From Cyanobacteria bacterium FACHB-DQ100 (GTDB lineage Bacteria; Cyanobacteriota; Cyanobacteriia; Leptolyngbyales; Leptolyngbyaceae), in the NCBI GenBank assembly GCA_014695195.1, contig JACJNW010000016.1:62001-126000 (forward strand): DNA of 64,000 nt, read 5' to 3'. The notes beneath the pieces were generated by a model, which saw only the letters and a list, made by a program, of their open reading frames with translations, searched no databases and was not told the DNA's origin. Positions 1 through 64,000 of this stretch are shown in pieces. The position numbers were made by a program, and so were the translations under genes. The first letter of the stretch is position 1; every line of letters begins with the position of its first letter.

Positions 1-87
1 ACGGTGTTCGTGTCTTTACGAGAGATTCGCGCCCTTATGGGGTACACGAAGCATCAGTGTGGTGCGTCATACCGAATTAAACATAGA

Positions 88-153
88 ATGCGACAGATCA
101 TACTCAAAGTCTTCCCCATTCTGGGGGATTTAGGGGGCGAGAATCTGTCGCAT
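88..153. repeat. Small inverted-repeat element with a CCCC-GGGG core
   Basis: Perfect 11-bp inverted ends ATGCGACAGAT (88-98) and ATCTGTCGCAT (143-153) enclose a core reading CCCCATTCTGGGG followed by GATTTAGGGGG. The same core recurs near 58.8 kb and in diverged form near 16.07 kb, so this is one copy of a dispersed repeat. The element can fold into a hairpin and lies downstream of the stop codon of the leftward glycosyltransferase, where it could also act in termination. No gene is supported in positions 1-188. Confidence 0.6.
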
Positions 154-188
154 CCACAAATCAATCTGGTATCACTTAGGATCGCTCT

Positions 189-1109
189 TTATCCAGAGAT
201 GGCGTCAGCATCAACCAGTCGATTTTCAGCGGACTTCAACTCTGCTCTAATCGACTCAACTCCTGTGTTAGAAAGCTTTTTAGAGCGGCTAAGCGGCTCC
301 ATAAGCTGCACCCTCAGCGAAAACGAATACGCTTTCGCTAAGGCAATATGGAGCAGAAATGCAGGATTGCCTAGTAAATAGCGAGTTGCTAGGCGCTTTG
401 GCTCACGAAACAATCGATACACCCACTCTAATCCCAAATCAGAAAGCAGGGGTGGACAGTCTGGAACGATGCCTGCCAAGCGATCGATCACTGCGCCCCC
501 CATCATGATCACATTGACATCCAACTGATCTCGATTGAGGCGAATCCAGTCCTCCTGAATGGGCATTCCCATACCAACCACCAAAATCTGCGGCTTGACT
601 TGATTAATTTGTTGCACGACCTGTCCGTTTGCATCAGGATTGTGAATGTCAAAGTAGCCATGATGTCCACTAACTTGCACATTCGGGTACTGCTGCCGAA
701 CTTGTGCGATCGCGGCATCGACACATTCTGGCTTTGCGCCTAGCAGAAAAATCGAAAAATTCTGCTGGTTACAGTGCGACAACAATTTAGGCATCAAAAG
801 GCTGTAGGAAGCACGATACTGCAAGGGTAGCTTCAGACCCATGAATCCGATCGCTTTGAGAATACCGACGCTATCACAGTGAGCGATCTCGGCGCTTTGA
901 AGAAAGTTATGAAACCACGGAAGCTGCATTGACAAATTGAAGCCGTGAACATTGTAATGTGCCACCGTGAGCTTTGTACCCTCAGTGCAAGCCGTATGAA
1001 TGGCATCGACAATCGCGGCAACCGTCATACAAGTAATCCGCCGCCCTAGCAAATAGACACTCAAACTGGGTGAATCTTTTAATTGGTGCAATTTTGTTTG
1101 TCCGATCAT
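189..1109 (-). CDS. WecG/TagA/CpsF family glycosyltransferase
   Basis: A 306-aa protein of the GT26 (WecG/TagA/CpsF) family. These enzymes add a sugar, often N-acetylmannosamine or a related residue, to a lipid-linked intermediate on the cytoplasmic face of the membrane. The family pattern is visible: an early acidic AHCDSVG segment, a central Rossmann-like stretch (FSIFLLGAKPE), and the conserved VVGMGMPIQEDWI loop around residue 180. The C-terminal amphipathic WVYRLFREPKR region is typical of membrane attachment. The gene is transcribed away from the exopolysaccharide cluster that begins at 2070 but probably serves the same polymer. The length is normal for the family. The exact sugar cannot be read from sequence. 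Confidence 0.88.
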   Translation of the reverse strand: MIGQTKLHQLKDSPSLSVYLLGRRITCMTVAAIVDAIHTACTEGTKLTVAHYNVHGFNLSMQLPWFHNFLQSAEIAHCDSVGILKAIGFMGLKLPLQYRASYSLLMPKLLSHCNQQNFSIFLLGAKPECVDAAIAQVRQQYPNVQVSGHHGYFDIHNPDANGQVVQQINQVKPQILVVGMGMPIQEDWIRLNRDQLDVNVIMMGGAVIDRLAGIVPDCPPLLSDLGLEWVYRLFREPKRLATRYLLGNPAFLLHIALAKAYSFSLRVQLMEPLSRSKKLSNTGVESIRAELKSAENRLVDADAISG

Positions 1110-2069
1110 AGCTGCTTGGATGGCTTTATCTAGCGATCGTTAGGGTGAGTTCAGCTAAAGAGTGACTTTAGTTCAAAGCATTCAGGATGCAATTATCGGT
1201 AGAAGCACAGCTTAGAGCGCACTCTCCTCCCGAAGCTCTAAGTGATCAACATTGATAAATGATAGCAATTAGCACTCTTATAACCTCTGCCCCAACAGTC
1301 AGAACCCGGAAACTACAGAACCATTAAACTGGTTCAGACTGAGTCAAGCTGAGAAGCGAAAGCCGTCTGCGCTGTGTGCAGGAAAGCTTCATACTACACA
1401 GTTTATTTTCTCGAATCTCGGAGAGATGGCCTTAATGAAAAACAGGCTCTTTTCCGAAGCACGACTAATTCCTGTGCCTAAGCGTAACAGCCCGAATCAT
1501 AAGAAGCCGCAAATCACAGGAACATCTCCCAAAAGAGGTATGCAGTGAATAAAAACTAGCTTGAATTTAACGCGCGAGTTGCAGAAGCTGTGACTGTGAG
1601 CAGGATTGGTCGAATTTAGCTGCTATTTTTCATCCAGCTTTACTTCATTAATTCTTGAAAAATTAATTGAACCTCCTCAAAGCGCAACAGGCATATTTAT
1701 CAAGGCTTTACAGGAATTTCATAAATCTAGTACGTTATTTATAGTTTTCATGAAGAATTACGGGCTTACACCTTTAGAGGGAGAAGATTCACCCTATTTT
1801 TTCCGTATACACGTAGAACGTAACAATTTTTAATCTAGAAATCTTCATTGCATCTTTACAAAAACTGCCTTGTCCCTTTCGTGCTTGCCGCTATGATCTA
1901 CATTAATACTCAGCATTGCTTTTGATATTCGCTTTTACATCAATATTTTGTTGACACCACAGTGCCTTGTTGACACCACAAGTTTGCTGGAACTATTACT
2001 TTTTAAGACAGTCCTAGTTCTTTAATAATCATCGATTAATCTATTTCCTGTTGATGGCGGTGACAAAAA
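1110..2069. other. 960-bp divergent intergenic region
   Basis: No convincing gene is seen here. The region separates the leftward GT26 gene from the rightward exopolysaccharide operon and must hold both promoters. The half nearest the operon is A/T rich. The only strong pattern is the paired direct repeat at 1948-1980, annotated separately. A 75-codon open frame around 1606-1833 has no ribosome site or recognisable composition. Confidence 0.6.
1948..1980 (+). promoter_or_regulatory. Paired direct repeat upstream of the exopolysaccharide operon
   Basis: The 14-mer TTGTTGACACCACA occurs at 1948-1961 and again at 1967-1980, a 19-bp period. It lies about 90 bp before the ATG of the initiating sugar transferase. 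Two identical same-strand sites at this spacing suggest binding of an activator or response regulator in tandem. TTGACA inside each copy could also mimic a -35 box. The regulator is unknown. Confidence 0.45.
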
Positions 2070-2753
2070 ATGAAGATCGTAGCTTTCTCAAATTTGGTGC
2101 CTACTGCTAACGATTTGATTCCTGTATCCCTCAATTCATTACCTCAGCATCGTTCTACGGTTTCGGTGTCTAAACGATCGATAGATGTAGTTGGAAGTAT
2201 TGTCGGTTTATGTATTTTGGCATTGGTCTTTATTCCCATCGCCTTAGCCATTAAGCTAGACAGTAAAGGTTCAATTCTCTATGTACAGAAAAGATTCGGT
2301 CTGCGGGGACAGCCCTTCTATATCTGTAAGTTTCGCTCAATGGTGGAGAATGCAGACCTGTTGAAAGACCAAGTTCCCAATGAAGCGCAAGGATTAGTCT
2401 TTAAGAATAAGCACGATCCCCGCGTGACAAGAGTAGGACGATTTCTGCGGCGAACTAGCCTAGACGAACTACCCCAGTTTTGGAATGTACTACGCGGAGA
2501 GATGAGCTTAGTTGGGACTCGTCCACCTACCGAGGATGAAGTGACTCAATATGAATCGCATCACTGGCAGCGCTTGAACGTTAAGCCAGGTCTTACCGGA
2601 GAGTGGCAGGTGAGCGGTCGCTCTGAGATTCATGATTTCGAGCAGATTCTAAAGCTTGATTTTCAGTACCAAGCGAAGTGGACTCCACTCTATGATCTCC
2701 AGATCATTGGGAAAACGCTTTGGATTGTGTTCGATCGACGAGGTGCCTACTAG
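2070..2753 (+). CDS. Initiating sugar transferase (undecaprenyl-phosphate sugar-1-P transferase)
   Basis: A 227-aa bacterial sugar transferase (WcaJ/EpsL-like catalytic domain). It moves a sugar-1-phosphate from a nucleotide sugar onto undecaprenyl phosphate and so starts each repeat unit. One membrane segment is seen around residues 43-62. It is followed by the diagnostic KFRSMV motif (about 90), the LRRTSLDELPQFWNVLRG block with SLVGTRPP (about 130-158), and PGLTGEWQVSGR (about 180). The short form without extra N-terminal helices is complete for this subclass. It is the first gene of the rightward operon and is followed 86 bp later by a GT2 gene. Confidence 0.93.
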   Translation: MKIVAFSNLVPTANDLIPVSLNSLPQHRSTVSVSKRSIDVVGSIVGLCILALVFIPIALAIKLDSKGSILYVQKRFGLRGQPFYICKFRSMVENADLLKDQVPNEAQGLVFKNKHDPRVTRVGRFLRRTSLDELPQFWNVLRGEMSLVGTRPPTEDEVTQYESHHWQRLNVKPGLTGEWQVSGRSEIHDFEQILKLDFQYQAKWTPLYDLQIIGKTLWIVFDRRGAY

Positions 2754-2839
2754 GTTATCAGCGCCGTGATTTTGCTGTGATTTCACGCGCTTGCAGCCTT
2801 TAGCGCATGGTGTAGGAGTTTTCGAGGTAAGAAATTTCC

Positions 2840-3826
2840 ATGAGCAAACCTAAAGTTAGCGTCATCATTCCAGCCTATAATGTTGGCGCTTATCTTGAAG
2901 AAGCCTTGATATCTCTGGAGCAGCAGTCTCTAAGAGCATTCGAGGCGATCGTGGTCAATGATGGTTCAACCGATCGAACCGTTGAGATCGCTGAGCAGTT
3001 TTGTCAACGCGACTCGCGCTTTCAACTGATCACAAAGCCGAATGGGGGTTTGTCATCGGCTCGCAATGCTGGAATTCACAAGGCTCAGGCTGACTATATT
3101 GCGCTACTAGACGCAGACGATCGCTACGAACCCGATAAGTTAACCAACCATGTCGAGCGGCTCGATCGTGATCCCAGCGTTGGAATAGTCTACAGTGCTT
3201 CACACATCATTCGCGATGATGGGCAGCGCAGTTGGATGTCTTTGAGCGGCAAGCCAATTGCCGCTGATCCATTAGTGTCTTTGATGTATAAGAACTTTGT
3301 CGGTCATGGTTCAAATGCCGTGTTTCGTCGAGTTCTGATAGATGAAGTGGGAGAGTTTGACGAAGCCCTGCGTAGTTGTGAAGACATCGATTTTTGGTTA
3401 CGGGTCGCAGCAACAGGTCGATGGCGTTTCTACCGGGAGCCTCGTCCTTTGTGCTGCTACCGGGTTCGCCCGTCTGGACTTTCGTTTAACGTGGCGGAAA
3501 TGCAGCGATCGCAAGAACAAGTGCTTCAAGCGGCTTATCAACGCTCTAGAGAACAGCTTGAACCGTACCTACCGACTGCCTATGCCTATATGTATCGTTT
3601 CCTAGCTCGTTTGGCGCTAACAGGAGGGGATACCCAACAAGCGCAACAATTGATACAGCAGGCCTGGAAGAGCGATCGCTCTATCTTTTACACTGACCCT
3701 CGATCGTTGTTAACGCTGATTGCAGTGAAGCTTTCACCCTTGTCTAAACAATTGATCCGGAGATCGCTTGATGTCTCTCACAATCGATCGACCCCTGCAA
3801 AAACAATCCAGAGCAAAAGTCTATGA
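2840..3826 (+). CDS. Family 2 glycosyltransferase
   Basis: A 328-aa GT2 enzyme with a GT-A fold. The N-terminal VSVIIPAYNVGAYL nucleotide-binding strand, the VVNDGSTD motif (about 40), the metal-binding ALLDADDRYEPDKL segment (about 95) and the acceptor-side SCEDIDFWLRV motif (about 180) are all present. It should add one sugar to the lipid-linked repeat unit in the cytoplasm. A purine-rich GAGGTAAG sits about 8 bp before the ATG. Its stop overlaps the start of the flippase gene by 4 bp, indicating translational coupling. Substrate unknown. Confidence 0.92.
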   Translation: MSKPKVSVIIPAYNVGAYLEEALISLEQQSLRAFEAIVVNDGSTDRTVEIAEQFCQRDSRFQLITKPNGGLSSARNAGIHKAQADYIALLDADDRYEPDKLTNHVERLDRDPSVGIVYSASHIIRDDGQRSWMSLSGKPIAADPLVSLMYKNFVGHGSNAVFRRVLIDEVGEFDEALRSCEDIDFWLRVAATGRWRFYREPRPLCCYRVRPSGLSFNVAEMQRSQEQVLQAAYQRSREQLEPYLPTAYAYMYRFLARLALTGGDTQQAQQLIQQAWKSDRSIFYTDPRSLLTLIAVKLSPLSKQLIRRSLDVSHNRSTPAKTIQSKSL

Positions 3827-5256
3827 AATCAACCTCACTGATTAAAAGTGGGTTGTGGATTACCTACGCCACGTTTGTCACTCGAATTTTTGTCTTTCTC
3901 AGTAGCGTGGTGTTGGCGCGATTGCTTCAGCCCGCAGACTTTGGCGTAATTGGGATTGCGTATGTGTTTTGGTCACTGTTTACGCTATTTACTCAAGACA
4001 CAGCCGGAGCCTTTATTATCTACAAGGGCGCGGATAATCCGAAGTATGTTAATACAAGCTACACCGTTAGTTTACTGACGGGTGTGGTACTGGCCTTGGC
4101 AATGGTAGTGACTGCTCCCGTAGTTGCTGACTTCTTTCGTGAACCTGCACTGACTGGTATCCTAATTGCATTCTCGTTTAATCTGGTGTTGTCCTCTGCT
4201 GCCTATGTTTACAGCGGGATCATGACGCGCCGAATGCAGTACCAAGCGTTAGCGCATATCAGTTTAGTCAGTTCGCTGACTCGATTACTCTGTACTACTG
4301 GAGCCGCCTTGCTTGGGTTCAAATACTGGTCGTTTGTGATTGGAGATACTGCTTCTTGGGTGATCAACTGCTTGCTATCGCGGCACTACTCAAGACACCG
4401 TTTCCGGCTGCAACTTGATCCAGAGGTACGATCGGAAGTTTTCACCTTTTGTTTAGGTTCTGTGGGGTCAAGTATCGGGCTATATCTTAGCTTTAATGCG
4501 GATAACTTCACGGTTGGCAAGATTTTAGGCAGTGCCAGCTTGGGGTTTTATAACCTTGCGTATCAGCTATCAATGACCGTCTCTAGCATTTTGAGTTCTT
4601 TGCTCAATCAGTTAGGAATGCCTGTTTTTGCACAGCTTCCGATCGAGGAGCAAGAAGATGCGTTGTTCAAGGTGGTTGAGCAGGTTGCGTTCTTTGCGGC
4701 TGCGAGCTACGCGATCATTTTTCTAGTCTTCGATCCCCAATTTGTGACGCTGCTCTTTGGTGCGAACTGGATACCGATTTGTACTGTGCTACCTGGATTA
4801 TTGTTTTATGGATATTTCCGCGTGGTGAACTCGCCGCTTTACTCGATGTTAGTTGCGAAAGGTCGCCCGGATTTGAATGCGAAAGTCAGTCTTCAGATGG
4901 CTCCGATTGCGGTGCTTAGCTTTGTGATTGGGGCTTGGCAAGGTGGCATCGTGGGCGTGAGTTTGGCGGTAGCGATCGTGCTGGGGATCGTCTGGACGCT
5001 CTTGTACTGGTGGACTGCGTGTAAACAGTTCCACTGGCCGCTGAGAAAATTTTTGCTTTCCTGCTTTATTCCAGTTCTACTCAGTGTTCCAGGAATTTTA
5101 ATCTCACTGCAAATGCCTTTGATTCTAAGACCTTTTACCTTCTTACTGACTTATGTGTTATGTCTCCGCTTCTTTGTTCCTGAGCAGTTTTTCCAATATC
5201 AACTGTTGCTGACTAAGTTGTTTCATCGCGTGATTGCTTTGCGTCATAGTCGATAG
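3823..5256 (+). CDS. Wzx-type oligosaccharide flippase
   Basis: A 477-aa polytopic membrane protein of the MOP superfamily (polysaccharide flippases such as WzxC/RfbX). It would flip the undecaprenyl-linked repeat unit across the inner membrane. About twelve to fourteen hydrophobic segments cover the whole length. The N-terminal pattern (SGLWITYATFVTRI, then LLQPADFGVIGIAYVF) is typical of the family. It overlaps the preceding GT2 gene by 4 bp, so the two are probably co-translated. No Wzy polymerase or Wza/Wzc export genes are seen in the window. Confidence 0.9.
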   Translation: MKSTSLIKSGLWITYATFVTRIFVFLSSVVLARLLQPADFGVIGIAYVFWSLFTLFTQDTAGAFIIYKGADNPKYVNTSYTVSLLTGVVLALAMVVTAPVVADFFREPALTGILIAFSFNLVLSSAAYVYSGIMTRRMQYQALAHISLVSSLTRLLCTTGAALLGFKYWSFVIGDTASWVINCLLSRHYSRHRFRLQLDPEVRSEVFTFCLGSVGSSIGLYLSFNADNFTVGKILGSASLGFYNLAYQLSMTVSSILSSLLNQLGMPVFAQLPIEEQEDALFKVVEQVAFFAAASYAIIFLVFDPQFVTLLFGANWIPICTVLPGLLFYGYFRVVNSPLYSMLVAKGRPDLNAKVSLQMAPIAVLSFVIGAWQGGIVGVSLAVAIVLGIVWTLLYWWTACKQFHWPLRKFLLSCFIPVLLSVPGILISLQMPLILRPFTFLLTYVLCLRFFVPEQFFQYQLLLTKLFHRVIALRHSR

Positions 5257-5310
5257 TTCCCACTGTTATCCCGTGTAATTTGATTGTGTAATTCGGTGTG
5301 GTTAAGGCTT

Positions 5311-6228
5311 ATGCAGAAAAAGATTATTCTATTAATGCCCTATTTCGGTCAGTGGCCTGAATGGTTTAGGTTTTATCTCGAATCTTGCCGCTGGAATCCA
5401 ACGATCGATTGGCTTTTCTTTACAGATTGTCCGATTCCTGAGAATGCTCCGACCAACGTTCGGTTTGTTCGGATGAGCTTTCAAGACTATCAACAGATGG
5501 CTTCCTATCGCTTGGGAATTAACTTTAACACCCAATCTTCTTATGCTATCTGTAATCTTAGACCTGCGTATGGAGTGATTCATCAAGACTATCTAGAGGG
5601 TTATGATTATTTTGGCTTTAGTGACATTGATGTCATCTACGGCAATCTAAGAGCGTTCTACACAGATGAAGCTCTATGCCATAACACCTTGTCAACTCAT
5701 CCCGATCGCGTCTCTGGGCACCTCTTCCTCATCAAGAATAACGAACAATGGATTCATGCTTTCCGTAAGATCCCCGGTTGGCAAGACCTCATGAGCCAAC
5801 CCTTAATTTCGGGGATAGATGAAGCATTTTTCGGCAAGTTGCTGCTGGGGCATCGGCGACTTCCATCGCCTGTGCGTCGAGTGTGGGCAGTTTTCGATCC
5901 CTACAAGCGAAATCATCTCTTTAAAGAGCGCTTCAGCACCATTTTGTCTGATTTTCCGTGGATGGATGGGACATACCGCTATCCGACAAAGTGGTCTTGG
6001 TATCAAGGTAAATTAACCGTTGAAACGGGTGAGGAAATGATGTATCTGCACTTCATGAATTGGAAGTCAAGCCGATACCTACAAACGCAGTTTGGGGATC
6101 AGGCTGCTTGGGAAAAACTGCCTCGACTTGCTGATCCGAGCCTAACTGACTTGAGCCAAGGGTTTTGTATTAGCCCTGAAGGATTTACTCCTTTATCGAT
6201 CGCAGAGCCAATCAAAGCCAGTATGTAA
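5311..6228 (+). CDS. DUF6625-like putative glycosyltransferase
   Basis: A 305-aa protein resembling the DUF6625 family found in polysaccharide clusters. Visible features are the N-terminal KIILLMPYFGQWPEWF, a DWLFFTDC segment, and an FSDIDVIYGNL stretch around residue 105 whose D-I-D could be the metal-binding DxD of a GT-A fold. The GHLFLIKNNEQW segment also resembles transferase acceptor sites. I place the start at the ATG at 5311 rather than an upstream TTG at 5284, because the family homology begins there. It sits 54 bp after the flippase gene in the same operon. The function is inferred from context and motif only. Confidence 0.72.
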   Translation: MQKKIILLMPYFGQWPEWFRFYLESCRWNPTIDWLFFTDCPIPENAPTNVRFVRMSFQDYQQMASYRLGINFNTQSSYAICNLRPAYGVIHQDYLEGYDYFGFSDIDVIYGNLRAFYTDEALCHNTLSTHPDRVSGHLFLIKNNEQWIHAFRKIPGWQDLMSQPLISGIDEAFFGKLLLGHRRLPSPVRRVWAVFDPYKRNHLFKERFSTILSDFPWMDGTYRYPTKWSWYQGKLTVETGEEMMYLHFMNWKSSRYLQTQFGDQAAWEKLPRLADPSLTDLSQGFCISPEGFTPLSIAEPIKASM

Positions 6229-6310
6229 TTGTCACCTAACTTTATTGGCTTGTCGTATCTTCATCCTTTGTGGCTGTACTTTAACTCGCATAGAACACTC
6301 CCATAAAACA

Positions 6311-7468
6311 ATGGAAATTAAATCTCTTTTGGTGACAGGTGAATCGATCTTTTTGGAGCGTCACCAGTTTCTATTCAACGCTTTATCAAGTCATTTTAGT
6401 CGGCTAGACTTTCTGCCTCGACAAAGTGAATGGTACGAAGCTAAGTTACCGAGAACAGTTCTCAAAGGACTGCTAATGCTGCGGACAGGCTCTTTAAGTC
6501 AAGCAAATGCTGTGTTTCAAAAGAATAAAACGGCGTTTGTACTCAAGTCCCAACAAGCAGAGCGCAGAATTCAGCACCTGAGCAAACCACCAGATTTCGT
6601 GCTTCAGATTTTTGGCACCTATCGTCCGGCGTGGAATAACACCATTCCTTATGCGATGTTGCTAGATTACACAACCGCCCTTGCAGAACGAAATTGGTCT
6701 GCTTGGGCGACCTTTTTAAGCGATCGATCCCGTCAGGACTGGTTTGAGTGTGAGCGTTTAGCCTACCACCGAGCAACGCACATTTTTAGTATGAGTCATG
6801 TGGTGAAGCGATCGCTGATTCAGGACTATGGCATGCCTGCGGATAAGATAACTGTTGTCGGTTCTTCTGGAGATTTTCAGGAACCTTACGCGGGTGAAAA
6901 AACGTTCGGTAGCCGACAGATTCTATTTAACGGTTCAGATTTTGAGCGCAAAGGCGGAGAGATTGTTTTGGCAGCGTTCAGACAAGTTCGGCGCGTGATC
7001 CCCGAAGCTAAGCTTGTCGTCGTGGGTAAAAAACTGCCGTTTGAAGAAGCAGGCATTGTGAATCCAGGTCATATCGCCTCGCGTTCGGACTTGCATCAGT
7101 TATTTCTGCAATCCGACCTAGTCGTTGCCCCTGCCTATTGCGATCCCTTCCCAACTTTTTTGATGGAAGCGATGAACTATGGTACTCCTTGCATTGTTTC
7201 CGATCGCGATGGTATGCCGGAGATTGTTGATCACGACATCAATGGAATTGTTATCGATCAAATAACACCAGAACAACTAGCAGAAGTGATGATCAATACG
7301 CTCAATGACCCCCAGAAGCTAACTGTGATGTCTCAGGCAGCACGACACAAAATGAAAACGCAGTTGAACTGGAACACGATCGCGGATCAAATTGCACATA
7401 CAATCTTTGCTATGGCGGAAGCAGATCGAAGCGATCGAGCATCTGTGAGGCTGCGAGAGCCTGCATAA
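6311..7468 (+). CDS. Family 4 glycosyltransferase, tandem copy 1
   Basis: A 385-aa GT4 (GT-B fold) transferase. The C-terminal half carries ILFNGSDFERKGG, the nucleotide-sugar strand AKLVVVGKKL, and the acidic PTFLMEAMNYGTPCIVSDRDGMPEIV loop, which is the E-x7-E region that binds the donor. The N-terminal acceptor domain is less conserved. The ATG at 6311 is preferred over the extended reading from 6245. The next gene is a close paralogue over its full length, so the pair arose by tandem duplication. Retained differences, mainly in the N-terminal half, suggest different acceptors. Sugar unknown. Confidence 0.88.
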   Translation: MEIKSLLVTGESIFLERHQFLFNALSSHFSRLDFLPRQSEWYEAKLPRTVLKGLLMLRTGSLSQANAVFQKNKTAFVLKSQQAERRIQHLSKPPDFVLQIFGTYRPAWNNTIPYAMLLDYTTALAERNWSAWATFLSDRSRQDWFECERLAYHRATHIFSMSHVVKRSLIQDYGMPADKITVVGSSGDFQEPYAGEKTFGSRQILFNGSDFERKGGEIVLAAFRQVRRVIPEAKLVVVGKKLPFEEAGIVNPGHIASRSDLHQLFLQSDLVVAPAYCDPFPTFLMEAMNYGTPCIVSDRDGMPEIVDHDINGIVIDQITPEQLAEVMINTLNDPQKLTVMSQAARHKMKTQLNWNTIADQIAHTIFAMAEADRSDRASVRLREPA

Positions 7469-7511
7469 CACAACGATCAGAAATAAGTAATCACAAGAGG
7501 TAAAACCTAAA

Positions 7512-8681
7512 ATGCTACAAGCTAATATTCTGGCAACCGGAGAAGCTCCCTATATAGCGAGACACAATTTTCTTTTTCAAGCTTTAGCTTCGCGCTGTAA
7601 TCAGGTACAAATTTTGCAGCGTGAAAACGAGTGGTATGACGCAAAAATACCAAGACTACTGTTGAAATATGTCTACGCTTTGAGGGTCTTCTCCAAGAGC
7701 AAAGCAGACACTTTGTATGAAAAAAACAAACGCGAGTTTATTGCTAAATCTCGGCGGTTTGAGCAGGCAATTAAGCAGCTAGAGTACAAACCAGATTTGG
7801 TATTCCACCTTCTTAATACCTTTAGTCCGTTGTGGGATCAGCAAGATATCCCTTATGTCTTGTTGTTAGACTATACAATGCGCCTTTCTGAAAAGAGTGA
7901 AATTCCTTGGGGTTACTTTCTCAACCGCACACAACGAGAGGAATGGCTTGAGTGCGAACAACAACTCTTCGAGAAAGCCAAGCATCTATTTGTTCAAAGT
8001 CATGTAGTGCGGCGATCGCTGATTGAAGACTATCAAATTCCGTCCGATCGCATCACTGTAGTGGGTGGAGCCGGTGATTTTCTGGAGCCTTATCAAGGCA
8101 AAAAAACCTTCGGCAGCCAGCAGATTCTATTTAACGGGTCGGACTTTCAGCGTAAAGGTGGGGATCTCGTTCTCGCTGCTTTCGAGCAGGTCAGACAAGT
8201 TTTGCCAGATGCAAAATTAGTGCTAGTTGGCAGAAAGCTACTCAAGCAACGGGCGGGGGTTGAAAATCCAGGAGACATTTCACGCGAACAACTAAAGCAG
8301 TTGTTTCTTGCCTCCGATATCGTGGCTGCTCCTGCTCCTTGTGATCCTTTTCCGCGCTTTATTATGGAGGCGATGAATTATGGTGTGCCCTGCATCGTGA
8401 GCGATCGGGACGGAATGCCAGAGATTGTAGATCATCAGCACAATGGAATCGTACTTGACCAGCTCACACCTGACGCACTAGCAGCCGCTATGATTGATCT
8501 CCTGAGCCATCCTGCTCGTCTAGAGTCAATGTCTCAAGCTGCGCGCCACAAAATCAGAACTCAATTAAATTGGGACGCTGTAGCAGACACGATCGTGCAG
8601 GTTTTGTCTGCGGGTACTAACGAAGGCAATTCTGATGAATCCAGTGATTTAGAAAGTAAGCGTGCTAGCTCCTTGTACTAA
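7512..8681 (+). CDS. Family 4 glycosyltransferase, tandem copy 2
   Basis: A 389-aa GT4 transferase paralogous to the preceding gene. It shares the opening pattern (TGEAPYIARHNFLFQAL against TGESIFLERHQFLFNAL), the HVVRRSLIEDY segment, ILFNGSDFQRKGG and the FIMEAMNYGVPCIVSDRDG donor loop. An AAGAGGT ribosome site lies about 10 bp before the ATG. The C-terminus ends in a short Ser/Asp/Glu-rich tail not present in copy 1. It overlaps the upstream extension of the following GT2 reading frame, but not that gene's likely ATG at 8713. Confidence 0.88.
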   Translation: MLQANILATGEAPYIARHNFLFQALASRCNQVQILQRENEWYDAKIPRLLLKYVYALRVFSKSKADTLYEKNKREFIAKSRRFEQAIKQLEYKPDLVFHLLNTFSPLWDQQDIPYVLLLDYTMRLSEKSEIPWGYFLNRTQREEWLECEQQLFEKAKHLFVQSHVVRRSLIEDYQIPSDRITVVGGAGDFLEPYQGKKTFGSQQILFNGSDFQRKGGDLVLAAFEQVRQVLPDAKLVLVGRKLLKQRAGVENPGDISREQLKQLFLASDIVAAPAPCDPFPRFIMEAMNYGVPCIVSDRDGMPEIVDHQHNGIVLDQLTPDALAAAMIDLLSHPARLESMSQAARHKIRTQLNWDAVADTIVQVLSAGTNEGNSDESSDLESKRASSLY

Positions 8682-8712
8682 GCAAATACATTTATATTGT
8701 CAGGTGAAGCAG

Positions 8713-9705
8713 ATGCCCGTAATTTCTGTAATCATTCCAGTGTTCAATGGCGAACATACTATCACAGAAACAGTCCAGTCCGTGTTGAATCAAACCTTCA
8801 CAGAGCTAGAGATCATTGTGATCGATGATGGGTCACAAGACTCTACCTTAAGTGTGGTTTCCAGTATCACAGACACACGAGTCAAGGTATTCTCCTACGA
8901 CAATGCAGGAGTATCAACGAGCCGTAATCGTGGATTCGCTCATGCAACAGGAGAGTACATTTCCTTTCTCGATGCGGATGACCTGTGGACACCAAACAAG
9001 CTCGAAGCACAATATCAAGCATTACAGTTACATCCTCAAGCAGCAGTCGCCTATAGCTGGGTGGACTACATCGATCAGGACGGGAAGTTCTTTCGCTCCG
9101 CGAACCACGTCACAGCAAACGGCAACATTTATGAGCAACTATTGCTAAATAACCTTTTAGAAAATGGGTCTAATCCGCTAATTCGTAGGCAAGCTTTTGC
9201 TGATGTAGGCGGCTTTGATCCAACACTAGCTTTCGGAGAAGACTGGGAGATGTGGTTGCGGTTGTCTGCTCGTTATGAGTTTGTTGCAGTGCCTTCGCCT
9301 CAAGTTCTATACCGGATGTCTAGTAATTCCGTGTCTTGTAACGTTCAAAGAATGGAAACAGGAAGTTTGAGAATGCTTGAAAAAGCGTTTAGTCAAGCAC
9401 CTCAATCCCTACAATACCTAAAACGTAATGCTATTGCTAATCTTTATCACTATCTCACCTTTAAGGCGTTTGAAGGCTCTCCGAAGCGGCAAAACGGGCT
9501 GATTGCAGCGCGATTTTTCTGGAACGCGATCGCAAATAATCCATCTATGCTCCTCGGCTGGAAAACAGTCCTAAGAGTCTTAGCAAAGATGTCTTTGGTG
9601 ACTCTTCTGCCGCCTGGACACTCATATGCAGCGATCAAAGCAGCAAAGCGAATCGTTCGTTTAGAGATAGCAAAAAAGCCTAAGCCAATCAGCACACAAA
9701 GTTAG
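8713..9705 (+). CDS. Family 2 glycosyltransferase, tandem copy 1
   Basis: A 330-aa GT2 enzyme (GT-A fold). It has the N-terminal ISVIIPVFNGEHTI, the VIDDGSQDST motif, the metal-binding SFLDADDLWTPNKLEAQY, and FGEDWEMWLRLS near residue 175. The start is the ATG at 8713, about 5 bp after an AGGTGAAG ribosome site. A longer in-frame extension from 8662 lacks family similarity. The next gene is a close paralogue preceded by the same AGGTGAAG-type leader, so the duplicated unit included the ribosome site. It probably extends the exopolysaccharide repeat unit. Confidence 0.9.
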   Translation: MPVISVIIPVFNGEHTITETVQSVLNQTFTELEIIVIDDGSQDSTLSVVSSITDTRVKVFSYDNAGVSTSRNRGFAHATGEYISFLDADDLWTPNKLEAQYQALQLHPQAAVAYSWVDYIDQDGKFFRSANHVTANGNIYEQLLLNNLLENGSNPLIRRQAFADVGGFDPTLAFGEDWEMWLRLSARYEFVAVPSPQVLYRMSSNSVSCNVQRMETGSLRMLEKAFSQAPQSLQYLKRNAIANLYHYLTFKAFEGSPKRQNGLIAARFFWNAIANNPSMLLGWKTVLRVLAKMSLVTLLPPGHSYAAIKAAKRIVRLEIAKKPKPISTQS

Positions 9706-9714
9706 GTGAAGAAG

Positions 9715-10668
9715 ATGCCAGAGATTTCTGTAATCATCCCAGCATTCAATAGCGAAAAGACAGTTCAAGAAACAATTCGGTCTGTGCTAAATCAAACTTT
9801 CACAGACTTTGAAGTGATTGTGGTCGATGATGGTTCAAAAGACTCGACCTTGAACGTAGTTTCTAGCGTCACAGATCCACGAGTTAAAGTGTTCTCCTAC
9901 AAGAATGCAGGCGTATCAACGAGCCGCAATCGTGGGTTTGCTCAAGCAACGGGAGAGTACGTTTCCTTTCTCGATGCGGACGACCTCTGGACACCAGACA
10001 AGCTGGAAGCACAGTACAAAGCATTGCAGAAGAACCCTCAAGCAGCAGTCGCCTATAGCTGGGTGGATTACATTGACCAGAATGGCAAGTTCTTTTGCGC
10101 CGGAAATCATGTTACGGCATCGGGCAATATCTATGAGAAGCTATTGCTGCACAATCTTTTAGAAAATGGCTCTAATCCTTTGATTCGTCGACAAGCCTTT
10201 GCTGATACGGGTGGCTTTGATCCAGCGTTATCTTCCGTAGCCGACTGGGATATGTGGTTGCGGTTGTCTGCTCACTACGAGTTTGTTGCAGTGCCTTCGC
10301 CTCAAGTGCTGTATCGAGTTACGGCGGGTTCGATGTCATCGAACTTCCTAAAAATGGAGGCAGAAGGTTTGCACCTCATTGAAGCGGCATTTAACCAAGC
10401 ACCCATCTCCCTACAGCACCTGAAAAAGCGCAGCCTTTCTGCCCTCTACCGCTATCTCACCTTCAATTCACTAGGATCTACCCCAAGTCGGCAAAACGGA
10501 TTGTGTGCGGCTCGATTTCTTTGGAGTGCGATCGCAAACGACTTCTCGATAGTGTTGGAGTGGAAAAGAATGCTGATAGCACTGGTGAAAATTGTCGCAT
10601 TTGTTTCCTTACCACCCAAACAGTCTCAAGTATTTCTGATTAAAACAAAGCAATTGTTCGCAAGATAA
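9715..10668 (+). CDS. Family 2 glycosyltransferase, tandem copy 2
   Basis: A 317-aa GT2 enzyme very similar to the preceding gene through the first 200 residues: ISVIIPAFNSEKTV, VVDDGSKDST, SFLDADDLWTPDKLEAQY, VAYSWVDYID and NGSNPLIRRQAFAD. It diverges towards the C-terminus. In the FGEDWEMW position of copy 1 it reads SVADWDMW, so the conserved Glu of the E-D pair is changed to Ala. This may alter the catalytic base and is worth testing. The ATG at 9715 follows AGGTGAAG directly, while an in-frame GTG at 9706 overlaps the stop of the previous gene. Confidence 0.88.
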   Translation: MPEISVIIPAFNSEKTVQETIRSVLNQTFTDFEVIVVDDGSKDSTLNVVSSVTDPRVKVFSYKNAGVSTSRNRGFAQATGEYVSFLDADDLWTPDKLEAQYKALQKNPQAAVAYSWVDYIDQNGKFFCAGNHVTASGNIYEKLLLHNLLENGSNPLIRRQAFADTGGFDPALSSVADWDMWLRLSAHYEFVAVPSPQVLYRVTAGSMSSNFLKMEAEGLHLIEAAFNQAPISLQHLKKRSLSALYRYLTFNSLGSTPSRQNGLCAARFLWSAIANDFSIVLEWKRMLIALVKIVAFVSLPPKQSQVFLIKTKQLFAR

Positions 10669-10721
10669 TTGCTTTTGTAGCAGCCTATTGGCCCTAGCTT
10701 TTTACTCCCCAGCCTAACTCT

Positions 10722-11900
10722 ATGACCATCAATCTCCAGAAGCACAGTCCTCAATCTCAAACTTTACAGCCTGATCGAACATCTCACCCTGCTCCTGATG
10801 TTGCGATTTTTCTGCGCGAATTGCATGGAGGTGGAGCGGAAAAAGTATTGCTCAATCTAGCCCGCGGCTTTATCGATTGTGGTTTAAGCGTCGATTTGGT
10901 ATTGGCTAGAGCGTCAGGACATTATCTATCACAAGTTCCTCCTGAGATTCGCATTGTTGATCTCCAGGCAAAGTGGGTGCCGCTGAGTTTGCCGAAATTA
11001 GTTCGCTATCTTCGACAAGTTCAGCCAGAACGATTACTCGCAGCACTACATTACCCTTGTGAGATTGCCCTCTGGGCAAAGCGCCTAGCAGGGGTATCGA
11101 CTCGAATCGTTGTGACAGAACATAATCACTTGTCGATCGAGTCAAAGCGCATTCCTCAGCTATCTGTTCGGCTTACTCCACTTGCTGCACGATTATTTTA
11201 TCCCTGGGCCGATGAGATTGTTGCTGTGTCTCATGGAGTGGCTGAGGATTTGAGCCGAATTACTCGGTTGAAGCGCGAGCGCATTCAAGTCATCTATAAC
11301 CCGATTATTCTGCCTGAATTATTCACGCTGGCGCAAGAACCTGTCGAACATCCGTGGTTTCGGTCTGGAGAACCACCCGTTGTTCTGGCTGTCGGCAGGT
11401 TGCATCCGCAAAAAGATTTTCCGACCTTGATTCGTGCTTTTGCTCAAGTTCGGCAAGTTCGACCGGCTCGGTTAGCAATCCTGGGTGATGGCCCTGAAAG
11501 GGAACGGCTGATCGAATTGATTGAAAGCTTAGGCTTATCGAATGATGTGGCTTTACTTGGGTTTACTCAAAATCCTTATGCTTACATGGCAAAAGCAGCT
11601 ATGTTGGCACTGTCTTCTGAGTGGGAAGGATTGCCCACCGTTTTAGTCGAGGCAATGGCACTGGGAACTCCGATCATATCCACCAATTGTAAAAGCGGGC
11701 CGGCTGAAATTTTAGCTCAAGGTCGCTACGGTGAACTTACCCCAGTTGGAGATAGTGATGCGATCGCGGCAGCAATTCTCAAGACCTTAGCGGCTCCAAA
11801 GCGCATCATTGATCCTGAGTGGTTAAATCAATTCACTTGGGCGACCTGTACGCAGCAATATGCAGACATTCTGGGTGTTTCTCAACCGAAGATGAAATAG
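10722..11900 (+). CDS. Family 4 glycosyltransferase (GtrB/WbnE-like)
   Basis: A 392-aa GT4 enzyme unrelated to the tandem pair upstream. It starts with an AIFLRELHGGGAEKVLLNLARG acceptor-domain motif. It contains the linker strand VVLAVGRLHPQKDFPTLI (about 225), LAILGDGPER and the donor loop SSEWEGLPTVLVEAMALGTPII, with the two glutamates of the E-x7-E motif. All key elements of a functional retaining GT-B transferase are present. It lies 53 bp after the GT2 pair and 43 bp before the membrane protein gene, in the same orientation. Confidence 0.92.
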   Translation: MTINLQKHSPQSQTLQPDRTSHPAPDVAIFLRELHGGGAEKVLLNLARGFIDCGLSVDLVLARASGHYLSQVPPEIRIVDLQAKWVPLSLPKLVRYLRQVQPERLLAALHYPCEIALWAKRLAGVSTRIVVTEHNHLSIESKRIPQLSVRLTPLAARLFYPWADEIVAVSHGVAEDLSRITRLKRERIQVIYNPIILPELFTLAQEPVEHPWFRSGEPPVVLAVGRLHPQKDFPTLIRAFAQVRQVRPARLAILGDGPERERLIELIESLGLSNDVALLGFTQNPYAYMAKAAMLALSSEWEGLPTVLVEAMALGTPIISTNCKSGPAEILAQGRYGELTPVGDSDAIAAAILKTLAAPKRIIDPEWLNQFTWATCTQQYADILGVSQPKMK

Positions 11901-11943
11901 ATCAGTTCTATAGTTACTCGTCGTTTCAACTCAATCAAATGTT

Positions 11944-13377
11944 ATGACAAAGAAGAAAGCACTGTTCACTTTTGGAGCCGTATTTACGATATTATTTTGC
12001 CTTGAGCTTAGCATTCTAGGCTGGAGCAATCTTCATAGTGTGCTTTCAAATCTTCAGGATCACCATAAACCTTTTCCCAATCAGCTTACGCGATTGCGCA
12101 TCAATCTAGAGTTTATTGGAGCAACGATCGTCTATATTCTGTGGTTAGCTCAGAAGCAAAAAGAGAATTTTCCAAGCTTTAACAAGATCTTGAGCGTTTG
12201 TGCTCTATTTTTAGTCGTACCCTTTCTGACCTATCCACGCACATTCGATATCTATCAATATCTTCACTACGGGCTGATGGGATTAGCTGGAGTGAATCCT
12301 TATCTCAATTCTGCGGATAGTTTTTCTTCTAGCTTATCTTCATTTCTTGCATGGTCACAGTCTTCAACTTATGGCCCTGTTTCACAGTTGATTTTCATGG
12401 CGGCAGCAGCAGTTGTGAAAGTTAACTTAGTGGCAGGGATTTATTTCTTCAAACTGCTTTGTCTGATATTTCATGCGGTTAATGGGTTTCTGGTTTGGAC
12501 ATTGCTAAAGAACTCTGCTTGGCGAAGCAAAATTACTATTGCTTACTTAGTAAATCCACTATTGCTGACTGAGCATTTACTCTGCGCTCATATCGATGTG
12601 TTTGTTGCAAATGCTTTGCTGCTTTTACTGCTTTTCTTACAGCAGCGTAAGTATTCCCTGCTTGTATTAATGGTTTGGTTAGGATTTTTGGAAAAAACGT
12701 TACCGATTATTTGGTTGCCGTTTGTGTTCAGTTTTCTACTATTAAATCGTCGCTGGAAAGACATTGGAGTGTTTATCCTAACCTCGATCTCAGTCATTCT
12801 AGTCGTAAGTCTGACGGCTCTACCGACGATCGAAGCTTGGAGAAGCCTACTGAATCCAGGAGTTACAGACAAAACAGCACTGTCGTTTCATTATCTTTTA
12901 AGTGCATCACTGTCATACTTTCCTGGAATGGCGATCGAAACCAAGCAAAACCTACTTTCTCTATTTACGCGCCTGACAACTCTAGGATTTGCCGCTTTCT
13001 ATGGAATTGCGTTACTCAAGTCTTATCTAAAACGGCGCTACTCCGAAACTAATTTAATCTCGGATATTGGTTGGGTAACATTGGTGCTGATTTTGTTTGC
13101 GACACCTTGGGTAATGCCTTGGTATGCTTCGATTTTGCTACCGATCGCGGCTGTTAATCTCACTTCGCCTGTGCTTGCTTTAGCGGGCTTAGCGTTTAGT
13201 TTATCAAGCAATCTAATCTATCGAGGAGCAGGAAGCGGAGTTTCTATTTTCAGCATTCTGTCTACGCTAACAGTGCTTTTACCGCCGATCGTTGTATTAG
13301 TGTTCGGCTCTAGACTCCGCCACCTCGAACTGATGTCAAGACTGATGCCTGAACGCGAACCTTCTCTGAAGAGTTAA
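11944..13377 (+). CDS. Polytopic GT-C-like mannosyltransferase family membrane protein
   Basis: A 477-aa protein with about eleven hydrophobic segments and few soluble loops. The loop after the second or third helix reads TYPRTFDIYQYLHYGLMGLAGVNPYL. This resembles GT-C polyprenol-phosphate-dependent mannosyltransferases (the DUF2029/GT87 and PIG-M-like group), in which an early Asp in the first outer loop is catalytic. It would act on the outer face of the membrane with a lipid-linked sugar donor. It is the last gene of the cluster. A Wzy-type polymerase is a weaker alternative, since the clear polymerase is otherwise missing. Confidence 0.62.
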   Translation: MTKKKALFTFGAVFTILFCLELSILGWSNLHSVLSNLQDHHKPFPNQLTRLRINLEFIGATIVYILWLAQKQKENFPSFNKILSVCALFLVVPFLTYPRTFDIYQYLHYGLMGLAGVNPYLNSADSFSSSLSSFLAWSQSSTYGPVSQLIFMAAAAVVKVNLVAGIYFFKLLCLIFHAVNGFLVWTLLKNSAWRSKITIAYLVNPLLLTEHLLCAHIDVFVANALLLLLLFLQQRKYSLLVLMVWLGFLEKTLPIIWLPFVFSFLLLNRRWKDIGVFILTSISVILVVSLTALPTIEAWRSLLNPGVTDKTALSFHYLLSASLSYFPGMAIETKQNLLSLFTRLTTLGFAAFYGIALLKSYLKRRYSETNLISDIGWVTLVLILFATPWVMPWYASILLPIAAVNLTSPVLALAGLAFSLSSNLIYRGAGSGVSIFSILSTLTVLLPPIVVLVFGSRLRHLELMSRLMPEREPSLKS

Positions 13378-13474
13378 CCCTTTTCAGCAGGCTGAGTAAT
13401 ATCTCTTCAAAGTCCCGATTTAGGGAACAAGAAGCTGCTCAAACCGAAGTCAAGAATCTATTGAATATCAATAA

Positions 13475-13505
13475 AAAGACCTGCGATCGTCGATCGCAGG
13501 TCTTT
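13475..13505. terminator. Bidirectional hairpin terminator built on a HIP1-like palindrome
   Basis: A perfect 15-bp inverted repeat, AAAGACCTGCGATCG (13475-13489) and its complement (13491-13505), surrounds a single central base. A-rich sequence on the left and TTT on the right let it terminate both convergent transcripts: the exopolysaccharide operon and pepF. The stem includes the GCGATCG core of the cyanobacterial HIP1 octamer. Confidence 0.85.
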
Positions 13506-13513
13506 CTGCTAAA

Positions 13514-15316
13514 CTACAGGCTTGCTTGTAACTGATCTAACAGCTTCTCAACATAAGTCAATGCACCTCGAATCGTGGCTGGATCTTCAATATCCACACC
13601 CACATATTGGCGCAGTGCAGTCACTTGATCTAAGCTACCTCCTGCTGCTAGAAGCTCCAAGTAACCCGGAATAAAGTCTTTACCAACTTCAAGATACTTC
13701 TGATAGCAAGCAAGGCTGACAATGTTCGATGCAGTGTACTGATAACAGTAGAACGGCTTGAAATAGATATGTCCAATCCGTGCCCAGTCATACTGATGCT
13801 CAGGCAGCACTTCAACCGCATCGCCACACAAGGTCTGATATAGCTTCATCCATTCCCCATTCACAAAGGTCTGATCAAAGCTACCTTGAGCCGCTCGATC
13901 GTGGATTGCCAATTCCAATCGGCTGATCGTACTCTGCCGGAACAGTAGATTCAATTGATCTTCAAGCTGTCGAGTGATCAACGATTTAGTCAATGCTTTA
14001 TCGTCTTTCGCCTGCTTCAACAGATAATCCAGTAGTAAGAGTTCATTAAAGGTTGAAGCAATTTCTGCTAGCACCATTGGCGGATTACTATTGAAATAAG
14101 TTTGACGATCGTCAATCCAAGCAAAGTGCAGCCCGTGACCCATCTCATGCGCCAAGGTAAACAGCGAATTATAGTCATCGGTGTACGACATCAACAGATA
14201 ACTATGTTTGCCGTAGGTGTAGGAGCAGAATGCACCCCCCCGTTTACCGGGACGCACCTTCGCATCCACCCAGTTGTTCAAGAAGAACTCTTCTGCACGT
14301 CGAGCATAGTTCGGATCGAACTGATCCAGGGCAGACAGTAAAGTCTCAACACCCGCTTGGTAAGTTACAGGGGGAGCGCTTTCGGTTGTCCAAGGGGCGT
14401 AAAGATCAGCAGTCCGAATCTTTTGACCCAATGCTTGACCTTTTAGCTGGTAGTAGCGCTGGAATAAATCAAAGCGATCGCCCGTTCCCGTCATAATTGC
14501 CCGGAACACTGGTTCAGACACTTCATCAGCTAGCAGTTGCTTATGCAGCGTTGACTCATAGCCGCGCATCTGGTTTTCCAGCTTGTGATCCTGGGCAACC
14601 GTATTCATGATGTAGGCATACAGCGAATTGTGCTGCTTCATCACTTTGCGAACCGATTGATAAGCAGCAGTGCGAATCTCTGGATCAGGATGATACAGCA
14701 GCGCGCTCAGTTCAGATTCAGTATTGACCGTGCGACCGTCTGGAGTCGTGACCGGCTCATATTCTTGTTCACCGAGATGCACCGATCGCAGTTGAATAAA
14801 GGCTTGTCGTCCAGTCAAACTATCCTGATTACGAGTTTGTTCTACTTCTTCGGACAACGTGTGCGGACGATATTTTGCAATTCGGTTTAGATAGTGTTGA
14901 TAGGTTGAAAGCACTGAAGCTTTTTGTAGTTGATCAAACTTATCTGCCTCTAAACTTTGAAGCTCTAGATCAAAGAACAGTAATTGGTTTTCAACTCCGG
15001 TCAGCGCTTCCATGACTTTGTCGAGGAATTGCTTTGCTTCGGTGTTGCGCGTGTCGGCGGAAAAAATTAGGGATGGGAAAGCGTAGAGATAGCCTGATTT
15101 TTCGGCGATCGCTTCTAACGCTTTAAAACATTCGGCTAGCTGTTCTGCTGTTAACTCTTTAACTTTGCCGCGAAATGAGTCGCGAAATTCGCTGGCTTGC
15201 GTCTGCAACGCCTCTAGATCCTGCGTCAACTTCGGATCGTCAAAACCTCGATAGAGATCAGACAAATCCCATTCTTGAGGACTGTCTAACTGAGTGAGTT
15301 GAACTGCTTGCGTCAT
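13514..15316 (-). CDS. pepF: Oligoendopeptidase F (M3 metallopeptidase)
   Basis: A 600-aa M3B-family zinc peptidase, the usual length for PepF. It cleaves short cytosolic peptides. The zinc motif HEMGH is at residues 390-394, and the third ligand is expected in the downstream LAEIASTFNE segment (the Glu about 28 residues on), both intact. The N-terminal QEWDLSDLYRG is the family signature opening. The gene converges on the exopolysaccharide operon and shares its hairpin terminator. It is divergent from the FMN reductase gene at 15429 and looks unrelated to its neighbours. Confidence 0.95.
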   Translation of the reverse strand: MTQAVQLTQLDSPQEWDLSDLYRGFDDPKLTQDLEALQTQASEFRDSFRGKVKELTAEQLAECFKALEAIAEKSGYLYAFPSLIFSADTRNTEAKQFLDKVMEALTGVENQLLFFDLELQSLEADKFDQLQKASVLSTYQHYLNRIAKYRPHTLSEEVEQTRNQDSLTGRQAFIQLRSVHLGEQEYEPVTTPDGRTVNTESELSALLYHPDPEIRTAAYQSVRKVMKQHNSLYAYIMNTVAQDHKLENQMRGYESTLHKQLLADEVSEPVFRAIMTGTGDRFDLFQRYYQLKGQALGQKIRTADLYAPWTTESAPPVTYQAGVETLLSALDQFDPNYARRAEEFFLNNWVDAKVRPGKRGGAFCSYTYGKHSYLLMSYTDDYNSLFTLAHEMGHGLHFAWIDDRQTYFNSNPPMVLAEIASTFNELLLLDYLLKQAKDDKALTKSLITRQLEDQLNLLFRQSTISRLELAIHDRAAQGSFDQTFVNGEWMKLYQTLCGDAVEVLPEHQYDWARIGHIYFKPFYCYQYTASNIVSLACYQKYLEVGKDFIPGYLELLAAGGSLDQVTALRQYVGVDIEDPATIRGALTYVEKLLDQLQASL

Positions 15317-15428
15317 CGAAAATTCTCCTGTCGTTTTAACCGAATCGCTAAATTACGGCTTAAGGCGTAGTCATTACGAGTTTGTTTTGTTTATGATAAT
15401 AGCATATCGTCTCCAAGGAATCAGCTCA

Positions 15429-15968
15429 ATGGTAAAAGTAGTTGGCATTGCAGGAAGTTTAAGACCAGGCTCATACAGTCAAAAAGCGCTGAAAGTTGCC
15501 ACCGATCGCGTTGCAGCCCTGGGTGCAGAGGTAGAGATCTTGGATTTACGATCGCTTAACCTGCCCTTCTGTGATGGTAGCGACGATTATCCGGATTATC
15601 CAGGGGTTGCAAAGCTTAAACAGGCTGTCAGTGAAGCAGATGCCGTGATTTTAGCGACACCGGAGTATCATGGCAGCGTTAGCGGTGTGCTAAAAAACGC
15701 GCTTGATTTAATGGGATTTGAGGAATTCACCGGAAAAGTAACCGGCGTGATTAGTGTCTTGGGTGGACAGTCGAATAACAATTCGCTGAATGATCTGCGA
15801 ATTATTTTACGTTGGATTCACGCTTGGACAATTCCTGAACAGGTTGCGGTTGGACAAGCTTGGAAGGCATTTAGCGAAGACGGTAAGTTACTCGATGAAG
15901 GATTGTCGAAGCGCTTTGATGCCTTTGCTCAGAGCTTGGTTGAGAATACTCAGAAATTGAGAGGTTAA
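15429..15968 (+). CDS. NADPH-dependent FMN reductase
   Basis: A 179-aa flavodoxin-fold reductase. The phosphate-binding loop GIAGSLRPGSYSQKAL lies at the N-terminus, ILATPEYHGSVSGVLKNALDL is the FMN-contact region (about 75-95), and GGQSNN is the third flavin loop. These soluble dimers reduce FMN, quinones or chromate with NADPH. I take the ATG at 15429 because the conserved fold begins there, although the frame stays open from 15387. It is a monocistronic gene divergent from pepF. It is distinct from the SsuE-type reductase at 50771. Confidence 0.9.
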   Translation: MVKVVGIAGSLRPGSYSQKALKVATDRVAALGAEVEILDLRSLNLPFCDGSDDYPDYPGVAKLKQAVSEADAVILATPEYHGSVSGVLKNALDLMGFEEFTGKVTGVISVLGGQSNNNSLNDLRIILRWIHAWTIPEQVAVGQAWKAFSEDGKLLDEGLSKRFDAFAQSLVENTQKLRG

Positions 15969-16011
15969 CGTACTTCCCTTGTAATTCCATGCAGCTTGAT
16001 ACTGTGCCTGA

Positions 16012-16100
16012 ATTAACGTCAGTTCGATGAGTTTTTTCGCTTCGATTTGAACCGACCTGCCCCTAAATCCCCCCTTCTAGCCCTGCTGCTGAAAGGGGGT
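16012..16100. repeat. Partial copy of a MITE-like element
   Basis: The left end ATTAACGTCAGTTCGATGA closely matches the left end of the complete element at 58759 (ATTAACGTGAGTTCGACGA). It is followed by CCCCTAAATCCCCCC and a GGGGG arm like the core of that element. No matching right end is found, so the copy is truncated. It abuts the stretch of broken genes from 16.3 to 17.0 kb and may mark the breakpoint of a deletion. Confidence 0.55.
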
Positions 16101-16321
16101 TGTGCGCTATCTTCTACCGTTGTCGAAATCACAGACGAAACCCGTGTATCGGGGAAAATGAAACACTGAACCGTTGCTTTGATAGTAGGCTCAATCCTTC
16201 GATCGACCCAAAGTTGCTTTACATCTCTACAGCGGTTCATCAAATCAAACACGAACTCAAAAAGCCAACCGCGAATGGGTTCCTCCAATCCGATAGTGTT
16301 GAAAAGTTTAGAAGTTGCTCG
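16101..16321. other. Unassigned intergenic stretch
   Basis: Open frames exist on both strands, including a minus-strand one reading EEPIRGWLFEFVFDLMNR, but none has a ribosome site or a family I recognise. It might be debris of a transposase or of another lost gene. No function is assigned. Confidence 0.4.
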
Positions 16322-16570
16322 TTACTGCCGGAGGCAGTAAGTCGGTAAGCCAGCGCTGTGAGTTGGCAAACCAAATAAATCACCTGAGTAAAAGCTGTCT
16401 TCGATTTCTGCCTCACTTAACCCGACGGATGCGGTTGTGATGTAAAGTGTCGTTCGATCGACTCCACCAAACGTACAGGCGGTGGGGCGCTGAACGGGCA
16501 GTTTTACGCGCATCATTTCTTTGCCATCGGGATCAAAGCGAATTATGCACCAGCCGTTCACAATGCTTCC
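16322..16570 (-). pseudogene. C-terminal fragment of an SMP-30/gluconolactonase family protein
   Basis: About 80 residues match the last third of SMP-30/regucalcin lactonases. The order is IIRFDPDGKEMMRVKLPV, then PTACTFGGVDRTTLYITTAS, then a short loop and GDLFGLPT near the end. The metal-binding N-terminal two thirds are absent. The frame runs further upstream, but that part is antisense to a different gene remnant. The gene has therefore been cut at about 16570 and is unlikely to be functional. Confidence 0.65.
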
Positions 16571-16599
16571 CCATGGACGCGCAATGGAAATTCGTCGAG

Positions 16600-17040
16600 T
16601 CCAGTACTCCTCCCATCCGACCAGACGCTTGCCGATTTTCCTCGCCGAATGTATGAGTTGCTCGATACGCTGGAAGAAGTGAAAGGGCGTTGCCTTTGGC
16701 ACAGCAAAGCTGCCCGCAACTCGATATTCTGCATGACTTGTTAACCACCCTGCCGAATACCACGATTCAAGGGATTGTGACCGATATCCGCGAAGGCGTG
16801 ACCGAGGGCAGAGTGACGATCATGGGAGTAGTCGCTTGCAAACTTCGCCGCACCCAGTTTGATCTGGGTGATCCAACTTATGAACTCGCGGTCAAAGCCC
16901 ACCAAGCTCGCATCCCAATTCTTTGCCAAGGCGATTTACTGAAACAGGGGCGCTCCTTTACCTTGCAGCATCCCAAAAACTTCACGCTCGATCTGGATGC
17001 TTGGATAGGTTCACGCGAAGCGGCTCAAGCGCTCAACTAA
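16600..17040 (+). pseudogene. Frameshifted remnant of an unidentified cyanobacterial protein
   Basis: Two frames read as one broken protein. The first, around 16607-16688, gives LLPSDQTLADFPRRMYELLD and then TLEEVKG. The second, from about 16690 to the stop at 17040, gives LDILHDLLTTLPNTTIQGIV and later ARIPILCQGDLLKQGRSFTL. The switch near 16688 needs a single frameshift, and no start or N-terminal domain is visible. I do not recognise the family. It is joined head to head with the SMP-30 fragment, which suggests a deletion. Confidence 0.45.
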
Positions 17041-17398
17041 ACAGAGGGTTGAAGTTGAAAGTGCAGCGAACAGCTTCGCTGCGCCAAGGGCGTGCGCAGT
17101 AATGGAACAAGTCTGGAGCCAGAAGTTGTTAGATCGGATTGCGCTATGAACGTTTAAGTGCTAGAGATTAAACCTGGCAGCGATGCTAATTCTTGTGAGG
17201 TTTGCCTTAGACACTATCAACTTAACCGGGAGTATTTAAAATTAAGCACTGTAATTCCCTTAATCGTCAGTCTCGCTCAAGTTTACGCAGCATTTTTCAT
17301 ACTAGTGATTTCCCACTAATCTTCTAAGCGTTGGCGCAATGTTATCAGCCATCATTGCTGGCAGAGAAGAGATGACGATTGGTAAAGAGCAAGCTTTG
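17041..17398. other. Intergenic region without a recognisable gene
   Basis: About 360 bp following the gene debris. It contains short GC-rich inverted stretches around 17070-17100 and no supported coding frame. It lies beyond the 3' end of the DUF1003 gene on the opposite strand. Confidence 0.5.
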
Positions 17399-18028
17399 CT
17401 AGTTATTAATTTTGACTTTAATATCATCAATCTTCTTGTCAGAATTGACGTAAACCGTGCCCTTCGATAGGTGGTTGAGCAGCGGTAGGGCTGTGTTCAT
17501 GCTGGAATCGAACTCATTTTTCACTTCAGCCGGGACAAAGACGACTTTGACTTCACTCTGAGCTTGCTGTTGCTGCTTGATCAACATCGTCAGTTCATCT
17601 AGCTTCTTGGAATACTCAGCATCCAACTTTTGGTGAAGTAGTTCGAGATTTTGAGCGGCTTGTACTGTGACCTGGTAGTTGTGATTCGCATTTTCCCGAT
17701 CTTCCTCTGACTGACGATTTTGGCTCATCAAGACAACCGGAGCAGTGTAAGCAGAGGCAAACGAAAATACCAGGTTCAACAGAATGAAGGGTTGTTCATC
17801 CCAGTGAGGCATACCGGGGACAGAGTTAAACGTAATCCAACCCGCCAGCACAGTCGATTGTCCAATCAAAAACGCCCAAGAACCAACTTTTGCTGCCATT
17901 TTGTCTGCTATCTTTTGACCGAGAGTTAAGGGCTTCTTCTCAGGAGGCTGAATCTTTCTAGGATTTATCACAACTGCGGATTGCCGGTTGGTATCGGTAT
18001 CGGGTGGAGTAGGTTGATTTGAATTCAC
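17399..18028 (-). CDS. DUF1003 domain membrane protein
   Basis: A 209-aa protein. The N-terminal 35 residues are polar and Pro-rich. Residues about 48-100 form the DUF1003 core with two membrane helices: KVGSWAFLIGQSTVLAGWIT, then FILLNLVFSFASAYTAPVVL. The conserved QNRQSEEDR follows directly, then a charged helical, probably coiled-coil, segment (LHQKLDAEYSKKLDELTMLI). The biochemical role of DUF1003 proteins is not known to me. The C-terminal extension beyond the core is longer than in minimal family members. It stands alone, with no operon partner. Confidence 0.88.
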   Translation of the reverse strand: MNSNQPTPPDTDTNRQSAVVINPRKIQPPEKKPLTLGQKIADKMAAKVGSWAFLIGQSTVLAGWITFNSVPGMPHWDEQPFILLNLVFSFASAYTAPVVLMSQNRQSEEDRENANHNYQVTVQAAQNLELLHQKLDAEYSKKLDELTMLIKQQQQAQSEVKVVFVPAEVKNEFDSSMNTALPLLNHLSKGTVYVNSDKKIDDIKVKINN

Positions 18029-18501
18029 GGCTGACCTTTCTCGTTAAGTTACTTGAAGTTTCTGATAGATGCAGTGTGTTTTCTACGTGTGCTGCATTCG
18101 CTATGGTTTCACTTTACGCAGCTCAAATAATAAGTGCAAATACTCTTCTTTTTTATGTTGATAATTTGAAGTAATGAGCGGGTTGAAGTTGACTGAGCGT
18201 GATGCTGTTTGGAAGCTGCTGCCAAAGTATGGGAACTAGCGTCTATGATGAGCTGCCTGATGTTTTGGCACGAATGTACAGCAATTCACAATCAGTATTG
18301 GTGGAACCTGTCTATTAGCTCGCTTCAGGAATTTAATCAAAGGGATTTATTGATTTAACAAAAAATGGTGTTTGCTCTTATCAATCAAGCTTCATAGGAT
18401 GAATTTATGTGCCTGTAATAGATTCTCAGCAAGTAAAAGCCTCACACTAGATGAAGAAAGCACATTAATAAGATATTTCTGGTGTTTATTGGAGAAAAAA
18501 T
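18029..18501. other. Intergenic region upstream of the secreted protein gene
   Basis: About 470 bp between divergent genes. It must contain promoters for the DUF1003 gene and for the secreted protein at 18502. The last 140 bp are A/T rich. A short frame near 18180 (LTERDAVWKLLPKYG) ends after a few codons and is not convincing. No copy of the 26-bp sulfur-island palindrome is seen. Confidence 0.5.
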
Positions 18502-19125
18502 ATGAAGACTCTGTTCAAACTTGCGATCGTCATCCTGATGTTTGTGGTCAACCTCGCGATCGCTCAACCTTCTTTAGCAGACCCTCCCAAAGTTACTAAA
18601 AATCCTGAGTATATTGAACTCACACAATCCTTGAATCGTTTGCTGGCTCAAAAAGAAGCTCAAGGTCGTAGCCCCGAACTTCAGCAAAAGATTGATGAGT
18701 TGCAGATCCAGAAAGCAGCGATGGAATCTGGCATCACGTGGGGACAGTGTCGCAATGATACGGGTAAAACGATCGCTGTCTATGGTCCTTCGAGTGAAGA
18801 ATCCAAGTCAGCCTCTAACAGTGAACTGTACTTTCTAGCCAGCGGAGAAAGCACCCCTGAAGGATGGGACTGCAATGGGCTTTATCTTCCCAGTGGCATT
18901 CAAGTTGCAGGCGTAGAGGTTACCCAGCCACTAGCTTACAAGGTCTTGAATGGGACTCAACTGGTCGCTAAAACCGATCCAGATACCGGAGAGTTGAGCC
19001 TGAATGTGCCGCCCACAAAAGTTTTAAAAGCAGGGAACGGCGATGGGGCAGTTCCAAATCTATCTCAAGCATTTATCGAGTCTCGCATTCCCAGCAATTT
19101 AGCAGCGATCGAAGTTGACGACTAG
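18502..19125 (+). CDS. Secreted protein of unknown function, paralogue A
   Basis: A 207-aa protein with a clear signal peptide (FKLAIVILMFVVNLAIAQPS, cleavage probably after SLA). The mature part begins DPPKVTKNPEYIELTQSL. It has a short helical region, then WGQCRNDTGKTIAVYGP, a GWDCNGLYLPSG segment and a C-terminal beta-like half. The two cysteines (in QCRN and DCNG) could form a disulfide. A paralogue of identical length, with the same cysteines and motifs, is encoded at 30637-31260. I do not recognise a named domain. The ATG is preceded by TTGGAGAAAA. Confidence 0.8.
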   Translation: MKTLFKLAIVILMFVVNLAIAQPSLADPPKVTKNPEYIELTQSLNRLLAQKEAQGRSPELQQKIDELQIQKAAMESGITWGQCRNDTGKTIAVYGPSSEESKSASNSELYFLASGESTPEGWDCNGLYLPSGIQVAGVEVTQPLAYKVLNGTQLVAKTDPDTGELSLNVPPTKVLKAGNGDGAVPNLSQAFIESRIPSNLAAIEVDD

Positions 19126-19158
19126 GCAGTGCTAAACAAATTCGGATAAGTCAATGAG

Positions 19159-19200
19159 AGGCGGGTTTATAAACTCCAAATGCCTGATTAGAACCCGCCT
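19159..19200 (+). terminator. Probable hairpin terminator
   Basis: Inverted repeat AGGCGGGTT (19159-19167) and AACCCGCCT (19192-19200), about 34 bp after the stop of the secreted protein gene. The loop is long (24 bases) and there is no clean T run, so termination efficiency is uncertain. Confidence 0.5.
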
Positions 19201-19229
19201 ACTTATTAGAAAGGCTACTCTGTAAAGCC

Positions 19230-19370
19230 TTGCAACCTAATTTAGTCCCACCCAATTGGATTAGGCTAGCAATCATTGGATTGCTGGTTGCTTGGAATTT
19301 CTTACGACGATCGCAAGCCCCACTATCGATCGATGCTTCTCCTGTTGTTGTAGAGCCTGTTTTGTTGTAG
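19230..19370 (+). CDS. Possible 46-aa small membrane peptide
   Basis: An open frame from a TTG at 19230 to TAG at 19368-19370. It would encode a peptide with one good hydrophobic helix (WIRLAIIGLLVAWNFL), then RRSQAPLSID and a short VVVEPVLL tail, giving a positive-inside single-span topology. No ATG is available and the ribosome site is weak, so it may instead be the tail of a decayed gene. It lies directly before another small membrane protein gene at 19437 on the same strand. Confidence 0.35.
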   Translation: MQPNLVPPNWIRLAIIGLLVAWNFLRRSQAPLSIDASPVVVEPVLL

Positions 19371-19436
19371 AGCTTGTTTCGTTCAATCACTTCAATTAAC
19401 TTTCTTGTTGTTTTTTACTCATTTACGGATTTGATT

Positions 19437-19712
19437 ATGGATGGTTTACTGAGCTCGGTTGATTCACAAGTTGTGTTGATCGCAGCAGCGATCGCAGTCT
19501 TGATTCTATCGAGCATGCTAGTGATTAGAATCTTAAAAGCTGGTGCGGGGTTGATTGTAGCAATTGCCGCGATCGTTCTGGTGTTGCAGTATGGCTTTGG
19601 CATTAGTTTTAGTCAATTATGGGGGGAGATTACCAATCTCCCCCACGATATGACCCAGCTTGTGCAAGGTTTTGATTTCAATGCTCTGACTTCCGTATTT
19701 TCGGAAGGATGA
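19437..19712 (+). CDS. Small membrane protein of unknown function
   Basis: A 91-aa protein with two hydrophobic helices, VVLIAAAIAVLILSSMLVI and AGLIVAIAAIVLVLQYGF, separated by the short RILKAGAG loop. A soluble C-terminus of about 30 residues follows (SQLWGEITNLPHDMTQLVQG). The ATG at 19437 is preferred to longer in-frame starts because the protein then opens with a short polar N-terminus. The gene ends 6 bp before the convergent sulfate-binding protein gene. No family is recognised. Confidence 0.65.
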   Translation: MDGLLSSVDSQVVLIAAAIAVLILSSMLVIRILKAGAGLIVAIAAIVLVLQYGFGISFSQLWGEITNLPHDMTQLVQGFDFNALTSVFSEG

Positions 19713-19718
19713 GCCTGA

Positions 19719-20897
19719 TTACGATTTGCTATCTTGCAGAATTCTGTTCGCGACAGCATTTTCACTAAAAAACTTCTTCTCAATTTCAGCCCAGCCACCG
19801 TAGCCTTTAGCGGTTGCCAGTGTCTTAACTGGAACAAACTGGCTCTTCAGCTCTTTGACCTGTGCAACGCTGTCGTTCAATGGACGATAGCCAATTTTGG
19901 CAAACTCCTGCTGTGCTTCCGATGTGTAGAGAAATTCAATAAAGGCTTGCGCCACCTGACGAGTCCCATGTTTATCAACATTTTTATCCACAATGGCAAT
20001 AGGATTGTCGATTGAGAAATTCGTTTCAGGAATGATATAGGGCAATTTTTGACCGTTCAGCGCCTTCAAGATCACTTCATTTTCATACGTGATTAGGGCA
20101 TCTCCTTGCTTCGCTTTAAAGAATGCGTCTGTTGCTTCGCGGGCGCTTTCAGGAAGGACAGGTGTGTTTCGATAAATTTTAGTGACGAACTCTCGTGCTT
20201 TCGCTTCACTGCCTCCATTGCTTAACGCCGCATTCCAGAGTGCCAGAAAGTTCCATCTTCCTCCACCAGAAGTTTGGGGATTGGGAGTCCCGACACTTAC
20301 CCCATCTTTTGCCAAATCAGCCCAAGTTTTAATTCGTTTGGGATTGCCTGCTTTAGTTACGATCGCCACAACTGACCGACTAGCAACGCTCTCATTCGGA
20401 AATTCCTTTTCCCATCCGGGTTGAATAAAACCAGCCTGCTCTAACTTTTTCACATCTGGAGCCAGTGAAAGATGAACAATATCGGCTTCTTGTCCCCCCT
20501 CAATTACGGCTAGGGCTTGTGGGCCAGAGGCACCATAGCTGGTATTAAATCGAACTGTTTGATTATGTTCTTGCTTCCACTTCTCGACAAATTTGGGAAT
20601 GATTTTTTCGTGCGCTGCTTGAGTGACTGAAAAAGACACGAGGTTGAGCGTCACATTGGCTTGTTGACTACCTAGTGTGAGGCTTGCGTTAGAAGAGGGG
20701 TTGCTGGAGCAAGCGCTAAACATCAAGCTCAAACTTAGACTAGCCACAAATAGAAGAATAAATGTCCGCACTAATGGGTTGGCTTGCAGAATTTGCACTC
20801 TGTGCTTCGTGATTCGGGCAGCGAGAGTTAACAAAACTGATTTTCCTTGAATCTGATTTAACACACCTGATCTAAGCTTGCTCATCTGCATCCTCAT
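19719..20897 (-). CDS. sbpA: Sulfate/thiosulfate ABC transporter substrate-binding protein
   Basis: A periplasmic sulfate-binding protein (SBP/CysP family), 392 aa as read. Family hallmarks include VSFSVTQAAHEKIIPKFVEKW, YGASGPQALAVIEGGQEADI, the SVGTPNPQTSGGGRWNFLAL ligand loop and the KQGDALITYENEVI segment. The hydrophobic signal ends in the lipobox-like SLMFSAC at about residue 61, so it is likely a lipoprotein. The 45-residue polar lead before the signal is unusual, and an in-frame GTG near 20798 would give a conventional signal. A perfect 26-bp palindrome lies 17 bp upstream of the ATG. The CysT/CysW permeases are not in this window. Confidence 0.93.
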   Translation of the reverse strand: MRMQMSKLRSGVLNQIQGKSVLLTLAARITKHRVQILQANPLVRTFILLFVASLSLSLMFSACSSNPSSNASLTLGSQQANVTLNLVSFSVTQAAHEKIIPKFVEKWKQEHNQTVRFNTSYGASGPQALAVIEGGQEADIVHLSLAPDVKKLEQAGFIQPGWEKEFPNESVASRSVVAIVTKAGNPKRIKTWADLAKDGVSVGTPNPQTSGGGRWNFLALWNAALSNGGSEAKAREFVTKIYRNTPVLPESAREATDAFFKAKQGDALITYENEVILKALNGQKLPYIIPETNFSIDNPIAIVDKNVDKHGTRQVAQAFIEFLYTSEAQQEFAKIGYRPLNDSVAQVKELKSQFVPVKTLATAKGYGGWAEIEKKFFSENAVANRILQDSKS

Positions 20898-20905
20898 TGT
20901 GTATG

Positions 20906-20949
20906 TTAATTAAGTACGGTAAATTTGTCGAATTACCGTACTTAATTAA
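20906..20949. promoter_or_regulatory. 26-bp sulfur-island operator inside an extended palindrome, upstream of sbpA
   Basis: The core 20915-20940 has halves TACGGTAA and TTACCGTA around spacer ATTTGTCGAA. It is the best copy of the motif in the window. Here the symmetry extends outward to 17-bp arms (TTAATTAAGTACGGTAA and its complement). It lies immediately before the sbpA start codon, the position expected of a repressor operator covering the promoter or 5' leader. Confidence 0.85.
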
Positions 20950-21249
20950 TACAGCAAGGTGAGGTAGGACAGCTTGTCGTTAATAAATTTTAGTCATCAA
21001 CGTGACTGCCTATGTCAGACTTCTTTTTTAAGACTGCTTCCCTCATTGCCCTGATGTGATCCAGAAATATGGCAAGGTCGATTGGACTCTTACGGGAGCG
21101 ATATGATTAGAGTCAATCCCAGAAGTATGGCTGGGAACTGGTTCTGTCGATTCCTTCTACAAAAGTTACTCCGGGCGATCGTTTATTCGATCTTAATAGT
21201 GGTGAGTTGAAAATTAGTCGTTTAAGTAATCTATCAAAAGCCGTTCATT
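20950..21249. other. Intergenic region between sbpA and the PAP2 gene
   Basis: About 300 bp. A short frame around 21117-21180 reads SIPEVWLGTGSVDSFYKSYS, faintly like a Uma2-nuclease tail, but it is too short and broken to call. The PAP2 promoter should lie in the last 100 bp. Confidence 0.4.
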
Positions 21250-21990
21250 ATGGTGGACTTTAATCTAAAGAATCAATCTCCCTCCTTTTTGAGATTTATC
21301 AGACGGGTACTACAAGCGCACTGGGTCACTCTGCTACTATTCCTGGTCGGAATTGGACTGCCGTTGCTTGCGTTTCAATCATTAGCAGTAGTTGTGCTGC
21401 AAGAACAAGGTGGGTTTGCCTGGGATAATGCAATTCTTTTGGCAATTCATACAACAGCAACGCCCCTGCTCGATCAAATTGCCAAAACTGTGACCAAAAC
21501 AGGTGGCTTTCATGGCATTACGCTACTTACCACTTTTGTAGGGCTGATTCTGCTAGTACGTAAACGCTGGCGATCGCTACTCTACCTGGTTCTTACCCTG
21601 TCTGGGAGTGGAATGCTGAATCGGGTTGCTAAAACTGCATTACACCGAGTTCGACCTCATTTGTGGGAGCAACTTGAGCCAAAGCTAGGCTTTGCTTTTC
21701 CAAGTGGACATGCAATGGGTAGCATGACCCTAGTGATAGCACTGATTATTTTGACCTGGGGCACTCGCTGGTCGTGGCCGGTAATATTAGGTGGTAGTGC
21801 CTTTGTCGTGACGATCGCCTGGACTCGATTATATCTAGGTGTGCATTTTCCCAGTGATATTTTGGCGGGATGGATGGCTGCTATTGCCTGGTCGATCGGA
21901 GTCAGCCTTATAATTCATCCACACCTAAGTCGAACTAATGCTGTAGACGAAGTAGAAGCGACACCAGAAGAGTTGTCTCATAGCAATTAG
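21250..21990 (+). CDS. PAP2-family lipid phosphatase, paralogue A
   Basis: A 246-aa membrane phosphatase with about six helices. The three-part PAP2 active site is intact: KTALHRVRP (KX6RP motif, about 127-135), the PSGH of FAFPSGHAMGSM (about 151), and TRLYLGVHFPSD, whose His and Asp complete the catalytic set, with Thr in place of the usual Ser. Such enzymes remove phosphate from phosphatidate, undecaprenyl diphosphate or similar lipids at the outer face of the membrane. A paralogue with the same architecture is at 29906-30622. The role inside a sulfur island is unknown. Confidence 0.92.
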   Translation: MVDFNLKNQSPSFLRFIRRVLQAHWVTLLLFLVGIGLPLLAFQSLAVVVLQEQGGFAWDNAILLAIHTTATPLLDQIAKTVTKTGGFHGITLLTTFVGLILLVRKRWRSLLYLVLTLSGSGMLNRVAKTALHRVRPHLWEQLEPKLGFAFPSGHAMGSMTLVIALIILTWGTRWSWPVILGGSAFVVTIAWTRLYLGVHFPSDILAGWMAAIAWSIGVSLIIHPHLSRTNAVDEVEATPEELSHSN

Positions 21991-22291
21991 CAGTTGTTAA
22001 GGGAGAACAGCTTATATAACGTCCGTGCCCACAAGCTTCTATCAATATATTGCAAAGTGCCAGCCCTAATTCCCTCGTGCCACTAACATCCATCGCTCTT
22101 GTGTCTTTAGCAAAGGGGTGTGAGACAAGCTGGGTTGAACTCAACGATTGATGTCAAAGGCACAGCATTCTTCGGCTTTAGTCCAATGCTAGAGCGCAAT
22201 TGGACGTGAGGGATTGGGAAGATTGCGGATCTGGATCGGGATGGAGAACTGGAACCAGGCACTGGAAGAGAATGACGGGTTAGTCCGATCG

Positions 22292-23197
22292 CTATTCAGT
22301 TAAGAATTGCTCGAATATTTTAACAATTCGGGTTTGAAATCGTTTCTGATGTTTGAGCTTGAGAATCGGTTGCACAATCTCTAATGGATTGCCTTCTGGA
22401 TCTACGACTGCGATCGCCCAAAGTGTTCCTAACTTGAGTTCCTTTTGAATCATTAGCTCTGGTAGCGCTGCCGCTCCAACGCCTTGTTCGACTACTGCTT
22501 TGACCATCTCACTGGTGCTTAGAACTAGGGCAGCTGCCAAAGGTAGTTCAATATGCCAACGCGCTAAAGCCTGCTCAAACATTTGTTGTGCGCCTGATCC
22601 TGATTCGCGCATAACCCAAGTGCTGGTCGATAACTCATGAGTCGCGATCGTGGGCTGTCCAAACCAAGGATGAGTTTGACCAACCACAATCTGCAAGCGC
22701 TCCTGACCAACGGATTCCGGCTGTAAATGTTCTTGACAAGACTGCTTCACTCCACCTGTGACCAGTCCAAGATCAAATCTTCCAAGCGCTGTGCCTTCTC
22801 CGATCTCTTCTGCATTTCCTAAAATGCAATGAACATAAATTCCTGGGTATTGCTGTTTGAATCGACTAATGCGATCGGGAAGCCAATAATTACCAACCGT
22901 CAAACTGCACCCAATTTTAAGTTCACCGCGTTGTAGATTGTTTAATTCTCTTAGTTGCCGTTCTGCAAATGCAACTTGATCAAGAATTTTCTGCGCCTCC
23001 ACCTGAAGCAGTTGTCCCGCATCGGTGATTTCAATTCTGCGACCAATGCGGTGAAATAATTTGACACCATATTCTGCTTCGATCGTCTGGATTGCCGCAC
23101 TAACCGCAGGTTGAGTAATATACAGAGTTTCGGCTGCACGGGTGAAATGCAACTGCTCCGCAACGGCTAAAAAAATTCGCAATTGTTCAAGTGTCAT
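22292..23197 (-). CDS. LysR-type regulator, CysL/CbbR-like
   Basis: A 301-aa LysR-family regulator. The winged helix-turn-helix occupies residues 1-60 (LEQLRIFLAVAEQLHFTRAA, then LYITQPAVSAAIQTIEAEYG). The C-terminal co-inducer domain starts with GELKIGCSLTVGNYWLP, a pattern shared with CysL and CbbR-like proteins, which sense metabolites in sulfur or carbon assimilation. The effector is not readable. It is divergent from cysA with a 263-bp gap, the classic arrangement for a LysR protein controlling its neighbour, so a role in cysA or sulfite-reduction control is a reasonable inference. Confidence 0.9.
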   Translation of the reverse strand: MTLEQLRIFLAVAEQLHFTRAAETLYITQPAVSAAIQTIEAEYGVKLFHRIGRRIEITDAGQLLQVEAQKILDQVAFAERQLRELNNLQRGELKIGCSLTVGNYWLPDRISRFKQQYPGIYVHCILGNAEEIGEGTALGRFDLGLVTGGVKQSCQEHLQPESVGQERLQIVVGQTHPWFGQPTIATHELSTSTWVMRESGSGAQQMFEQALARWHIELPLAAALVLSTSEMVKAVVEQGVGAAALPELMIQKELKLGTLWAIAVVDPEGNPLEIVQPILKLKHQKRFQTRIVKIFEQFLTE

Positions 23198-23398
23198 TTA
23201 TGAATCGCGCATTTAGCCTTTGAGATACAAGTCCTTGATTGGTATTTGTTATATTACCTAAACTCGCATAAACTGATCAAGAAAGCGGAAAATTCCTTTG
23301 AAGTTGCTGTTTTCGTTAAGAAAGTAGATGCTTAAGCCGAATGATTGCAGGCTGGAAGCGTACTAAAAGTTACATATAGCCTGGACTTACTCGTTATA

Positions 23399-23424
23399 TA
23401 CTGTAACTTAATAGACAAATCGTA
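23399..23424 (+). promoter_or_regulatory. Degenerate copy of the 26-bp operator upstream of cysA
   Basis: Halves TACTGTAA and AAATCGTA around spacer CTTAATAGAC. The left half matches TACGGTAA at 7 of 8 positions and the right half resembles the TTATCGTA variant, but the central TCG is missing. It lies 36 bp before the cysA ATG. This is a weaker call than the other copies. Confidence 0.4.
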
Positions 23425-23460
23425 GATAATAAAGCCGTACCGCCGAAGGAGCCACACAGG

Positions 23461-24474
23461 ATGGGAATTGAAGTTCAAAACGTCTCAAAGCGCTATGGAG
23501 CGTTTCATGCCGTCGATCAAGTCAGCCTCAGCATCAAAACAAATTCCTTGGTGGCGCTGTTAGGTCCTTCAGGTTCAGGAAAGTCAACGCTGCTGCGAAT
23601 GATTGCAGGATTGGAACAGCCCGATGGAGGGCGAATTGCCTTGCTCGGACGAGATGCAACCTATACTGCAGTTCAGAAACGCAACATCGGCTTTGTATTC
23701 CAGCATTATGCGTTGTTCAAACATTTGACCATTCGTGAAAATATCGCATTTGCCCTAGAGCTTCGCAAAGCACCAAAAGCAAGAATTCGAGAGCGAGTTG
23801 AGCAACTGCTTGAATTAATTCAGTTACAAGGATTGGGCGATCGTTATCCTTCTCAGCTTTCGGGTGGACAACGGCAGCGGGTGGCTCTGGCGCGTGCCCT
23901 TGCAGTTCAACCCCAAGTTTTATTGCTCGATGAACCCTTTGGAGCACTAGATGCCAAAGTTCGCAAAGAGCTTCGCACTTGGTTACGGCACCTGCATGAA
24001 GAGGTCAGCGTTACGACGGTTTTTGTGACGCATGATCAGGAAGAAGCGATGGAAGTTGCAGACGAGATTGTGGTGATGAACCAAGGCAAAGTTGAACAGG
24101 TCGGAACCGCTACTGAAATTTACGACCATCCCGCAAGCGCTTTTGTCATGAGCTTCATTGGTCCGGTGAATGTTGTCCCGATTCACTCAGGGATTTTGCC
24201 GGAGAATGGGCGTGATGGACTCAAGTCCGATCGCATCTTTTTGCGCCCACACGATATCAAGATCGACTTGGCACCCTCGGCTGAAGCGGTTCCTGCGCGG
24301 GTTGATCGAGTTGTCCATCTCGGTTGGGAAATCATTGTGGAAGTTCGGTTGGAATCTGGAGAGTTGGTGACTGCCAATTTAAGCCGCGATCGATTTAACC
24401 AACTGCAATTGCGAGTGGATCAGCCGATCTACATCAAGCCGAAATCAGTGAAAACGTTTCCAGCTTATGCGTGA
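23461..24474 (+). CDS. cysA: Sulfate/thiosulfate ABC transporter ATP-binding protein
   Basis: A 337-aa ABC ATPase of the CysA type. Walker A is GPSGSGKST (residues 35-43), the Q loop lies in FVFQHYALF, the signature is LSGGQRQR, Walker B is [11 protein letters not shown], and the H-loop is VTHDQ. A C-terminal regulatory domain begins near residue 240 (VNVVPI...FLRPHDIKI). It powers sulfate or thiosulfate import with CysT/CysW and a binding protein. GAAGGAG precedes the ATG. Unusually, no permease gene follows; the nearest sulfate-binding gene is 2.6 kb away on the other strand, so permeases must be encoded elsewhere. Confidence 0.92.
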
Positions 24475-24531
24475 GAGATAAGCTCACTTTTCTCATTGCG
24501 TTGAGCTTTTACTCAAGCAAGTTAGGGGCCT

Positions 24532-24693
24532 CTATAGCAAGCCTAATTCATTTGTAAAATCAAAGCCATTCTGCCCTCACCCTAGCCCTCTCCCTGGGGG
24601 AGAGGGAACAAGAGATTTGGCTCCCTTCTCCCTAGGGGAGAAGGGTTGGGGATGAGGGCGGAAAGGTTTATAACTCAATTAGGATTGCTATAG
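24532..24693. mobile_element. MITE-like element with 17-bp inverted ends
   Basis: Ends CTATAGCAAGCCTAATT (24532-24548) and AATTAGGATTGCTATAG (24677-24693) are inverted repeats differing at one position. The interior holds two strong hairpins, CCCTCTCCC/GGGAGAGGG and CCCTTCTCCC/GGGAGAAGGG, inside an outer CCCTCA...TGAGGG pair. There is no coding capacity. It separates cysA from the Rrf2 gene and could insulate or terminate the cysA transcript. Confidence 0.75.
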
Positions 24694-24755
24694 TGCAGAT
24701 CGTGGAACTTTCTCAATAGCTTTGTTTTATTGAAATTCTGCGATTTGCGCTAAAC

Positions 24756-24781
24756 TACACTAAATCGAGCGAATAAGTGTA
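24756..24781 (+). promoter_or_regulatory. Variant 26-bp operator over the Rrf2 gene start
   Basis: Halves TACACTAA and TAAGTGTA around spacer ATCGAGCGAA. Symmetry extends to a perfect 10-bp inverted repeat, AAACTACACT and AGTGTAGTTT (24752-24785). It aligns without gaps to the sbpA operator, sharing TAC, TAA, the CGAA at the end of the spacer and GTA. It ends 6 bp before the ATG of the Rrf2 regulator, strongly suggesting autoregulation. Confidence 0.75.
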
Positions 24782-24787
24782 GTTTAT

Positions 24788-25249
24788 ATGCAAGTAAATT
24801 CTCAGATTTGTACACTTCTGGAATTGTCGTCCAAAGTCGAATATACATTGCTAGCGCTTCTAGAGCTTGCAAGCCACCGTGATCAGCCTTATCCACTGAC
24901 CTCTGCTGCAATTAACGAAAAGCACGACATTCCTGAACGCTATCTTGAGCAGATTTTGGCAACGTTACGCCGAGGTGGTATCGTTCGGAGTCTGCGCGGA
25001 TCGAAAGGTGGATTTGTCTTAGCGCATGATCCGCATGAAATCACGCTCCTAGATATCGTTACGCTCATGGATGGGGAGCGTAAACAGCGGAATATTGATG
25101 CTGCTCCTACGGTCGAGCGGAAAATCATTTACAAAATCTGGTATGAAAACAATGCGCGATCGCAGGAACTCCTCGGATCGACCACGCTTAAGGATCTCCT
25201 CCAACAGCGAGATGCGCTCCAGCATTCAAATCCGATGTACTATATCTAA
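24788..25249 (+). CDS. Rrf2-family regulator 1 (no Fe-S cysteines)
   Basis: A 153-aa Rrf2 protein. The winged helix covers ELSSKVEYTLLALLELASHR, then IPERYLEQILATLRRGGIVR and the wing SLRGSKGGFVLAHDP. A helical dimerisation segment follows (ITLLDIVTLMDG). The loop that carries three cysteines in IscR and NsrR (after LMDG) contains none here, so it should not bind an Fe-S cluster. This matches the CymR-type subgroup that controls sulfur metabolism. The start codon lies only 6 bp after a palindrome, leaving little room for a ribosome site. It is my first candidate for the protein that binds the 26-bp operators. Confidence 0.9.
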   Translation: MQVNSQICTLLELSSKVEYTLLALLELASHRDQPYPLTSAAINEKHDIPERYLEQILATLRRGGIVRSLRGSKGGFVLAHDPHEITLLDIVTLMDGERKQRNIDAAPTVERKIIYKIWYENNARSQELLGSTTLKDLLQQRDALQHSNPMYYI

Positions 25250-25379
25250 TCTGCGTACAGCGCTCAATCAGCGGCTCCTAATTAATTGATAACTCAAATC
25301 AACTGATTTCTCTGCAATGCTTTGAAATCGCTCTGAGCAAGATATGGCAATGCAGTCCTTCGATGTTGTTTCTATAAAA

Positions 25380-25405
25380 TACGGTAATCCTATCGGTTTA
25401 TCGCT
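25380..25405 (+). promoter_or_regulatory. 26-bp operator, upstream of the DUF-TauE-NIL operon (site 1)
   Basis: Halves TACGGTAA and TTATCGCT around spacer TCCTATCGGT. The left half is perfect, and the spacer has TCG at the conserved position. It lies 52 bp before the ATG at 25458 and 23 bp before a second copy. Confidence 0.7.
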
Positions 25406-25428
25406 CTCTCGCCATTTTCCTGCTAATA

Positions 25429-25454
25429 TACGGTAAGTTTATCGGACTGCTTTG
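25429..25454 (+). promoter_or_regulatory. 26-bp operator half, adjoining the start codon at 25458 (site 2)
   Basis: The left half TACGGTAA and the central TCG (spacer GTTTATCGGA) are conserved, while the right half CTGCTTTG is not. It ends 3 bp before the ATG. Together with the site at 25380, the centre-to-centre distance is 49 bp, near five helical turns, which would allow cooperative binding on one DNA face. Confidence 0.6.
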
Positions 25455-25457
25455 GGT

Positions 25458-25886
25458 ATGAGAGAGTTGGAAAAAGAACAGGAAGCAACGACAGAGTTCA
25501 GCCTCCGAGGATTGTCTCTAAAAAAAATTCGGGGCTGGCTCTTATTCGCGATCGGTTGGTTGCTCTCGCCGCTGTGCTGGTGGAATGACCTGATTTTCAA
25601 TCTGCCTGTCGCATATGGATTTGGCTATGTTTGCAGCCTGTTCTCTTCTAGCTGGGTATTGCCAGGAACGGTGATTGGATACTGGTTCTCAAATTTAATC
25701 GGAATTCTGCTGATGCAAGCAGGTGCGACCGACGTTTTTCAATCCCAAGAGCGGAATTTGAAGAAAGAACTGCTGTGGGGTGTCGTTTCTTCTTCGATTT
25801 TTACGATCGCGGTTGTTGTACTCATTCAGTTAAAAGTGCTTGATCTCCCTGGCATTGATACAACCCTGCTTCTGGGAGGTCAGTAG
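25458..25886 (+). CDS. Membrane protein of unknown function, TauE-linked
   Basis: A 142-aa protein with a charged N-terminus, then three or four hydrophobic segments: IRGWLLFAIGWLLSPLCWW, VAYGFGYVCSLFSSSWVLPG, VIGYWFSNLIGILLMQAG, and a final IFTIAVVVLIQLKVL helix. No named domain is recognised. It is the first gene of a three-gene operon with a TauE/SafE transporter (3-bp spacing) and a NIL-domain protein, and carries two sulfur-island operators upstream. A partner or accessory role in sulfite or sulfonate transport is inferred from this context only. Confidence 0.75.
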   Translation: MRELEKEQEATTEFSLRGLSLKKIRGWLLFAIGWLLSPLCWWNDLIFNLPVAYGFGYVCSLFSSSWVLPGTVIGYWFSNLIGILLMQAGATDVFQSQERNLKKELLWGVVSSSIFTIAVVVLIQLKVLDLPGIDTTLLLGGQ

Positions 25887-25888
25887 AA

Positions 25889-26686
25889 ATGGACTACTTA
25901 CTGCTAACTGCGCTCAGCTTTGCCGTGGGAATCGTCGTCGGATTGACTGGGATTGGTGGTGCATCGCTAATCACGCCCATGTTAGTGTTTATGTTTCAAG
26001 TGCCTGCCTCAGTTGCCGTGAGTTCGGATGTCGTTGCAGCAACCTTAATGAAGGTGATTGGGGGAGTCAAGCACTGGCGGCAGCAAACAGTAGATTGCGC
26101 GGCTGTGAAGTGGTTAGCATTTGGTAGTGTGCCGGGTTCGCTCTGCGGCATTGCACTATTGCACAAATTAAGGAATGTTGAAAGTTTAAATTTAGATGGA
26201 TTGCTATTGCATCTAATTGGATATGCAATTTTATTAGTAACGGGAACTGCATTATTACAGTTGTTGTTAATGACTCTCGCACCCCAATATGAACTGCCGA
26301 CTCTACCCAAGCTAGATTTAGAAACTTATAGCGGGCGGGGAAGCGCGATCGCGATCGGTGCAATTCTCGGTTGCATTGTGGGATTAACAAGCGTGTCTTC
26401 GGGTTCGATGTTTGCATTGGTGCTAATTGCTTTCTTTCAACTCGATGCCCGCAAATTAGTTGGAACCGATTTAGCTCAAGCAGCAATCTTATTAGGGTTT
26501 ACCTCGATCGGGCATTTGACATTGGGAACCGTAGATTGGAGCTTAGTGCTTCCCATTTGGCTCGGCTCAGTCCCTGGAGTGTTGATTGGGGCAAGACTTT
26601 GTAAGCTAATTCCGCAACGCCCGCTCCGATTTAGTATCTATTTACTTTTGGTCATGGTGAGTTGGAAATTAGCACATACAGCTTAG
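25889..26686 (+). CDS. TauE/SafE-family sulfite exporter, paralogue A
   Basis: A 265-aa membrane protein with about eight helices. The two internal repeats typical of TauE/SafE are visible: GIVVGLTGIGGASLITPMLV with DVVAATLMKVIGGVKHW near the N-terminus, and ILGCIVGLTSVSSGSMFALV with DLAQAAIL in the second half. Members export sulfite, sulfoacetate or similar organosulfur anions. It starts 3 bp after the preceding membrane protein gene and should be translationally coupled. A second TauE gene with a different partner (DUF1634) is at 29054-29890. Confidence 0.88.
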   Translation: MDYLLLTALSFAVGIVVGLTGIGGASLITPMLVFMFQVPASVAVSSDVVAATLMKVIGGVKHWRQQTVDCAAVKWLAFGSVPGSLCGIALLHKLRNVESLNLDGLLLHLIGYAILLVTGTALLQLLLMTLAPQYELPTLPKLDLETYSGRGSAIAIGAILGCIVGLTSVSSGSMFALVLIAFFQLDARKLVGTDLAQAAILLGFTSIGHLTLGTVDWSLVLPIWLGSVPGVLIGARLCKLIPQRPLRFSIYLLLVMVSWKLAHTA

Positions 26687-26725
26687 AGAACTAGCATTGT
26701 ACCGATTGAAGAGAAGCGATCAGTT

Positions 26726-27013
26726 ATGACATCCTCATTACTTCGATACCAAACCTTGAATCGCGTTCGGTTACGCCTAGAAATTTCAGCCTCATATCAT
26801 CAAGAACCCATTCTTTCTCGTTTAGTTTCAGATTTTAACTTAGTCGTCAATATCACAGGTGCTAACCTCGGTAAGAGTAATATTGGCGAAAGCTACTGCG
26901 ATATAGAAATACGAGGAACACCCCAGCAAATTAGCCAAGGGTTGATCTATTTGAAATCACTCAATGTGCTGATGAGGGGAAAGCCTAACACAACTGAAGA
27001 TGACTGGTATTAA
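26726..27013 (+). CDS. Stand-alone NIL-domain protein
   Basis: A 95-aa protein consisting almost wholly of a NIL domain, the ferredoxin-like regulatory fold found at the C-terminus of the methionine ABC ATPase MetN. The conserved order RVRLRLEISASYHQEPILSR, DFNLVVNITGANLG, YCDIEIRGTPQQISQGLIYL matches the NIL pattern. It has no ABC domain, membrane helix or cysteine pair of its own. It is the third gene of the operon behind the TauE exporter, 39 bp downstream, so it may bind methionine or a related thiol or organosulfur ligand as a sensor or scaffold. Confidence 0.82.
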   Translation: MTSSLLRYQTLNRVRLRLEISASYHQEPILSRLVSDFNLVVNITGANLGKSNIGESYCDIEIRGTPQQISQGLIYLKSLNVLMRGKPNTTEDDWY

Positions 27014-27028
27014 TAGTTAGCAATTTTT

Positions 27029-27694
27029 CTAGAACGCTTTCAGCAGTTCGTAGGTTTTGCTCTCGACTAAAATGTAAATCCCTAATCCAATTAGCACGAA
27101 GGGAACAATTCGATCGCCATAGCGGGTAATGAATTGTGCAATTGCAGGATGACGGCTCAACGAATTCGCAACTATACACCAAACTGCAATCATGATAAAA
27201 AACACAGCTACAGTGATAGCTAGAGTAATCGGAGTGCTATTGGCAAACAAAGGAACATAGCTACCAATATTGTCGCCACCGTTCGCGATCGTTACAGTGG
27301 CAACCTGATAGGTTTGAGGAGCCAGAAAAGACTGTGGCTTATGGGCTAAAACTTCTGAATGAACGGTTTGAAGCGTTGTTTCTTCTTTTCGGAAGAAATG
27401 ACTGAACCCAATCGCAATGGGTAGGAAACCGAGCAAGCCGAGCCAAGGACGAGGAATCAAGTACCCTCCAAAAAATCCAGGCAAACTGGCGAGAAGCAAG
27501 AGTCCGAAGCCAAGATATTGACCAAACCAGATGTGTTTCGGACGGAGCCGATGATCAACCTGTGCGAAAAACAGCATCAGAATCAAAATGTCATCGAGAT
27601 TGGTAGCAGCAAAAGCGGCGATACTAGTTGTGATCGCAATTCCCACTTCTACAGGTGTGATTGCGAGCGGATTGAAAAAAAGAGTTTGAAGCAT
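27029..27694 (-). CDS. CadD-family cadmium-resistance-type transporter, paralogue A
   Basis: A 221-aa protein with six hydrophobic segments. The two matching halves of the CadD/LysE-like fold contain AAFAATNLDDILILMLFFAQ and VATVTIANGGDNIGSYVPLF, with the acidic NLDD and NGGDN positions in membrane helices. The family was named for cadmium resistance, but the substrate of cyanobacterial members is unproven. It converges on the NIL operon and is divergent from the SPFH gene at 27795. A paralogue lies at 31265-31987. Confidence 0.88.
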   Translation of the reverse strand: MLQTLFFNPLAITPVEVGIAITTSIAAFAATNLDDILILMLFFAQVDHRLRPKHIWFGQYLGFGLLLLASLPGFFGGYLIPRPWLGLLGFLPIAIGFSHFFRKEETTLQTVHSEVLAHKPQSFLAPQTYQVATVTIANGGDNIGSYVPLFANSTPITLAITVAVFFIMIAVWCIVANSLSRHPAIAQFITRYGDRIVPFVLIGLGIYILVESKTYELLKAF

Positions 27695-27794
27695 GAAGAA
27701 AGCGTCGTCCGTATCTGTTGTATATTAACGGAAGTTCTCCTAAAGTTCGATGATTGCTGAACCTTCTGGATTCTGAAACATAACCCTTAAAGCA

Positions 27795-28634
27795 TTGAAA
27801 GTGCCGAAGAAGAACTCACAAGACTCTCAAATTGCCTTCAAAGTCATCCTGGTTTTGCTCTGTTTGGCGTTGCTTTCAAGCTTCTTTGCGATCGTCAATG
27901 CTGGAGAGCGGGGTGTTTTGATGCGCTTTGGTGCAGTGCAAGAAATAGTCTTGTCAGAAGGCATTCATCCAATCCTTCCGATCGTTTACACGGTTGAGAA
28001 ACTCAGTGTTCGGGTGCAAAGCCAGGAAATCTCAGCCGAAGCATCCTCTAGAGATTTACAAGATGTCTATGCTGATGTTGCACTCAACTGGCATATCGTC
28101 CCCACAGAAGTTCACCGACTCTATCAGCAAATTGGCAACAAGCAGGCGGTGATCGAGCGCATTATCAGTCCAGCGGTCGAAGAAGTGCTAAAAGCCGTCA
28201 TGGCGAAGTATACGGCTGAGGCGATTATTACCGAGCGTGGAACTGTCAAAGCTGAGGTTGATCAAGCTTTGACTGAACGATTACAGCCTTATCACATCGC
28301 TGTGGATGATCTGTCGCTGGTGCATATTAAGTTTTCAGAACGGTTTAGAGAGGCAGTCGAAGCGAAACAGGTGGCAGAACAGGAAGCAAAACAAGCAGAG
28401 TTTGTCGCACTGAAAGCCGCAAAAGAAGCAGAAGCGATCTCCAATCGAGCCAGAGGAGAAGCGGTTGCTCAACAATTGTTACGAGAGAGCTTAACGCCTG
28501 AACTTTTGCAGAGACAAGCGATCGAGAAATGGAACGGAAATTTACCGTTTATTGTCGGTGGTGAAGGGACAAAGCTATTGGATCTGAAACAACTGATTGA
28601 GACTAGCCAGAAATTGCAAGCGCCTCAGAAGTAG
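27795..28634 (+). CDS. Prohibitin/SPFH-family membrane protein
   Basis: A 279-aa prohibitin-like protein. It has one N-terminal membrane anchor (VILVLLCLALLSSFFAIVNA). The SPFH domain begins with GERGVLMRFGAVQEIVLSEG and continues through QEISAEASSRDLQDVYADVA. A long charged coiled coil rich in Ala, Glu and Lys (AVEAKQVAEQEAKQAEFVAL) follows, and the protein ends with a short hydrophobic tail. Such proteins form ring assemblies that organise membrane proteins and modulate FtsH. The start is TTG at 27795, or a GTG two codons later. Its 3' end overlaps the convergent DUF1634 gene by 10 bp. Confidence 0.9.
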   Translation: MKVPKKNSQDSQIAFKVILVLLCLALLSSFFAIVNAGERGVLMRFGAVQEIVLSEGIHPILPIVYTVEKLSVRVQSQEISAEASSRDLQDVYADVALNWHIVPTEVHRLYQQIGNKQAVIERIISPAVEEVLKAVMAKYTAEAIITERGTVKAEVDQALTERLQPYHIAVDDLSLVHIKFSERFREAVEAKQVAEQEAKQAEFVALKAAKEAEAISNRARGEAVAQQLLRESLTPELLQRQAIEKWNGNLPFIVGGEGTKLLDLKQLIETSQKLQAPQK

Positions 28635-29053
28635 GCACCAATAAAGCTGTAGATCAAGCCAGAAAGAACTACGGCAGTAATTGCAGCATAGGTAAAGTCG
28701 CGCCAGCGAAGAAACGAGATGAATGAGAGAATGACTCGGACGATCGGCGTCGCAATCAGGATCAGTAGCCCAAACTGAATGATAGCGCGACGATGACCTG
28801 CAAACATTGCAGTGATAATCCCTGCGGGCGATCGATACATCGCAGGTTCGCCCCTGAAGACATGATAATCAACAGGTTCAGCCCCATGTCGAACAATGTA
28901 GAGAATGCCACCGATTAAGACAATTGCGCTTGCAAGCCACACACCAGATTGCAGTAAATTGCTAATCGATCGGGATAACTGTGCTTCATGAGAGGGCGTG
29001 AGGATTTGCGTTTCGAGGGTTGAAACCGCTTTTGGATCTGCATCTTGATACAT
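28625..29053 (-). CDS. DUF1634-family membrane protein
   Basis: A 142-aa protein with three hydrophobic segments: WLASAIVLIGGILYIV, IIQFGLLILIATPIVRVILS and YAAITAVVLSGLIYSFIGAY. The conserved GEPAMYRSPAGI loop lies between the first two. DUF1634 proteins are typically encoded beside TauE/SafE exporters, as here, where the TauE gene ends at the base next to this start codon. It is probably a second subunit of that exporter. It is the last gene of a six-gene leftward operon. Confidence 0.85.
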   Translation of the reverse strand: MYQDADPKAVSTLETQILTPSHEAQLSRSISNLLQSGVWLASAIVLIGGILYIVRHGAEPVDYHVFRGEPAMYRSPAGIITAMFAGHRRAIIQFGLLILIATPIVRVILSFISFLRWRDFTYAAITAVVLSGLIYSFIGAYF

Positions 29054-29890
29054 CTATGCCCCTCCCATCAGGCTGTTATACACCATCTTAAGCGCCATCA
29101 CGACGAGTACCAGACTAAATAGAATTCGTAGTGATTGAGTTTTCGCGCCGATTAAAACCTTTGCACCGAGCAATGCGCCAGGAAATACGCCTAGCATCAC
29201 AGGCATTGCTAGTCCTGGATCGATATAGCCTCGCGCTAAGTACACACCCGCAGAAGCCGCAGCCGTGACTCCGATCATAAAATTGCTCGTTGTTGTTGAA
29301 ACCTTGAATGGAAGCTGCATTGCCTGATCCATTGCTAAGACTTTGAATCCACCTGAACCAATTCCCAACAGTCCAGACAATGCTCCAGCGATCACCATAA
29401 TGCTAAATCCGGTTGAAACCGACTGTGCTTCATAAGCGATTGCGCCATTTGGAGTGGGACAGGTTCCGTTCAACTGCAATTGTGCAGCAAGTGGATCGCT
29501 GGTCTCTGGTTGACAAAATTCCGGTCGCGATTGTTGAGCAAGGTAGGCTGAATAGAGCAAGGTGATTGCTAACACGATCGCCAACATCTTTACGGAAATG
29601 AAGGTTGCGATTAGCGCGCCAATTAAGGCACCGATCACGGTTGCAACTTCTAAGAACATTGCAATTCTCAGATTGGTAAGTCCTTGTTTAATGTAAGTCG
29701 ATGCCGCTCCCGAAGAGGTTGCAATCACAGAAACGAGCGAAGCCCCGATCGCATATCGAATATCAATGTCAAACACTGAAGTTAACAATGGAACCAAGAC
29801 GACACCACCGCCCAATCCTGTGAGAGCACCAAGAAAGCCAGCGACAAACGATCCAAACCAAACTAATAGCGAAAACTCTAAAATGTTCAA
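29054..29890 (-). CDS. TauE/SafE-family sulfite exporter, paralogue B
   Basis: A 278-aa membrane protein with eight or so helices. The repeat signatures GFLGALTGLGGGVVLVPLLT and GALSGLLGIGSGGFKVLAMD are both present, with the N-terminal AIGASLVSVIATSSGAA motif. It contains an extra hydrophilic loop of about 30 residues in the middle with two Cys (FCQPETSDPLA... and NGTCPTPNGA), facing outside or inside depending on topology. The gene directly abuts the DUF1634 gene and is 15 bp from the PAP2 gene. Its substrate is likely sulfite or a small sulfonate. Confidence 0.9.
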   Translation of the reverse strand: MNILEFSLLVWFGSFVAGFLGALTGLGGGVVLVPLLTSVFDIDIRYAIGASLVSVIATSSGAASTYIKQGLTNLRIAMFLEVATVIGALIGALIATFISVKMLAIVLAITLLYSAYLAQQSRPEFCQPETSDPLAAQLQLNGTCPTPNGAIAYEAQSVSTGFSIMVIAGALSGLLGIGSGGFKVLAMDQAMQLPFKVSTTTSNFMIGVTAAASAGVYLARGYIDPGLAMPVMLGVFPGALLGAKVLIGAKTQSLRILFSLVLVVMALKMVYNSLMGGA

Positions 29891-29905
29891 GGTAATCCTG
29901 CCCTT

Positions 29906-30622
29906 TTAACTCCGGGTAGACTGTAATTCATCCGGTAAAAGTGTTGTTTCTTCGTATGGGGCTTCGAGATGAGGGCGAATAATTAAGCTCACTCCGATCG
30001 CCCAAGCGAGAGAAATCATCCACCCTGCCAAAATATCACTGGGAAAGTGAACGCCTAAATAAAGACGAGTCCAAGCGATCATCACTACAAAGCCCGCTCC
30101 GATCGCACTGACCCATCCGCACCAGCGGCTCCCCCAAGTCAGAATCACTAAAGCCGCAGCTAGGGACATACTCGACATCGCGTGTCCACTTGGGAAAGAG
30201 AAATCGGTATGCGGTGTGAGCGTTTCCCATAGATCGGGACGATCGCGATGCAGCCAGATTTTTGCAGTGCGGTTGATTAAAGCACTGCCAAGCAGTGTGA
30301 CCAATAGATAAGAGAGCGATCGCCAACGCCGTCGATACAGCAATCCAATCGAGATTAGGGTCGCAATGGGGAAAACGCCATAAAACACACCCAACGGAGT
30401 AATCGTTACCGCAATTCGATCAAGCATCGATTGAGCGGTGCTGTGAATTGCCGTGAGAATTGCTTGATCCCAAGCAAAAGTACCTTGTTGCCCAATGACG
30501 ATCGCGAACTGCTCAAAGCCAATGAGTGGCAATACAACACCTGTGAATAAGAGCAGTAAGGTGCGCCATCGAGCTGCCAGAATTTGACGAAAGAATTGCG
30601 GAAACGATCGAGAAGTTGCCAT
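29906..30622 (-). CDS. PAP2-family lipid phosphatase, paralogue B
   Basis: A 238-aa phosphatase paralogous to the gene at 21250. The same three active-site blocks appear: KIWLHRDRP, FSFPSGHAMSSMSL, and TRLYLGVHFPSDILAGW. The opening ARWRTLLLLFTGVVLPLIGF and the ILTAIHSTAQSMLDRIAVTI segment also match paralogue A. It sits in a tight operon (14-15 bp to either neighbour) with a secreted protein and a TauE exporter, so its lipid or diphosphate substrate may be linked to what that system exports. Confidence 0.92.
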   Translation of the reverse strand: MATSRSFPQFFRQILAARWRTLLLLFTGVVLPLIGFEQFAIVIGQQGTFAWDQAILTAIHSTAQSMLDRIAVTITPLGVFYGVFPIATLISIGLLYRRRWRSLSYLLVTLLGSALINRTAKIWLHRDRPDLWETLTPHTDFSFPSGHAMSSMSLAAALVILTWGSRWCGWVSAIGAGFVVMIAWTRLYLGVHFPSDILAGWMISLAWAIGVSLIIRPHLEAPYEETTLLPDELQSTRS

Positions 30623-30636
30623 TGATTTAACGCTGT

Positions 30637-31260
30637 CTAATCTTCAATTGGAGCATTGGGAGCAGTTGCCTCAACACTAGCTAGGGTTAGATCTGGGATG
30701 GGCAAAGTGCTGTCAGGTGATGCAGTCAAAGTTTTTGCGGCGGGTAAGTTAAGCTCAATTTCGCCATCTGGGTTGCTTGTAATCGTGAGTTGAGTTCCAC
30801 TCACAAATTGCAGCGCGACCGGCTGGGTTAGCTCAGGTTGACCTGCAAGTTTTGCACCTGTGGGCAAGTAAATGCCATCACAGTTCCAATCATCATCTGT
30901 GGTTTTTCCAGTTCCGAGATAGTACAAGGTGCTGGGTTGAGGCGTTTTCTTCGCTTTGTGAGCGTAAACGGAGATCGTCTTCCCAGTTTCATTTCGGCAT
31001 TGTGACCAGTCAGAAGCCGTTTCGAGAATGTACTTCTGTAAGTTCAATGCGCCAAGCTTTTGTTCAATTTCGACGGGACTTAGCTCTGAGTTTTTGGGAT
31101 TAGATTTAGCGTTGAGCAAATCCGCGATCGCCGTTGTCACTTCAGTATATTCCGGTGTGGTCGTCAACTTAGGCGCATCGGCTAGAGCGGCAGGCACGAT
31201 CGCAATCTGAATCAACATCACCAAAGCTACTAAGACTAGCTTAAATCGTTTCATCATCAT
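30637..31260 (-). CDS. Secreted protein of unknown function, paralogue B
   Basis: A 207-aa protein with a signal peptide (LVLVALVMLIQIAIVPAALA, cleavage before DAPKL). The mature part begins DAPKLTTTPEYTEVTTAIAD. The motifs WSQCRNETGKTISVYAHK and DDWNCDGIYLPTGAKLAGQP match paralogue A at 18502, including both cysteines. The C-terminus (DGEIELNLPAAKTL) also aligns. The family is not known to me. Being third in an operon of transporters and a lipid phosphatase suggests a periplasmic binding or accessory function. Confidence 0.8.
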   Translation of the reverse strand: MMMKRFKLVLVALVMLIQIAIVPAALADAPKLTTTPEYTEVTTAIADLLNAKSNPKNSELSPVEIEQKLGALNLQKYILETASDWSQCRNETGKTISVYAHKAKKTPQPSTLYYLGTGKTTDDDWNCDGIYLPTGAKLAGQPELTQPVALQFVSGTQLTITSNPDGEIELNLPAAKTLTASPDSTLPIPDLTLASVEATAPNAPIED

Positions 31261-31264
31261 TCTC

Positions 31265-31987
31265 CTAAAGTTCGTTTTGTTCAGGTTTCGTCAGGGTAGG
31301 AACGTGGGTACGCATGAGATGAATCAAACCCATGCTGCTAATCACCAAAGCAATCACGGTTAGTCCTCGATCTTCGAGCGTGTGGCTATCAATCAAAATC
31401 AGCACGCCCAAGCCGATTAACACAAAAGGAACGAGCTGATTCCCGTAGCGAGTGAGAGAATCCGCGATCGCATCAACCCGACTTAATCGATAGGCGGCAT
31501 AGCACCAAACACCCACCATTGTGAAAAACGTGGTGATAATCACCAACAAGCTTTCCCAAGTTGCACTGGCAAACAAAGGGACATAGATGCCAATGTTATC
31601 TCCTCCATTCGCGAAAGTCACGGCTGCCACGCTGTAAGTTTGCGGAGACAGAAAACTGGTTAACCAATCGCTTTGTGGTTGCTCGTTGGATGACTCATCC
31701 TCAGGCTCATCAGAGTCGGGATTGATCAATCGAACCACACCGATCGCGATCGGCACAAGTCCGAGCAATCCAATCCAGGGACGCGGAAACAACGCACTTC
31801 CAAAGAAGCTGGGCAGGGTTGCTAATACCAGCGCTCCAAATCCCAAATATTGCCCCGCTACGATATGTCTGCGGCGGAACAGAGCATTCACTTGCGCGAA
31901 GAACAACATCAGAATCACGATGTCATCTAAGTTTGTGGCAGTGAAAGCAGTGATGCCTGTAGAAAATGCTTTGATCAATTCATTCAT
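31265..31987 (-). CDS. CadD-family transporter, paralogue B
   Basis: A 240-aa membrane protein paralogous to 27029. The key in-membrane acidic motifs are conserved: AFTATNLDDIVILMLFFAQV and AAVTFANGGDNIGIYVPLF. An acidic loop of about 20 residues (PDSDEPEDESSNEQP) between helices is longer than in paralogue A and could bind a divalent metal. An extra C-terminal helix (GLTVIALVISSMGLIHLMRT) is also unique to this copy. It lies 4 bp from the secreted protein gene and 2 bp from the APC permease, so they are co-translated. Confidence 0.88.
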   Translation of the reverse strand: MNELIKAFSTGITAFTATNLDDIVILMLFFAQVNALFRRRHIVAGQYLGFGALVLATLPSFFGSALFPRPWIGLLGLVPIAIGVVRLINPDSDEPEDESSNEQPQSDWLTSFLSPQTYSVAAVTFANGGDNIGIYVPLFASATWESLLVIITTFFTMVGVWCYAAYRLSRVDAIADSLTRYGNQLVPFVLIGLGVLILIDSHTLEDRGLTVIALVISSMGLIHLMRTHVPTLTKPEQNEL

Positions 31988-31989
31988 CG

Positions 31990-33447
31990 CTAATCAACCT
32001 TTTTTTGCTCTGCGTGATGGTCATGAATGGCTTCAATCGATCGCTGCATTTGTCGAGCTAATCGCGGGAAACGGTAACGCTGGAACACAAACCAGGCAAA
32101 ACCTACGGCAACATACAACAAAAACAGATAGGGAAAGACATTGGCAGGAGGCTCTGGAACTGGAAACAAATCGCTGCCAGGAATCCCGATCGTTCCCAAG
32201 ACGGGAAGCATCATAAATGCAACCCCAAAGACAGAGACGACAATGTTCTTCAGACGGAGTTGACCCAAGCGATGCAGGTACACCGGAGCCGCGATCGAGA
32301 TCAGAATGTACACTAGCAAAAAGCCATAGGTGCAAATTGTGCCAAAATAACCTTGACTTTCAAACGGAGTGACACCAAACAATAAAACGGCTGTCGGGAT
32401 CGCAAAGGTTAGGAGCGAAGCGAGCGCGATCGCCGTATGCGGTGTGAGATTCTCTTCGTGAGAAGCACCTAGCGAGGTATGAAACACACCATGCCGCGCC
32501 ATCAGAAACAAGACTCGTGCAGTTGGATTGATACAGCCCAGCGTACAAGTAAAAAAGCTCAACAGTGCTCCTAAGCTGATCAAGATGCCTAAGAAATCTA
32601 CGCCTGCTTGGTGCGCTAGGAAGTCAAGCGGTGCTTCTGTTTTTGCCAGATCGACCGATGCACCTTGAAATGCTAAAACTTCGACGTAAGCCATGAAAAT
32701 GAAGAACAATCCTGCCAGAATCGTACTCTGCGTGACCGACTTTGGAATCGATTTGAGGGGATTTTTGGCTTCATCTCCGAGCGAAGTCGAGCTTTCAAAG
32801 CCCGAAAATCCAAACACAACTAAGACAATTCCCGCCGTGATCCCGCCCGGAGTTGCGTTTTGTAATGTGAGTTGAGCCGGATCGATCGCAAATCCCTTGT
32901 GTCCCCAAATCAGAATGCCGAGCAGCAAAATAGAAGCGATCGATGCGCCTTCCAGCAGCAACATCATTTTGGCAGAGAGTTGAATGTCTTTGTGGGCAGC
33001 ATACCAAGCCGCAGCCACTCCCACCGCAAACAGCGTCAAGATATGAGTATGAATGCCAACATAACCCAGCAGCTTCTGTCCAAAAATCGCAAAGCCGCAC
33101 AAAGTAGACATTCCGGTGAACAAGTAAGCCAAAATCAATCCCCAACCGCTCAACATCCCTGCGGTTGGACCTAATCCTTTCACCACATAGGAATAGAGCG
33201 ACCCCGGAGAAGCAGAGCGGCGGGCAAATTCGTTAATGTTGATGCCCACGAAAAGCAGTCCGATCATCCCCAGCAAAAAGCTGAGCCAAGTGCCATTTCC
33301 TGATGAAGCGTAGATTAAGCCCATCACCGCCGCTGGGACTGTCGTTGGAGCAAGCACTGCAAAAGATTGGGCTAACACCTCACCGTAAGAGAGACACTCT
33401 CGCTTTAAGCCATGCAGGCTTGGAGAGATAGGAATTTCAGCAGTCAT
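31990..33447 (-). CDS. APC-superfamily amino acid permease
   Basis: A 485-aa transporter with about twelve to fourteen helices. The first helix carries the broken-helix substrate site of the APC fold (QSFAVLAPTTVPAAVMGLIY). Further features are RRSASPGSLYSYVVKGLGP and VFGFSGFESSTSLGDEAKNP, a stretch strongly conserved in APC amino acid/polyamine carriers. It is the first gene of the six-gene operon running to 28625. A degenerate sulfur-island operator lies about 150 bp upstream. Import of a sulfur amino acid or an amine-type organosulfur compound is possible but unproven. Confidence 0.9.
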   Translation of the reverse strand: MTAEIPISPSLHGLKRECLSYGEVLAQSFAVLAPTTVPAAVMGLIYASSGNGTWLSFLLGMIGLLFVGININEFARRSASPGSLYSYVVKGLGPTAGMLSGWGLILAYLFTGMSTLCGFAIFGQKLLGYVGIHTHILTLFAVGVAAAWYAAHKDIQLSAKMMLLLEGASIASILLLGILIWGHKGFAIDPAQLTLQNATPGGITAGIVLVVFGFSGFESSTSLGDEAKNPLKSIPKSVTQSTILAGLFFIFMAYVEVLAFQGASVDLAKTEAPLDFLAHQAGVDFLGILISLGALLSFFTCTLGCINPTARVLFLMARHGVFHTSLGASHEENLTPHTAIALASLLTFAIPTAVLLFGVTPFESQGYFGTICTYGFLLVYILISIAAPVYLHRLGQLRLKNIVVSVFGVAFMMLPVLGTIGIPGSDLFPVPEPPANVFPYLFLLYVAVGFAWFVFQRYRFPRLARQMQRSIEAIHDHHAEQKKVD

Positions 33448-34055
33448 GATAGAGCGTTCCTTGTAATGTTTGAGAGCCGGGGTCTGTCTGTATGTGTGAA
33501 TGGATAAGGTTTGCCCGATTCAAAATCGATTTAGATTTGTTGTTTTTCACTGTATTCCTATTACTTGATAGAAGCAAGTAGTCTTTCTTGTCAAAACGAT
33601 AAACCGAGATGATTGAAGCGAAATGTTATAAAAATATGAAATTAATTTTTGCCGTATCTGAGAATAAACCTTTGAATAAAAAGACTTCTAAGGATTTCAA
33701 GCAAATAAAATAAGTGCAGAATTTCACCTAATCCAATCACCTTTATAGGCTTTAAAGAGGATAAGAAATACTGAAAAATTTCATTTGCTACTAAAATAAT
33801 CACCTCAAATTTGACCTAATTACGGGAATTTCTGAACTAGGAAGTTACCGATAGTTTTAAAGCCTTTAGAAGTGCGATCGAGATAATTTTTGAGCGCAAA
33901 GATGAGCTTCTGTGTTGCATCGTTCTAGCTTAGATTCTGCAATCAAGTGACTGTGATGCGGATTTCACCTAGACGGTAGCAGGGTGATCTCCTGCTCGAC
34001 TGGGGCTGTATGTTTCACAGATTTCAGGATCGTGTTACTATCTAATCTAAGTAAA
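33448..34055. other. Upstream region of the APC-TauE operon
   Basis: About 600 bp, strongly A/T rich between 33.5 and 33.85 kb, with no coding frame. It should contain the leftward operon promoter and the degenerate operator at 33595. Short TTTAAAG-containing stretches near 33750 and 33850 look alike but form no clear repeat. Confidence 0.5.
33595..33620 (-). promoter_or_regulatory. Degenerate 26-bp operator upstream of the APC-TauE operon
   Basis: Read on the minus strand, the spacer TCATCTCGGT and right half TTATCGTT closely match the site at 25380 (TCCTATCGGT, TTATCGCT). The left half CGCTTCAA is degraded. It lies 148 bp upstream of the permease start. Moderate to weak evidence taken alone, strengthened by the context. 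Confidence 0.42.
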
Positions 34056-34081
34056 TACGGTAATTCAATCGGTTTATCGTA
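34056..34081 (+). promoter_or_regulatory. 26-bp operator upstream of a 35-aa membrane peptide
   Basis: Halves TACGGTAA and TTATCGTA around spacer TTCAATCGGT. Outer symmetry extends to AAATACG and CGTATTT (34053-34084). It lies about 235 bp before the small gene at 34316 and more than 500 bp before the rhodanese, which has its own copy. Confidence 0.75.
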
Positions 34082-34315
34082 TTTATTGAGTGATCGCACC
34101 GTTGGGTCAAGTAGAAATCTCTAAAAACTCAATGTGAAGATCGCTCAGCACAATCTCTCCTGTCTATCATCCCGTTCGCTAATTCAATTTCTGCATCTTT
34201 GCAAATAGATGAGCCTGTGCCGACCTAGGGCTACCGCGAACCAACGGGAGAATGAATCCTTGACAGTTGAAAGTTACGAGAACCTTAACCACTGAAATAT
34301 GGGTCAGGAAATTTG

Positions 34316-34423
34316 ATGAATCGTGCTACTCCCCTTCTCACCCTAACGCTGGTCTGTATCACTACTCTGCTTATCCTGCTGAGCATACTTCTTATTCCCT
34401 TGTTCTTTGGAGGGATCAGCTAG
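34316..34423 (+). CDS. 35-aa single-span membrane peptide
   Basis: ATG at 34316 to TAG at 34421-34423. The peptide starts MNRATPLLTLT, continues into an almost pure Leu/Ile/Val helix (LVCITTLLILLSILLIPLFF) and ends GGIS. A TCAGGAAATTTG ribosome site is well placed. It resembles the small one-helix subunits common in cyanobacterial membrane complexes, but matches none I recognise. It is downstream of a strong operator and could be a regulatory or assembly subunit of one of the island's transporters. Confidence 0.55.
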   Translation: MNRATPLLTLTLVCITTLLILLSILLIPLFFGGIS

Positions 34424-34527
34424 AGCATCTATCTACTTAAGTTAGTTAATCTCTGCAATGTCTAACTTTTCGATGCTGTCGGGCTTGAGATCTTTGTCGA
34501 TTTGTGGAATTCTAGAAAATAGATTTG

Positions 34528-34553
34528 TCCAGTAAACCGGTCGAAATACCGTA
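34528..34553 (+). promoter_or_regulatory. 26-bp operator upstream of the rhodanese
   Basis: Halves TCCAGTAA and ATACCGTA around spacer ACCGGTCGAA. The centre GTCGAA and the right half agree with the consensus. It ends 51 bp before the rhodanese ATG. The left half resembles that of the ssuE site (TGCAGTAA). Confidence 0.7.
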
Positions 34554-34604
34554 TTTTTGGAGCGCTCATTCCTTTTACAACCCTCATCATTTCAGGTTAA
34601 GGTC

Positions 34605-35579
34605 ATGATTCGGAAATTACTGCGTCTCAGGCTGAAGAAGCCCAAAGTTCTAGCGGTGTTAGCTGCGCTGCTAGTTAGCCTCATTGCCATTCCAGCTTTT
34701 TCGGGTTCGCCGTTAATGGCAAGCCAAAGTGCAACCATTCAGTTTGTTTCCCCGGATTGGGTAGCGAAAAATAGCAGCGATCGCAATCTCCGGGTTCTAG
34801 ATGTTCGCATTAACCCATTGGAGTATTTTGCAGGGCACTTGCCAAATGCCGTTCATATTGCAGACAACACATTTCGCGGTCCCAACGGCTTGCTGCCTGT
34901 GCAATATTGGAACACAAGCAAGTTAGGGCAGCTTTTCTCGCAAGCAGGGGTATCAAATAATAGCCGCGTGTTGGTGTACTCGGATGGGCGCGATGTTCTC
35001 GGCGCAACTATGGTGGCTTATTTGTTAGAACGATCGGGCGTGAAAGATATTGCTGTGTTAGATGGTGGATTTGCGGCGTACAAGACATCTGGGCAACCTG
35101 TAACCCAAGAATTTCCTAAGTATCAGCCGACTCGCTTTACCGTTCAGGATAATCCCTTAATTCGAGTGACGCTTGCGGACGTGCGCGGCTTTCTGAATCA
35201 ACCAACAGTCAAGTTCATTGATCCAAGACCACCTAAATTGTTTAGTGGTGAAGAGAAGATCTGGACGCGCAATGGTCATATTCCGGGAGCGCGAAACATT
35301 CCTTGGGTATCGTTTACAACGGGCAATCCAGCGACGAGCGAAGGAAACTTCCACAAGCTGAAGTCTTTGGATGAAATTAAGCAAATCCTAGCATCGAAGA
35401 AGATTACGCCTGCGGACAATGTGATCGTATCGTGCAGCACCGGGCGGGAAGCAACATTACAATACGTCGTGCTGAAACATCTATTGAAGTATCCCAAAGT
35501 GCGGGTTTACGAAGGATCGTGGACGGAGTATAGCCAGTCAGATCTACCTGTTGAAACGGGTGCTGATAAGGTGGCTTAA
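34605..35579 (+). CDS. Exported two-domain rhodanese (thiosulfate/3-mercaptopyruvate sulfurtransferase)
   Basis: A 324-aa protein with an N-terminal signal or membrane anchor (VLAVLAALLVSLIAIPAFSG), then two rhodanese domains. The first (VLDVRINPLEYFAGHLPNAV) has Asp in place of the catalytic Cys (VYSDGRDVLG) and is structural. The second (FIDPRPPKLFSGEEKIWTRN) carries the active loop CSTGRE with Cys277. It would transfer sulfane sulfur in the periplasm or at the membrane. The start is the ATG at 34605 behind AGGTTAAGG; the frame stays open further up through the operator zone. A dedicated 26-bp operator links it to the sulfur regulon. Confidence 0.92.
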   Translation: MIRKLLRLRLKKPKVLAVLAALLVSLIAIPAFSGSPLMASQSATIQFVSPDWVAKNSSDRNLRVLDVRINPLEYFAGHLPNAVHIADNTFRGPNGLLPVQYWNTSKLGQLFSQAGVSNNSRVLVYSDGRDVLGATMVAYLLERSGVKDIAVLDGGFAAYKTSGQPVTQEFPKYQPTRFTVQDNPLIRVTLADVRGFLNQPTVKFIDPRPPKLFSGEEKIWTRNGHIPGARNIPWVSFTTGNPATSEGNFHKLKSLDEIKQILASKKITPADNVIVSCSTGREATLQYVVLKHLLKYPKVRVYEGSWTEYSQSDLPVETGADKVA

Positions 35580-35709
35580 CGAGTGTTCTCGATGTAGTGA
35601 TGCAAGCAGATGCACCCTGTCTGTCAGCAGTTTATTGCTCCTGTACAAAAAGGTAGATCATGCTTGTATCGCTGCAATTTTATAGTTCGTTTTGGGTAGG
35701 TAACTTACG

Positions 35710-35859
35710 ATGAAATTTATCTTCATTTCTTTGTTGACAGTTGGAGCAGTTGCAGGTTTCACGATCGCTGCTCCAACTTTAATTTCGGATTCGTCTAGAT
35801 TGCTTGCTTGCACACCGCCTTCTGATCCGCCCCGAAAAGAACCACCCGGATCTTACTAA
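35710..35859 (+). CDS. 49-aa secreted peptide
   Basis: ATG at 35710 to TAA at 35857-35859. It has a signal-peptide-like N-terminus (MKFIFISLLTVGAVAGFTIA) and a short tail ending LLACTPPSDPPRKEPPGSY, with one cysteine and five prolines in the last 16 residues. If the LLAC is a lipobox, the product would be a tiny lipoprotein. A hairpin follows directly after the stop, supporting a real transcription unit. No family recognised. Confidence 0.55.
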   Translation: MKFIFISLLTVGAVAGFTIAAPTLISDSSRLLACTPPSDPPRKEPPGSY

Positions 35860-35866
35860 AAGCTCG

Positions 35867-35904
35867 AAGCACGATCGTCGCGGGGCTGCTTTGCGATCGT
35901 GCTT
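35867..35904 (+). terminator. Hairpin terminator after the 49-aa peptide gene
   Basis: Perfect 11-bp stem AAGCACGATCG (35867-35877) and CGATCGTGCTT (35894-35904), 7 bp after the stop codon. The stem includes HIP1-like sequence. The downstream TTATCTC is only weakly T rich. Confidence 0.6.
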
Positions 35905-35938
35905 TATCTCGTCTAAATGCAGTGTAATAGGAAAGTTT

Positions 35939-36244
35939 ATGTCCTCAAATATTGAAGAACCAAGCATTGTCAATCGTCTACTCACGATCGCGCCGAAGTT
36001 GCTTGAAAATGCTCGTCTTACCTTGCTCCCACTTACAACAACAAATTTGTTGCTGATTCACTGCGAACAGGACGTAACAATTGATCCAATGCTGTATCTA
36101 GAGCTAATTCCGATCGCTCGTCTGGTTCAGGAGGAGTTCGGTATTAGTCAAATTTGTATTCACAATGCTCAACGACAGAGGATTTTTCACTGGAGCAGTG
36201 TGGAAATTATTGAAATGGCTAGGAAGTTCAATCTAAAGATTTAG
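35939..36244 (+). CDS. Protein of unknown function, about 101 aa
   Basis: A 101-aa soluble protein with alternating hydrophobic strands and helices (LLPLTTTNLLLIHCEQDVTI, then LYLELIPIARLVQEEFGI and ICIHNAQRQRIFHWSSVEII). I place the start at the ATG at 35939 behind TAGGAAAG. The frame is open further upstream, but that part crosses the hairpin terminator. No domain is recognised. It precedes a truncated acyltransferase remnant in the same frame, which may be coincidence. Confidence 0.55.
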   Translation: MSSNIEEPSIVNRLLTIAPKLLENARLTLLPLTTTNLLLIHCEQDVTIDPMLYLELIPIARLVQEEFGISQICIHNAQRQRIFHWSSVEIIEMARKFNLKI

Positions 36245-36268
36245 CGCTCTGAATCATCTTGTTTATTC

Positions 36269-36547
36269 AACGATCGTGCTTCATCCTATCTGATTGTTTT
36301 AATTAGTTCTGATGTTCTTTATCCTTCGATCGAACAAGAAGAGCTTGCCGCCTTAATTCCAAACGCAACGCCTACGACACTTCATTATCCGCATGGTCAT
36401 GACGCTTTTCTGATGGACATGGCGACATTAAACAATTTCGTTGTTCAGTTTCGTAGCTCTCTTCGGCAATCCCAGAGCGCAGTGCAATTAACGAACTCGC
36501 CACACAATTTATCAGTTGCTTCTACTGATGTGTCTATGGCTTGGTAA
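36269..36547 (+). pseudogene. C-terminal fragment of a homoserine O-acetyltransferase (MetX-like) gene
   Basis: About 85 codons encode LIVLISSDVLYPSIEQEELA, then an ATPTTLHYPHGHDAFLMD segment and a FVVQFRSSL end. SSD-x-LYP and the HGHDAFL catalytic-histidine motif are typical of the MetX alpha/beta-hydrolase family, which activates homoserine for methionine synthesis. The frame lacks any start, the nucleophile-serine region and the lid. The reading begins directly behind the stop of the preceding gene, so some 260 residues are missing. Confidence 0.6.
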
Positions 36548-36548
36548 T

Positions 36549-36986
36549 TTAGATGTAGTACATCGTAATCGGCTGCTGGAAATAATTGCGTTTGTCTAGA
36601 AGATCTTGCAAGCTGTTTTTCTCCAGCACATCATCTGCTGCTTTTCTCACGGTTTGCCAAATTTCAGAAATAGCCCTGACCGAAACAGACTCAGAATCAT
36701 CGTTCGCCTCAGATGAATCGCCCCCTTCCATACAGCTGACGATTTCAAGCAGCGTAATCTTCCACGGCGGTCGCGATAAAAGATACCCTCCTTTCTTTCC
36801 ACGCTCACTCGAAATTAACCCTCCTCGTCTCAGGGTTGCCAGTAATTGCTCTAGGTAGCGATCGGGAATATTCTGAGCAGCTGCGATCTGACGAATTTGG
36901 AGCGTCTCACCACTGTTGTAAATGGAAGCGAGTTCCAGCATCGCCATGAGTGCATATTTTGTTCGACCTGAAAGTTCTAGAAGCAT
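36549..36986 (-). CDS. Rrf2-family regulator 2
   Basis: A 145-aa Rrf2 protein paralogous to the gene at 24788. It has ELSGRTKYALMAMLELASIY, IPDRYLEQLLATLRRGGLIS and the wing SERGKKGGYLLSRP. The dimer helix follows (ITLLEIVSCMEGGDS). The IscR-type cluster loop has a single Cys instead of three, so a conventional Fe-S site is unlikely. The two end alike (DLLDKRNYFQQPITMYYI against DLLQQRDALQHSNPMYYI). I see no clear copy of the 26-bp operator in front of it. It may bind the same or a related site. Confidence 0.9.
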   Translation of the reverse strand: MLLELSGRTKYALMAMLELASIYNSGETLQIRQIAAAQNIPDRYLEQLLATLRRGGLISSERGKKGGYLLSRPPWKITLLEIVSCMEGGDSSEANDDSESVSVRAISEIWQTVRKAADDVLEKNSLQDLLDKRNYFQQPITMYYI

Positions 36987-37368
36987 GGCGGAGTTTCGGG
37001 AAAATGAGCAAGCCGTTTTAGAATTAGGGCAAACGTATTTTTCTATTTATCGATCGAGGTATGGACTTTTCTCAAAATATAGGGTCTTATTCATAACTTC
37101 AAATATTATTTGTTCTTAAAATCATCACCTTAATTTATTATGCACCTGAACGCCTCACTTCAACAAATCCGTTGTCTAGGTTGCTACATCAGATATTAAG
37201 AAACATTTTCGATAGAACGAGTACAAGAAACGAGATTCTCAGCAGTCGGGCGGCTTATAGGCTTTTAAAGAAATGATCTCAATTCTCCTAAAAGTCGATT
37301 GGATTATGTGGTTATTCCTGGAAGAAGTCAGTAACATAGAGGTAGATGTTTTCTCATTAGAATGACAA
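36987..37368. other. Intergenic region between Rrf2 regulator 2 and a zinc-ribbon peptide gene
   Basis: About 380 bp, A/T rich near the Rrf2 gene. It must hold two divergent promoters. No repeat or operator copy is convincing. The stretch from 37240 contains short A/T-flanked purine runs only. Confidence 0.45.
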
Positions 37369-37512
37369 ATGAGTGCTTGCCCCTGCTGCTCTAACAAACT
37401 ACTTCGCCATATTCGTAGAACAGGAGTGTACTGGTTTTGTCATACCTGTCGGCAAGAAATGCCTAATCTTCAAGCTACCAGTCAAGCAAGGGGCACAAAG
37501 CTCACTTCATAA
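37369..37512 (+). CDS. 47-aa zinc-ribbon peptide
   Basis: ATG at 37369 to TAA at 37510-37512. The peptide begins MSACPCCSNKLLRHIRRTGV and continues YWFCHTCRQEMPNL. CPxC (residues 4-7) and CxxC (24-27), separated by a basic, aromatic loop, form a classic zinc knuckle, followed by a short polar tail. This looks like a real small protein, possibly nucleic-acid or protein binding. It lies between Rrf2 regulator 2 and a hypothetical gene in the sulfur island. Confidence 0.65.
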   Translation: MSACPCCSNKLLRHIRRTGVYWFCHTCRQEMPNLQATSQARGTKLTS

Positions 37513-37646
37513 GCTCTACGAAGCAAATATTTTATGATTTGGTAAGATCATGACTTTCTTCATAACGTGAAGTTATGAAACTAACAAAAAAGAATGCTTG
37601 CTTTTATCGTTGTAAATTCTTAGGGTAAAAGCATATCAAATTGATT

Positions 37647-37949
37647 ATGCAAATGATGAACCCTAACATTGATACAAAAATCGATTGGCAACCGTTGCTC
37701 GATCGCCTTCAGTTCCAGGGTGAGAAGCACCTGCCTCAATATCCAGGAGATTTGAAAGCTGATCTACTGGCTCATGCAGGGCTGAACGATCACGCCAGAG
37801 GTGAAACTGCATATCAGTTAGCAGTAGAGATTGCGCGTCTCACGACCTGCTGCGACCCGGAGATTATTTATTGGTTTTCACGACTGGTTGACTTGATGAA
37901 GGTTCAGCCCTCTGAAGCAGAATGTCGAAAAGTCCTGCTTGTTGATTAA
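37647..37949 (+). CDS. Protein of unknown function, about 100 aa
   Basis: A 100-aa helical protein (from the ATG at 37647) containing IDWQPLLDRLQFQGEKHLPQ, then an AYQLAVEIARLTTCCDPEII segment with a CC pair, and a short C-terminal helix. No named domain is recognised. Candidate starts cluster within 5 codons (TTG 37641, ATG 37647, 37653 and 37656), so the exact start is open. It is monocistronic, 135 bp after the zinc-ribbon gene. Confidence 0.6.
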   Translation: MQMMNPNIDTKIDWQPLLDRLQFQGEKHLPQYPGDLKADLLAHAGLNDHARGETAYQLAVEIARLTTCCDPEIIYWFSRLVDLMKVQPSEAECRKVLLVD

Positions 37950-38241
37950 CTCATCGGTTCGCTTTTGTCTTTAAGGCATCAACGATCGAGTTGAACTTAA
38001 CTTAGTCTTGGCTATGGTGTGCATTTGCACGGTTGGAAACTAGAAGCTGTATTGCTCGTTGGAGTTTATCTAGCTCAGAGGATATGAATTTTAGGCTTTT
38101 TGTTTCTCACTAAAGTTTTGCATAGGTAGATTTTCTATTGTTAATCCCCTAAACGCGCTGTCTTAAATTCCGAAGAATCAAATTGGCGATTCTTAAATGT
38201 TTTACAAAAGGCGCGATCGTGCTAGTATCAGATTCTATAAA
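37950..38241. other. Intergenic region upstream of the Crp-type regulator
   Basis: About 290 bp with no coding frame. It ends in the operator at 38242. The sequence is A/T rich around 38090-38210. Confidence 0.45.
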
Positions 38242-38267
38242 TACGGTAAATCGGTCGAATTAATGTG
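38242..38267 (+). promoter_or_regulatory. 26-bp operator upstream of the Crp-type regulator
   Basis: Halves TACGGTAA and TTAATGTG around spacer ATCGGTCGAA. The left half and central TCGAA are perfect, while the right half is partly degraded. It ends 70 bp before the ATG at 38338. Confidence 0.7.
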
Positions 38268-38337
38268 TTTTTCAGATGATCTTTGTTGATCGCCTTATGT
38301 AGCTATCCTGCACTTCTGTTAGATCCGAGGCTTGCTC

Positions 38338-38931
38338 ATGCAGTCCATTCTTCCCTGTGTTGTTTCCCGATTGCCAGCCCAATCTGCAACGCGAACGTTT
38401 AAACGTCGATCAACAATTCCGCTTCAACAAATTGCGCTTTGGCGAATTGAATCGGGAGTGGTACGAACCCTCAGTTGGCTAGAAGATGGCTCAACCGTCA
38501 CATTGAGCTTATGTGGCGCAGGAGATGTAGTTGGGAAGTTTCTCTGTGCGATCGATCCCTATCAAATCGAGTGCCTAACTGATGTTGAGGTCACGCCACT
38601 TTCTCCGAATGAGTGGCATCCTGATCCTGCTTTTCTACTGGAGCGAGTACAGCAGGCTGAAGAGTTCATGTTGATTCGCAGCCATCGCCGAGTGGAGGAG
38701 ATGCTGTTAAAGCTACTCACTTGGCTATCGAAGAAGTTTGGGCGTGAAGTGCAGCATGGACACTTGATTGAACTGCGCCTGACGCATCAAGACTTAGCAG
38801 AAATGCTAGGAACCACTCGCGTGACGATTACCCGTGTCCTTAAGCAATTCGAGCAGCAAGGCATTGTTCAGCGACTGCCGAATCAGGTGACATTACTGCA
38901 ACCGGAAGCAATCTGGCACTACGAGATTTAA
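38338..38931 (+). CDS. Crp/Fnr-family regulator (CysR-like)
   Basis: A 197-aa Crp-family protein. The N-terminal half forms the cyclic-nucleotide-type beta roll (LWRIESGVVRTLSWLEDGST, LCGAGDVVGKFLCAIDPYQI), with no clear cyclic-nucleotide phosphate cassette. It is followed by the dimer helix and a helix-turn-helix (LTHQDLAEMLGTTRVTITRV, about 160-180). Cyanobacterial CysR, a Crp-type activator in the sulfate-transport region of Synechococcus, is the nearest functional analogue I know. A 26-bp operator in front suggests it is itself sulfur regulated. Its own binding site is expected to be a shorter Crp-type palindrome, not the 26-bp motif. Confidence 0.85.
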   Translation: MQSILPCVVSRLPAQSATRTFKRRSTIPLQQIALWRIESGVVRTLSWLEDGSTVTLSLCGAGDVVGKFLCAIDPYQIECLTDVEVTPLSPNEWHPDPAFLLERVQQAEEFMLIRSHRRVEEMLLKLLTWLSKKFGREVQHGHLIELRLTHQDLAEMLGTTRVTITRVLKQFEQQGIVQRLPNQVTLLQPEAIWHYEI

Positions 38932-38935
38932 GGCA

Positions 38936-39262
38936 CTAAGAATTAATCCGCTGAGATTGGGTAGCATTCGGGGCAGGTGGTTCTGGCGTGAAGATAGCGA
39001 CTGCGGTTGCAAAACTGAGCGCCAAGAGAAATAGAACCGCGATCGTTTCTAAATCTGACTTCAACAGCTTTAACCAAGATTGTTTCTGCCGCCGTCGAGC
39101 AGCGACAATAGTCGAGTAAGTATCAAGGCTAAAGTATATTAGTTGCAGATTTAAGTGCAGCTTGATCTGAGGATATTTTACAAGCTTTGGTTTGTGCTTT
39201 CCCAAAACAGTACGATAAAGCAGTACGACACAATTTAACCTAAGTAATTTAGCCCAAATCAA
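38936..39262 (-). CDS. Possible small single-span membrane protein
   Basis: The C-terminal part of this frame looks real: a basic RRRQKQSWLKLL, then SDLETIAVLFLLALSFATAV forming one membrane helix and a PEPPAPNATQ tail outside. The first 50 residues (up to about 39110) look non-coding, and there is no good in-frame ATG near the basic stretch. The true start is uncertain, perhaps a non-ATG codon, or the gene has lost its beginning. It converges on the Crp-type regulator. Confidence 0.35.
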   Translation of the reverse strand: MIWAKLLRLNCVVLLYRTVLGKHKPKLVKYPQIKLHLNLQLIYFSLDTYSTIVAARRRQKQSWLKLLKSDLETIAVLFLLALSFATAVAIFTPEPPAPNATQSQRINS

Positions 39263-39434
39263 ATATTTGGGCTTTTAAATTTTGTTGTCTGTACTTTCTA
39301 CTTTCAGCACTAATTGATTGATAAGCTGGCAGTAGAAAAGTCATCAGAAATTAAGAACTTATATTGTGATCTGGAGAAGGTTTGGATGCCATGATCCTAA
39401 GCGCTCATTTCTGATGACAATACTTTTTGCAGTT

Positions 39435-40817
39435 CTAAACAGGAACCTTAATTGTTGATCGCTGCTGCTCAACGATCGTTAAATGATGTTGATTGACAGG
39501 TCTTGGTAATTCAAGATGCTCTCGTAGTGTAGCTCCTTCATACTCCGTCCGGAACAATCCTCGTCGCTGCAATTCCGGGATGACTAGATCCACAAAGTCA
39601 TCTAGACCATTCGGTAAATAAGGAGGCATGATGTTAAAACCATCTGCGCCTTCATCAATAAACCACTCCTCAAGCTGGTCTGCAATTTGCGCTGCAGTGC
39701 CCACGATCGTCCAATGTCCCCGCGCTCCAGCAATCCGAAAATAAAGCTGTCGAATGGTTAGATTCTCTCGGTGAGCGAGTTCGATTAATAGCCTCTGACG
39801 GCTCTTTCCACCATTCGTTTCTGGAAGGTCTGGAAGCAAAGCATCAACCTCATAACCTGACAAATCAGCACCGATCATACTTGAAAGCAGTGCGATTCCC
39901 ACCTGCGGATGAATCAACTCTTGAAGCTGATTGTATTTATCTCTTGCTTCTTGCTCAGTTCTGCCAATGACTGGAAACACTCCCGGCATAATCTTGACGT
40001 GATCCGGCGATCGTCCATGCTGTACAACTCTTGCTTTGACATCTGCATAAAACGCTTGAGCATCTTGCAAAGTTTGTTGAGCCGTAAAAATAACTTCTGC
40101 GGTCTGTGCCGCAAGATTCTTACCATCTTTAGAAGAACCTGCCTGAATAATCACCGGGTAGCCCTGCGGAGGTCGCGCCACATTGAGCGGACCTTTCACC
40201 GAGAAATGCTCACCTTTATGATCTGGTATGTGCAACTTATCTGGATCAAAATACAGCCCAGAAGCTTTGTCGCGCAAAAAAGCATCATCTTCCCAACTGT
40301 CCCATAAGGCGGTGACAACCTTGAAGAACTCTAGTGCGCGATCGTAGCGTAATGAATGTTCCATATGTCGATCGCGATTAAAGTTCAGGGCTTCCGCTTC
40401 AGTTGAGGAGGTTACTAAATTCCATCCTGCGCGACCCTTACTCAGGTAATCGAGTGAAGCAAACTTACGCGCTATATGATACGGCTCATTAAAGGTCGTT
40501 GAAGCGGTTGCAGCAAGACCGATTCGCTCTGTAACCACAGACAAGGCAGATAGCAGTGTGAAGGGTTCAAAATAAGCCGTGAATTGTCCCAACCGGCTCG
40601 AAGCAGGTGTTCCTTGTCCTCGGTCAGCAACGGCAACCACATCCGCAAGAAATAGCATATCGAACTTACCGCGCTCTGCGGTTTGAGCAATCTGCGTATA
40701 GTGCTGAAAGTTAAGTCCACCGTCGGCTTGGGCATCAGGATGCCGCCATGCTGCCACATGATGCCCCGATCCTGGCAAGAATGCACCTAGTTTTAATTGC
40801 TTTTTGTTTCTATTCAT
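39435..40817 (-). CDS. NtaA/SnaA/DszA-family FMN-dependent monooxygenase
   Basis: A 460-aa luciferase-like (LLM class) flavin monooxygenase. It has the family opening KLGAFLPGSGHHVAAWRHPD, ERGKFDMLFLADV, the ASTTFNEPYHIARKFASLDY segment, SKGRAGWNLVTS and the FMN-contact PVIIQAGSSKDGKNLAA. Members oxidise nitrilotriacetate, dibenzothiophene sulfone or dimethyl sulfone with FMNH2 from a separate reductase. Next to ssu genes, an organosulfur substrate such as a sulfone is the best guess. A reductase partner could be SsuE at 50771. A degenerate 26-bp site and an AAACGG-CCGTTT inverted repeat lie upstream. Confidence 0.88.
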   Translation of the reverse strand: MNRNKKQLKLGAFLPGSGHHVAAWRHPDAQADGGLNFQHYTQIAQTAERGKFDMLFLADVVAVADRGQGTPASSRLGQFTAYFEPFTLLSALSVVTERIGLAATASTTFNEPYHIARKFASLDYLSKGRAGWNLVTSSTEAEALNFNRDRHMEHSLRYDRALEFFKVVTALWDSWEDDAFLRDKASGLYFDPDKLHIPDHKGEHFSVKGPLNVARPPQGYPVIIQAGSSKDGKNLAAQTAEVIFTAQQTLQDAQAFYADVKARVVQHGRSPDHVKIMPGVFPVIGRTEQEARDKYNQLQELIHPQVGIALLSSMIGADLSGYEVDALLPDLPETNGGKSRQRLLIELAHRENLTIRQLYFRIAGARGHWTIVGTAAQIADQLEEWFIDEGADGFNIMPPYLPNGLDDFVDLVIPELQRRGLFRTEYEGATLREHLELPRPVNQHHLTIVEQQRSTIKVPV

Positions 40818-40855
40818 AGCGGATGTCCTAGAGTTCTATATGCGTAGAAGAGTCA

Positions 40856-40878
40856 AAACGGTAATGTAGCTGCCGTTT
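40856..40878 (-). promoter_or_regulatory. Inverted repeat before the monooxygenase gene
   Basis: AAACGG and CCGTTT arms separated by 11 bases, 39 bp upstream of the monooxygenase ATG. The sequence contains ACGGTAA, the core of the sulfur-island half-site, but not the spacing or central TCG of the 26-bp motif. It may be a single half-site or an unrelated operator. Confidence 0.35.
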
Positions 40879-40964
40879 CTGTATTGCTGTATTGATTGGG
40901 CGATCGCGATTGTTACAGGGTTCACTTTGCGATTAATACGTTGATTGCGAGTGATGAAATAATT

Positions 40965-40990
40965 TACGATATGTCTATCGATTAAGTCAA
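40965..40990. promoter_or_regulatory. Degenerate 26-bp operator in a divergent promoter region
   Basis: The spacer GTCTATCGAT is close to those of the TPR-gene site (TTCTATCGAA) and the TauE-operon site (TCCTATCGGT). The left half TACGATAT is partly conserved and the right half TAAGTCAA is poor. It lies between the leftward monooxygenase and the rightward hydrolase and could serve either. Confidence 0.42.
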
Positions 40991-41138
40991 GATTAAACTT
41001 AAACGGAGAGATAGCAGCATTCCAGCAACATAAGATAGTTCTGATGAACCGAATTGAAGTGATCAAAGTAACAAAGATTTTTGAAATTGCTGTGATTGAA
41101 TGAGGAATCCTTTTCAGAAACAATCAGAAATTATTACA

Positions 41139-42005
41139 ATGCAACATTCTCAGGGGTTCTTCAAAAGCGTTGGAGGACTCAGACTTTACTATCAAAGTTG
41201 GCATCCAGTGCGTAACACTCGTGCAGTCCTAGTCCTACTTCACGGCTTAGGCAGCCACAGTGGTAGATTCAACAATATTGTTCAATACTTAGTTCCTGCT
41301 GGATATGCAATCTATGCACTAGACTTACGGGGTCATGGGCACTCATCAGGTCAGCGTGGTCACATCAATTCCTGGTCTGAATTTCGCACTGATCTAGATC
41401 TGTTCTTAAGACAGATTCAATCGACAACGAATCTTCCTTGCTTTGTGCTTGGACATAGTATAGGGGGAATGATTGCCCTGGAGTATGCCTTACACTTTCC
41501 GGCTGCTGTTCAAGGTGTGATTACGATCGCTCCTGCCTTTGGATTGAACGGCATTTCAGCGAAAAAGATTCTCCTGGGGCGCAGCTTATCGCGAATTTTA
41601 CCGCGCTTCACACTCAAGGTTGGCATTGATCTCGAAGCGATTTCCCGCGATCGCACCGTTCTCAATGCTTGTGCTCAAGATCCTCTGGTTCATTCTTGTG
41701 GCAGTGCCCGTTTGGGAACGGAGTTATTTGCGACGATCGCACGAGTTGAAGCTCAGGCTGCACACTTGCAAGTTCCGATCCTCATTCTGCATGGCGGAGA
41801 TGACCAGGTTGCTCATCCTGAAGGAAGTCGTGCATTCTTTGAACAGTTATCAGTCCTCGACAAAGAGCGACGGGAATATCCAGGAAGCCGTCATGCGCCT
41901 CACAATGACATTAACTATGAAGAACTCCTGATTGATTTGGAGCATTGGTTAAACTGTCGTACAGCAAAATCGATTACATCGTACTCTACACAAAACACAC
42001 GATGA
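41139..42005 (+). CDS. Monoacylglycerol-lipase-type alpha/beta hydrolase
   Basis: A 288-aa serine hydrolase of the lysophospholipase/monoglyceride lipase type. It shows the oxyanion HGLG motif (VLLHGLGSHSGRF), the family LRGHGHSSGQRGHI block, the nucleophile elbow GHSIGG (Ser about 95), and the late Asp and His in ILHGGDDQVAHPEG and GSRHAPHND. It splits acylglycerols or related esters in the cytosol. The ATG at 41139 is preferred, and an upstream ATG at 41100 adds 13 unconserved residues. It is alone on its strand. Confidence 0.9.
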   Translation: MQHSQGFFKSVGGLRLYYQSWHPVRNTRAVLVLLHGLGSHSGRFNNIVQYLVPAGYAIYALDLRGHGHSSGQRGHINSWSEFRTDLDLFLRQIQSTTNLPCFVLGHSIGGMIALEYALHFPAAVQGVITIAPAFGLNGISAKKILLGRSLSRILPRFTLKVGIDLEAISRDRTVLNACAQDPLVHSCGSARLGTELFATIARVEAQAAHLQVPILILHGGDDQVAHPEGSRAFFEQLSVLDKERREYPGSRHAPHNDINYEELLIDLEHWLNCRTAKSITSYSTQNTR

Positions 42006-42268
42006 GCTACAACACTGATTGTTGTAATTGCTGAAACACCCCAGGAACTCTTCTAGCCCATAGTCGCCAGAATGCCATTGAATGGCGTGAACATTAGAGC
42101 GATCCAGTATTCGGCTTGATCGTTTTAGTCACGCCACTCAATGATTCTTGTATTGGAGAACCTGAGGAAAGTTTTTCTGCATCACACAGATAATTAGATT
42201 TAAGCAATTTTGTAATCCACTTTACTTGCTCAGTCGAATTGCAGTGTGACATACTTGGTGAAATTAAA
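42006..42268. other. Intergenic region before the TPR gene
   Basis: About 260 bp. No coding frame or repeat is convincing. The sequence becomes A/T rich near the operator at 42269. GCTAGAAGAGTT-like purine stretches just past the hydrolase stop do not form a stable hairpin. Confidence 0.4.
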
Positions 42269-42294
42269 TACGGTAATTCTATCGAATTAACGTA
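42269..42294 (+). promoter_or_regulatory. 26-bp operator upstream of the TPR gene
   Basis: Halves TACGGTAA and TTAACGTA around spacer TTCTATCGAA, one of the best copies. It ends 16 bp before the ATG at 42311, a typical repressor position. Confidence 0.8.
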
Positions 42295-42310
42295 ATTTCT
42301 AGAATTGTTT

Positions 42311-43567
42311 ATGGTGATTGACACACAAGGGCTAACTGTTCGGACAGATGCGGAGGGCGCGATCGCTGCTCTCGACCGCTTCATCGACCAATCTCTGTAC
42401 TACGGCAATCAAGCTGAATCCGCAATTTTACAAGCGCTATCCCTCGATCCGACCTGTGCGATCGCGCAAGCGTATGCAGCCGCGTATTACCTTTCTCAAG
42501 AAACTGCGATCGCGCATCGCACTGCTATGGCTCATCTCAAAGTTGCACAACAGTATGCACCCATCGCAACTGAACGAGAGCAATGGTATATCAGCGCGAT
42601 CTCGGCTTGGGCGCGGGGGGACATATCTGAAGCCATTAATCTGCATGAAGCGATCGCGCTTCACTATCCCCAAGATTTGATCTCGGTTCAACAGGGACAA
42701 TATCACTACTTTTATCGGGGAGATGCGAGACGATTGCTGCAAATTGCTGAAAAAGTGCTGCCTATGAATTTAGACAGCCCGCATCTCCACTATTTATATG
42801 GAATGACTGCGTTTGGATTAGAGCAGTGTGGTGAGGTTGATCAGGCGATGAAAGTCGGATTACAGGCGATCGCATTGAATCGTGCTGATCCGTGGGCACA
42901 GCACGCGATCGCCCATGTGTTAGAAGAGCAGAACCGCCCCGCAGCAGGCATTGCTTGGATGGAGAAGCATTCGGATACTTGGGAGCAATGCAACTCAATG
43001 CTATACACCCATAATTGGTGGCACGTTGCACTGTACTACTTAGCGTTAGGCAATGTTGAAAAGGTGTTAGCGCTCTACGATCAACACATTTGGGGAAGAG
43101 CGAATTCGTTCTCATCAAAAGATCAAGTTGGAGCGATCGCAACCTTAATCAGATTAGAGTTGCAAGGTGTAGAAGTTGGGCAACGCTGGAACGCGATCGC
43201 TCCTTATCTTCATGCACGCTTGCACGAACACAGATTACCGTTTCAAGATTTGCATTATGTTTATGCACTAGGGCGTGCAGGATACACGGATTGGGTGAAT
43301 GATTTGCTGCACAGTTGGACAAGTCATGCACAACGAGTTACACCTGAATCACAGTCCATTTGGCTTCAGGTCGTTCTTCCTGTTGCAAAAGGGCTGATTG
43401 CCCATGCTCAAGGCAATTGGACAATCGCGATCGCGCAATTGCAGCCAAACTTACCAAAGCTACAAGCAGTCGGTGGAAGTCGAACTCAACGGAAATTGTT
43501 CGAGCAAATCTATCAACACGCAGTCTTGCAGCATGAATCTCAGTGGCAAGCCTTTAAAGCTGGCTAA
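42311..43567 (+). CDS. TPR-repeat protein of the TTC38-like type
   Basis: A 418-aa soluble helical-repeat protein. TPR-like pairs occupy most of its length: AESAILQALSLDPTCAIAQA, EAINLHEAIALHYPQDLIS, AMKVGLQAIALNRADPWAQH. The segment TWEQCNSMLYTHNWWHVALY with LALYDQHIWG is typical of the TTC38 family. No enzyme motif is seen. The biochemical role of such bacterial proteins is unknown to me. A strong operator places it in the sulfur regulon, and its 3' end overlaps the convergent PhnD-like gene by 14 bp. Confidence 0.82.
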   Translation: MVIDTQGLTVRTDAEGAIAALDRFIDQSLYYGNQAESAILQALSLDPTCAIAQAYAAAYYLSQETAIAHRTAMAHLKVAQQYAPIATEREQWYISAISAWARGDISEAINLHEAIALHYPQDLISVQQGQYHYFYRGDARRLLQIAEKVLPMNLDSPHLHYLYGMTAFGLEQCGEVDQAMKVGLQAIALNRADPWAQHAIAHVLEEQNRPAAGIAWMEKHSDTWEQCNSMLYTHNWWHVALYYLALGNVEKVLALYDQHIWGRANSFSSKDQVGAIATLIRLELQGVEVGQRWNAIAPYLHARLHEHRLPFQDLHYVYALGRAGYTDWVNDLLHSWTSHAQRVTPESQSIWLQVVLPVAKGLIAHAQGNWTIAIAQLQPNLPKLQAVGGSRTQRKLFEQIYQHAVLQHESQWQAFKAG

Positions 43568-44372
43568 AACGAGAATTGGTCACAGTGTCATAGATTTTTG
43601 CGATTGCATCATAATACTGGGTTGTCACGGCGGCATATCGGCTCACATTCATTCGAGCCATTGCCGCCTTTAATTCTGCATCGGGTTGCAGTAATGCAGT
43701 TTGAATTCGCTCGATCAAATCTTCACCTAACTGTTGAGAAACAACAATTGGCGGCATCGGACAAGGATCACTCGATTCAACAATGCGGATCTGATCTGCA
43801 AGTTCAGGAAATACGCGCAGTTCTTGCTCTAAAACGGTGCTGTCGATCGCAGCACAATCGGCTTTTCCCTCAATCACCCAGCGAATTGAGGTCTGATGCG
43901 AACCCGATTGAACGGCTTGTCTGAAAAAGTGAGTTGAGCGCTCTTGCAATAAGCGATACCGCAGTAGATAATAACCGCTATTCGAGCCAGGGTCGTTGTA
44001 GCAAACCGTAGAATTTGCTAAATCTGAGAAGCGATAGAACGGGCTATCGGCACGAACAATAACATCTGAGAAATAAATTGGACAATTCTGATATCGATCT
44101 GCTTGCATCACCGGAGCCGCGATCGCTCTCAATTGTCCCGGTGCAATGCGATCGTTCCGAATAAATGGCAATCCACAAATAAAGGCAAGATCAATCTGAC
44201 GATCTCGTAGGTCATCGAGCGGATCGCGGTCGCTCGCGAGAAGTTGGATCTCACAGTGAAGCGTTTGACTTATCGAACGTGCGATCGCCTGATAATGCTG
44301 CATCCAATTGGGAGCTAAATAAGAAACAGCATTCAATGAAACAAGTTGTGCTTTCTGAATCATTCGAGGCAA
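43554..44372 (-). CDS. PhnD-like substrate-binding protein without signal peptide
   Basis: A 272-aa periplasmic-binding-fold protein of the phosphate/phosphonate/sulfonate (PhnD/SsuA-like) kind. It shows DLRDRQIDLAFICGLPFIRN, a YFSDVIVRADSPFYRFSDLA second-lobe start, CYNDPGSNSGYYLLRYRL and IEGKADCAAIDSTVLEQE. No N-terminal signal or lipobox is present: the start MIQKAQLVSLNAVSYLAPNW enters the first strand at once. It may therefore be a cytoplasmic sensor or enzyme rather than a transporter subunit, and no permease is adjacent. A 26-bp operator sits 25 bp upstream. Confidence 0.78.
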   Translation of the reverse strand: MPRMIQKAQLVSLNAVSYLAPNWMQHYQAIARSISQTLHCEIQLLASDRDPLDDLRDRQIDLAFICGLPFIRNDRIAPGQLRAIAAPVMQADRYQNCPIYFSDVIVRADSPFYRFSDLANSTVCYNDPGSNSGYYLLRYRLLQERSTHFFRQAVQSGSHQTSIRWVIEGKADCAAIDSTVLEQELRVFPELADQIRIVESSDPCPMPPIVVSQQLGEDLIERIQTALLQPDAELKAAMARMNVSRYAAVTTQYYDAIAKIYDTVTNSRFSQL

Positions 44373-44397
44373 CTGTAGAACATTCCTTCTGTATAAT

Positions 44398-44423
44398 AAT
44401 CAAAAATCTACCGAGTTACCGTA
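44398..44423 (-). promoter_or_regulatory. 26-bp operator upstream of the PhnD-like gene
   Basis: Plus-strand view: right half TTACCGTA is perfect, spacer ATCTACCGAG keeps CGAG next to it, and left half AATCAAAA is degraded. A local inverted repeat CTACCGAGTTACCGTAG overlaps it. It lies 25 bp before the start codon. Confidence 0.62.
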
Positions 44424-44710
44424 GTTATAGATTCAGGTTGATGTCAGGCGCGAAATGATATTGATAGGAGTTCAAAGGTGTTGTTTTCGGATTCTCCCAC
44501 TACGATCGCGATCGTCGTCAGCAACACTTTACTGTATTGAACAAGCTCATAGTGTAAACCAGAACTATGACGAGAATTATTCTCCAGTCATTGTTTACTA
44601 ATAACTTTTACTTGTCGTTTTGACAAACAATAGTATTTGCTCTTATGGAATAAGAACAGTACCTTGAGATTACGGCGTGTTTAGGACAGATACTAATTTG
44701 GGAGAAATTC
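44424..44710. other. Intergenic region before the pentapeptide-repeat gene
   Basis: About 290 bp. Includes a HIP1-like ATCGCGATCG at about 44502 and an A/T-rich stretch. A 20-codon frame from a GTG near 44478 is too short to support. The promoter of the pentapeptide gene should be in the last 100 bp. Confidence 0.4.
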
Positions 44711-45301
44711 ATGAAACTTACATCTAAAAAGTTATCTCAATGGCTCGTAACAGCATTTCTAGTCTTTGTAGCAGGGACTTTTCTGTTTGATCAGTCGAGT
44801 GCGCTGGCAGTATCAACGCAGTCTCCTACTCAGACTACGATCTCACCAGATTCATTAATTGCCGCTCAAACCACCGTCCCTCTATCAACGGTTGCAGACA
44901 ATGTTAGACGTTTACTGAAAACAAAGGAATGTGTGGGCTGTAACCTAGTTGGAGCAGCTTTGAAAGATGCGAATCTACAGGCTGCGAACTTGGAAGGAGC
45001 AAATTTGCAGAAGGCGGGATTGGAGCGAGCGAACTTACAGGGGACAAACCTGGCTGGGGCAAACCTGCAAGGAGCGGATTTGGGTAAAACGAACATTGCA
45101 GGTGCAAACCTTGAAAGAGCCAATCTATTTGATGCGGATCTGGAGAAAGCTAATCTGCAAGGAGCCAACCTACAAGGGGCAAATCTACAGGGAGCAGATC
45201 TGGAAAAGACTAACTTGACAAATGCAAGAATCGAAGGCGCAGATCTGCGTGGAGCCGATGTAGAAGGTGCGATCGGCTTTAGAGGAACTACAATTCAGTA
45301 G
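44711..45301 (+). CDS. Secreted pentapeptide-repeat protein
   Basis: A 196-aa protein. The signal peptide (WLVTAFLVFVAGTFLFDQSS) is followed by a linker with a KTKECVGCNL segment, then about 22 pentapeptide units of the A(N/D)LxX type from residue 82 to the end (for example ANLQAANLEGANLQ). These stack into a right-handed quadrilateral beta helix. The CVGC pair before the repeats is common in cyanobacterial members and may be redox active. It would act in the periplasm or thylakoid lumen. GGGAGAAATTC precedes the ATG. Function unknown. Confidence 0.9.
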   Translation: MKLTSKKLSQWLVTAFLVFVAGTFLFDQSSALAVSTQSPTQTTISPDSLIAAQTTVPLSTVADNVRRLLKTKECVGCNLVGAALKDANLQAANLEGANLQKAGLERANLQGTNLAGANLQGADLGKTNIAGANLERANLFDADLEKANLQGANLQGANLQGADLEKTNLTNARIEGADLRGADVEGAIGFRGTTIQ

Positions 45302-45810
45302 CTCCAATAGGTTACAAACCAGAATCTATATTGTTTGAATTGTTTACCCAAACCAAGATTGGAGCCGCTTCCAAGCGTCTCTGCCTCACGAAGAACGATA
45401 ATTGGAAGGCATGAGGCGCATCATATTTTGGAGTGAGTGCGGTAGAGCCAGCTACAAGCCGTTTATGCGGTTCCAATCTTGATGTCTGGCTTGTAAGCCT
45501 CATACAGTTCGGAAATTTGACCTCTTCAGCACTGATGTGTAGAAAAATGAGAACGTTATTAGCGATCGAAATGACGGGAATATCGGAACTTAGAGAGCGA
45601 TCGATGGCTCCAGTGCAGATTATGAAAAATTATCTCGCTCGTATTCCGCATTGCTTCTCGTGGGGTTTCAATCTCCCAAACATCACGAACTTTACGTTCG
45701 TAACTCTCTGATTCCTTCGTCCCCCAAGGTTCACCTGCCGAAATTTCTCGCTCAATCAGATTGTGAAATATCATAGTCCCACCGCATCTAAATTAAGTGA
45801 AATGGTGAAA
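45302..45810. other. 500-bp region without a supported gene
   Basis: Several short frames exist on both strands (for example plus 45433-45711, minus 45559-45774), but none has a credible ribosome site, composition or family pattern. Some of it may be decayed coding sequence. It lies beyond the 3' ends of both flanking genes, so no promoter is required here. Confidence 0.5.
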
Positions 45811-46965
45811 TCAGTCTACGGTAGTGATTGATTGTTGTTGCTTTGGAAATTTCTCATTCGCAACAATCTCTCCAAACGGGCTGAACATCACTTTCTGCTC
45901 GGTTGGAGTGAAGTGACTTAAAGGCAACTTAGGAAATAGCAATTCTGCGACGCGATAGGCTTCTTCCAAGTGTGGATAGCCTGACAGAATGAAGGTATCA
46001 ACTCCGATGTTGGAATACTCCAGCATTCGCGCCGTGATCGTATCTGCATCTCCGACTAACGCCGTTCCCGCTCCTCCTCGTACCAAACCAACACCCGCCC
46101 ACAGATTCGGACTAATTTCCAATGCTTCACGACTCCCGTTGTGCAACTGAGTCATGCGTTGCTGTCCTTCAGAATCCATTCGGGCATAAGCTTTCTGTGC
46201 AGTCGAGATCGCGTCCTCATCAACATACCGGATCAATTGATTCGCAGCATCCCAAGCTTCACCTTCTGTCTCGCGCACAATAACGTGCAGGCGAATGCCG
46301 AATTTTAGCGATCGTCCTTGTTGTTCCGCCAATCGCCGCACCGATTGAATCTTTTCAGCAACCTGTTCTGGTGGTTCACCCCAAGTTAAATAGGTATCGA
46401 CGTGCTTTGCAGCAATCTCTTTAGCAATCGGTGAAGAACCCCCAAACCAAAGCGGAGGATAAGGTTTCTGAACGGTCGGAAACAGCAGTTTTCCACCCTG
46501 AACGTTGAGATGGTCACCTTTCTGAGTGACTTCGTTTCCTTGAGCAATTTCGCGCCAAATCGCTAAAAATTCATCGGTTAAGCGATAGCGATCGTCGTGG
46601 CTCAAATGCAGTCCATCACCCGCTAATTCAACTGGATCACCACCTGTTACCACATTGATCAACAAGCGTCCATTCGATAGTCGATCGAAGGTTGCCGCCA
46701 TCCGAGCAGCAACTCCAGGAGAAACTAATCCCGGACGTACTGCAACCAGAAACCGCATTCGTTGCGTCAACGGCATCAGTGTAGAAGCAACAATCCAGGC
46801 ATCTTCGCAAGAACGACCTGTTGGCAGCAATGCTCCGAAAAAGCCTAAATGATCGACTGCTTGAGCAATTTGTTTCAAATAATCATAGTCCGTCGCTCGT
46901 CCCCCGATCGAGGTTCCAAGGTAACGACCATCTCCGTGAGTTGGAATAAACCAAAGAACTTGCAT
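45811..46965 (-). CDS. ssuD: FMNH2-dependent alkanesulfonate monooxygenase
   Basis: A 384-aa LLM-class flavin monooxygenase that cleaves the C-S bond of alkanesulfonates to give sulfite and an aldehyde. SsuD hallmarks are the [17 protein letters not shown] start, [79 protein letters not shown], then the [20 protein letters not shown] and [14 protein letters not shown] ends. The length is normal. I use the ATG at 46965; the frame is open a further 14 codons into the end of ssuB. It is the last gene of the ssuADCB-type operon. Confidence 0.96.
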
Positions 46966-46984
46966 CAATGCTTCTCCTGATTGT

Positions 46985-47776
46985 CTATCTGCGTACTGGA
47001 ACTTCAAAAATTGATAAATCAGCCGAATTCCGAGGCTTAGAAGCCTTCTCTGATTGCATGACTCGTGCTAGAACCTGCTCAACGAGATGGATAAAGGCTG
47101 GACTACTGCGATCGCGAGGGCGTGGCAGAGAAATCGGAAGGTCGATCGCAATCTCACCTGCTTCGAGCAAAATCACGCGATCGGCAAGTGCGACTGCTTC
47201 ATCGACATCGTGTGTCACCAGTAGAGCAGTAAATTGCTGCTCCTGCCAAAGCTGTTCGATCAAGTGCTGCATCTCACGCCGAGTCAGAGCATCTAAAGCA
47301 CTGAGCGGTTCATCGAGAAGCAGTAGACGCGGATTGCTCACTAACGCTCTTGCTAAAGCAACACGCTGCTTTTGTCCTCCAGAAAGAACTAGTGGAAAGT
47401 CCTGCGATCGCTCTTCTAATCCAACTTGCTGCAATGCCCAAATTGCTTTATCTTTCCAGCGATGCCGAACCCCTAATCCCACATTGTTCAGCACTCGCTT
47501 CCAGGGCAACAATCGCGCATCTTGAAACATGACACGGGCATTGGAATTGAGAGAGCGCAAAGGTTCTCCGTTTATCAAAATTGTGCCGCTTGTCGATCGC
47601 TCTAATCCTGCAATCAAGCGTAATAACGTGCTTTTGCCGCATCCACTCCGACCGACGATCGCAACGAACTGACCTGCTGCAACCTCTAAATTTAGGTCAC
47701 GCAAAACGCGCTGCTGACCGTAGGTTTGGCTTAACTGCCGGAGTTGTAAGGCTGCTCCTAAACTGGGTGATGTCAT
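46985..47776 (-). CDS. ssuB: Aliphatic sulfonate ABC transporter ATP-binding protein
   Basis: A 263-aa ABC ATPase (from the ATG at 47776). Walker A is GRSGCGKST, the Q loop is in [11 protein letters not shown], the signature is LSGGQKQR, Walker B is [11 protein letters not shown], and [14 protein letters not shown] carries the H-loop. The [18 protein letters not shown] stretch is typical of the SsuB/TauB group. The C-terminal tail is somewhat longer than in E. coli SsuB. It sits between ssuC (its upstream frame overlaps the ssuC end by a few bases) and ssuD (19 bp). Confidence 0.95.
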
Positions 47777-47789
47777 TGATTTCCCTGCC

Positions 47790-48572
47790 TTAAGCAATTT
47801 GATAACTGGGGTGCCACTGTAGCAGCTTTGTTTCTAAGAATTTCGCGATTGTATCTGCAACTTTTCCAAGCAACGAATACATCAAAATGCTGAATACCAC
47901 GACATCTGTTCTCATGAATTCTCTAGCATTCATCGCCATATATCCGATTCCAGAATCAGATGCAATTGTTTCAGCAACAATTAGAGTGAGCCACATAAAA
48001 CCGAGTGCATATCTCAAGCCGACAAGAATCGAGGGAATTGCTCCAGGTAAAATGACCTGCCAAAACAACCCTGTAGAACTTAAGCCGTATACTTTTCCCA
48101 TTTCAATCAACCCTCGATCGACTGTCCGAACTCCGTGAAAAGTATTGAGATAGATGGGAAAAAATACGCCAATTGAAACTAGAAAGAGCTTTGCTTCCTC
48201 GCCAATGCCGAACCATAGAATCACAAGAGGAATCATGGCTAGATGCGGAATGTTTCGCAACATTTGCACTGTGGTATCAAGGAGCTTTTCAGCTACAGGA
48301 AGCGAACCCGTCAGCAAGCCTAATCCAAAGCCGATCGATCCGCCGATCACTAAACCTGTAAATGCGCGAGTGGTACTCACCCACAGATTTCGGAACAATT
48401 CACCCGTACTGGCTAACTGAATTCCAGCCTGAACCACCGCAGTGGGAGCCGGGAGAACACGAGTGGATAAAATTCCAGCCTGCGCTAATCCCTGCCACAG
48501 AACAATCAGCACGATCGGCACTGCCCACGGAACAAGCTGCTTGGCTCTAAACTTACGAAATGTTTTCTGCAT
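47790..48572 (-). CDS. ssuC: Aliphatic sulfonate ABC transporter permease
   Basis: A 260-aa inner-membrane permease with about six helices. The EAA loop contacting SsuB is seen as [20 protein letters not shown] followed by [19 protein letters not shown]. The N-terminal [20 protein letters not shown] and the [20 protein letters not shown] segment are SsuC/TauC-like. It should form a homodimer in the importer. It is 6 bp downstream of ssuA and translationally linked to ssuB. Confidence 0.95.
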
Positions 48573-48578
48573 GACAAC

Positions 48579-49652
48579 CTATTGCTGAACTTTCGCGACT
48601 TCTTGAACCTTCACGGATTTGGGCAGTAAGCCCAACTGAAGAAAGGTATCTGCAATTTGCTGCTGATAGCTCACAACATCGGGCTTAATCGCTTGAACGC
48701 CCGAAGGACGACGCTCTAACACCTCTTCTAATACAGGTGCTTCAATTCCAAGCTGTGGTGATAGTTGTGCGGCAGCTTCTTTCACATTCGCCTTTGCCCA
48801 AGCATCTGCTTTCTCAATTTCTTCCACGATCGCTTTTACTTGCTCTGGATTTTTCTCTGTGAATGGTTTTGCAGCTAAATAAAATTCCCGATTTGCAACT
48901 AAGCCCTCTCCATCTCGGATCACTCGCGCTTCAGTTGCTCGCTTTGCCGCAGTAAAAAACGGGTCCCAAATGACCCAAGCGTCGACCGTTCCTTGTTCAA
49001 AGGCTGCTCTTGCATCCGCAGGCGGCAAAAATACAGGCTGAATCTCTTCGTACTTTACACCTGCCTCTTTCAACGCTTGCACCAGAAAAAAGTGAACATT
49101 GGAGCCTTTATTGAATGCAACTTTCTTCCCCTTGAGATCTTTCACGGACTGAATCGAAGAATCTTTTCGCACCAAAATCGCCTCTCCCTTTGGGTTTGGG
49201 GTTTGATTCGCAATATAAACAAGAGGTGCGCCTGCGGCTTGAGCAAAGACTGGCGGAGCTTCCCCGGTATGTCCAAAATCAATACTGCCTGCATTGAGCG
49301 CCTCAAGTAGCTGAGGCCCGGCTGGGAATTGTGTCCATTGCACTAAAACACCTTGTCCTTTTAATCGTTGTTCAAGGTTGCCTTTCGCCTTCAAAATGTT
49401 GAGCGTACCGAATTTTTGATACCCCACCCGAAGGACTTTGCCTTCAACATTCTGCGTGGTAGACGTATTGGTTGCGGAAGTTGGCGCAATTGCATTAGAC
49501 GAACTGCTGGCAGAACAAGCGCTTAGGACAACATTGATCCCAAAGCCAAGCGTGCATAACACGGCAAACGATCGTGTCAGACGAAATTGCTCTCGCTTAG
49601 CTTGTTTACCTCTATTTTCATCGATCGAGGTTCTTTTCAATGCTGTGAACAC
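48579..49652 (-). CDS. ssuA: Aliphatic sulfonate substrate-binding lipoprotein
   Basis: A 357-aa binding protein of the SsuA/TauA/NMT1 group. A basic N-terminus and hydrophobic segment end in VVLSACSASSSS, a lipobox with the Cys near residue 46. The mature part shows LRVGYQKFGTLNILKAKGNL, LEALNAGSIDFGHTGEAPPV, DLKGKKVAFNKGSNVHFFLV and VDAWVIWDPFFTAAK, all family motifs. It captures alkanesulfonates in the periplasm. It is the first gene of the operon ssuA-ssuC-ssuB-ssuD. A near-perfect 26-bp operator begins 19 bp before its ATG. Confidence 0.95.
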   Translation of the reverse strand: MFTALKRTSIDENRGKQAKREQFRLTRSFAVLCTLGFGINVVLSACSASSSSNAIAPTSATNTSTTQNVEGKVLRVGYQKFGTLNILKAKGNLEQRLKGQGVLVQWTQFPAGPQLLEALNAGSIDFGHTGEAPPVFAQAAGAPLVYIANQTPNPKGEAILVRKDSSIQSVKDLKGKKVAFNKGSNVHFFLVQALKEAGVKYEEIQPVFLPPADARAAFEQGTVDAWVIWDPFFTAAKRATEARVIRDGEGLVANREFYLAAKPFTEKNPEQVKAIVEEIEKADAWAKANVKEAAAQLSPQLGIEAPVLEEVLERRPSGVQAIKPDVVSYQQQIADTFLQLGLLPKSVKVQEVAKVQQ

Positions 49653-49671
49653 TTTTTCTCTCCAAATTTAC

Positions 49672-49697
49672 TACGGTAAATCGATCGGGTTACCGAA
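49672..49697 (-). promoter_or_regulatory. 26-bp operator upstream of ssuACBD
   Basis: Halves TACGGTAA and TTACCGAA around spacer ATCGATCGGG. The CGGTAA/TTACCG inner arms are perfect. It lies 19 bp before the ssuA start codon, a position suited to repression when sulfate or cysteine is plentiful. Confidence 0.85.
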
Positions 49698-49918
49698 TTA
49701 TTTAAGCCAGATTAGCAGCATGACAGATTGATTGCAACTGGATAAAGTACCTTTGTTACAAAACACAGACTATTTTAGGCACAATGATCTTTACAGCCTT
49801 TTCTTGCTGCTCGAATTTTGGAACGACCGGGAAAACTGTGCAGGACAATACGATTTTCAACGATCGCAGCTAACACAAATCTGAATCGCAATAGGGATAA
49901 AAATAAATCCTCAGAGTT

Positions 49919-50326
49919 TTATTCGATTACAACAGCATTCAGAAGCTCTAGCGGGACCGTGAAGACGTAATAAATGACTCCCAATCCCAATAGCACGATC
50001 GTCAAACTTGAAAGAATGACCCAGCGATCCGGAGGTTCATAGGTGTCTTCTTCAATGTCGTTGCGAACCGCAAAGTAGTGCTGAGTAGAAAGAAAGACCG
50101 AGAGAAGACCAGCGATCGCAAAGGCTAGTCCAAGTTTCCAGCCTGCTCCGGGAGGTTGAGGAGCCATTGGGGGGCGCAGAATTCGCAGTCGCACAATCAA
50201 GACACCAAATCCCATTAGAGCAATACCGCTTCGCATCCAAGCAAGATAGGTTCGTTCATTGGCAAGATGATCCCGAATTCGATTGGGATTCAGCTTTTTC
50301 GGTTTTTCCTGAAGGTCTGCACTCAT
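49919..50326 (-). CDS. DUF202 (YidH-like) membrane protein
   Basis: A 135-aa protein with three membrane helices. The N-terminal soluble part ends in the family signature NRIRDHLANERTYLAWMRSG. Helices are around IALMGFGVLIVRL, LGLAFAIAGLLSVFLSTQHY and VILSSLTIVLLGLGVIYYVF. The function of DUF202 proteins is not established. It lies between ssuA and ssuE but on its own promoter. A lone TTTACCGT near 50483 is too weak to call an operator. Confidence 0.88.
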   Translation of the reverse strand: MSADLQEKPKKLNPNRIRDHLANERTYLAWMRSGIALMGFGVLIVRLRILRPPMAPQPPGAGWKLGLAFAIAGLLSVFLSTQHYFAVRNDIEEDTYEPPDRWVILSSLTIVLLGLGVIYYVFTVPLELLNAVVIE

Positions 50327-50702
50327 AAATTCTCAAGCTTCACTCGTCTTTGATCAGAGCATTCGGGGAGTGGCTTCAACACTAACCACAGTTAGATTTG
50401 AACTTTTTTCTCATAAAGCCAAAAGTTCTTGATTGCTAAATCGATAAGTTGAATTGATGCAATGTAGATAGAGATGATTTAAGTTTACCGTGGGAAGCGA
50501 TTGATAAAGTGAGTGTGTTTGAGCATCCCAACTACTCAACCCTTTGCAACTACAGCATTATTACCGCCTGATTCGGACTGGACTATTGGTATAGAGTTGA
50601 ATCAGTACACTCATTCTATCGTTGAGTTAAGTTGCCACGAGATTGTTTTGTAACAGGAGTACTTTTCTGGAACTGTAATCTATGACATACTAACAGTTAA
50701 TG
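50327..50702. other. Intergenic region between DUF202 gene and ssuE
   Basis: About 375 bp between divergent genes. No coding frame is supported. It contains both promoters. The operator for ssuE follows at 50703. Confidence 0.45.
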
Positions 50703-50728
50703 TGCAGTAATTCGGTAGGTTTACCGCA
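50703..50728 (+). promoter_or_regulatory. 26-bp operator upstream of ssuE
   Basis: Halves TGCAGTAA and TTACCGCA around spacer TTCGGTAGGT. The halves are inverted repeats of each other except one position. The spacer has TCGG shifted towards its start. It ends 42 bp before the ATG. Confidence 0.65.
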
Positions 50729-50770
50729 GATTCAGAAATAAAAGTAATTAGTTGATTAGGAGTTCAACTT

Positions 50771-51337
50771 ATGTCTTATGTTTTAGCGATCGCAGGCAGC
50801 CCTTCTCATCCTTCAAGAACTTATAGCCTCTTAGAAGAGGCATCTAAACAGCTAGAATCGGCGGCGATTGAAACAAGGATTCTCTCGGTTCGGGATCTGC
50901 CTGCGGAAGTTCTGGCACTTGGACAGTACGACAGTCCAGCCTTGGAAGAACCAAAAGCGTTACTTGAGAAAGCAGCAGGCATTATTATCGCAACTCCGAT
51001 TTACAAAGCTTCGTATACTGGTGTTCTCAAAGCATTTTTGGATCTGTTACCTCAAAAAGCTCTGGTCGGTAAGATTGTTCTGCCCATTGCGACTGGTGGC
51101 ACGATTGCTCACTTGTTGTCGATCGAATATGCGCTCAAGCCCGTCTTGTCCGAACTCGGAGCACGTCACTTTATCAGCACAGTTTATGCTGTGGATAAGC
51201 AAATTCAGCGACAAGCCGATGATACGCTTCAACTTGAGGAAGAACTTGAGGAACGTCTAGACCAGTCTTTACAGGAGTTTATTTCCGCAATTCAAAGCAC
51301 TGCATCTACGTCTCAGGTGCTGGTTCATGCGAGTTAA
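50771..51337 (+). CDS. ssuE: NADPH-dependent FMN reductase of the SsuE type
   Basis: A 188-aa flavodoxin-fold reductase that supplies FMNH2 to SsuD. SsuE features are VLAIAGSPSHPSRTYSLLEE, GIIIATPIYKASYTGVLKAF, LDLLPQKALVGKIVLPIATG and a GTIAHLLSIEYALKPVLSEL segment. The length and order match the family. A GATTAGGAGTTC ribosome site precedes the ATG. It is encoded divergently, 1.1 kb from ssuA rather than inside the operon, and has its own operator, so both halves of the two-component monooxygenase can be induced together. It could also serve the monooxygenase at 39435. Confidence 0.93.
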   Translation: MSYVLAIAGSPSHPSRTYSLLEEASKQLESAAIETRILSVRDLPAEVLALGQYDSPALEEPKALLEKAAGIIIATPIYKASYTGVLKAFLDLLPQKALVGKIVLPIATGGTIAHLLSIEYALKPVLSELGARHFISTVYAVDKQIQRQADDTLQLEEELEERLDQSLQEFISAIQSTASTSQVLVHAS

Positions 51338-51499
51338 TGCTGGAGATTGATTCTCATCACATTTCAGTAGCGGGTGAGATTGCTCTTGCTCATCTGCTAC
51401 TTTTCTAAAATAGTTAGAGTTCCTAGTCATTTGCTTTACATATATTTTGATCAAAAACCTTGAGTTCTAGGAAAAGACTTTGTAATAATAATTTTCATC

Positions 51500-51525
51500 T
51501 ACGGTTAATTGATGAATTGATAGTA
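51500..51525 (+). promoter_or_regulatory. Decayed 26-bp operator before broken genes
   Basis: Halves TACGGTTA and TGATAGTA around spacer ATTGATGAAT; outer C/G makes CTAC...GTAG symmetrical. The central TCG is absent. It precedes remnants of a binding protein and an oxidoreductase, so it may be the relic of a once-regulated operon. Confidence 0.3.
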
Positions 51526-51602
51526 GATCGGTATCGACAAGTCTTAATTTACTAACATTTCACTAGCGCCATCCTTGTCTACCTCAGAAATAGAGTCAGA
51601 GC

Positions 51603-51846
51603 CGGCAATGCGCTTTGCAAGAAGTCAAAGCGAATCTAGAAGCGTTCTATCAGTTTTTAGCGAAAGTGAGTAACGATCTCTATCCACTACCTGTGATCCA
51701 AGAATCCTACGAGATTTCCCCATATCCCGACAACCTTTTACACCAGAAGGTTTGAAGCTGTTGAACTCAGCAAAGCAATTCTTAGCCGAGCAGAAATTGC
51801 TGAAATCAGAGTTTGACATCAAAGATCGGCAAGTATCAACGCCATA
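51603..51846 (+). pseudogene. Possible C-terminal remnant of an SsuA/NMT1-type binding protein
   Basis: Two frames give ALQEVKANLEAFYQFLAKVS with NDLYPLPVIQESYEIS, then, after a frameshift near 51730, FTPEGLKLLNSAKQFLAEQ and KLLKSEFDIKDRQVSTP to a stop. This order (a helix pair, then F-x-P-E-G-x-K-L-L) resembles the end of nitrate/sulfonate/taurine-binding proteins. No start, signal or N-terminal lobes remain. The identification is tentative. Confidence 0.4.
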
Positions 51847-51870
51847 AACATCATCAATTGATAAGGAGAG

Positions 51871-53032
51871 GTGCCTATGACAGCTAGACGAGTTAGAAGT
51901 GGAAAAACTAAAGATAGTGCGCTGACACTAGAAACAGATGTGCTTGTCATTGAAGGTGGACTATCAGGAACTTGGGTTGCATGGGGCGCAGCATCTCAAG
52001 ATGCGAAAGTGATTTTAGTTGATAAAGGCTATTGCGGCACAAGTGGATCTTCTGCACCTGTGGGAAATGGTGTGGTATGTACAAGCCGATCCAGACTTGC
52101 GGGAACAAGCGATGGCAAGCCGAGAAGCATTGGGAGGATTCCTTGCTAATCGTCAGTGGATGAGGAGGGGGGGTATCCTTTTCCGATCGACGAGAATGGA
52201 GACTCCCAACGTCAGTCAATTCAAGGTCCCGAATATATGCGTCTGATGCGAAAGCAAATCCGGCGAGCAGGTGTAAGAATTTTAGATAATTGTCCTGCTC
52301 TGGAATTGCTGATTGATGCAAAAGGCAGAGGTGCAGGAGCAACAGGAATTCAACGCCAAATGGGAGAACAATGGATCATCAAAGCTGGAGCTGTTGTGAT
52401 TGCAACGGGCGGGTGTGCCTTTTTAAGCAAAGCATTAGGATGTAATGTGCTCACTGGTGATGGCTATTTGATGCCTGCGGAAGCTGGCGCAGAACTTTCT
52501 GGACTGGAGTTCTCCAATGCTTACGAGCTTGCACCTGCGTTCTCCTCGGTGACAAAGGGGCGATTCTACCCGTGGGCGAACTTTTACTACGAAGATGGAA
52601 CCCCGATCGGAGGAGCGGGATCACATCGAGGTCGAGGCATCATTGCGAAAACATTGCTGACACAAGCTGTTTACGCTCGATTGGATCAAGAAGGCATCAC
52701 TGAAGAAGTCAAAGCTTGGATGCGAAGAGCACAGCCGAATTTCTTCTTGCCTTTCAATCGTGTGGGGATTGATCCATTTACTCAACTATTCCCAGTGACG
52801 CTGCGATTAGAAGGAACAGTGCGAGGAACTGGAGGATTGAGGATTGTTGATTCAACTTGCGCCACTTCAGTTTTGGGTCTCTATGCGTCTGGAGATGCAG
52901 CGACACGAGAATCGTATCCATCAGCGATCGCTGCGAGGATTAAGTGAAGCAGGATTGCGCGGAGAAGGTCGGCAGAGTGTCTCGCCGGATGAAATGATTG
53001 CGGCAACCCATGCTGAGTTGTTTCCCCCGTAG
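51871..53032 (+). pseudogene. Broken FAD-dependent oxidoreductase (succinate dehydrogenase/fumarate reductase flavoprotein type)
   Basis: The pieces together follow a flavoprotein of the FrdA/AprA-like superfamily but need at least three frame changes. Frame 1 carries the FAD-binding strand TDVLVIEGGLSGTWVAWGAA, in which the first Gly of GxGxxG is Glu, with LVDKGYCGTSGSSAPVGNGV. Frame 2 (about 52070-52165) has VQADPDLREQAMASREALGG. Frame 1 resumes at about 52170 with GYPFPIDENGDSQRQSIQGP through TVRGTGGLRIVDS and LYASGDAATRE. Frame 2 closes with RSLRGLSEAGLRGEGRQSVS. Residues between QWM and GYPF, and after AATRE, are deleted. An AAGGAGAGG ribosome site survives. Confidence 0.8.
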
Positions 53033-53062
53033 AATCAATGCTGTGAGGGACTTCTGCTAGAA

Positions 53063-53134
53063 AGCGGGTAACGCGATTCGAACGCGCGACATTCACCTTG
53101 GCAAGGTGACGCTCTACCACTGAGCTATACCCGC
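53063..53134 (-). tRNA. trnG: tRNA-Gly (GCC)
   Basis: The reverse strand reads an acceptor stem GCGGGTA paired with TACCCGC, a D arm GCTCAGTGGTAGAGC, an anticodon stem TCACC/GGTGA with loop TTGCCAA (anticodon GCC), and a T arm with TTCGAAT loop. Discriminator base T. The 3' CCA is not encoded. All stems pair, so it should be functional. Confidence 0.95.
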
Positions 53135-53316
53135 ATTTGGTACTTTATTAATATCGCAGACTAAATCGAGTTTGTCAACATTAGCCAACAAAAAAATTAG
53201 AAAATTGCCAACCAAGCGCGATTCACTAGGCAAGCACAATACGTAAACCAGCGCCTCAAGGAATAGTTGCCCAAAACTGAGTCAGTCAAATTTGGGTCAT
53301 CAGAGATAAGATTAGT

Positions 53317-53850
53317 ATGAATATTCTTATTGTCAGTTCACAGCCACACTCAATGGTTCAATATACCCTCGCTCAAAGCCCCGAAATTATTCTCACGGTT
53401 TCTGGCAAAGACTCGCCTAAAGCCCGTGAGAAGGCAATGGATCAACTGATGGAGTTGATGGATGAAGGCAAATTGCCAACCGATTTGGCTGATGGTTTTG
53501 GTCCGCAAAACTTCATTGAAGTCAAAGATCCGGGAAGCCAGCCTGCAAGTGATGAAGAAGCGATTAACCAGGCTGTACAAACTCTCAGCAGCCTCGCGAC
53601 ACTGAAACTGAAGGCGCAGGAATCTCGATCGGAAGCCCTACAAGTCCGCAAGCAAATCGATATTCTATTTAATGATGAGCCTGTGACGGAAGAAGAAATT
53701 AACGGACTCAAGGAAGGCTTCAAAGTGCTGAAAAGTTATGCACAAACGAATCTGAGATACCGAGAAGCGCGATCGCAAGCCGAAGAAGCGCGTACCGTTC
53801 TCGATCGCGCCCTGCAAGCGGCAGAACCCGAACCGAAGAAAAAGTCGTAG
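53317..53850 (+). CDS. Conserved-looking protein of unknown function with coiled coil
   Basis: A 177-aa soluble protein. The first 70 residues look globular (YTLAQSPEIILTVSGKDSPK, AREKAMDQLMELMDEGKLPT). From about 85 to the end it is a long charged helical coiled coil (LKLKAQESRSEALQVRKQID, REARSQAEEARTVLDRALQA). It ends in a Glu/Pro/Lys tail. Start choice lies between the ATG at 53317 and an in-frame ATG at 53353 where the motif MVQYTLAQSPEIILTVSGK begins. No named family is recognised. Confidence 0.72.
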   Translation: MNILIVSSQPHSMVQYTLAQSPEIILTVSGKDSPKAREKAMDQLMELMDEGKLPTDLADGFGPQNFIEVKDPGSQPASDEEAINQAVQTLSSLATLKLKAQESRSEALQVRKQIDILFNDEPVTEEEINGLKEGFKVLKSYAQTNLRYREARSQAEEARTVLDRALQAAEPEPKKKS

Positions 53851-53928
53851 CTTCCGAACAGTCGCGCTCTAAAACTTCATCAGCAACTCGTACTATGATG
53901 GGAGTAAATTAAGAAGTCTTTACAAAAA

Positions 53929-54822
53929 ATGACGACGATTGAAGCAAGAGCACTCCCAACGCTGGAAAAGCTGACTTGGGATTGGCAAGGGCACTCGATT
54001 CAGTATACGGTGATGGGCGCAGGTCAGCCTCTAGTTCTAGTGCATGGATTTGGGGCCTCGATCGGTCACTGGCGCAAAAATATTCCCGTTCTGGCACAAG
54101 CAGGTTATCAGGTCTTTGCGATCGATCTGCTTGGTTTTGGAGGTTCGGCAAAACCTGCTTTAGATTACACAGTCGATCTTTGGGTCGAATTGCTGCGGGA
54201 TTTTTGGGCAGCGAATATTCAGCAGCCTGCGGTCTTTGTCGGTAACTCGATCGGGGGCTTGCTGTGCTTGATGGTATTGGCGCATCATCCAGAAATTGCA
54301 GCAGGTGGAATTTTACTTAATCCGGCAGGTGGATTGAATCACCGTCCAGAGGAACTGAATCCTCCCTTGCGATTGGTGATGGGTACATTCTCGAAGCTGG
54401 TTGGCTCTAAGTGGTTTGGGCAGTGGATGTTTAATCAGGTGCGGCAAAAACACCGGATTCGGAACAGTTTGAGACAGGTCTATCGCGATCGCGAAGCGAT
54501 TACCGACGAACTGGTGGATTTACTGCATGAGCCTTCTTGTCATCCGGGCGCACAGCAAGTTTTTGCTTCGGTGCTGATGGCTCCGCCGGGGCCAAAACCG
54601 ACAGACCTGCTTCCCAAGATTCAAGTGCCGCTTTTAGTAATTTGGGGAGAAGCTGATCCTTGGACACCGATCGCAGGTTCTAAAGTTTATCAATCGCTGG
54701 TAGAAACGCATCCGATCGAGTTTGTCTCGATTCCCGATACTGGACATTGCCCACACGACGAACGTCCGGCAGTGGTGAACGCAGCGATGATTCAGTGGCT
54801 CGATCAGCATCATTCAAGCTAA
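53929..54822 (+). CDS. Alpha/beta hydrolase
   Basis: A 297-aa alpha/beta hydrolase with a complete triad. It has the oxyanion HGFG motif (LVLVHGFGASIGHWRKNI), a GFGGSAKP loop, the nucleophile elbow VFVGNSIGGLL (Ser about 111), the acid in WGEADPWTP, and the His in DTGHCPHDERP. The WGEADPW and PSCHPGAQQVFASVLMAP stretches resemble the plant/cyanobacterial pheophytinase and haloalkane dehalogenase-like group. It may therefore act on a pigment or lipid ester. That is inference. It is monocistronic. Confidence 0.9.
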   Translation: MTTIEARALPTLEKLTWDWQGHSIQYTVMGAGQPLVLVHGFGASIGHWRKNIPVLAQAGYQVFAIDLLGFGGSAKPALDYTVDLWVELLRDFWAANIQQPAVFVGNSIGGLLCLMVLAHHPEIAAGGILLNPAGGLNHRPEELNPPLRLVMGTFSKLVGSKWFGQWMFNQVRQKHRIRNSLRQVYRDREAITDELVDLLHEPSCHPGAQQVFASVLMAPPGPKPTDLLPKIQVPLLVIWGEADPWTPIAGSKVYQSLVETHPIEFVSIPDTGHCPHDERPAVVNAAMIQWLDQHHSS

Positions 54823-54848
54823 AAATTTTGGCGCGATCGGATTTTGAT

Positions 54849-55745
54849 TTAGCGTAGTCCGATCGCGTCCTGTACCTGTTCAAACGCGAGATTCCCTAGC
54901 ACCTTATGAGCGGCAGTTGTGGGATGAATGCCATCCCAGAATAAAAAGCGATCGCAGTTTGCAGAAGAGCCGAGGCAGGCCGATGTAACATTCGTAAATC
55001 CGAACTGCTGCGGGTCTGTGATGGCGGTTTGGTAGAGGTTAAACACATCGAGTTCTGCGATCGTTAGGTCAGGCTTTTGTAAGCGATCAAGCGTCGTTTT
55101 TAGGTCTTGATTGTACGTGATGGCGAAGTCGGTTAATTTGGCCGAAGTCTCAGTTGTGCGAGTTGCAGGGAGTTTCCCTAGATCCGGTAAGTTTGCCACT
55201 AAAAGCCGTTTTGCACCGGCTTGTAAGAGAGATTGCAGCGATCGATCGAGGTTTTTGATCGAAGCTGTCGGCGTTTCGGTGCTGAAAAGGTAATCGTTTG
55301 AACCTGCCCAAATCACAAAGAGCGCTTGTGGATCGATCTCCGGCTGGGATTGCACAAAGGTTTCAACTTGCGCCAGAACACCCGGAACACGATTGAGACC
55401 GTTGATGCCTGTTGTTGCACCTCCCCAAGCAAAATTCTCTACACGATCGTTCGGTAAGTTCAACTTCGCTGCTAGCTCCTCTACCCAGACCCGACCGTTT
55501 GAGTGTCGCCCCTGGAAATAAGGCGCGGCTGGTACCTGTCCGCCTGTTGCACGAAACACGTTGCCAACATCAGAAAGACTATCTCCGAAGATATAAAGCT
55601 GATTGATGGGTTGAACGATATTGATGGGTTGAACGATTTTTTGGGGTTGCTGTAACTGAGGCGAGATTATCATAACGATCGCTGCAATGATTGAAACAGC
55701 AATGAAAAACAGGATTGTTTTAGACAGTCGAAACGATCGCTTCAT
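54849..55745 (-). CDS. GDSL/SGNH-family esterase, membrane anchored
   Basis: A 298-aa SGNH hydrolase of the plant-GDSL-like subgroup. An N-terminal helix (TILFFIAVSIIAAIVMIISP) anchors or exports it. A duplicated KIVQPINIVQPINQ linker follows. The four blocks are intact: LYIFGDSLSDVGN (nucleophile Ser), NFAWGGATTG, VIWAGSNDYLF (Asn) and FWDGIHPTTAAHKVLG (Asp, His). It would hydrolyse esters, lipids or thioesters outside the cytoplasm. It converges on the alpha/beta hydrolase gene with 26 bp between. Confidence 0.92.
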   Translation of the reverse strand: MKRSFRLSKTILFFIAVSIIAAIVMIISPQLQQPQKIVQPINIVQPINQLYIFGDSLSDVGNVFRATGGQVPAAPYFQGRHSNGRVWVEELAAKLNLPNDRVENFAWGGATTGINGLNRVPGVLAQVETFVQSQPEIDPQALFVIWAGSNDYLFSTETPTASIKNLDRSLQSLLQAGAKRLLVANLPDLGKLPATRTTETSAKLTDFAITYNQDLKTTLDRLQKPDLTIAELDVFNLYQTAITDPQQFGFTNVTSACLGSSANCDRFLFWDGIHPTTAAHKVLGNLAFEQVQDAIGLR

Positions 55746-55911
55746 TTCTACTTACGCAACACCTTCTGAACCTGTAGAAAGGAGTTCCTATTCTGTAGAA
55801 ACTCCTCTTAACAATATTTAAGAACTTGACTGAGGTAATCTCCCTTTGGACTAATGCAGGGTGCTTCGGCTTCTCATACAGTGTAAAGGAACAATATGGG
55901 TCAGTAATCGG

Positions 55912-55932
55912 GGGTGTTGCAATGTAACACCC
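55912..55932. terminator. Hairpin downstream of the NYN gene
   Basis: GGGTGTT (55912-55918) and AACACCC (55926-55932) form a 7-bp stem with a 7-base loop, 20 bp beyond the stop codon of the NYN gene. The T run (TTTTCT) is on the plus-strand side, so a rightward terminator is also possible. Confidence 0.5.
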
Positions 55933-55952
55933 TTTTCTGTATCAAGTCTCTC

Positions 55953-56570
55953 TTAGGGAATAGAGTGGGCGCGGCTCTCAAGCTCATCGCGTTGAATCAG
56001 GCTCTTGATTTTTGCCAAGTCTGTGTAGCGATCGACGACATTCACCAAACTATCGCTTGTCATGGTCTGCAAACTGACGACTTCAACCTGCACTCCTCGA
56101 TAGGCAACCGTATTCACGGCATAAGTCAGATCACCATCTCCGCTAAGCAGGATCATTGTGTTGCAGTATCGTGCTAGTTCTAGCATATCGACTGCAATCT
56201 CTACATCTAAATTTGCGTGTCTCGTCCCATCCGCGTTGTGTATCAATTCTTTTGTAACCACTCGATAGCCGTGACGACGCATCCAAAGCAGAAAGCCTTG
56301 TTGTTTCTCGTTATGTGGATCAACCCCTGTATAGAAATACGCTCGTAAGAGTCGCCGCCCGCCTACCAAATATCCTAAAAGTTTGGAGTAATCAATCTCC
56401 AAGCCAAGTTGCATCGCGGCGTAAAACAAGTTCGAGCCATCAATGAAAATCGCAACACGATCGACCGTGGCTTCTCGCAAGGTCGCTGATCGATCGGGAA
56501 AATGCGGTTCGTAGGCAGCTTGATCAATAAGGGAAGCTGCCCGACGTTGTGGACGGGGTACAAGTTGCAT
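55953..56570 (-). CDS. NYN-domain (LabA/DUF88) protein
   Basis: A 205-aa PIN-like NYN protein. The acidic active-site positions are seen in DRVAIFIDGSNLFYAAMQLG, HANLDVEIAVDMLELARYCN, and ILLSGDGDLTYAVNTVAYRG. These are the three conserved motifs, in the right order. The closing segment (VQVEVVSLQTMTSDSLVNVV) also fits. Members are putative ribonucleases. LabA homologues in Synechococcus influence circadian gene expression. The first 35 residues are a polar lead rich in Pro and Arg. Confidence 0.9.
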   Translation of the reverse strand: MQLVPRPQRRAASLIDQAAYEPHFPDRSATLREATVDRVAIFIDGSNLFYAAMQLGLEIDYSKLLGYLVGGRRLLRAYFYTGVDPHNEKQQGFLLWMRRHGYRVVTKELIHNADGTRHANLDVEIAVDMLELARYCNTMILLSGDGDLTYAVNTVAYRGVQVEVVSLQTMTSDSLVNVVDRYTDLAKIKSLIQRDELESRAHSIP

Positions 56571-56978
56571 TAGAAATTAAAGGGTAAGGGTGAGTTTATA
56601 AAAAGCCTGTTTCCGAGGAAATCTCAATGGGAATCTCAATCTCAAGCCCAGTCAGTTTGGCTTCGACCGCGCCAGAAGTTCACGCTATAGAAGACTGTAG
56701 GCGGCTATATCTTGAGGTTGGTGAAAGACCGAGAAAATACAAGACTATTTTTAGGTTTTATCGCATTTTTCCATTTGGAAGCAGATTATTACGCGATCCG
56801 ATACGATTTTTTATGATTGTTTTCTTTAATTCAGATCAGTTCTGATTGAGTGAGGTAGGGGTTCTTGTTTGGGCTAGAGAAAATCCGAGAATCTTCGATG
56901 CCGCGAGATCTAATAGAGTAGATCTTGTAGGACGTTTGGGTTTGTGCAAAGGTTTAGCACGATCGTTTGGGGGTTGAA
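56571..56978. other. Divergent intergenic region
   Basis: About 400 bp between the NYN gene and the site-2 protease gene. A plus-strand frame of 72 codons (56627-56845) starts GISISSPVSLASTAPEVHAI, but its second half is basic and aromatic without family likeness. I do not call it. Promoters for both neighbours must lie here. Confidence 0.45.
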
Positions 56979-58484
56979 ATGTTTACTGCGCTCACAATTG
57001 TTGTCGCCTTGGGGATTTTGGCGTGGGGGTTTAACCGCGCTCGTCCCTACGGAAAAATCGGTATTCTGGCTTGGTTACAGTCGGTCGTGCTGATGGCTCC
57101 GTGGATTTTGTTCTTTGGCTTATTTGCTGCCGGAATTTATCTCAATCTGGCGGGAATGCTCCTGCTGTTTGTCGTGTCAACGGGAATTTATATCTGGATT
57201 GGACGACAGCTTCGTACCGAAGGACAAGAGTTATTAACAAAACGGGCGGCGGCAAAAGTGGCGCCGCCTTCGGCAAACGCAAGCGTGACCGAGTCTGCTT
57301 TATCCAATGTTGAGGGGGCAACCGAAGCCACGCCAACTCCACCGAGTTCAGCCATTCCCCCGGTTGAGGCAGTTTCGATTCCCGAAGCCGATCTGCAAAC
57401 GATTAAAAGCATTTTTGGCATCGATACGTTTTTCTTGACGGAAACCATTCCGTATCAAGATGGCGTAATTTTTCGCGGCAATCTGCGGGGTGAGCCAGAA
57501 GCGACGCTGGCAAAGCTGACTGAAAAGTTAACAGGACAGTTGGACGATCGCTATCGGCTCTTTCTCATTGCCAACGAGGATGAGAAGCCCGTCGTCATCG
57601 CGCTGCCGAGCAAAAATGATCCAAAACCGCTCACAGTTACACAAACTCTGTTGGCGATCGTGCTATTTGTGGCGACGATCGCGGCGAGTTTGGAAACTGG
57701 AGGAATCTTACTCGGATTTGATTTCTATAGTTCTCCGGAGCGGTATCTAGAAGTGTTGCCGTTTAGTTTAGGCATTTTGGGCGTTTTGCTGGCGCATGAG
57801 TTGGGTCATTGGATTGCGGCAAAGCGATATCAGGTTCGGTTAAATTTGCCGTTTTTCATTCCGACTTGGCAGATCGGCTCGTTTGGCGCAATCACGCGAT
57901 TTGCTTCGCTATTGCCGAACCGGACGGCACTGTTTGATATTGCGGTGGCAGGGCCGATCGCAGGCGGATTAGTGGCGTTTGGGATGCTAATTGCAGGATT
58001 GCTGCTGTCGCATGAAGGCGGCGGGTTCAAAGTTCCAAGCCAGTTTTTTGAAGGCTCGATTCTGGTAGGAACTCTAGCGCGGGTGATTATGGGTGCTGCA
58101 ATTCAGCAATCGATCGTCGAAGTCAATCCGCTGGTGGTTCTCGGTTGGATTGGTTTGGTGGTGACGGCGATTAATGTGATGCCTGCGGGACAGCTTGACG
58201 GCGGGCGAGTTGTACAGGCGATTTACGGACGTAAGACTGCAAGCTGGGCTACGGTAGCGACGATCGTCATTCTCGGTTTGGCTTCGCTAGTGAATCCGTT
58301 GGCGCTGTATTGGGCGATCGTGATTGTGGTGCTGCAACGCAATCCCGAACGTCCGAGCCTGAATGAATTGAGTGAGCCGGATGATGCGCGAGCTGCGATC
58401 GGGCTTTTGGTGTTGTTTTTGATGGTGACGATTCTGTTGCCGCTGACTCCGAGCCTTGCAGGTCGTTTGGGCATTGGCGGGTAA
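56979..58484 (+). CDS. Site-2-protease-type membrane metalloprotease (EGY-like)
   Basis: A 501-aa intramembrane M50 protease. Two N-terminal helices are followed by an Ala/Pro-rich linker (about 75-130), then a soluble domain (IFGIDTFFLTETIPYQDGVI), then the protease core. The zinc motif HELGH is in LGVLLAHELGHWIAAKRYQV, and the third ligand is in NVMPAGQLDGGRVVQA (N-x2-P-x4-LDGG). The EGY-type FFLTE...P...G.IFRGNLR region places it near the plant chloroplast EGY proteases. It would cleave membrane-bound substrates in plasma or thylakoid membrane. The ATG at 56979 is chosen over an upstream GTG-type start. Confidence 0.93.
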   Translation: MFTALTIVVALGILAWGFNRARPYGKIGILAWLQSVVLMAPWILFFGLFAAGIYLNLAGMLLLFVVSTGIYIWIGRQLRTEGQELLTKRAAAKVAPPSANASVTESALSNVEGATEATPTPPSSAIPPVEAVSIPEADLQTIKSIFGIDTFFLTETIPYQDGVIFRGNLRGEPEATLAKLTEKLTGQLDDRYRLFLIANEDEKPVVIALPSKNDPKPLTVTQTLLAIVLFVATIAASLETGGILLGFDFYSSPERYLEVLPFSLGILGVLLAHELGHWIAAKRYQVRLNLPFFIPTWQIGSFGAITRFASLLPNRTALFDIAVAGPIAGGLVAFGMLIAGLLLSHEGGGFKVPSQFFEGSILVGTLARVIMGAAIQQSIVEVNPLVVLGWIGLVVTAINVMPAGQLDGGRVVQAIYGRKTASWATVATIVILGLASLVNPLALYWAIVIVVLQRNPERPSLNELSEPDDARAAIGLLVLFLMVTILLPLTPSLAGRLGIGG

Positions 58485-58514
58485 GCTACTTTCGACAATT
58501 TAACCCAACTTTTA

Positions 58515-58552
58515 ACAGGCGCGGCTTGATATTAGAATCAGGTCGCGCCTGT
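58515..58552 (+). terminator. Hairpin terminator after the site-2 protease gene
   Basis: Perfect 9-bp stem ACAGGCGCG (58515-58523) and CGCGCCTGT (58544-58552), followed by GCTTTATTCT. It lies about 30 bp after the stop codon. Confidence 0.75.
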
Positions 58553-58758
58553 GCTTTATTCTGCAAACCGATTTCTGCCGGTAGTCAGAATGGTTGCATG
58601 ATGTGGTCATTGGTCTGTTCATTAATCGCTACGAGTTTGGGTTGCCGATTTAGCGATCGTTCCGCACGTCTAGACCATCACCACAAACTTGAAAGGAAAG
58701 CAGTCTTACAGACTGGAGCGAACGAGTTGATTACAAAGCTCTTTTACTTTCAGGATTT
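58553..58758. other. Spacer with no supported gene
   Basis: About 200 bp between the terminator and a MITE-like repeat. A frame reading SRACALFCKPISAGSQN has no ribosome site or family likeness and is not called. Confidence 0.45.
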
Positions 58759-58965
58759 ATTAACGTGAGTTCGACGAAATTTCTGGTTTCGTTTTAATCG
58801 GCTTCTTGCCCCCTAAATCCCCCATTCTGGGGGACTTAGAAAACAGCAATTCCCCAAATTGAAGCGGTTTCTTAACCTTCAAAGTCCCCCACTGGTGGGG
58901 GATTTAGGGGGCAACCCAAATCTCCAATCGAAGCGAATACGGTCTGTCGAACTGGCGTTTTATTA
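58759..58965. mobile_element. MITE-like element with CCCCC-GGGGG hairpins
   Basis: About 207 bp. The left end ATTAACGTGAGTTCGACGA and the complement of the right end (AAAACGCCAGTTCGACAGA) share CAGTTCGAC-like terminal sequence. Inside are a left arm TGCCCCCTAAATCCCCCA, an inner CCCATTCTGGG, and a right arm TGGGGGATTTAGGGGGCA that pairs with the left, so the whole element folds into a long hairpin. No coding frame. Partial relatives lie at 88 and 16012. Confidence 0.7.
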
Positions 58966-59052
58966 GCGACTGTCCAGTCTTTTCTCTAGTCCTGTCCTCA
59001 AGTTTAGCTATTATTTGTCACATTTATTTTTTCTAAATCACCGATTAGAAAG

Positions 59053-61062
59053 CTATTCGTCGCGATTCTGCCAGAGTAACCAGAGAAAATAAGGCGTTCC
59101 GATCATTGCGGTGATCAGTCCAGATGGAATTTCCCTTGGTGCTAGAATGGTGCGTCCAATTGTATCTGCAATCACGACCAAAATTGCACCCAGTAAAGCA
59201 GATAAAGGGATGAGTTGACGGTGATAATTACCCACAAGCAGACGAGTTGCATGAGGTGCAAGTAAGCCGACAAATCCCAGAGTCCCGACCGTTGCAACGG
59301 ATGCTGCTGCCAGCATTACCGCGATCGACATCAGAACTAACCGAGCTTGTTGTAGTCGGACTCCCAGCAATTTTGGTAAATCGTCGCCCAGCGCTATCAG
59401 ATCGAGCCAACGCGCTGTTAGCCAGGCGATCGGTAACAAAACGACTGGAAATACAACTAGCTGACCTAATTCATCCCAAGAACGAGCATAGGTACTACCC
59501 GAAAGCCAGACCAATGCTTGAGCTACTTGTAGTCTCGCACTGACGACTAATAGATTGATGCCAGCAGCACAAAAAGCAGAAATTGCGATGCCAACTAAGG
59601 CTAAGCGTCCGGGGTCAAATCCATCTCGCCAAGCGATCACACAGACGATCGCAAAAGTCGTAAAGGCTCCGAGCATTGCTGCGATCGGAATCAACGATAC
59701 AGGTGCATTGGGTATCAGAATTAAAACGAAGAGTGCGAACAATCCGGCTCCTGATGTGATGCCGATAATTTCAGGCCCCGCTAGTGGATTGCGAATCACA
59801 CCTTGTAAAAGCAGTCCACTGACAGATAGTGACGCACCTGCTAACATTGCGACTAAAACACGGGACAATCGCAGATCAAATAATACTTGCTGAGAAAACG
59901 CATTGCCTTCTAGTGCTTGGAGTACGTCCAATACGCTGAAGCGAATTTGACCGAATGCAACGCCTGAGAAGAGAGCGAGTAGTAATAAACCGATCGCGAT
60001 CGTCATCAGTCCCCAATAAGGAAGATACAGCGATGATCCTGGTAAACTGCGGCTTTGCAAACTTCCAACCGAGTCATTCATCGCGCCGCCCTCTGAGGGT
60101 GAAGTTCGACGTGCCAGCCAGATTAAAAACGGCGCACCAATCAAAGCTGTTACACTCCCAGCCGCAAGTTCGCTCACATTCGTTGCAACTTGCTGTGCAA
60201 CGACATCTGCACTGATCACGAGAACCGCTCCCCAAACTGCTGCTCCAGGTAGCAAAAATAGATGCTGTCGAACACCCATCAATCGCACAAGATGAGGTGC
60301 GACTAATCCCACAAAGCCTACTGCACCCACAACACTCACGACGATCGCAGCCAGGAATACCGCAACTACAACCCCAAAAAATCGCGCTGATTGTACTTTT
60401 ACACCCAGCGATCGCGCTGTTTGATCCTCAAGCAGCAATACATCCCACAATCGAATGAACAGAATCGCGATCGCTGAACCCGCTAAGATTTGCGGCAATG
60501 CACTTCTAACCCCGCTCCAGTCGGTTTGAACTAAAGAACCTGCGCCCCACAGAAACAATCCAGCCGTTTCATTCTCATACACAAGCTGTAAGGTTGCTGT
60601 AAAGGCTGACAACATTAAGGAGACAGCGACTCCCGCTAAAACTAACCGAGTTGGGGTAACTCGAACACTGGTTGCGATCACATATACCAGTCCCGCTGCA
60701 AGGAGTCCTCCAGCAAATGCAAAAAGTCCAGGCGCGATCGCAAATTGCTGAGGAACAAAAATTGCGCCTGCCACAACCGCAAAATAAGCACCGGAATTAA
60801 CTCCTAATGTCGTTGGCGATGCAAGCGGATTGCGCGTGATCGTTTGCAGCAATGTTCCTGCAATGCCTAATGCAATTCCAGCTAGAACACCAATCAACGA
60901 TCGGGGCAATAATAGATAGCGAATTAAGTTCTGTGCCTCACTGTTATCCGGTGAAAAAACTGCCCCAATCACAGTTTCAAAGCTTGAATTTGATTGTCCT
61001 TGAGTTAAGTGAACCCATAGCACTATGAGTAATAGGACAATTCCTGTAATCACTGATTTCAT
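59053..61062 (-). CDS. Fused double FecCD-type iron-siderophore permease (FhuB-like)
   Basis: A 669-aa membrane protein made of two FecCD/BtuC permease halves, each with about nine or ten helices. Half 1 contains LIGVLAGIALGIAGTLLQTI, TRNPLASPTTLGVNSGAYFA and VGFVGLVAPHLVRLMGVRQH. Half 2 repeats them as LVAMLAGASLSVSGLLLQGV, IRNPLAGPEIIGITSGAGLF and LGFVGLLAPHATRLLVGNYH. The GL.APH.R coupling loops bind the ATPase. A single-chain permease replaces the usual two subunits, as in E. coli FhuB. Its start overlaps the binding protein stop by 4 bp. Confidence 0.95.
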   Translation of the reverse strand: MKSVITGIVLLLIVLWVHLTQGQSNSSFETVIGAVFSPDNSEAQNLIRYLLLPRSLIGVLAGIALGIAGTLLQTITRNPLASPTTLGVNSGAYFAVVAGAIFVPQQFAIAPGLFAFAGGLLAAGLVYVIATSVRVTPTRLVLAGVAVSLMLSAFTATLQLVYENETAGLFLWGAGSLVQTDWSGVRSALPQILAGSAIAILFIRLWDVLLLEDQTARSLGVKVQSARFFGVVVAVFLAAIVVSVVGAVGFVGLVAPHLVRLMGVRQHLFLLPGAAVWGAVLVISADVVAQQVATNVSELAAGSVTALIGAPFLIWLARRTSPSEGGAMNDSVGSLQSRSLPGSSLYLPYWGLMTIAIGLLLLALFSGVAFGQIRFSVLDVLQALEGNAFSQQVLFDLRLSRVLVAMLAGASLSVSGLLLQGVIRNPLAGPEIIGITSGAGLFALFVLILIPNAPVSLIPIAAMLGAFTTFAIVCVIAWRDGFDPGRLALVGIAISAFCAAGINLLVVSARLQVAQALVWLSGSTYARSWDELGQLVVFPVVLLPIAWLTARWLDLIALGDDLPKLLGVRLQQARLVLMSIAVMLAAASVATVGTLGFVGLLAPHATRLLVGNYHRQLIPLSALLGAILVVIADTIGRTILAPREIPSGLITAMIGTPYFLWLLWQNRDE

Positions 61063-61961
61063 GGCTTCTTTGTTAGAGCTGCAATGACTCTTTCAACGAT
61101 GACTTGCGCCGAGAGTGGGCCTCCAAACAGCCAAGTATCACTTCCGAGTGAAGTCAGTCGATTCTCTCGAACAAATTCGAGTCCTTGCCAGATCGGATTG
61201 TTTTGAAGCTTCTTGAATTCTGCATCATTCTCAGGCGCAATATAAAGAAAATGTGCTTTTTGCACAGCAGGCAATGCTTCTAACCAAACAGTGTTAAAGC
61301 CATATCGATCGGGTTGGCCCTGCCAAGCATTTCTTAAGCTCATTTGGTTGAGAATTCTCATTGCCATTGAGTTATCTGTGAACAAACGCAATTGCGGCGT
61401 ATTTCCTAGAAACTGTCCTAGTAAGATTGGGCGATCGGAAACTCTAGATAAACCCTTAGATGCTTGTGATAGTCGATCGCGCAATTGTGCTAAAACTTGC
61501 TCGCCTTGGCTGCGTTGATTGGTTAACTCAGCAATGGATAAAAAAGTCTGCTCCATTTCTTGAAACTGATCAAGCTGTCCTGGTTCGGGATAAGGATTAT
61601 AGAGCTTTGTAGAGGCAATCTTGGATAGGTCTTGATAGATAGTTTCATGGCGGAGTTGAGTCCCAAAAATCATCTGAGGATTGAGACTTGCGATCGCTTC
61701 TAAGCTCGGTTCTTGTCGCGTTCCAACATCCGTTGTATTTGAATTTAACGCGGTTGGAATATTAACATACTGTTGATAGCCTCTGATGTCAGCAAGTCCT
61801 TTCGGTGCAATTCCAAGCGCCAATAGATTTTCTGCATAAACCCATTCCAGCGCAACAAAGCCTTGTCGATCAGATTGAGTTGATCGAGATTGACATCCCG
61901 TTGCGATCGCAACGGCACTAGCAGCTAGTAAAAAATTCCGCCGATTGTAACGATAGTTCAT
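61059..61961 (-). CDS. Iron-siderophore substrate-binding protein (FhuD/FecB-like)
   Basis: A roughly 300-aa binding protein. The N-terminus NYRYNRRNFLLAASAVAIAT with GC directly after has an RR-x-FL twin-arginine-like motif and a lipobox (ATGC), suggesting a Tat-exported lipoprotein. The mature part has FVALEWVYAENLLALGIAPK, SLEAIASLNPQMIFGTQLR, FLYIAPENDAEFKKLQNNPI and a short C-terminal lobe, as in periplasmic ferric-siderophore receptors. I place the start about 14 codons inside the longest frame, because that frame's first residues overlap the ATPase gene. It is second in the ATPase-receptor-permease operon. Confidence 0.9.
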   Translation of the reverse strand: MNYRYNRRNFLLAASAVAIATGCQSRSTQSDRQGFVALEWVYAENLLALGIAPKGLADIRGYQQYVNIPTALNSNTTDVGTRQEPSLEAIASLNPQMIFGTQLRHETIYQDLSKIASTKLYNPYPEPGQLDQFQEMEQTFLSIAELTNQRSQGEQVLAQLRDRLSQASKGLSRVSDRPILLGQFLGNTPQLRLFTDNSMAMRILNQMSLRNAWQGQPDRYGFNTVWLEALPAVQKAHFLYIAPENDAEFKKLQNNPIWQGLEFVRENRLTSLGSDTWLFGGPLSAQVIVERVIAALTKKP

Positions 61962-61972
61962 TGTTCTTATCC

Positions 61973-62779
61973 CTAAAATTCTTCTGCAACACTGTGCAAG
62001 CACATTGGCTTCCCGGTTTGAGGATGCGGCACAATCACTAACTCCGTTCCAAACGTCTCGCGCAAAATTTCAGTCTTCATCACTTGTTCGGAGCGTCCTT
62101 GAGCATATACCTGCCCTTGACGCAACAAAATTAACCAGTCGCTAAACATTGCCGCTTGATTAAGATCATGCAGAACCCACCCAACTGTCAGCCCCTGTTC
62201 GCGATTTAGCCGCCGCACCAACAATAAAATCTCCTGCTGATGGCGAATATCTAGATAAGTTGTTGGCTCATCGAGGAGTAGCACTTGAGTTTGTTGCGCG
62301 AGTGCCATTGCAATCCAAGCCCGCTGCCGCTCTCCGCCTGAAAGGGTATCAACCGATCGATATGCGAGTGACTCTAATCCTGTGATTGTCAGTGCCCAGT
62401 CGATGGCGGTTTGATCCTGCGATGAAAGCGGTTTGAATAGTCCTTGATAGGGATAGCGTCCATAAGCAATCAATTCGCGAACTGTAATTCTGCTGGGCGC
62501 TTCCTGGGATTGTGGCAGAAAGGCTAATCGACGCGCCAAATCTTTTGTTTTGAGCTTAGCGACATCCCGCCCATCTAAACAAACAACGCCTTGAGTGGGA
62601 GAGAGCAAGCGGGAAATCGTTCGTAGAATCGTACTCTTTCCAGAGCCATTTGCCCCAATTAAGGCGGTCACGCCTCCCCGATGCAGTGCGATCGACAAAT
62701 CAGGCACCACGATCGCATCCCCATAACTGATTTTGAGATGGTCAGTCTTGATCTCAGACAAAGCAGCTTCTCCAACCAA
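61973..62779 (-). CDS. Iron-siderophore ABC transporter ATPase (FhuC/FecE-like)
   Basis: A 268-aa (or slightly shorter) ABC ATPase. Walker A is GANGSGKST, the Q loop is in LAFLPQSQEAP, the signature is LSGGERQR, Walker B is LLLDEPTTYLD, and WVLHDLNQAAMFSDW supplies the H-loop. The DEPTTYLDIRHQQEILLLVR stretch is the FecE/FhuC hallmark. No ATG begins the frame: the first start is TTG at 62779, and a second TTG six codons later just before SEIKTDHLKISYGD is possible. It leads the iron operon. Confidence 0.92.
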   Translation of the reverse strand: MVGEAALSEIKTDHLKISYGDAIVVPDLSIALHRGGVTALIGANGSGKSTILRTISRLLSPTQGVVCLDGRDVAKLKTKDLARRLAFLPQSQEAPSRITVRELIAYGRYPYQGLFKPLSSQDQTAIDWALTITGLESLAYRSVDTLSGGERQRAWIAMALAQQTQVLLLDEPTTYLDIRHQQEILLLVRRLNREQGLTVGWVLHDLNQAAMFSDWLILLRQGQVYAQGRSEQVMKTEILRETFGTELVIVPHPQTGKPMCLHSVAEEF

Positions 62780-62853
62780 CAGCGCTAGATAAAAACATTA
62801 GCTTAATGATAGGATTTTTCATTAATTCTACGACGTATTTTGCACCAGATTTT

Positions 62854-63867
62854 ATGTCAAAGCCGATCGCTCAAACTGAATTTGACCAAATCTGGCAAGC
62901 AGCCTTGTCTCAAAATGAGATTTGGACGTGGCAAGGCAATCGAGGCTGGCGTAACCTTCCCTCTAAGTTAGGGCAAGGACAACGACAAATTACAACCCTG
63001 CGAGACGGGTTTCAGCTTTGGGTCGATGATGTAATTTACGATCGCCCAATTCATCTAGACTATTTGTACCAAATCCCCCAACTGACGCTGACCTTTTATC
63101 TGTCCGGCAATTTTCGCATCATCAATCCAGGATTACGACACGAAGAAGATCGTTCAGAAGTGTCTGGAGAAAGCTGCATTTGCTACCTACCAGAAATCCG
63201 CTCAATTGAATACTACGCTGAAAAACAATCCCTGCAACGAATGACACTTAGTATTGATGTAGAGTTCTTACGCACGTACTCAGGATGGCAACAGATTCCC
63301 GATCGAATTCGCCAGTTAATCGATGGGCGCTCGGTTGAACCGTTTCATCAAACTCTAGGTATCCAATCAGCGCAACATCAACCAATTCTGCAACAAATTT
63401 TGGCTTGTCCGTATCGAGGCGCGATGCGACAGCTTTATTTAGAAAGCAAATCTTTGGAACTGCTGACACTCCAGTTTTGGCGCTGGGCACAGGACGAACA
63501 GCCTCCAGCAAAATTACCGCAGTGGAAGCCGCAAGATCTAGAAAAGCTCTATCACGCTCAAGAAATTCTCAGACGCTCTCTTGATAGACCGCAAGTCGAT
63601 CAACGTCCTCCCTCGCTGCTTGAACTTGCGCGTCAGGTTGGCCTGAATGACTGCAAACTCAAACAAGGATTTCGCCAGGTCTTCGGTACAACTGTATTTG
63701 GCTATCTACGAACTTATCAAATGAAACAGGCGCAGCGATTGTTAATCGAGACGGATACAAGCATTACAGAGATTGCTTATGCCGTTGGGTACGGGAGTTT
63801 ACCTGCGTTTAGCAATGCGTTTTATCGGCAGTTCGGTGTCAGTCCACGCGCATATCGGCAGCAATAA
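62854..63867 (+). CDS. AraC-family regulator, PchR-like
   Basis: A 337-aa AraC regulator (from the ATG at 62854; an earlier ATG at 62806 would leave almost no promoter space). The N-terminal half (LTFYLSGNFRIINPGLRHEE, ICYLPEIRSIEYYAEKQSLQ) resembles PchR-type ligand domains that sense ferric siderophore. The C-terminal double helix-turn-helix spans LLELARQVGLNDCKLKQGFR, VFGTTVFGYLRTYQMKQAQR and ITEIAYAVGYGSLPAFSNAF, ending YRQFGVSPRAYRQ. It is divergent from the iron-uptake operon, which it very likely activates. Confidence 0.92.
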   Translation: MSKPIAQTEFDQIWQAALSQNEIWTWQGNRGWRNLPSKLGQGQRQITTLRDGFQLWVDDVIYDRPIHLDYLYQIPQLTLTFYLSGNFRIINPGLRHEEDRSEVSGESCICYLPEIRSIEYYAEKQSLQRMTLSIDVEFLRTYSGWQQIPDRIRQLIDGRSVEPFHQTLGIQSAQHQPILQQILACPYRGAMRQLYLESKSLELLTLQFWRWAQDEQPPAKLPQWKPQDLEKLYHAQEILRRSLDRPQVDQRPPSLLELARQVGLNDCKLKQGFRQVFGTTVFGYLRTYQMKQAQRLLIETDTSITEIAYAVGYGSLPAFSNAFYRQFGVSPRAYRQQ

Positions 63868-64000
63868 TCGCATCTCCGTTTCGATTAAGTCGGCTCCTGA
63901 TCGCGTAAGACTTTTGGACAGCATTGGTGTAGCCTTCAGATAGTAATAATTCTCAAGAAGCTTCGATTTAGGTGGATGGTGTGAGATGATGTGTCGGTTC
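63868..64000. other. Window end without a supported gene
   Basis: About 130 bp after the AraC gene. No hairpin terminator, coding start or operator is evident. Confidence 0.4.

Follow-up and report, generated by a model that had tools for sequence, protein, structure and literature searches.

A predicted CymR-like Rrf2 repressor with a diverged operator over its own gene in a candidate cyanobacterial sulfur regulon

What does an Rrf2 protein without cluster cysteines control in a cyanobacterium, and which protein reads the unusual palindrome that covers the start of its gene? Both questions are raised by a locus in a 64,000-nucleotide stretch of Cyanobacteria bacterium FACHB-DQ100 (hereafter the window; genome G000, 5.5 Mb), in which the original prediction saw a cluster-free Rrf2 protein, here called Rrf2#1, as a candidate master repressor with a variant operator over its own start. 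The closest named relative at the Rrf2#1 gene is cyanobacterium FACHB-63 (96%). We consider it probable, with considerable room for doubt, that Rrf2#1 is a cluster-free, CymR-like repressor of sulfur genes and of itself that is coupled to CysK. The sites, regulon, conservation, clade and tail behind this explanation were read from the sequence, whereas the identity of the binding protein, repression, CysK coupling and the ligand are what we infer.

In this explanation, the cyanobacterial Rrf2 protein whose gene usually lies above cysK would have a local, cluster-free paralog in Rrf2#1. The latter would bind 26-bp palindromes just above the starts of sulfur-acquisition genes and repress them when sulfur is plentiful, and its presence on a diverged palindrome over its own start would form a negative loop. 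The MYYI tail would dock into CysK, as in Bacillus CymR, and CysK would keep the repressor on the DNA; under sulfur starvation, O-acetylserine would accumulate and loosen the Rrf2#1-CysK complex. For CymR itself, PMC2940859 describes DNA binding that is stabilised by CysK, with CysK sensing the cysteine pool via O-acetylserine. According to PMC12895370 (see also PMC4961446), CysE and CdiA each dock into CysK by a C-terminal isoleucine tail; CymR is listed there as another CysK partner with such an isoleucine (PMC12895370).

The genome holds four Rrf2 genes. In a tree built from 69 distinct proteins, a part of all Rrf2 matches found, Rrf2#1 falls in clade A (18 rows, support 99/92), the second Rrf2 protein of the window (Rrf2#2) in clade B, and a third (G000 C28:1447, L003) in a widespread type, U, which we take to be probably the Slr0846 type; the fourth is distant and IscR-like. 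The recognition helix is nearly identical across A, B and U in the alignment, and two further paralogs of the same genome share the helix type and the tail of Rrf2#1. U differs from clade A in several respects: cysK lies directly below U in 29/32 distinct cases (a count that leaves out three clade-A duplicates, L100, L114 and L123, and two duplicate genomes, G003 and G012) compared with 0/18 for clade A and 0/8 for clade B, and U has cysteine at two alignment columns (in 30 and 29 of its 32 rows) where clade A has not kept it. The one U-adjacent cysK that was checked scored 471.6 bits with TIGR01139, above its cut-off.

Rrf2#1 exceeds the family cut-offs of both PF02082 (30 bits) and TIGR00738 (102.3 bits; cut-off 73.3). 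Fe-S regulators of the Rrf2 family such as IscR and NsrR carry three cluster cysteines. Rrf2#1 has the fold of IscR, NsrR and RsrR but was predicted to be missing these three residues, and this proved correct: the triad is absent from the alignment and the sole cysteine is residue 8. Across the 18 clade-A rows, no alignment column is more than half cysteine (highest, 8/18). An Fe-S sensor was rejected on the missing triad and on a score of 73.7 bits against the IscR equivalog, whose cut-off is 207.55.

The proposed likeness to CymR held in part. As in the CymR proteins of B. subtilis and S. aureus, Rrf2#1 combines the Rrf2 fold with a lack of the Fe-S triad, a C-terminal isoleucine and sulfur/cysteine genes below the predicted sites, and its structure model (mean pLDDT 84) finds its best match among solved structures in CymR (2y75). 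However, Rrf2#1 reaches only 91.4 bits against the NCBIfam CymR equivalog, with a cut-off of 195 (U itself, 105.4); its palindrome is a cyanobacterial one with a YCGATCGR centre; and an adjacent cysK is a CymR-like feature of U, not of Rrf2#1. Judged from its sequence, Rrf2#1 appears CymR-like in design, and not a CymR by the curated cut-off.

MYYI or MFYI forms the C-terminal end of 67/69 distinct Rrf2 proteins and is conserved yet unstructured (residues 151-153 of the Rrf2#1 model fall below pLDDT 50); the clade-A row of G040, on a long branch, is without it. Since 4cic, which is titled T. potens IscR, has this tail too, the tail is neither specific to CymR nor proof of sulfur sensing. The CymR/CysK idea for Rrf2#1 nevertheless appears strengthened by the conserved tail together with the place of the universal paralog above cysK. 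A similar tail, MYFI, ends Rrf2 relatives of the epsilonproteobacterial Sulfuricurvum (L029-L035, L037), and one cysE gene that has an operator above it, in G017, codes for a C-terminal isoleucine too.

The common form of the operator is TACGGTAA-N10-TTACCGTA, and a matrix built from 38 sites gave the symmetric consensus TACGGTAAATCGATCGATTTACCGTA. All 38 training sites came from clade-A genomes and none from clade-A-less genomes, so that scores in clade-A genomes are partly circular. The window contains nine sites of at least 18 bits (0 in 200 shuffles), and eight of these stand 3 to 64 bp above an ORF start, mostly of sulfur genes (Table 1). Besides the variant there are ten window sites, eight of them at 23.5-35.8 bits and the remaining two at 19.5 and 11.6. 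The window accounts for all four of the sites in the genome that have no more than one mismatch. The common-form sites thus appear to mark a sulfur regulon, and their positions would fit a repressor. The alkanesulfonate genes below one of them include an SsuD above the TIGR03565 cut-off.

Table 1. Predicted operators, Rrf2 genes and associated features of the window
Feature	Position	Strand	Score, evidence and context
Common-form operator	20915..20940	.	35.8 bits; 17 bp above sulfate-binding-protein gene (19719-20897, minus)
Weaker operator	23399..23424	.	19.5 bits; 36 bp above sulfate ABC ATPase gene (23461)
Variant 26-bp operator, TACACTAAATCGAGCGAATAAGTGTA	24756..24781	+	Predicted; above Rrf2#1 gene; pairing reaches 24751-24786
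Rrf2#1, 153 aa, clade A	24788..25249	+	PF02082 102.8 bits; tree
Codons of C-terminal MYYI tail	25235..25246	+	MYYI/MFYI in 67/69 distinct Rrf2 proteins; last residues pLDDT <50
Operator	25380..25405	.	25.8 bits; above membrane protein / TauE genes (25479-26686)
Second operator, half-kept, in tandem	25429..25454	.	11.6 bits
TauE/SafE family protein	25889..26686	+	PF01925 138.3 bits; below tandem sites
Operator	34056..34081	.	34.0 bits; also in G007
Operator	34528..34553	.	27.7 bits; above rhodanese gene (ORF 34557-35579; PF00581)
Rrf2#2, second Rrf2 paralog, clade B	36549..36986	-	PF02082 116.3 bits; tree
Operator	38242..38267	.	26.5 bits; above Crp-family regulator gene (38332-38931; PF13545)
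Operator	42269..42294	.	33.5 bits; above TPR-like protein gene (42305-43567; weak TPR match)
Operator	49672..49697	.	35.2 bits; above ssuA-like gene of alkanesulfonate genes (45811-49652, minus)
Operator	50703..50728	.	23.5 bits; above ssuE-type FMN reductase gene (50771-51337; TIGR03567 above cut-off)

Relatives carry sites above the same membrane protein / TauE genes, where the second tandem site is stronger in G001/L020 and G004, and further sites above cysE (G017), a cysK paralog (G029), cysT (G020), rhodanese genes, and genes for glutathione-transferase-like and sulfatase-modifying-factor-like proteins. Other sites in relatives lie inside ORFs or above genes without an obvious tie to sulfur (short-chain dehydrogenase, dienelactone-hydrolase-like protein, 2OG oxygenase, porins), which counts against a purely sulfur-related reading of the regulon. 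Genes below sites were judged in a selection of regions and classed for a part of them, as 20 protein entries (six double-covered), with some of the others classed by similarity to window proteins. Several individual sites are of separate interest. No ORF of at least 90 aa begins within 450 bp of the operator at 34056, and the next candidate target would be either a hydrophobic ORF of 35 codons or else an RNA that is not translated (34316-34423). A second Crp paralog of the genome, 92% identical to that of the window, has an operator of 30.4 bits above it (G000 C6:41004, L187). The genes below two sites, G008 C278:844 (L188) and G010 C54:7127 (L180), belong to the 'iron uptake porin' family NF033921, which the gene above the U-cysK pair resembles by eye.

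The variant operator ends 6 bp before the Rrf2#1 ATG, the spacing originally described. Its arms (8 bases each) pair at 7/8 positions and the pairing continues outward (TAAAC...GTTTA); the window has four TAC...GTA 26-mers with at least 7/8 paired arm positions, whereas 200 shuffles averaged 0.08 and never exceeded 1. The operator occupies the same place in G007 (= L019), G006 and G001 (= L020), and G004 has an intact left half but a decayed gene-proximal (right) half. Across four genomes (the window, G006, G004 and G001, with the near-identical G007 omitted and the rows ungapped), 18/26 bases are invariant within the site versus 3/90 at -130 to -41. The variant palindrome is a conserved island with a clean footprint. 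The claim of an operator over the Rrf2 start was therefore borne out as a real and conserved feature, most likely a self-operator, and the predicted self-control of a sulfur regulator by Rrf2#1 is well supported at the sequence level.

Other parts of the claim needed revision. Symmetric change of the two halves applies to positions 4-5 (GG to AC), but the A at position 20 is asymmetric in all five genomes, and the centre, proposed to be a shared CGAA, lies nearer to YCGATCGR in the matrix of the common form. A GG-to-AC change in both halves is not what simple decay would yield. In G010, an exact hybrid operator joins one TACACTAA half to one TTACCGTA half; it stands 0.8 kb past the clade-A gene and has a luciferase-like monooxygenase gene below it. 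A site in G002 pairs AACACTAA with a common half. CACTAA halves inside common-type operators favour a single reader that binds the variant less tightly, and the G010 hybrid likewise suggests one reader for both half types. One-mismatch matches to the variant pattern in 58 genomes were solely the four known variant sites, and at up to two mismatches the matches in these genomes were scattered, with no excess over the reversed control. A sigma-70 scan gave three promoter-like matches, where shuffles gave 1.3, and all three lay away from the operator. The interval from the ABC ATPase gene to the operator contains a repeat-like stretch (CCCTCACCCTAGCCCTCTCCC..., ~24565-24665) that is absent from the 160 bases above the gene in L019, a 96%-identical relative. 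In L020 (= G001:C72:9095-9551), Rrf2#1 is split over two frames, by a broken gene or an assembly error, and the variant operator is intact.

How widely sites accompany clade A was examined across genomes. Sites with up to two mismatches averaged 5.3 in 16 clade-A genomes versus 0.76 in 42 others, and the reversed-pattern control gave 2.25 and 2.17 in the same genomes (Mann-Whitney p 4e-8, and 2e-6 within the family, both with kinship ignored). Of the 42 clade-A-less genomes, 17 were placed by a tree protein and 25 by the number and score of their Rrf2 matches. Nine genomes with A and without B had 10, 7, 8, 4, 6, 4, 7, 2 and 1 sites, and G003, alone in having B but not A, had 1, so site number appears to track clade A, not clade B. 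Rrf2#2 is accordingly an unlikely reader of the common sites, on the evidence of a single genome in 1060 contigs that is 96% complete.

Above the clade-A genes themselves, common-form sites were found in eight genomes outside the window's group, at 16.6-33.7 bits (33.7 in G009, 31.2 in G019, 29.4 in G023, 26.2 in G018, 25.4 in G040, 25.1 in G017, 21.5 in G012 and 16.6 in G029). The window's group, with its variant form, scores 11.7-13.7 bits, with 11.7 for the window itself. Self-sites were weak in G002 (L103, 12.6 bits) and G010 (12.4 bits), and none was found above the clade-A genes of G002 (L104), G034 and L021. These weak and missing self-sites count against our main explanation, as do the low score of the variant and the fact that clade A never stands beside cysK. 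The self-site at least equals the best sulfate-binding-protein site found in G009, G017, G019, G023 and G040, and falls below it in G012, G018 and G029. A general rule that self-sites are weaker was thus rejected: it is true of the window's group and of G012, G018 and G029, and fails in 5/8. Tuning of the variant to a different affinity is accordingly one possible reading, weakened by these five genomes.

The reader of the common sites may instead be U, which would then be the main sulfur repressor, with Rrf2#1 a secondary copy that competes or fine-tunes; we regard this as a serious possibility, though not the one we would choose. In 28/31 genomes without clade A, and thus outside the training set, a sulfate-binding-protein gene has a site of at least 10 bits near its start (0.02 expected from shuffles), and in 19/31 such a site reaches at least 15 bits (0 expected). 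The scan covered -350 to +120 of 68/80 matches in 47/51 genomes, with L259 and L269 dropped as truncated and ten matches left out. Another protein must therefore read the operator in these genomes. The operator looks older than clade A, and the universal Rrf2 probably reads it where clade A is missing; among the genomes searched, none had a sulfate-binding protein and lacked U. The cysT site of G020 and sites between ssuA and its neighbour gene in G026, both genomes without clade A, point the same way, as do the cysK below U and the shared recognition helix. Yet site number climbs with clade A, and no site of at least 10 bits stands above any U or clade-B gene examined, whereas many clade-A genes have one. 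With the operator so widespread and two paralogs sharing the helix type and tail of Rrf2#1, the 'master' role first proposed for this protein can stand only as a candidate role.

If U or Rrf2#2 were to read the variant operator and so control Rrf2#1, the arrangement would be a cascade instead of self-control. That both variant halves changed together and stayed constant in four genomes would suit it, and all five variant-group genomes also have clade B; in G018, a perfect TCCACTAA palindrome accompanies the common-form site above the clade-A gene. G018, however, is without clade B among the proteins examined, G010 and G002 combine CACTAA halves with common ones, and variant sites are not in excess elsewhere in the genomes, which leaves a cascade unlikely in our view. 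Slightly more doubtful still is a two-tier circuit with split operator codes, in which a phylum-wide, CysK-coupled U would control Rrf2#1 as a repeater via a private CACTAA-type operator and Rrf2#1 would run an enlarged CGGTAA-type regulon. CysR is a regulator of the Crp type, for which a palindrome of 26 bp would be a long site. That the palindromes belong to an unrelated regulator, such as the nearby Crp-family or LysR-type protein, with Rrf2#1 a mere target, seems improbable to us: genes of both families lie in or beside the regulon, but site number follows an Rrf2 clade, and a G056 Rrf2 gene that does not belong to clade A is accompanied by four sites within 6 kb. In its favour, CysR of Synechococcus elongatus is known to control sulfate assimilation, acting on sulfur acquisition genes as Rrf2#1 is predicted to do. 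CysR and Rrf2#1 belong to different protein families, and one of the operators stands above the window's own Crp-family gene. Least credible of all is an RNA hairpin over the ribosome-binding region in place of a DNA operator. The palindrome does end just above the ATG and its extended arms pair, but its length, outer bases and centre match the DNA operators, and comparison of relatives revealed no compensating changes in the arms.

No Rrf2 sulfur regulon in cyanobacteria appeared in the titles and abstract openings of the literature matches listed, and the named cyanobacterial sulfur regulator in the literature text available was CysR, from one strain. The present analysis points to an operator of the Rrf2 type over the sulfate-binding-protein gene of most cyanobacterial genomes sampled, and to a regulator gene beside cysK. 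If our preferred explanation is right, CymR-type control would extend into another phylum, and Rrf2#1 would clearly exemplify a duplicated regulator whose self-operator has diverged.

Two further observations concern other Rrf2 proteins. The G056 protein outside clade A (C21:20179-25831; L183, L139), one of whose four nearby sites lies inside an ORF, may be an independent sulfur paralog. About 90 bp above several clade-B genes, at 36990-37100 in the window, there is a TCGATCGATAAA-type element that is a possible Rrf2#2 site.
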